DNA from: Acidimicrobiaceae bacterium
GTDB taxonomy: Bacteria; Actinomycetota; Acidimicrobiia; Acidimicrobiales; RAAP-2
Direction: 5' to 3'
Assembly: GCA_003164275.1 (NCBI GenBank)
Contig: PLSY01000180.1
Coordinates: 1-15,313, forward strand
Length of the DNA stretch: 15,313 nt
The translations under genes and the position numbers were made by a program. The notes below the pieces were generated by a model. It worked only from the letters and a program-made list of their open reading frames with translations. It was not told the DNA's origin and made no database searches. Shown here piece after piece: positions 1 to 15,313 of this stretch; positions within the stretch are counted from its first letter, which is position 1; each line of letters starts with the position of its first letter.

Positions 1-329
1 GATCCCTGGAACGCCCAGACCCGGACCAGGGAGTTGGGCTGGAGGGAGGAGAACAGCTGGTTGAGCTCCGTATCGCTCAGTTCGGCCCCACAGCCGGCAT
101 TCGTACCCCACTGGGTGGCCGCCTCGTAGGCGTTCACCCCGACGAAGCGGTAGGCCGAGCCGTTGAGGAACAACTGGATGCCAGAGGCACGGATGTCGGT
201 GCTCGCCGCCATCGAGACCCCTGAAGCCAGACGACCCGAGGTGGCAGCAGCCGCCAAGATTGTGCCTGTCATGAGGACAAGGAGCAGCGTCACAGCACCA
301 CGGCCGGCAGGTCGCGTCCAAGCAGCCAT
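1..329 (-). CDS. Secreted GH5-like glycoside hydrolase (cellulase/beta-mannanase type), N-terminal part only
   Basis: The reading frame begins with ATG at 329 and stays open to the window edge, giving about 109 residues, so the C-terminus is missing. The first ~40 residues form a signal peptide: basic start, hydrophobic stretch TLLLVLMTGTILAAAA, then small residues. The mature start contains FLNGSAYRFVGVNAYEAAT and later SLVRVWAFQG. These resemble the first beta strands of GH5-type cellulases and beta-mannanases, where a 'G..F.LNG..FRFVGVN' opening is followed by a 'VRvWAF' strand. The catalytic glutamates lie further on and are not in the window. An AGG sits just upstream of the ATG, so the ribosome site is weak. 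A secreted polysaccharide hydrolase fits the nearby GH114-like enzyme and glycosyltransferase. Family assignment is by motif memory only; exact substrate is unknown. Confidence 0.7.
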   Translation of the reverse strand, partial: MAAWTRPAGRGAVTLLLVLMTGTILAAAATSGRLASGVSMAASTDIRASGIQLFLNGSAYRFVGVNAYEAATQWGTNAGCGAELSDTELNQLFSSLQPNSLVRVWAFQG

Positions 330-622
330 ATCCCTAGCCGGCACCGGAGCGCTGAGTGCGGAAGGCATCGCTACCCGAAGTTGACAACAATCCGGTCCGC
401 TCCCGTCGTGGGGATCGACTGACTCCAACCCATGGTCAAACACTCGGAGATAACGGACGCTCGGACACGAGGTCGCATTCCAGCTCGGGTTCTGCCAGCA
501 AGCCGCCTATCGAAGTGGCGACAACACCGGAACGTCGCGACGTTCAGCTCGGAACGCCTCTCGGGTGAGCGCCCGTTCGACGCTCTAGCCGCACCCGCCA
601 CCAGCGCCGGGAACAAGCACCC

Positions 623-1003
623 TCATCGGAGCTGAGCAAGACCCGATCCCCTTTTCCGCTGAGCTGACTTCGAGTTCCGCTGTTCCTCGAATCGACCGTT
701 GGCCGAAACAATGCACTCGACGACATAGGCCGCAGCGAATCGCATGTCATCGGAGGACACGCTCCATCGGATGGTCCCCTCTGGATAGACGAGCGGGTCT
801 CCACTCTCGCCGGACACGAATGCAGGTGAACCCCTCTTCGCACAGTCGGCGGTCATGAACGCCTTGACCCATTGGTCTGAGGGCAGACCATCCAACGTCC
901 ACTCAATCATCACTCGGCCCTGAGAGGCACCGAGAAGGCGCGTGCTCTTGATAACGACCGAAACGGTGCGGTTGTTATCGACGTGGTCGTCGGGACCCGG
1001 CAT
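623..1003 (-). CDS. Hypothetical protein, 126 aa
   Basis: I do not recognise this family. The start is supported by a strong Shine-Dalgarno (GGGGAG, four bases before ATG). The product is soluble-looking, with no signal peptide or membrane segment. It has an early beta-rich stretch (TVSVVIKSTRLL, RVMIEWTL), a central acidic and aromatic part (GTIRWSVSSDDMRF) and a basic low-complexity tail (EEQRNSKSAQRKRGSG). Two cysteines are present. The central part has the composition of a small folded domain rather than shadow translation. It lies downstream of the lipoprotein gene on the same strand but 268 bases away, so co-transcription is possible but not shown. Confidence 0.6.
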   Translation of the reverse strand: MPGPDDHVDNNRTVSVVIKSTRLLGASQGRVMIEWTLDGLPSDQWVKAFMTADCAKRGSPAFVSGESGDPLVYPEGTIRWSVSSDDMRFAAAYVVECIVSANGRFEEQRNSKSAQRKRGSGLAQLR

Positions 1004-1007
1004 GTTG

Positions 1008-1013
1008 CTCCCC
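1008..1013 (-). promoter_or_regulatory. Shine-Dalgarno for the 126-aa gene
   Basis: GGGGAG on the minus strand, four bases upstream of the ATG at 1003. It fixes the start of the unknown 126-aa gene and is the main evidence that the frame is translated. Confidence 0.6.
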
Positions 1014-1271
1014 TAGTCGATTGAGAATCCGACAACTGCCTGCCCGCAGCGATGAACAACGCTTGTCTATCAGTGGCGAGGTAACAACCAGCTGAACGGA
1101 CCCTGAACCTTGCGTGCCGATCGATCCGATTCGGGCGCCCACTCAGTCGGACCTCGATGGCCCGGTTCAGCAACCCAGCCCGAGGGAGGCTTACTGCCAG
1201 GAGGTACCCGATTCTGGTCGGCTGGAAGGAGCAACCGACAACTCGGTCCTTCCCTCGACCTATCGAACTCG

Positions 1272-1712
1272 TCACCCGTTGGGGACGGTGACGACCACCC
1301 CACCCCATTCCGGCGCCGACACGCCCGACCGCGCCGGAGTCGTTGCACTGAGTGCCGTTGCTCCGGGTGACTTAGCCAGATAGATCGACGTTCTGAGCCC
1401 GCTGCGCTTGGTGGGGGCGACCTCAAGCTGCAATCCACCAGACGGCCGGAGGACGATCGAGCCCGGCTTCGGTCCGACGGGGGCGGTCTTTGGGATGACC
1501 ACCTCGACACATTCGCCGACCACTGCTCGAACTACCGGCGTAGGTGGGCCGCTACGAAGCACTAATCGAGGTGTAGATGCGACGTTGCACTTGACCGACG
1601 TCGAGGTCGAGGTCGCGACTGACTGTCCTTCCGATCCGCTCGAACACCCGGCGACGGTTAGACCCAATGCGCATACAGCTGCAAGCACAAACCGTCGCAA
1701 GGCCGGGAGCAT
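1272..1712 (-). CDS. Small secreted lipoprotein of unknown function
   Basis: From the ATG at 1712 the product is 146 aa and begins MLPALRRFVLAAVCALGLTVAGCSS. That is a basic n-region, a hydrophobic core and the lipobox TVAGC, so lipidation at the cysteine and anchoring to the outer face of the membrane are expected. A GTG start at 1757 would add 15 residues ahead of the signal peptide; the ATG is preferred because the signal peptide then begins normally. After a short Ser/Thr linker comes a roughly 110-residue domain with many alternating hydrophobic stretches (RLVLRSG, VVRAVVGECVEVVIP, GGLQLEVAP, GGVVVTVPNG), suggesting a small all-beta fold. Two cysteines in the domain could form a disulfide. 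I recognise no specific family; a small binding or inhibitor domain is possible but unproven. Confidence 0.75.
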   Translation of the reverse strand: MLPALRRFVLAAVCALGLTVAGCSSGSEGQSVATSTSTSVKCNVASTPRLVLRSGPPTPVVRAVVGECVEVVIPKTAPVGPKPGSIVLRPSGGLQLEVAPTKRSGLRTSIYLAKSPGATALSATTPARSGVSAPEWGGVVVTVPNG

Positions 1713-2036
1713 AGGTCCATCTTTTCGTCCTCTATGTAGCCACGGCTGTCGTCTCACTCTGGTCTTTCAACGTTGATGGTCGAGCTCGAGGAACGGTTCG
1801 CGTCCGTCAAGTGCCGATTGAGCCAGCGACTCGCTCCGACCCAGCCCTGCATACTGAGGCGGGTCGGAGATCGGATGTCTCGAGTCCGCCCTTGTTCGAC
1901 CTTTCGCCGGTAGAGCTGGCGCTCACGATCCGGAGAGGGTCTCTACGCCGAGCGCCCCAGCGACCGGCACTTCCACGCCGATGACAGTTCGAGGCCATCC
2001 TGCCCTTGAGGCTCTTTGAGCCTTGGTTCCAGGATC
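1713..2036. other. Intergenic stretch without a convincing gene
   Basis: The open frames here are Arg/Ser-rich with no domain-like character and look like chance translation. The only structure I can point to is the perfect stem at 2009-2023, just past the GH114-like stop codon. The promoter of the lipoprotein gene should lie in the part next to 1713, but I see no convincing -35/-10 pair. Confidence 0.4.
2009..2023 (-). terminator. Hairpin after the GH114-like gene
   Basis: AGGCTC, three loop bases, GAGCCT: a perfect 6-bp stem starting about 14 bases beyond the minus-strand stop codon at 2037-2039. There is no run of U after it, so it would be a non-canonical terminator of the kind common in high-GC bacteria, or only a 3'-end stabilising stem. 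Confidence 0.4.
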
Positions 2037-3260
2037 CTACTGGCAGGGAATTCGTCCCCCACTCAGGCTTACGTCGAACTTGGCTCCGTTGATGCCGCTG
2101 GCGTTGTCGGAAGGGCAAAAATCACTTGGACTGAGGTTGTACTCGGCATTGAAGATTGCCTTCTTGCCGAGATACGACTTCAAGAGACCGCACGTAGAGT
2201 TCTCATTGCATTGCTCGGACAGCACGCCGTCCGCCAGCGGCTCCATGTCTGCAGCGAACGAGTCGCCGGTATCGTCTGGGTTCTTGATTATCCAGCCCAT
2301 GCCGAGGCTGTGCATGTAGTTGGCGAGTGTCGTCATGTACTGCTCCTCATCACTCTTGGTCAGAGGAAAGCCGGTAGCGCCGTCACTGCCGGAGTACGTC
2401 TCATCCAAGTCTGTCTCAACGGCGTCGAATCCCTTGGCGGCACACTGTTGACCGATCATGGACTCGATAATCGCCACAGTCGTAGGGCTGGCTATGTTCA
2501 AAAAGTACTCCGGGTAGCCACTCAGTTTGTTGCCCAGAACGCCGGCGGCCTGCAGCTGACCGAAGTAGGTGGTTGCAAGTCCCTCGGCAGCCGCGGAGTA
2601 ATAGTCACCTGCCGTTCCTACCTCGACATAACAGATGGCGTGATCGCCCATAGCGTGCAGTGCCGTGACGGTCGACTGGGGGTTCTCGATCCCATCAATA
2701 TCGTAAATGGTGGGATCCGGTGCAGGAGCGCCCGTGTAGGTGTCCACGCCCGTTCCCATGTCGCTAGGGCTCTGCAGGTTCAGCGGGTGATCGATCTCCC
2801 ACTGCCAGGGATCATTGCTAGTGGGCGACGGACTCCACCAGGTTGTCTGAGTCGGTGTGGATCCATCAGTCGAAGCTGGATTCGTCGTTGTGGTTGTCGT
2901 GCCTTCAGCGGGATCCGAGGTGGTCGTTGTCGTGCTGTCGACAGGAACCGAAGTTGTCGCCGTGCTGTCAGAGGTCGGTGCAATCCCCTGTGACGTCCAA
3001 CCACCTCTCGAGTGATCCCGACCGGGCGTACACCTGACATCAAAGCTGGTGCGTGAGCGATTTGCTACCGACAGCGACCCGCCGCTGCACGTCACCTGTC
3101 CCGTATCCCCCGATTGCATCGTGAGGCCGGGCATGACGTCACCGGCGGCCACGCCGTAACCGAGGCCGACGAAAAGTAGGACGGAACAAAGCACCATCGC
3201 AACGTTCCGGCGCGAGGCACCGGCCAGCCTCTTCCTCAGTTTCCTACCCATGCCCGTCAT
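2037..3260 (-). CDS. Secreted or membrane-anchored GH114-like glycosidase (endo-alpha-1,4-polygalactosaminidase family)
   Basis: The product is about 407 aa from the ATG at 3260. An in-frame TTG at 3302 and an ATG at 3251 are alternatives, and none has a well-spaced Shine-Dalgarno. A basic segment (RKLRKRLAGASRR) precedes a hydrophobic helix near residues 19-40 (VAMVLCSVLLFVGLGYGVAAG), a signal peptide or anchor. A Thr/Ser/Pro-rich linker follows (about 95-145). The C-terminal ~250 residues hold the catalytic domain: WQWEIDHPLN, YDIDGIENP, ICYVEVGTAGDYY, GFDAVETDLDE, GMGWIIKNPDD, DGVLSEQCN and FNAEYN. These fit the GH114/TM1410-like barrel; the Asp of VETDLDE and the Glu of SEQCN are the likely active-site acids. 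Family members cleave alpha-1,4-galactosamine polymers, so a role in trimming a cationic exopolysaccharide is plausible. It ends without a sorting signal. Confidence 0.85.
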   Translation of the reverse strand: MTGMGRKLRKRLAGASRRNVAMVLCSVLLFVGLGYGVAAGDVMPGLTMQSGDTGQVTCSGGSLSVANRSRTSFDVRCTPGRDHSRGGWTSQGIAPTSDSTATTSVPVDSTTTTTSDPAEGTTTTTTNPASTDGSTPTQTTWWSPSPTSNDPWQWEIDHPLNLQSPSDMGTGVDTYTGAPAPDPTIYDIDGIENPQSTVTALHAMGDHAICYVEVGTAGDYYSAAAEGLATTYFGQLQAAGVLGNKLSGYPEYFLNIASPTTVAIIESMIGQQCAAKGFDAVETDLDETYSGSDGATGFPLTKSDEEQYMTTLANYMHSLGMGWIIKNPDDTGDSFAADMEPLADGVLSEQCNENSTCGLLKSYLGKKAIFNAEYNLSPSDFCPSDNASGINGAKFDVSLSGGRIPCQ

Positions 3261-3302
3261 TGGATACCAGTTCGACCCAAGAGACAACGGGCGGGCGGCC
3301 AA

Positions 3303-3640
3303 CTCCTGGTGAACTCTTTGTGACTGCCTCGTCGTGTTCGGAGCCGTCTCAACCTACGGCACCCCGGTGATCGCCCGTGAGCACTCATCGATCGGATAGG
3401 CGGAACGAAGGGTGCCGGATGAGTCCGGCTGTCGGCTTACCTCTGTTCAGGGGATTTCCGGACCACGTCGGCACTTGCTGCCGCCCAGGTGCGTTTGGTG
3501 CCCTCCGACCACTTCCAGAGATGGAAACGTTTCATCGCCAATCGGAAGACCGGTCGCGAAACTGCACCATTGCATGTAACCATTGGTCGTCCGGTGAAGG
3601 ACTCTTTCGCCGGAGACAGAACCTATCGAGGACTTGAGAG
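3303..3640. other. Divergent intergenic region
   Basis: It separates the minus-strand GH114-like gene from the plus-strand coiled-coil gene and must hold both promoters. Frames on both strands here (for example plus 3377-3637) are Arg/Cys/Pro-rich with no recognisable domain, so I did not call a gene. I see no RNA gene, repeat array or clear promoter hexamers. Confidence 0.4.
3628..3632 (+). promoter_or_regulatory. Shine-Dalgarno for the coiled-coil gene
   Basis: GAGGA, eight bases before the ATG at 3641, supports both the reading frame and the start of the small proline-tailed protein. Confidence 0.5.
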
Positions 3641-4033
3641 ATGAAGTTCAACACTGGCCGTCGAACAGCAATCAAAGAGGACTCCCCCGATCCCCCGGTT
3701 GAAGCTGCGTCGCCCACCGGAGCTGAGATAGGTCAAGTGTTATTGGAGATCCATCACTTTGCCGAGAAGGCCAACGATCAAGCGAAAGCCCAGGCCGAGA
3801 TGGTCGTCCACGCGGCCGAAACGGAAGCAGACCAGATCATTGGACAAGCCACTGAAGAGGCAGACCTGATTCGCTCACGGGCGGCGCTCGGCCCAACTGA
3901 TGTCGCCGAACTCGTAGCGGCCATCGATGAGTTCTCGAAGACAAATCGCGACCTCTTGGCCGCCATGCTTGGACTGCGCGACTATCTGGATCCTCCGCCC
4001 CCACCTCCTCCGCCGCCACCGCCGCCGAGTTGA
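3641..4033 (+). CDS. Small coiled-coil protein with a C-terminal polyproline tail
   Basis: A 130-aa cytoplasmic protein with no signal peptide or membrane segment. Residues about 27-85 are a strongly charged, Ala-rich heptad-like helix (IGQVLLEIHHFAEKANDQAK, then ETEADQIIGQATEEADLIRS), similar in style to the coiled coils of DivIVA/Wag31-type proteins and ATP synthase b subunits. A second helix follows (VAELVAAIDEF, LLAAMLGLRDYL). The protein ends with Asp, twelve consecutive prolines and a final Ser. This is a proline-rich ligand tail resembling the 13-proline run near the start of the PstB in this window. It is convergent with the sortase gene, with only 25 bases between their stop codons. 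I recognise no named family; a scaffold or adaptor role is inferred from architecture only. Confidence 0.75.
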   Translation: MKFNTGRRTAIKEDSPDPPVEAASPTGAEIGQVLLEIHHFAEKANDQAKAQAEMVVHAAETEADQIIGQATEEADLIRSRAALGPTDVAELVAAIDEFSKTNRDLLAAMLGLRDYLDPPPPPPPPPPPPS

Positions 4034-4058
4034 GCGAGACGGTGGCGCCTCACGAGGC

Positions 4059-5774
4059 TCATACCGCAGCGGGAAGGAACTCGGTCAGGGCTTCAAAGAG
4101 TGCGAGAACGAGCGCGATCCATATTGGTCCAAGAATCAGCCAACGCACGCCTCGGCCAAAGTGGCTAGTCAAGCGGCGGCATCCGAGGCCCAGTAGGACG
4201 AGGGCTCCGGCTTCAACGAGCACCAAGGGAAGGAGCGACCAATTCCACCCCATGGCAACCGATGCGAGCCTGTAAGGCGACCCGCCCCCTTTGGCCGTCT
4301 TTTCAGGCTGAACAGCACCTGGCGGTTTGTAGGCGGCCACGACGATTAGCCGTTGTCTAGCTGAGTACTCAGGATTGCAGGTGGTCAAGGTAATCCGATT
4401 GTCACCGAAGTTGTTCAACACGGTGACGTCAGACGGAGAGACCGGGACAGGCGTGGCCGAGACGATGTAGGTCAGCTTCTGGCCACTCAAGGTCGTGAGA
4501 TAGATAGGGTCACCAATGGCCAGCTCGGCGAGTCGGTTGAACGGCGCTCCATGCGTTGTCCGGTGGCCGGCAATGGCTACGTTGCCCGCCTGTCCCGGCA
4601 TGGCCGTGCCTGCATAGTGCCCCGGACCCTTGGCCAGGTCAGATGCATTGGTGCCGGACACCACATACTCGGCCAGGTTGATCTTCGGAATCTGCAGCTG
4701 TGCCATCACCGATCCTTCCGCCGGGTCGGGTAGCTGAGCTGTCGCTGGTTGCAAGGCCGACGTTGGAGCGGAGGCAGGCAGAGCGGCTGCCTTCTTGACT
4801 TTCGCCGAAAACTGGGACGCAAGTACTGATTGGCTGTGGTGTTGGGTAATTGAGGTGCCCCACAGCTGCCAAGCGGCAAAGAGAATCAACAGCACACCGA
4901 TATTCCGCCCCCAGGACGATATCGTCAGCCACCTGGCTTGACTGCGCTCGCTCCCTCTTCGCGTCTTCGAATGGGCACCCCGGGTGCGAGGTCGGTATCT
5001 ACGCCGCAGCGAATGTCGTGGATGCGCAGAAGGAATAGATGACGGCTGTCCAGACCACCGCGAGCCATCAGTCCATCGACCCGGCACTGGATAAGCGGAG
5101 AGGCAAACGCCGTCACCACCCTCCTCAGCGGCGGCGAAGGCCATCGGAACCAGTGGCGCCGGCTCAAGAGGATTTTGGAACTCGACGCCTGCCGGAGCGC
5201 TCGGTGGAGGGCCCGGGAGGGCGCTCATCTCCGCTCTCTGCGGATCAACGGCGATGGCTCCGGCTGTCTGCTCGGACCCAGCCAGCCGGGAGGCAGGAAC
5301 TCTGAGTTCTCGAAGGTCATCGGTTCCCTCGGCTGCTGGTTCCGAGCTCCCATCCCGGGCCGCCGTCGAGGCGGATGTGGGCCGGCGCTGCCGATAGGCC
5401 AGGATAACCATCTGGGCGATCAGGTGTTCTTCGGACTCAGCTCCCTGCGAAGCGGACCAGACAGACAACCAGTCGTCCTGACTCAGCTCTGGGACAGACT
5501 GGCCATCTGGCTGCGGCGGAAGCTGTGAGATGAATCGTCGGGCCAGCTCTATGTCGTGATCTCGCGAATCGGCCGCTCGAAAACCTGCACCTACCTGCCT
5601 CCCTGGATCGCTGGAGGCAATCTCGTCAACGCTCCAGTCGATCATCAGCACACGCCAGCGACTGTCGCAACTTCGAGGCCTGGCACGGCCTGCGCCAGCC
5701 AATGACCATCTCGCATTGACCACCATCCCGTGGTTGCGCTCAAGGCGAAGGTTCCGCTTGGTGGTGAAGACCAT
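4059..5774 (-). CDS. Class E-type sortase with a long cytoplasmic N-terminal region
   Basis: A transpeptidase that cleaves C-terminal sorting signals and links proteins to the cell wall. The sortase domain spans about residues 350-482: LQIPKINL, catalytic His404 in AIAGHRTTHG, catalytic Cys466 in TLTTCNPEYS and Arg475 in ARQRLIVVA. The TLTTC motif fits class E enzymes, which prefer LAXTG; both PstS-like proteins here end in LAFTG. A transmembrane helix lies at 291-309, and two more near 511-531 and 544-562. Before the first helix sits a roughly 290-residue cytoplasmic region, acidic then Pro/Ser-rich and finally very basic (LRRRYRPRTRG), far longer than usual. The start at 5774 has a GGGAGA ribosome site and overlaps the glycosyltransferase gene by 35 bases; a later ATG at 5645 (MIDWSVDEI) is the alternative. 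Confidence 0.9.
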   Translation of the reverse strand: MVFTTKRNLRLERNHGMVVNARWSLAGAGRARPRSCDSRWRVLMIDWSVDEIASSDPGRQVGAGFRAADSRDHDIELARRFISQLPPQPDGQSVPELSQDDWLSVWSASQGAESEEHLIAQMVILAYRQRRPTSASTAARDGSSEPAAEGTDDLRELRVPASRLAGSEQTAGAIAVDPQRAEMSALPGPPPSAPAGVEFQNPLEPAPLVPMAFAAAEEGGDGVCLSAYPVPGRWTDGSRWSGQPSSIPSAHPRHSLRRRYRPRTRGAHSKTRRGSERSQARWLTISSWGRNIGVLLILFAAWQLWGTSITQHHSQSVLASQFSAKVKKAAALPASAPTSALQPATAQLPDPAEGSVMAQLQIPKINLAEYVVSGTNASDLAKGPGHYAGTAMPGQAGNVAIAGHRTTHGAPFNRLAELAIGDPIYLTTLSGQKLTYIVSATPVPVSPSDVTVLNNFGDNRITLTTCNPEYSARQRLIVVAAYKPPGAVQPEKTAKGGGSPYRLASVAMGWNWSLLPLVLVEAGALVLLGLGCRRLTSHFGRGVRWLILGPIWIALVLALFEALTEFLPAAV

Positions 5775-7191
5775 GAACGGTCTTCTCCCAGAATGTTGGT
5801 GCCCCGACCAACTGGCTCAGTGCCTTGATGGCGGCCAGGGACATCATGATCCAATAGAGCGGCACCAGTACCGCAGCGACGAGTAGCTCACCTCGGTTGG
5901 CGATGCGGCAGCTCATGATCGTGACGTACACCAGCAGGAAGTTTCCGAACGACCAGGACAGTAAGCCCAGGTAGTACACGGGAGCCGGGAAGATCTGCTG
6001 GATGAAGTGAGGGTGGGCAACGAACCAGACAATTGTCATCAGCCAGAACACTGGATTGACAATGGCCAGAACAGGGGTACCGCCAACGAACATCATGAAG
6101 TGGGCGAGGCCCTTCCAGCCGAGCTCACGGCGTAGCTCTCTTGGCTGCCGCATATGCACAGCGAACGTCTGCAGGTACCCCTTCAGCCAGCGGGACCGTT
6201 GTTTCATCCAGTTGACGAAGTCGCTGTTGGCCTCCTCGAATGTCTGAGATTCGAGGATACGCACCGTGTATCCCTCCCGGAAGATCCTGATGCCAAGGTC
6301 GGCGTCCTCAGTGACGTTGTACGGATCCCAAGCGCCGAGGCTCTGGAGCGCCACACGGCGAAAATGATTTGAGGTCCCGCCCAAGGGAATGGGAGCCTTC
6401 ATCGAAGCCAGACCCGGCAAGAAGAAGGAGAACCACAGGCTGTATTCGATGGTGAACCACTTCGTGATCATGTTCTGCATCGGGTTGTGATAGGCGAGTT
6501 TTGCCTGGATACAGGCCACGTCCGGACCCAGCCGACTCATAGCGACCGCAGCACGGCGTAGCTGGAGAGGCTCCGGTTCGTCCTCGGCGTCATAGATGGC
6601 CACGAGCTCGCCTCGGGCAAGGGTAAGTCCGTAGTTCAGTGCCTTCGGTTTCGTCCTCGGTTCTGCGGGAGGGATCCTCACCAACTCAAACTGGTCCCCC
6701 GGCATGGCTGCTTCGATTGCATCGATCGTCACTTGGTCGTCTGCCTCAATCAATAGCTTTACGTCAAGTCGATCTGGTGGATATTCAAATAAGGTGACAC
6801 GCCGAATCAATTCGGTAATTACCTCGGGCTCTCGATAGGCCGGGATCATTACCGTATAGACAGGGAGGTCCTCGTCGAGGACCGCGCGAGCCTCTTCGTC
6901 ACTTACTATCTCGGTAGTGCTCTCTCCATTAGACGCTCTGAATAGAACCAGTCTGTACCCGATCGCTGCCACATAGAGCAGCGTTATTATGCTGACGATC
7001 ACAGTAAATGTATCGACCAGATCAACGAGACACCCGACGAAAACTAGCACCAGGACGGAGACGCCTAATCTCCTCTGACCTTGCGAAAGAATACGTTGCG
7101 CCGAAACGCTGGGCTCCATCTCGGCCAATCCTGAAATGCTTGCTCGCAATCGCAGGTCCGATGCCTCACTGCTCATGACGGGAGTTCGCAC
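5740..7191 (-). CDS. Membrane glycosyltransferase, family 2 (processive-synthase type)
   Basis: A 483-aa protein from GTG at 7191; an ATG at 7176 would remove five residues, and neither has a clear ribosome site. Two close N-terminal membrane helices (about 42-83) precede the catalytic domain: VYTVMIPAYREPE near 111-123, LLIEADDQ near 147, KPKALNYGL near 181, the metal-binding YDAEDEPEP (Asp201/Asp204), TEDADLGIRI (294-303) and QRSRWLKGYLQ (331-341). The last is the QxxRW signature of processive inverting GT2 enzymes such as cellulose, hyaluronan and poly-GlcNAc synthases. Further helices occupy 365-460. It should polymerise a nucleotide sugar into a surface polysaccharide; the sugar cannot be read from the sequence. 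Its 3' end overlaps the sortase gene, so the two are probably co-transcribed and may be translationally coupled. Similar GT2 proteins often accompany exosortase loci. Confidence 0.9.
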   Translation of the reverse strand: MRTPVMSSEASDLRLRASISGLAEMEPSVSAQRILSQGQRRLGVSVLVLVFVGCLVDLVDTFTVIVSIITLLYVAAIGYRLVLFRASNGESTTEIVSDEEARAVLDEDLPVYTVMIPAYREPEVITELIRRVTLFEYPPDRLDVKLLIEADDQVTIDAIEAAMPGDQFELVRIPPAEPRTKPKALNYGLTLARGELVAIYDAEDEPEPLQLRRAAVAMSRLGPDVACIQAKLAYHNPMQNMITKWFTIEYSLWFSFFLPGLASMKAPIPLGGTSNHFRRVALQSLGAWDPYNVTEDADLGIRIFREGYTVRILESQTFEEANSDFVNWMKQRSRWLKGYLQTFAVHMRQPRELRRELGWKGLAHFMMFVGGTPVLAIVNPVFWLMTIVWFVAHPHFIQQIFPAPVYYLGLLSWSFGNFLLVYVTIMSCRIANRGELLVAAVLVPLYWIMMSLAAIKALSQLVGAPTFWEKTVHGLHHQAEPSP

Positions 7192-7294
7192 CAGGGAAGA
7201 TTACCAGTCGATCGGCTCAGATCACAGTCGATACTGTTGCCTCTATAGGGTCGGTATTCGCTCTACTCCATCCGTTCATCTTCTGTTTACCTGG

Positions 7295-7319
7295 CGATAA
7301 GACAATCAACTGTTTATCG
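7295..7319. promoter_or_regulatory. Inverted repeat in the divergent intergenic region (possible operator)
   Basis: CGATAA at 7295-7300 and TTATCG at 7314-7319 form a perfect 6-bp inverted repeat. The symmetry extends imperfectly inward (GAC against GT). It lies between the divergent glycosyltransferase gene and the plus-strand 123-aa gene, where promoters for both must be. Operator function is a guess from position and symmetry. Confidence 0.3.
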
Positions 7320-7396
7320 ATTCTTCCTGAGACCGCCAGGCCTCAGCCTTTACATTCATAGTGGTTATTCGTCTACAGTTCATTCGTGATCCGACG

Positions 7397-7768
7397 ATGA
7401 CTGATCTCTTCTCGATGGACAGCGATTTCTCTGAACTGATCCTGAAGGTACGCGCGTTCACCGAGGAGCAGCATCGCTTGTCTTTGCGACTCGCACATCT
7501 CAATACCGAAGAAGCCGACCACCTGAGTGTTTCGGCCGGCGAGCCGAGCACACCGGGTGCTGGGCCCTTTGACGACCTGATCGCGTCGGTGACCACGCCA
7601 GTGAGGCCCATCGAGCTGGATGTCACGAAACTTCCGCCACCTTCCCGGTTCATGGTGAGAGCGTCTCGACTCGACCGTCCCCATCGGGTTACCAAGCGGA
7701 ATTACAACTACTTCGATCAGCTCAACTCGGATCTGGCGAAGCTGGGTGATGACGAGCTTGCCCCGTAG
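7397..7768 (+). CDS. Hypothetical protein, 123 aa
   Basis: I do not recognise the family. From the ATG at 7397 (a GTG at 7361 would add 12 residues) the product begins MTDLFSMDSDFSELILKVRAF and continues with an amphipathic helix (EEQHRLSLRLAHLN). A central Pro/Ser/Gly-rich linker follows, then the segments PIELDVTKLPPPSRFMVRASRL and TKRNYNYFDQLNSDLAKL. The acidic N-terminal helix and the aromatic Asn/Tyr motif near the end look like conserved elements rather than shadow translation. It has no signal peptide and no membrane helix, so it is probably cytoplasmic. It is divergent from the glycosyltransferase gene and convergent with the membrane-protein gene, sitting alone on the plus strand inside the surface-sorting locus. 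Confidence 0.65.
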   Translation: MTDLFSMDSDFSELILKVRAFTEEQHRLSLRLAHLNTEEADHLSVSAGEPSTPGAGPFDDLIASVTTPVRPIELDVTKLPPPSRFMVRASRLDRPHRVTKRNYNYFDQLNSDLAKLGDDELAP

Positions 7769-7806
7769 GACATCGGATGGAGTCCGGTCTTTGCGAATCG
7801 ACCGAG

Positions 7807-8808
7807 TCAGCCGCTGAAGCCGGTGACCTTCACTGCCCACCGGCAAGCAGCTGTCGATTGGACGATGAGCTCCTGGCTTCCCGTCGTCGTCTGGGGAGTG
7901 ACGGAGCTGCCTGAAGCGGCAGACGAGGTCACAGTGGGAGTGGATCCAGGGCTTGAGCCAGCGGCCACCACGAAGATTTGAAATGCCGGGGTCCCGGTAG
8001 GTGCCGGGGCGCATTGGAATGCCCAACCGATATTCCAAGTCCCCGCGGCGATGGTAAAGGCGGGACTCGTCCAGTTCCCGGTCTGCTGAGTGCTGGGAAC
8101 CAGGATTGTTGCCGGCCCAACAGCCACGGTCGTGGTCGGAGAGGCCGCTGCTCCCGCCGCGCCCGATGTTGGGGTAGTGGTCGATGCGGAGGCACCCGCC
8201 GTCGAGCCGGCAGTTGTGGTCGTCGGGGAAGACTGCGTCGAACCTGTTGATGCCGTCGATCCCTTGCCGGCAGCGGTGGTGGTGGGGGTGGTGGTCGGAG
8301 ATCCCGCCGGCGCTGGGAGTTTGTATCCGCCCCCAGAGCCAGATCCGCTGCTGGCGCCTGAAGCCGAGCCGGTGCTGCCATTGATTGCCATCCCCACGAC
8401 CAAGGCGATCACCACAGCTGTGACTAGTTGCCAGGTCTTCCAAGAGCGACGCTCCTTCATATGAAGGTCGCCCTTCTCGGGTTGACGGTCGTCAACTGGC
8501 GTACCATGCGACGTCATCTGGAGCGGCTGGGGCTCTGAATGCTGGCTGGACTCCACCGGAGACGAGACCCCTCCGCCGGGAAGGTAGCCCGGGGGGACAA
8601 CAGTCGGGGCCTCGGTGGGCCCACTCGAGTACACAGGTGCGCTCGCGTAGGGATCCGAAAACGACCTCGGATCCATCTGGACCCAGTCTTCGGCGATGGG
8701 ACCGGGCTGCCCGTTCGATGCCATGGCGTTCGGCTGCCGCGGCTCCCAGCCCTCCCAGTTCGATGTCACGGCCAAAGACTGCGTGAGTGTGATCGCCCGG
8801 TCAAACAA
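7807..8808 (-). CDS. Single-pass membrane protein with Thr/Ser linker and extracytoplasmic beta domain
   Basis: About 333 aa from a TTG at 8808; GTG 8769 and ATG 8724 are plausible later starts, and an ATG at 8460 directly before the helix cannot be excluded. The N-terminal ~120 residues are Pro/Ser/Gly-rich and presumably cytoplasmic. A basic stretch (MKERRSWKTWQ) leads into one transmembrane helix at about 127-144 (VTAVVIALVVGMAING). Residues 145-235 are a Gly/Ser/Thr/Ala linker. The last ~95 residues look like a folded beta domain: NWTSPAFTIAAGTWNIGWAF, CAPAPTGTPAFQIFVV, GSQELIVQSTAACRWAVKV. Two cysteines could form a disulfide. The pattern of alternating strands with 'W.v.w.f.C' and 'C.W.v.V' recurs in actinobacterial envelope proteins, but I know no function. 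It follows the exosortase gene by 27 bases and is probably co-transcribed. Confidence 0.8.
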   Translation of the reverse strand: MFDRAITLTQSLAVTSNWEGWEPRQPNAMASNGQPGPIAEDWVQMDPRSFSDPYASAPVYSSGPTEAPTVVPPGYLPGGGVSSPVESSQHSEPQPLQMTSHGTPVDDRQPEKGDLHMKERRSWKTWQLVTAVVIALVVGMAINGSTGSASGASSGSGSGGGYKLPAPAGSPTTTPTTTAAGKGSTASTGSTQSSPTTTTAGSTAGASASTTTPTSGAAGAAASPTTTVAVGPATILVPSTQQTGNWTSPAFTIAAGTWNIGWAFQCAPAPTGTPAFQIFVVAAGSSPGSTPTVTSSAASGSSVTPQTTTGSQELIVQSTAACRWAVKVTGFSG

Positions 8809-8835
8809 ACTTTCGGTGAATCTATCGTGTCCATG

Positions 8836-10644
8836 TCAGGTCGATTCCGACGATGATCCGGCGACCACGGATGGACTCGGTTGGCGACTGCTCTCCGCTG
8901 ATTGCGCCTCTATGAGCTTCTCGGCATAGGCCACCAAAAAAGTCCGATTGTTGATGAGAGTCCGATCAGCGAGATCTTGAGGGTCGAGCGAGCCTGCCAC
9001 GTTTTGGATCGCCCGGCCCGTCTTGGCATTGGTGAGCTGCGCTCCCCCATTGGAGTTTTGGACATAGAGGACCGTCCGCTCATAGTTCGTAGACGTCCCC
9101 ATCTTCACGGGCACGATCCAATAGACGATTGACCAGCTTCCATACGCCTGCGACGTGTACGACATGGCCTGGCCCGTGATGCCCCCGACCAGCGAGACCC
9201 GGGCCACGTCGGCGAGCGCGTATCCGTGGAACGCATAGCAGTTCTCGACGCCATAGGCGGAGAAGCTCGACAGGTCGGGCGTGTTGATGACATCGGCGAC
9301 AACCGGAATATTCGTATGGAGCGGCCCCGGCGCATCCGCACGCATGATGTAGCGATTCCAGGTCGAGGTATCTCCAAACAGTGGCTTGGCCCACTCGTAG
9401 GTAGTCTCGTACCGGACGTCCCAACCGGTCGGGACCACCGGGTGTCCGATGTATGCGAGCAACTTGGCGTCACCACTGACGTCTGCCACCAGGTTGTACG
9501 TCCGAAGGCCGAGATTGCTAATGCCGAGCACAACTGCGGCCACCAGAGCGACGACCAGCGCCAGATATACCTTCGGCACAGCCAGAGCAATGCGGCTTCG
9601 AGGGCGTGGATTGTCCAGATCCGGAACGGGTTTGGGCCCGTTGTTGACCGACGCTTCGGTCCGAGCGACTCCAAGGTCGATCCGCATTCCGAGGGGTTTG
9701 ATCAGCAGGATCATGACCACCACACCCAATGAGAAGGTCACCAGTCCGACGAATGGGTGAAAGACATTGATGGCGACACCCTCTCCCCACTCCTTGCCGG
9801 CAAAGAAGATGAAGGTGATGCGCCCGAGATTCAGCACCCAGAGGAGGGCCATTCCCCCGGCGAGCCAAGCCAACTTCCGCCCGAACGGTCCTTTCACCAC
9901 GGCGGCGAAGGCTGACCCGATCAGCAAGAACCCGACGATGCCGTTGACGCCGGAGCACGCGGACACCACGCTCAATGGGAAGGTGGTCCCATGGTGGGCC
10001 ACCACAAATAACGTGTTATCTAGGGTGCCGGCCGGCTTGGCGAGGTGGGTCACAACGGCAATTTTCCGCATTGCGAACAGCGTCAGATCCGTAAATGCAT
10101 TGAGAAGTCCCAGCAAGAACCTCTGGTACGGCCAGGGCCATGCCAGGAAGAGGAAGGCGATGGCCAGCTTCTGACGCCACAGGATCCGTGTGCCGAAGAT
10201 CAGAGCGACCGCGCCGGCAACGAAAATTGGCATGGTCAACAGGTCTATCCGGTAGACCCAGAACAGCGCCGACATGCGGCTGGGAAGGAGCTCGTTCACT
10301 GTCACTGCGATCACGATCAAGGGAACGCCGATGATGTAGTCGACTTGTCGATCGTGAATGGCCGGTTCCCGCTTGACTGGCCGGGCACGGATGGCGGCCA
10401 GGGCCAGGGCGATCACCGGCACCAAACTGACGTACGCCAGAGGCGTCTGTTCGTCCGCCGTCTCCAGCAGTGTCCGTAGCGAATAGTTGTACGCAACGAG
10501 GACGGAGATCAACAGCGCGCCGATCTGCACCCGAGAACGGGTCTTCGGAGTTGCATCAGTCCACTTTTGCCTCAGGTCAGTGACTCTGGACCGGATCAGA
10601 TCCCGTCGATTGGCCGGACCCGGAGCGATCATGGCATCCGTCAT
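8836..10644 (-). CDS. Exosortase/archaeosortase-family protein with EpsI-like C-terminal domain
   Basis: 602 aa from the ATG at 10644, chosen because AAAGGA sits five bases upstream; an ATG at 10677 would add 11 residues. About eight hydrophobic helices cover residues 40-320. The catalytic triad of the exosortase family is visible: Cys230 in VVSACSGVNGIVGF, Arg275 in LNLGRITFIF, and His296 in VFHPFVG. Exosortases are multi-pass cysteine transpeptidases that process C-terminal PEP-CTERM-like signals, usually beside exopolysaccharide genes. After one more helix (about 358-378), the C-terminal ~200 residues form an extracytoplasmic domain with TYEWAKPLFGDTSTWNRYI, VENCYAFHGY and SIVYWIVPVK. These are reminiscent of the EpsI (DUF3485) domain fused to many exosortases. 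It follows pstB by 58 bases on the same strand. No PEP-CTERM substrate is encoded in the window, so its target is elsewhere or of a new type. Confidence 0.88.
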   Translation of the reverse strand: MTDAMIAPGPANRRDLIRSRVTDLRQKWTDATPKTRSRVQIGALLISVLVAYNYSLRTLLETADEQTPLAYVSLVPVIALALAAIRARPVKREPAIHDRQVDYIIGVPLIVIAVTVNELLPSRMSALFWVYRIDLLTMPIFVAGAVALIFGTRILWRQKLAIAFLFLAWPWPYQRFLLGLLNAFTDLTLFAMRKIAVVTHLAKPAGTLDNTLFVVAHHGTTFPLSVVSACSGVNGIVGFLLIGSAFAAVVKGPFGRKLAWLAGGMALLWVLNLGRITFIFFAGKEWGEGVAINVFHPFVGLVTFSLGVVVMILLIKPLGMRIDLGVARTEASVNNGPKPVPDLDNPRPRSRIALAVPKVYLALVVALVAAVVLGISNLGLRTYNLVADVSGDAKLLAYIGHPVVPTGWDVRYETTYEWAKPLFGDTSTWNRYIMRADAPGPLHTNIPVVADVINTPDLSSFSAYGVENCYAFHGYALADVARVSLVGGITGQAMSYTSQAYGSWSIVYWIVPVKMGTSTNYERTVLYVQNSNGGAQLTNAKTGRAIQNVAGSLDPQDLADRTLINNRTFLVAYAEKLIEAQSAESSRQPSPSVVAGSSSEST

Positions 10645-10649
10645 TGCAG

Positions 10650-10655
10650 TCCTTT
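10650..10655 (-). promoter_or_regulatory. Shine-Dalgarno that decides the exosortase start
   Basis: AAAGGA on the minus strand, five bases before the ATG at 10644. The upstream in-frame ATG at 10677 has no comparable site. Confidence 0.6.
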
Positions 10656-10702
10656 CCAAAACGGCTGCAACATCCATGCCCTACGTGGATCGACCGGGCT
10701 TT

Positions 10703-11647
10703 TCATCCGAATCGACCATGCACGTAGTCAGCCGTGCGGGGGTCCCGGGGATTACCGAAAACCTGACCGGTAGGGCCGGCTTCGACAATGTGACCGGGCA
10801 TGCCCTCGCCATCGACCAGGAAGAGGGCGCAGTTGTCCGAAACTCGTTGAGCCTGTTGCATGTTGTGAGTCACGATCACGATGGTGATCTCATGGCAGAG
10901 CTCCCTAATCGTAGATTCGATCACACCGGTGGAGATCGGGTCGAGGGCCGAGCAGGGTTCGTCCATCAACAGCACTTTGGGCCTCACAGCTAGGGCCCGA
11001 GCAATGCACAGCCGCTGTTGCTGACCGCCCGAGAGTGCTCCGCCGGCCTCGTTCAGCCGATTCTTGGCCTCGTTCCAAAGTCCCGCGCGCTGCAGGCACT
11101 CCTTCACCAGGGCATCGGGATTCGAGACCTTCTTTCCGGCCAGCCGCAATCCGGCCAGGACATTTTGAGCAATGGTCATCGACGGAAACGGGTTCGGCCG
11201 TTGAAACACCATCCCAATGCCCAGGCGCGTTTCAGTCACGCGGACGGTCGGACCGTAGATGTCGACGTCGTCCAGTGCCACGGAGCCAGACAGCGCCGCC
11301 GAAGGGACCAACTCGTGCATACGATTCAAGATGCGGAGAAAGGTTGACTTGCCGCATCCCGATGGTCCTATGAGGGCCGTCACCATGCCAGGTTCCATAG
11401 TTAGTGATACGCGTTCGAGCACTTTCTTCGATCCAAACCAGGCGCTCACATTCTCTGCGCGCAGTCCTGAGCGTCCTTGGGTGGTATCGGCCTGGATGCC
11501 GCCTCCATTCGCACCGGAAGACGGCGGAGGTGGCGGTGGCGGAGGTGGCGGTGGTGGCGGAAAGTCGGCGAGCGAGGGCGGAGGAGGTGGCAGATCGGCG
11601 AGCGGAGGCGGTGGCCAGTCGTTCTGTGGTTGCTGCATCGGCATCAT
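10703..11647 (-). CDS. pstB: Phosphate-type ABC transporter ATPase with a proline-rich N-terminal extension
   Basis: The ATPase that powers a Pst-type phosphate importer at the inner face of the membrane. All core motifs are intact: Walker A GPSGCGKST (94-102), Q-loop VFQRPNPFP (147-155), signature LSGGQQQRL (205-213), Walker B VLLMDEP (225-231) and the switch His261 in IVTHN. MHELVP, VDIY and QRPNPFP are typical of PstB. The oddity is the first ~60 residues, absent from ordinary PstB (about 250-260 aa). They repeat LADLPPPPP / LADFPPPPP and include 13 consecutive prolines (30-42). The extension is really translated if the start is right: ATG at 11647 has AGGAAG five bases upstream and overlaps the preceding stop as ATGA. 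The next Met candidates lie inside the ATPase fold. Similar proline runs end the small coiled-coil protein near 4.0 kb. Confidence 0.93.
   Translation of the reverse strand: MMPMQQPQNDWPPPPLADLPPPPPSLADFPPPPPPPPPPPPPSSGANGGGIQADTTQGRSGLRAENVSAWFGSKKVLERVSLTMEPGMVTALIGPSGCGKSTFLRILNRMHELVPSAALSGSVALDDVDIYGPTVRVTETRLGIGMVFQRPNPFPSMTIAQNVLAGLRLAGKKVSNPDALVKECLQRAGLWNEAKNRLNEAGGALSGGQQQRLCIARALAVRPKVLLMDEPCSALDPISTGVIESTIRELCHEITIVIVTHNMQQAQRVSDNCALFLVDGEGMPGHIVEAGPTGQVFGNPRDPRTADYVHGRFG
11644..11647 (-). other. ATGA stop/start overlap (PstS-like to pstB)
   Basis: The TGA of the divergent PstS-like gene and the ATG of pstB share two bases in ATGA. A good ribosome site (AGGAAG at 11653-11658) precedes it. 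This supports translational coupling and confirms the N-terminal extension of PstB. Confidence 0.8.
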
Positions 11648-13197
11648 GTGTGCTTCCTGCTCGGCTTCAGTTTTCGGCGGACGACAGTTCCGATCAGGAG
11701 CAGAGATCCTCCTGCGATCAAAAGCGGACCCAGGCCTGATGCCCCGGTGAAGGCAAGGCCCCCTCCAGACGTTGTGCCGAATCCCCCACCACCCGAACTT
11801 CCGCCGCTCGATCCGGCTGTCGGCGACGCTGCTGCTGCACCAGTTGTACTCGTGGTTGTGGTTGTGGTCGTGGCTGAGGCGGCGGTCGTCGTTGTAGTGG
11901 AACTTGCTTCACCCGCCGCTACTGCAGCTGACGCGTTCAACTGGGAGGCCACCTGCAGGTCAGCAGTGGTCATCGCCGTCGTGGCCCCGGCCGCCCCTAG
12001 CTGCTCGATGTCCTTTTGGCCTTGGGCACCGACGGTGAATCGGATCAACTGGGCCAACGCGTCGGCCTTGGCAGGCGTGAGACCGCTGGTCGGTACCACC
12101 AGATAACTCTCGACCATCAAGTAGCTGTTATATGCCGCAGCGTCGGTACTGCTTGCTATGAACGATACCAAGTTGTTGGTCGTGGGGTCGGATGTCACTG
12201 CCAGCGCAGCATCGCCGGCGGCAGCTTGTGCCGCCGTCGCTGACGGCGGCACGAATGCTCCTTCAGCATTCTGCACGGCTGCCGTCGACAGATTCCATGG
12301 CACACCGAGTGGGGCTCCCGTCCACACCGACGAGATCGGGCCGGTGGCGCCAAGTTGCCAGGTGTTCGCTTGCGTGCTCGGAGCATTGGTCTGAGAGTTG
12401 ATGTTGAGCAGCTTCCCGATCAGTGGCTGATCGCCGCCGGGGATGGTTCCCTGTGCATAGGGCCAGTTCTCACTCGGTGTGTCGTTCGTTGTGAGCGCTC
12501 CGGTCCCGGCCAGACCGGCGTCGAAGAGTGACTTTGACGCGGGAGTGCTGTCAAGGAGCGCCATGAGGGCAAAGTTCGCCATGGAGGGGTCGAGATTGGC
12601 CCACAGCGAAATCGGCAGGTTGTCCGCCGCACCGGTTCCGCCCGGAGGGCAGGTGACTCTCGAGTCGCCCCACAACTTGAGCGGGGTGGTTGCATCGGCT
12701 CCGAAGATCTCGCCCAGCAACGGAGTCGTCATCGGCATGTGCTGGCAGAAATCCGTAGAGGTGATCGACGGCACGGCGGAGTTGGCCCACGTCTCCGAGG
12801 GAACCAAAGTGGCAATGGCGACCGGAGTGGAGGCAAAGGGCACGTAGGCAAATGAGCGGCCGTTGGCCTTCGCAGCAGCTGATTCGGTGGCGGTGAGCGG
12901 GCGCTCGGTTACCGCATAGTCGGCGCTGAACTGACCTGGTCCACTGCCCACGAACGAAGCGATTCCCGAGTCGATCCCGGTTGCCGTGTACGCACCGAGT
13001 ATGGGGCTGAAGTTCGGTGAATCGTCGAGCAGCAGTTTCGAGACCACCGGCTGGAGGAACGACCCACCCTGGCCCGAAAGGGTTGTCGGGTCGGTATCGG
13101 CTCCGGCGACAGAGGGCGAGATGTAGCCCACCAGACCGGAAGCCACAACCAGCACTGCCAGGGACCTCAGAGCCGCAGGCCCTTTGTGCCGGCTCAT
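11644..13197 (-). CDS. Divergent PstS-like binding protein with LAFTG sorting signal
   Basis: 517 aa from the ATG at 13197, which overlaps the preceding stop as ATGA; a longer frame to 13257 lies inside the upstream gene and is unlikely. A signal peptide covers about 1-33 (LAVLVVASGLVGYISPSVAGA) and has no lipobox cysteine. The middle shows a weak substrate-binding-protein likeness (LSGQGGSFLQP, GIDSGIASFVGSGPGQFSADY, FAYVPFASTPVAIATL, LKLWGDSR, YLVVPTSGL). The usual PstS phosphate-binding 'SDGSGT' element is not apparent. A Thr-rich linker and Gly/Ser stretch end in LAFTG (481-485), a hydrophobic helix and RRKLKPSRKH, a complete sorting signal for a class E-type sortase. Its place between pstS-like and pstB genes makes a transporter-linked role likely, but the ligand may not be phosphate. 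Confidence 0.82.
   Translation of the reverse strand: MSRHKGPAALRSLAVLVVASGLVGYISPSVAGADTDPTTLSGQGGSFLQPVVSKLLLDDSPNFSPILGAYTATGIDSGIASFVGSGPGQFSADYAVTERPLTATESAAAKANGRSFAYVPFASTPVAIATLVPSETWANSAVPSITSTDFCQHMPMTTPLLGEIFGADATTPLKLWGDSRVTCPPGGTGAADNLPISLWANLDPSMANFALMALLDSTPASKSLFDAGLAGTGALTTNDTPSENWPYAQGTIPGGDQPLIGKLLNINSQTNAPSTQANTWQLGATGPISSVWTGAPLGVPWNLSTAAVQNAEGAFVPPSATAAQAAAGDAALAVTSDPTTNNLVSFIASSTDAAAYNSYLMVESYLVVPTSGLTPAKADALAQLIRFTVGAQGQKDIEQLGAAGATTAMTTADLQVASQLNASAAVAAGEASSTTTTTAASATTTTTTTSTTGAAAASPTAGSSGGSSGGGGFGTTSGGGLAFTGASGLGPLLIAGGSLLLIGTVVRRKLKPSRKHT
13194..13197 (-). other. ATGA stop/start overlap (first to second PstS-like gene)
   Basis: The stop TGA of the first PstS-like gene overlaps the ATG of the second. 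With the identical arrangement before pstB it ties three genes into one translationally coupled unit, so the two binding proteins and the ATPase are likely made together. Confidence 0.75.
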
Positions 13198-14963
13198 CCT
13201 CGTTCGCCAGACTCTTCGGCTATCGGCCTCCGCATGCTCTTCCGACGGAGGATCCATGCCGCGATGATCAGCAACGCGCCTGCTCCGACCAGGGGAACCG
13301 GGCTACCCCCGGTGAAGGCCAAAGGCGTGCTCCCAGAGAGGGCCACGGACGGGTCAGCGCCGGAGCCACCCCCACTGGACCCGCTACCGCCCGAGCTCGA
13401 ACCTGACCCCCCAGCTGCCGCTGCCGCTGCCGCCTTCGCGGCCGCTGCCTGCGTTGCGGTGGTCGTGGTGGTGGTTGCCCCCGCCTGCGCCGCGGTGTTC
13501 ACCACACCGCAGGTCGGAGTGGTCTGGCCAGCCTGTACCTCGGCCGGCGTCAGGTCTCCACAGGAGTACCCGGCCTGCTCTGCGGCTGTTGGCGCAACCG
13601 CTCCGGGGACATTGGCCTTGACCTGGTCGACTCCGTATTGCTCCAACGAGAGCCCGAGCGAGGCATAGCCAAAGGTGGGTGAAGCCTTCTGCCCGAGCGT
13701 CAATGCATAGTTGACAAAGCCGCTGAGCACAGCCCCGAGACCGGGATCCGATCCGGTTGTCTTGACCAGGAGGTAGCTGTAGGTGGAGGGGTTGTACACA
13801 TTGGGTCCGGTACCGGCGAAGTTCAGTTTGTGGGTGCCGTTGGACTGTTGAGTGGCGTAGGCGAGGGCGGAGGCCACATCGACGGGAGTGGGCTGCGTAT
13901 AGTCCCCGGTCGCGTTCTTGACCGAGGCCACACCCTTGGCTGGAGTCGTCGGGCCAAAGCCGAGGTCCGTCGCGTACTTCACCTGCACGGCCCCTATGGC
14001 GCCATTGTTGGTCGCCACGTTTCCTGCCACCCCACTGGTGCTCTGCTGATCGAGTCCCCCGGGCAGTCCCGGCCAGTTCGACTCGGGGGCGGTCGGGCTG
14101 ATGACCACACCGTCGCCAGGCCCACCGGACTGGCTGTTTTGTTGATTGGCGAAGGCAGCCCAGAGTGCAGGCTGCTGGTCGATACACCACTCCTCGAGCA
14201 CGTAGTTGGTACCCGCCGCGTCACTCTCGGTCACCGGACGGATGGTGAGGTTGGGGAAGGTGACTCCGGGGTTGTCGGCCGCCAGCTTCGGATCATTCCA
14301 GTTGGTAATACCTCCAGTAAGGATGGCGCAGGCTGTGTAGCTCGACAGCTGCAACGTCTTGGTCAATCCGTCGATCCGGTACATGAAGGCGATGCCGCCG
14401 GCGGTGACCGGCACATAGATGAATGGGAAAGTCGGCGGCGTGGTGTCGGTGCTCCCCAGCCCATAGGCGATGTCACTCGCCGCATAGTTGGTCGTGTTGT
14501 TGGCGAACTCGAACCGACCGTCGCCTGAACTCGAACTCGTGTAGTTCACGTTGAGGCTGTAGGGCGCTTGTTTGACGGTCGACGCGAAGGTCTCGATGGC
14601 CGGGGCGGCAAACGAGGAGCCGACACCGTTTAGCTGACTGGTGGCCAACGGGGTGATCGTCACAGATCCGCGGCTCGGGCCCGAAGGGGTCGAAATCGTC
14701 GGATTCGTCGTTGTCGTGGTTGTCGTCGGGTTGAGGGGACTTGTGGCTGGCGCCCCCGTCGTCAATGAAGTCGTGCTCGGCTCGGTGGTCGAAGTCGGCG
14801 TCGCTGCCGTCACCGTCGTGGTGCTGGTGGTGTCAGCGCCCGCTTGGGGTGCCGCCACCACGGTCATGCCCAGCAGGGCAATCGCTCCGGCAACCAGCAG
14901 TCGTGGGCGCGTACGACTCGATGCGCCTTCGCTTCGGTTGCGGCGTCGAGGGGTGGTTTTCAT
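13194..14963 (-). CDS. PstS-like phosphate-binding protein with LAFTG cell-wall sorting signal
   Basis: 589 aa from the ATG at 14963, preceded by AGGAGGGAAG. An in-frame ATG at 15068 overlapping the pstA stop is an alternative, but it would bury the signal peptide. Signal peptide about 21-43 (RLLVAGAIALLGMTVVAAPQAGA), without a lipobox. A Thr/Pro-rich linker covers 44-100. The binding domain (about 110-450) shows PstS hallmarks: LNGVGSSFAAP, YTSSSSGDG, ASDIAYG, GGITNWNDP, and VTESDAAGTNYVLEEW. A second linker is Thr-, Ala- and Gly/Ser-rich. The end is LAFTG (548-552), a hydrophobic helix (556-572) and RRKSMRR, a complete class E-type sorting signal. PstS in Gram-positives is normally a lipoprotein; here wall anchoring is predicted. 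It would capture phosphate or a similar anion and pass it to the PstC/PstA permease upstream. Confidence 0.9.
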   Translation of the reverse strand: MKTTPRRRNRSEGASSRTRPRLLVAGAIALLGMTVVAAPQAGADTTSTTTVTAATPTSTTEPSTTSLTTGAPATSPLNPTTTTTTTNPTISTPSGPSRGSVTITPLATSQLNGVGSSFAAPAIETFASTVKQAPYSLNVNYTSSSSGDGRFEFANNTTNYAASDIAYGLGSTDTTPPTFPFIYVPVTAGGIAFMYRIDGLTKTLQLSSYTACAILTGGITNWNDPKLAADNPGVTFPNLTIRPVTESDAAGTNYVLEEWCIDQQPALWAAFANQQNSQSGGPGDGVVISPTAPESNWPGLPGGLDQQSTSGVAGNVATNNGAIGAVQVKYATDLGFGPTTPAKGVASVKNATGDYTQPTPVDVASALAYATQQSNGTHKLNFAGTGPNVYNPSTYSYLLVKTTGSDPGLGAVLSGFVNYALTLGQKASPTFGYASLGLSLEQYGVDQVKANVPGAVAPTAAEQAGYSCGDLTPAEVQAGQTTPTCGVVNTAAQAGATTTTTTATQAAAAKAAAAAAAGGSGSSSGGSGSSGGGSGADPSVALSGSTPLAFTGGSPVPLVGAGALLIIAAWILRRKSMRRPIAEESGERG

Positions 14964-14970
14964 AGACGGG

Positions 14971-14980
14971 CTTCCCTCCT
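14971..14980 (-). promoter_or_regulatory. Strong Shine-Dalgarno that decides the PstS-like start
   Basis: AGGAGGGAAG, seven bases before the ATG at 14963. It favours this start over the longer in-frame possibilities at 15068 and 15104 and gives a normal signal peptide. Confidence 0.7.
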
Positions 14981-15064
14981 GCGAGATCAGTCGGTGGTGA
15001 AGATTCACTTTTTGTTCCTTCGTTGTGGTTTGAAGCTGTCTGAAAGGCCGGGCCAGGCAAGCCC

Positions 15065-15313
15065 TCATGGCTCCACGATCCGGGAGGATCGCATCCGAGC
15101 CCACGGTGCAAAGCGTCGACCCGGCTTCGACGAGCCCAGCAACCTTGCGATGAGGAACAGGATGAGTACGACGAACACGAGCACCAGCGAAGCTCCCCAG
15201 GCGGCCTGCACAGGAACGACACCGGGCTGGAAGATGTTCTCGTAGATTCGAAGCGGAAGGTCATCCTGTTGGCCGGAGAACGGATTCCAGTTGTAGCTCG
15301 CGAAGCCCCCGGC
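15065..15313 (-). CDS. pstA: PstA-like phosphate ABC transporter permease, C-terminal part only
   Basis: The frame is open from the right window edge to a TGA at 15065-15067, giving the last 82 residues. It includes YNWNPFSGQQDDLPLRIYEN, then VPVQAAWGASLVLVFVVLIL, the final membrane helix, and a basic cytoplasmic tail (SSKPGRRFAPWARMR). The combination of an 'LP..IY' loop and 'AWGAaLVL' before the last helix is typical of the C-terminus of Pst permeases, more often PstA than PstC. It sits directly upstream of the PstS-like gene, consistent with a pstC-pstA-pstS-pstS-pstB order; pstC would lie outside the window. The N-terminal membrane helices and the EAA loop are not visible, so the A-versus-C distinction is from order and tail only. 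Confidence 0.8.
   Translation of the reverse strand, partial: AGGFASYNWNPFSGQQDDLPLRIYENIFQPGVVPVQAAWGASLVLVFVVLILFLIARLLGSSKPGRRFAPWARMRSSRIVEP

Follow-up and report, generated by a model that had tools for sequence, protein, structure and literature searches.

In Gram-positive bacteria, a lipid anchor is expected to hold the receptor of an ABC transporter next to its permease. In the staphylococcal Isd heme relay, wall-anchored binders pass the ligand to a membrane ABC system in which a lipoprotein receptor remains; its folds and sortase class differ from those of the locus described here. The closest published case that we found is the znu cluster of Corynebacterium diphtheriae, which includes the sortase-signal protein ZnuG and has wall-anchored zinc binders beside an ABC uptake operon (PMC12445094). 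According to the sections of that report consulted, ZnuA, the ABC receptor, bears signals for lipid anchoring and the wall proteins come in addition to it, whereas in the present cluster the transporter's own receptors carry the sorting tail. LAXTG is described as the signal of class E sortases, in which a Tyr is proposed to let the enzyme read Ala (PMC5148588, in the sections consulted). The Streptomyces coelicolor enzyme treated there, SrtE1, shares with our locus this Tyr and the LAXTG tail plan, but the present sortase gene accompanies those of an ABC transporter, and the enzyme's likely substrates are transport receptors. In the open-access literature searched, we found no fitting earlier case of a PstS or ABC receptor anchored by a sortase, or of an inactive sortase, nor does one appear in the sections consulted of PMC2879425, PMC13251363 and PMC5882110.

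The locus lies in a 15,313-nucleotide stretch of DNA (the window) from an Acidimicrobiaceae bacterium and, judged from its genes, is an extra Pst-type ABC transporter of a kind seen in Acidimicrobiales. It resembles the E. coli PstSCAB importer (entry 9k3s and others) in the homology of PstC, PstA and PstB, and of its receptors PstS-A is alike by sequence and PstS-B by fold. It departs from PstSCAB in having two receptors that carry C-terminal sorting tails in place of a lipid anchor, changes at ligand positions, and a linked sortase and exosortase. We propose that this is probably a specialised Pst-type locus, in which the cluster's own sortase (SrtE) anchors both receptors in the wall above PstCAB. 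We infer anchoring from the sorting tails, the missing lipobox, the gene order, the intact sortase active site, the conservation of these features and the model fold of PstS-B.

Both receptor genes are on the minus strand, at coordinates that the preliminary description had given correctly for two PstS-type proteins. PstS-A (13194..14963; PF12849, 1.2e-23; TIGR00975, 7.9e-38, under its cut-off) is a PstS-type receptor of 589 aa, with an ATG at 14963 preceded by AGGAGG, and consists of a signal peptide, an N-terminal Thr-rich stretch, a PBP domain, a linker and the LAFTG sorting tail. PstS-B (11644..13197), a second, divergent PstS-fold receptor with a LAFTG sorting tail, has 517 aa read from 13197 to 11644, and its ATG overlaps the PstS-A stop (ATGA). 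Neither protein reaches the NCBIfam equivalog cut-off (130.3 of 205 bits for PstS-A and 27.6 of 205 for PstS-B). By eye and by pattern, the N-termini of both lack a lipobox, and with it the Cys of a lipoprotein receptor, as had been claimed; the possibility of a missed upstream start was also checked, and translation from the earlier in-frame starts at 15104 (PstS-A) and 13257 (PstS-B) brings in no hydrophobic stretch followed by a Cys. Among the 120 best listed matches to each protein, 8 for PstS-A and 4 for PstS-B have lipobox-like strings in their N-terminal 60 residues, and these strings are not conserved; one such string is found in P0122, the closest other PstS-B among the listed matches (81%). 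The absence of a lipobox alone is unremarkable, since 9 of 21 other PF12849 proteins fetched from relatives' genomes also have none (the other 12 have a lipobox-like string). None of these 21 proteins has a sorting tail. Missing lipoprotein machinery was considered as a cause of the tails and ruled out, Lgt being found in 10 of 11 relatives' genomes (all except G004).

The sorting motif LAFTG occupies residues 548-552 of PstS-A (genomic 13308-13322) and 481-485 of PstS-B (genomic 11743-11757), and is followed in both by a hydrophobic helix and a basic tail, the make-up of a class E sortase substrate (LAXTG-type motif, helix and basic tail). Tails, like lipoboxes, were called by pattern, with a filter combining motif, hydrophobic stretch and basic tail. 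Among window ORFs of at least 60 aa, only PstS-A and PstS-B pass this filter, and their shuffled last 75 residues pass 28 and 86 times, respectively, in 20,000. Protein searches returned at least 587 relatives of PstS-A and at least 320 of PstS-B; the best 120 of each, among which is the window's own protein or one identical to it, were analysed. Loss of the tail in close relatives had been named beforehand as the result that would speak against sorting; instead, an L/M-A/P-x-TG sorting tail is present in 118/120 of these best listed matches for PstS-A and again in 118/120 for PstS-B. The second motif position is Ala in 112 and Pro in 6 of the PstS-A matches, and Ala in 116 and Pro in 2 of the PstS-B matches. 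The two PstS-A exceptions (P0036 and P0063) end in a PE-containing stretch, a helix and an Arg run, and those among the listed PstS-B matches are one LAFSG and one protein without any such end. From the domain end to the motif, the median distance is 63 residues in PstS-A (n = 107) and 61 in PstS-B (n = 109), both measured from rough anchors.

All other genes of the cluster discussed here are also on the minus strand. Downstream of the receptors, a PstB-type ATPase with a Pro-rich N-terminus (10703..11647) has a start that overlaps the PstS-B stop just as that of PstS-B overlaps the PstS-A stop; its Walker A, signature and Walker B motifs are recognisable by eye, and its TIGR00972 score falls short of the NCBIfam equivalog cut-off (317.8 of 343.2 bits). 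On the other side, the C-terminal end of a PstA-type permease (15072..15313), cut by the window edge, was identified from its translation and has a tblastn match in 11/12 relative loci. Beyond pstB lie genes for an exosortase/archaeosortase family membrane protein (8836..10677; PF09721, 4e-19; TIGR04178, 58.4 bits against a cut-off of 23), a 333-aa protein with a Thr/Ser-rich middle (7807..8808; no Pfam or NCBIfam match), a GT2 glycosyltransferase (5740..7191; PF13632, 3.3e-25) and the class E sortase SrtE (4059..5774). The srtE gene lies downstream of pstB at a distance of 5 kb, and the two other genes occupy the 3 kb that separate it from the exosortase gene.

A contig scan identified 12 related loci; the titles name Acidimicrobiales or Acidimicrobiaceae for 11 and, for the MAG with L007, Mycobacterium sp. 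Nine of them were counted, leaving aside two (L002 and L005) that end in the contig and L009, where a PstS-A relative with a TPE-type tail stands alone. The preliminary description had called for PstS relatives with C-terminal LAXTG-type motifs to be sought and their neighbourhoods mapped; this linked srtE to the receptors in every locus with enough flank, pstA, pstSA, pstSB, pstB and srtE occurring together in 9/9. The exosortase is linked to the pst genes in 8/9. In L001, srtE directly follows pstB. L006 has the order pstC-pstA-pstSA-pstSB-pstB-xrt-srtE, with ends that overlap from pstC to xrt, and its PstC and PstA pass their NCBIfam cut-offs, PstA by 0.05 bit. The window's own pstC lies beyond the window, and the evidence for pstC comes from relatives; with PstB and the PstA end in the window and pstC and pstA read in L006, the set is that of a Pst-type importer. 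The GT2 glycosyltransferase was not seen in the nine relatives' loci, and has homologues in two further loci (L089 and L142). The 333-aa protein is matched in part in L001 and L004, at their far ends. Several relatives encode sorted proteins of 275-373 aa and about 960-1175 aa upstream of pstC, and both long ones tested contain Big_1 and Invasin_D3 domains. A further pstC-pstA-pstB set is present in 8/8 relatives' genomes examined (of 11). One of these further pst stretches, L076, has a sortase match nearby.

Aligned to solved class E sortases, the window SrtE keeps the catalytic His, Cys and Arg as well as the class E Tyr, which aligns with SrtE1 Tyr229 (position by our own count), and its score exceeds the cut-off of the NCBIfam class E model NF033747 (162.5 vs 160 bits). 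The first sortase is intact in 10/10 window-type loci, the window included; a second copy in L006 has Cys changed to Ser. With conserved tails and an intact, linked srtE, both receptors look like class E sortase substrates that replace lipoproteins, in agreement with the class E signal that had been read from the tails.

The identity of the ligand is a separate question. We take the ligand positions of PstS, in E. coli numbering, to include Ser38, Asp56, Arg135, Asp137, Ser139, Gly140 and Thr141, with their presumed roles. PstS-A keeps the Asp56, Asp137, Gly140 and Thr141 positions, with Glu in place of Arg135 and Ala in place of Ser139, a pair found in 117/117 of the PstS-A proteins with a readable motif among the best 120 listed matches. 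Position 135 nonetheless varies within the window type, since three such loci (L008, L010 and L012) keep Arg. An Arg150 near the Ser38 position is invariant in 24 aligned PstS-A sequences and could in principle compensate for the missing Arg135. In a profile alignment whose single columns are uncertain, PstS-B has Ile at 38, Glu at 56, Asn at 135, Met at 140 and Ala at 141, and five of eight ligand positions are clearly changed. Neither receptor thus has the canonical phosphate residues, Arg135 included. The predicted structure model of PstS-B supports a PstS fold; that of PstS-A (mean pLDDT 42) was left out of fold searches. L006 PstC keeps an Arg and a Glu, and L006 PstA an Arg, that align with residues of the solved E. 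coli complex, which we presume to be important there. These changes, Glu for Arg135 in PstS-A and substitutions at most ligand positions of PstS-B, make binding of the ligand in the manner of canonical PstS improbable. The preliminary description had spoken of phosphate-type receptors; the PstS fold and homology uphold this, whereas a phosphate function of the window receptors is doubtful.

Searches of the order with receptor sequences uncovered a second type of locus. A PstS-B alignment gave strong matches in few and weak matches in many of 298 order genomes. Among 18 stretches fetched around weak matches, six loci (L085, L086, L087 with the overlapping L088, L089, L090 and L091) combine pstC, pstA and a pstB of 66-72% identity to that of the window with a helix-only PstS-A and a sortase homologue. 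The fragment L092 also contains a sortase, and most other stretches resemble ordinary pst operons. Helix-type PstS-A, searched against 397 order genomes, gave matches at 1e-60 or better in 72; the weaker matches inspected are ordinary PstS (e.g., L139-L141). Forty stretches were fetched, 39 from the PstS-A match list and one from the sortase list. The catalytic Cys is missing in 30/30 sortase homologues of these loci, replaced by Ser, Ala, Thr or Val, with no Cys near the active site in any of them, and 24 of the 30 also lack the catalytic His. As a control, 20 hand-picked sortases from elsewhere in the order, with 2.2-2.8 kb around each examined, all keep His, Cys and Arg. In a phylum sample, a strong match was found in 9/396 genomes, four of them already in the order sample; of the five further genomes, four have a sortase active site that is changed by eye, and in the fifth the gene is cut at the fetched edge.

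Receptor tails were compared with the state of the linked sortase. A sorting tail on PstS-A occurs in 9/10 loci whose sortase is active, 0/28 with a Cys-less one and 2/13 rows in which no sortase was seen, the last including one duplicate (L088 of L087) and the three ordinary PstS (L139-L141). The exception among active loci, L011, has a PstS-A tail (DAQTG) that fails the motif filter, and PstS-B carries a sorting tail in all ten. In the 28 Cys-less loci, PstS-A ends in a plain C-terminal helix in 27 and in neither in L138, and position 135 is Arg in 21 and His in 1, with 6 unread. The dead-sortase genes are intact, and in the loci seen most lie directly behind a gene for a PstS-like or LPxTG-tailed protein: the protein just upstream bears an LPxTG-type tail in 11 loci (L108-L111, L113, L114, L116-L120) and matches the PstS profile, in some cases weakly, in 11 others. 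Tail and active site are therefore not strictly coupled per locus, because 11 Cys-less loci adjoin an LPxTG-tailed protein. An exosortase gene is also present in four dead-sortase loci (L089, L124, L136 and L142).

In a PstB tree with 3 outgroup rows, the active type forms one clade (99/97). Six helix-anchored loci make up its sister group, a dead sortase being present in four and none seen in the other two, and the two groups join with support of 99/98; further dead types fall outside them, with one joining branch weak. Since the change of type appears once on this tree, the association of tail and active site is in effect one event. The window-type locus looks to be derived from one whose receptors were merely membrane-tethered. 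In a sortase tree with long branches, the active Pst-linked enzymes group with ordinary class E sortases (99/99), but a topology uniting all Pst-linked sortases in one clade was not rejected by an AU test (p = 0.247). An active linked sortase may have displaced a dead one, or all Pst-linked sortases may descend from a common ancestor with repeated loss of activity. More tentatively, and with less confidence than wall anchoring itself, the two types may form a separate Pst lineage with a sortase fold as a standing partner, mostly dead, in which the window clade is active, with receptors wall-linked and ligand changed; the dead partner may hold PstS or LPxTG-type tails without cutting them.

For the window locus, we envisage that PstS-A and PstS-B would be exported through ordinary signal peptides and held first in the membrane by the C-terminal helix. 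SrtE would then cut LAFTG between Thr and Gly and join the receptors to a peptidoglycan precursor, so that they would sit in the wall above the PstCAB permease, on flexible linkers (median about 60 residues in homologues). Cleavage, wall attachment and delivery to the permease are steps that we infer. The helix might itself be the working anchor, the receptors remaining beside the permease with LAFTG cut slowly or never. This is the simplest route to the permease, and related PstS-A proteins have only a C-terminal helix in 27/28 Cys-less loci and Arg135, as in a working receptor, in 21/28 (1 His, 6 unread); we regard it as unlikely in the window, given L/M-A/P-x-TG kept in 118/120 and 118/120 best listed matches and a linked sortase intact in 10/10 window-type loci. 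Processing of the tails by the exosortase rather than SrtE is very improbable. An exosortase gene is present in the window and linked in 8/9 relatives, but L001 has SrtE and the sorted PstS pair with no exosortase in the stretch examined, and tails of the form TPE...LLPL-helix-Arg run in these genomes are an alternative candidate exosortase target. LAXTG is moreover the class E signal in the sections consulted of PMC5148588.

The remaining alternatives concern what anchored receptors would do. The preliminary description had suggested that the receptors may act as a surface phosphate trap, a tethered relay or a sensor. For a wall-bound trap or relay that serves phosphate uptake at high affinity, the PstS fold, the PstCAB homology, the ligand positions kept in PstS-A, the Arg150 that could replace Arg135 and the three window-type loci with Arg135 can be cited. 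Set against Glu135 and Ala139 in all 117 readable PstS-A among the best 120 listed, the changes at most ligand positions of PstS-B and the further pstCAB sets in relatives' genomes, this reading is rather unlikely. The changed pockets of both receptors, and the long and small sorted proteins upstream of pstC in several relatives, would also suit receptors that have left transport and serve as surface or adhesion modules of a wall-display locus with the sorted Big_1/Invasin-domain proteins. We give this little credence: pstCAB is retained in the cluster, PstB keeps its ATPase motifs, L006 PstC and PstA retain the Arg/Glu and the Arg that align with the solved complex, and it is difficult to account for a transporter whose receptors play no part in it. 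Anchoring of both receptors above a specialised Pst-type transporter is the reading that we prefer.

The feature first noted in the window is real and well conserved, and its interpretation as a sorting tail is the best supported. It raises a testable question: whether a wall-linked receptor still feeds its transporter or has turned into something else. The loci with membrane-held receptors and Cys-less sortases provide natural before/after pairs for this. A sortase family that is conserved, catalytically dead and tied to a transporter would, if true, give this fold a new role.

In the further Pst-type loci of the order (L085-L091 and L103-L142, stretches fetched from related genomes), the intact sortase homologues form a family that lacks the catalytic Cys, as was the case for all 30 of the 30 found, and they are linked to Pst-type genes with a helix-anchored PstS. 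Directly upstream of the dead sortase, 11 loci (L108-L111, L113, L114, and L116-L120) carry a protein with an LPxTG-type tail. The active-site Cys was lost separately, in the same neighbourhood, in the second sortase copy of L006 (18337-19734, relative to that stretch), which adjoins the active one and has Ser in place of Cys, with the His kept.

Upstream of the cluster, a family of 500–760-residue proteins is present in six loci (L006, at 1667-3955, L001, L004, L010, L011, and L012); a Pfam search of six tested members gave no match. By eye, three L006 surface proteins (869-1588, 6845-7708, and 4065-6944) have a domain of ~150 residues in common, and two of the three match enediyne chromoproteins very weakly; the tail is TPE in one and LAFTG in two. 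In the window, a GH114-family glycoside hydrolase (2037-3302; PF03537, 6.9e-39) has a Thr-rich N-terminal stretch, and PstB (10703-11647) a proline-rich N-terminal extension.

P0122, the closest other PstS-B among the matches listed (81%), has a signal peptide with a lipobox-like VGAC as well as a sorting tail, and double anchoring is therefore possible in this protein. Secreted proteins with a common C-terminal tail, PE[V/A/I]..LLP followed by a helix and an Arg run, occur in L009 (55-702, 4287-5213, 6579-8717, and 9234-10652), L006 (869-1588), L089 (11189-11803), and L092 (696-1454). This tail, which one PstS-A relative (in L009) has instead of LAxTG, is a candidate target for the exosortases of these genomes.
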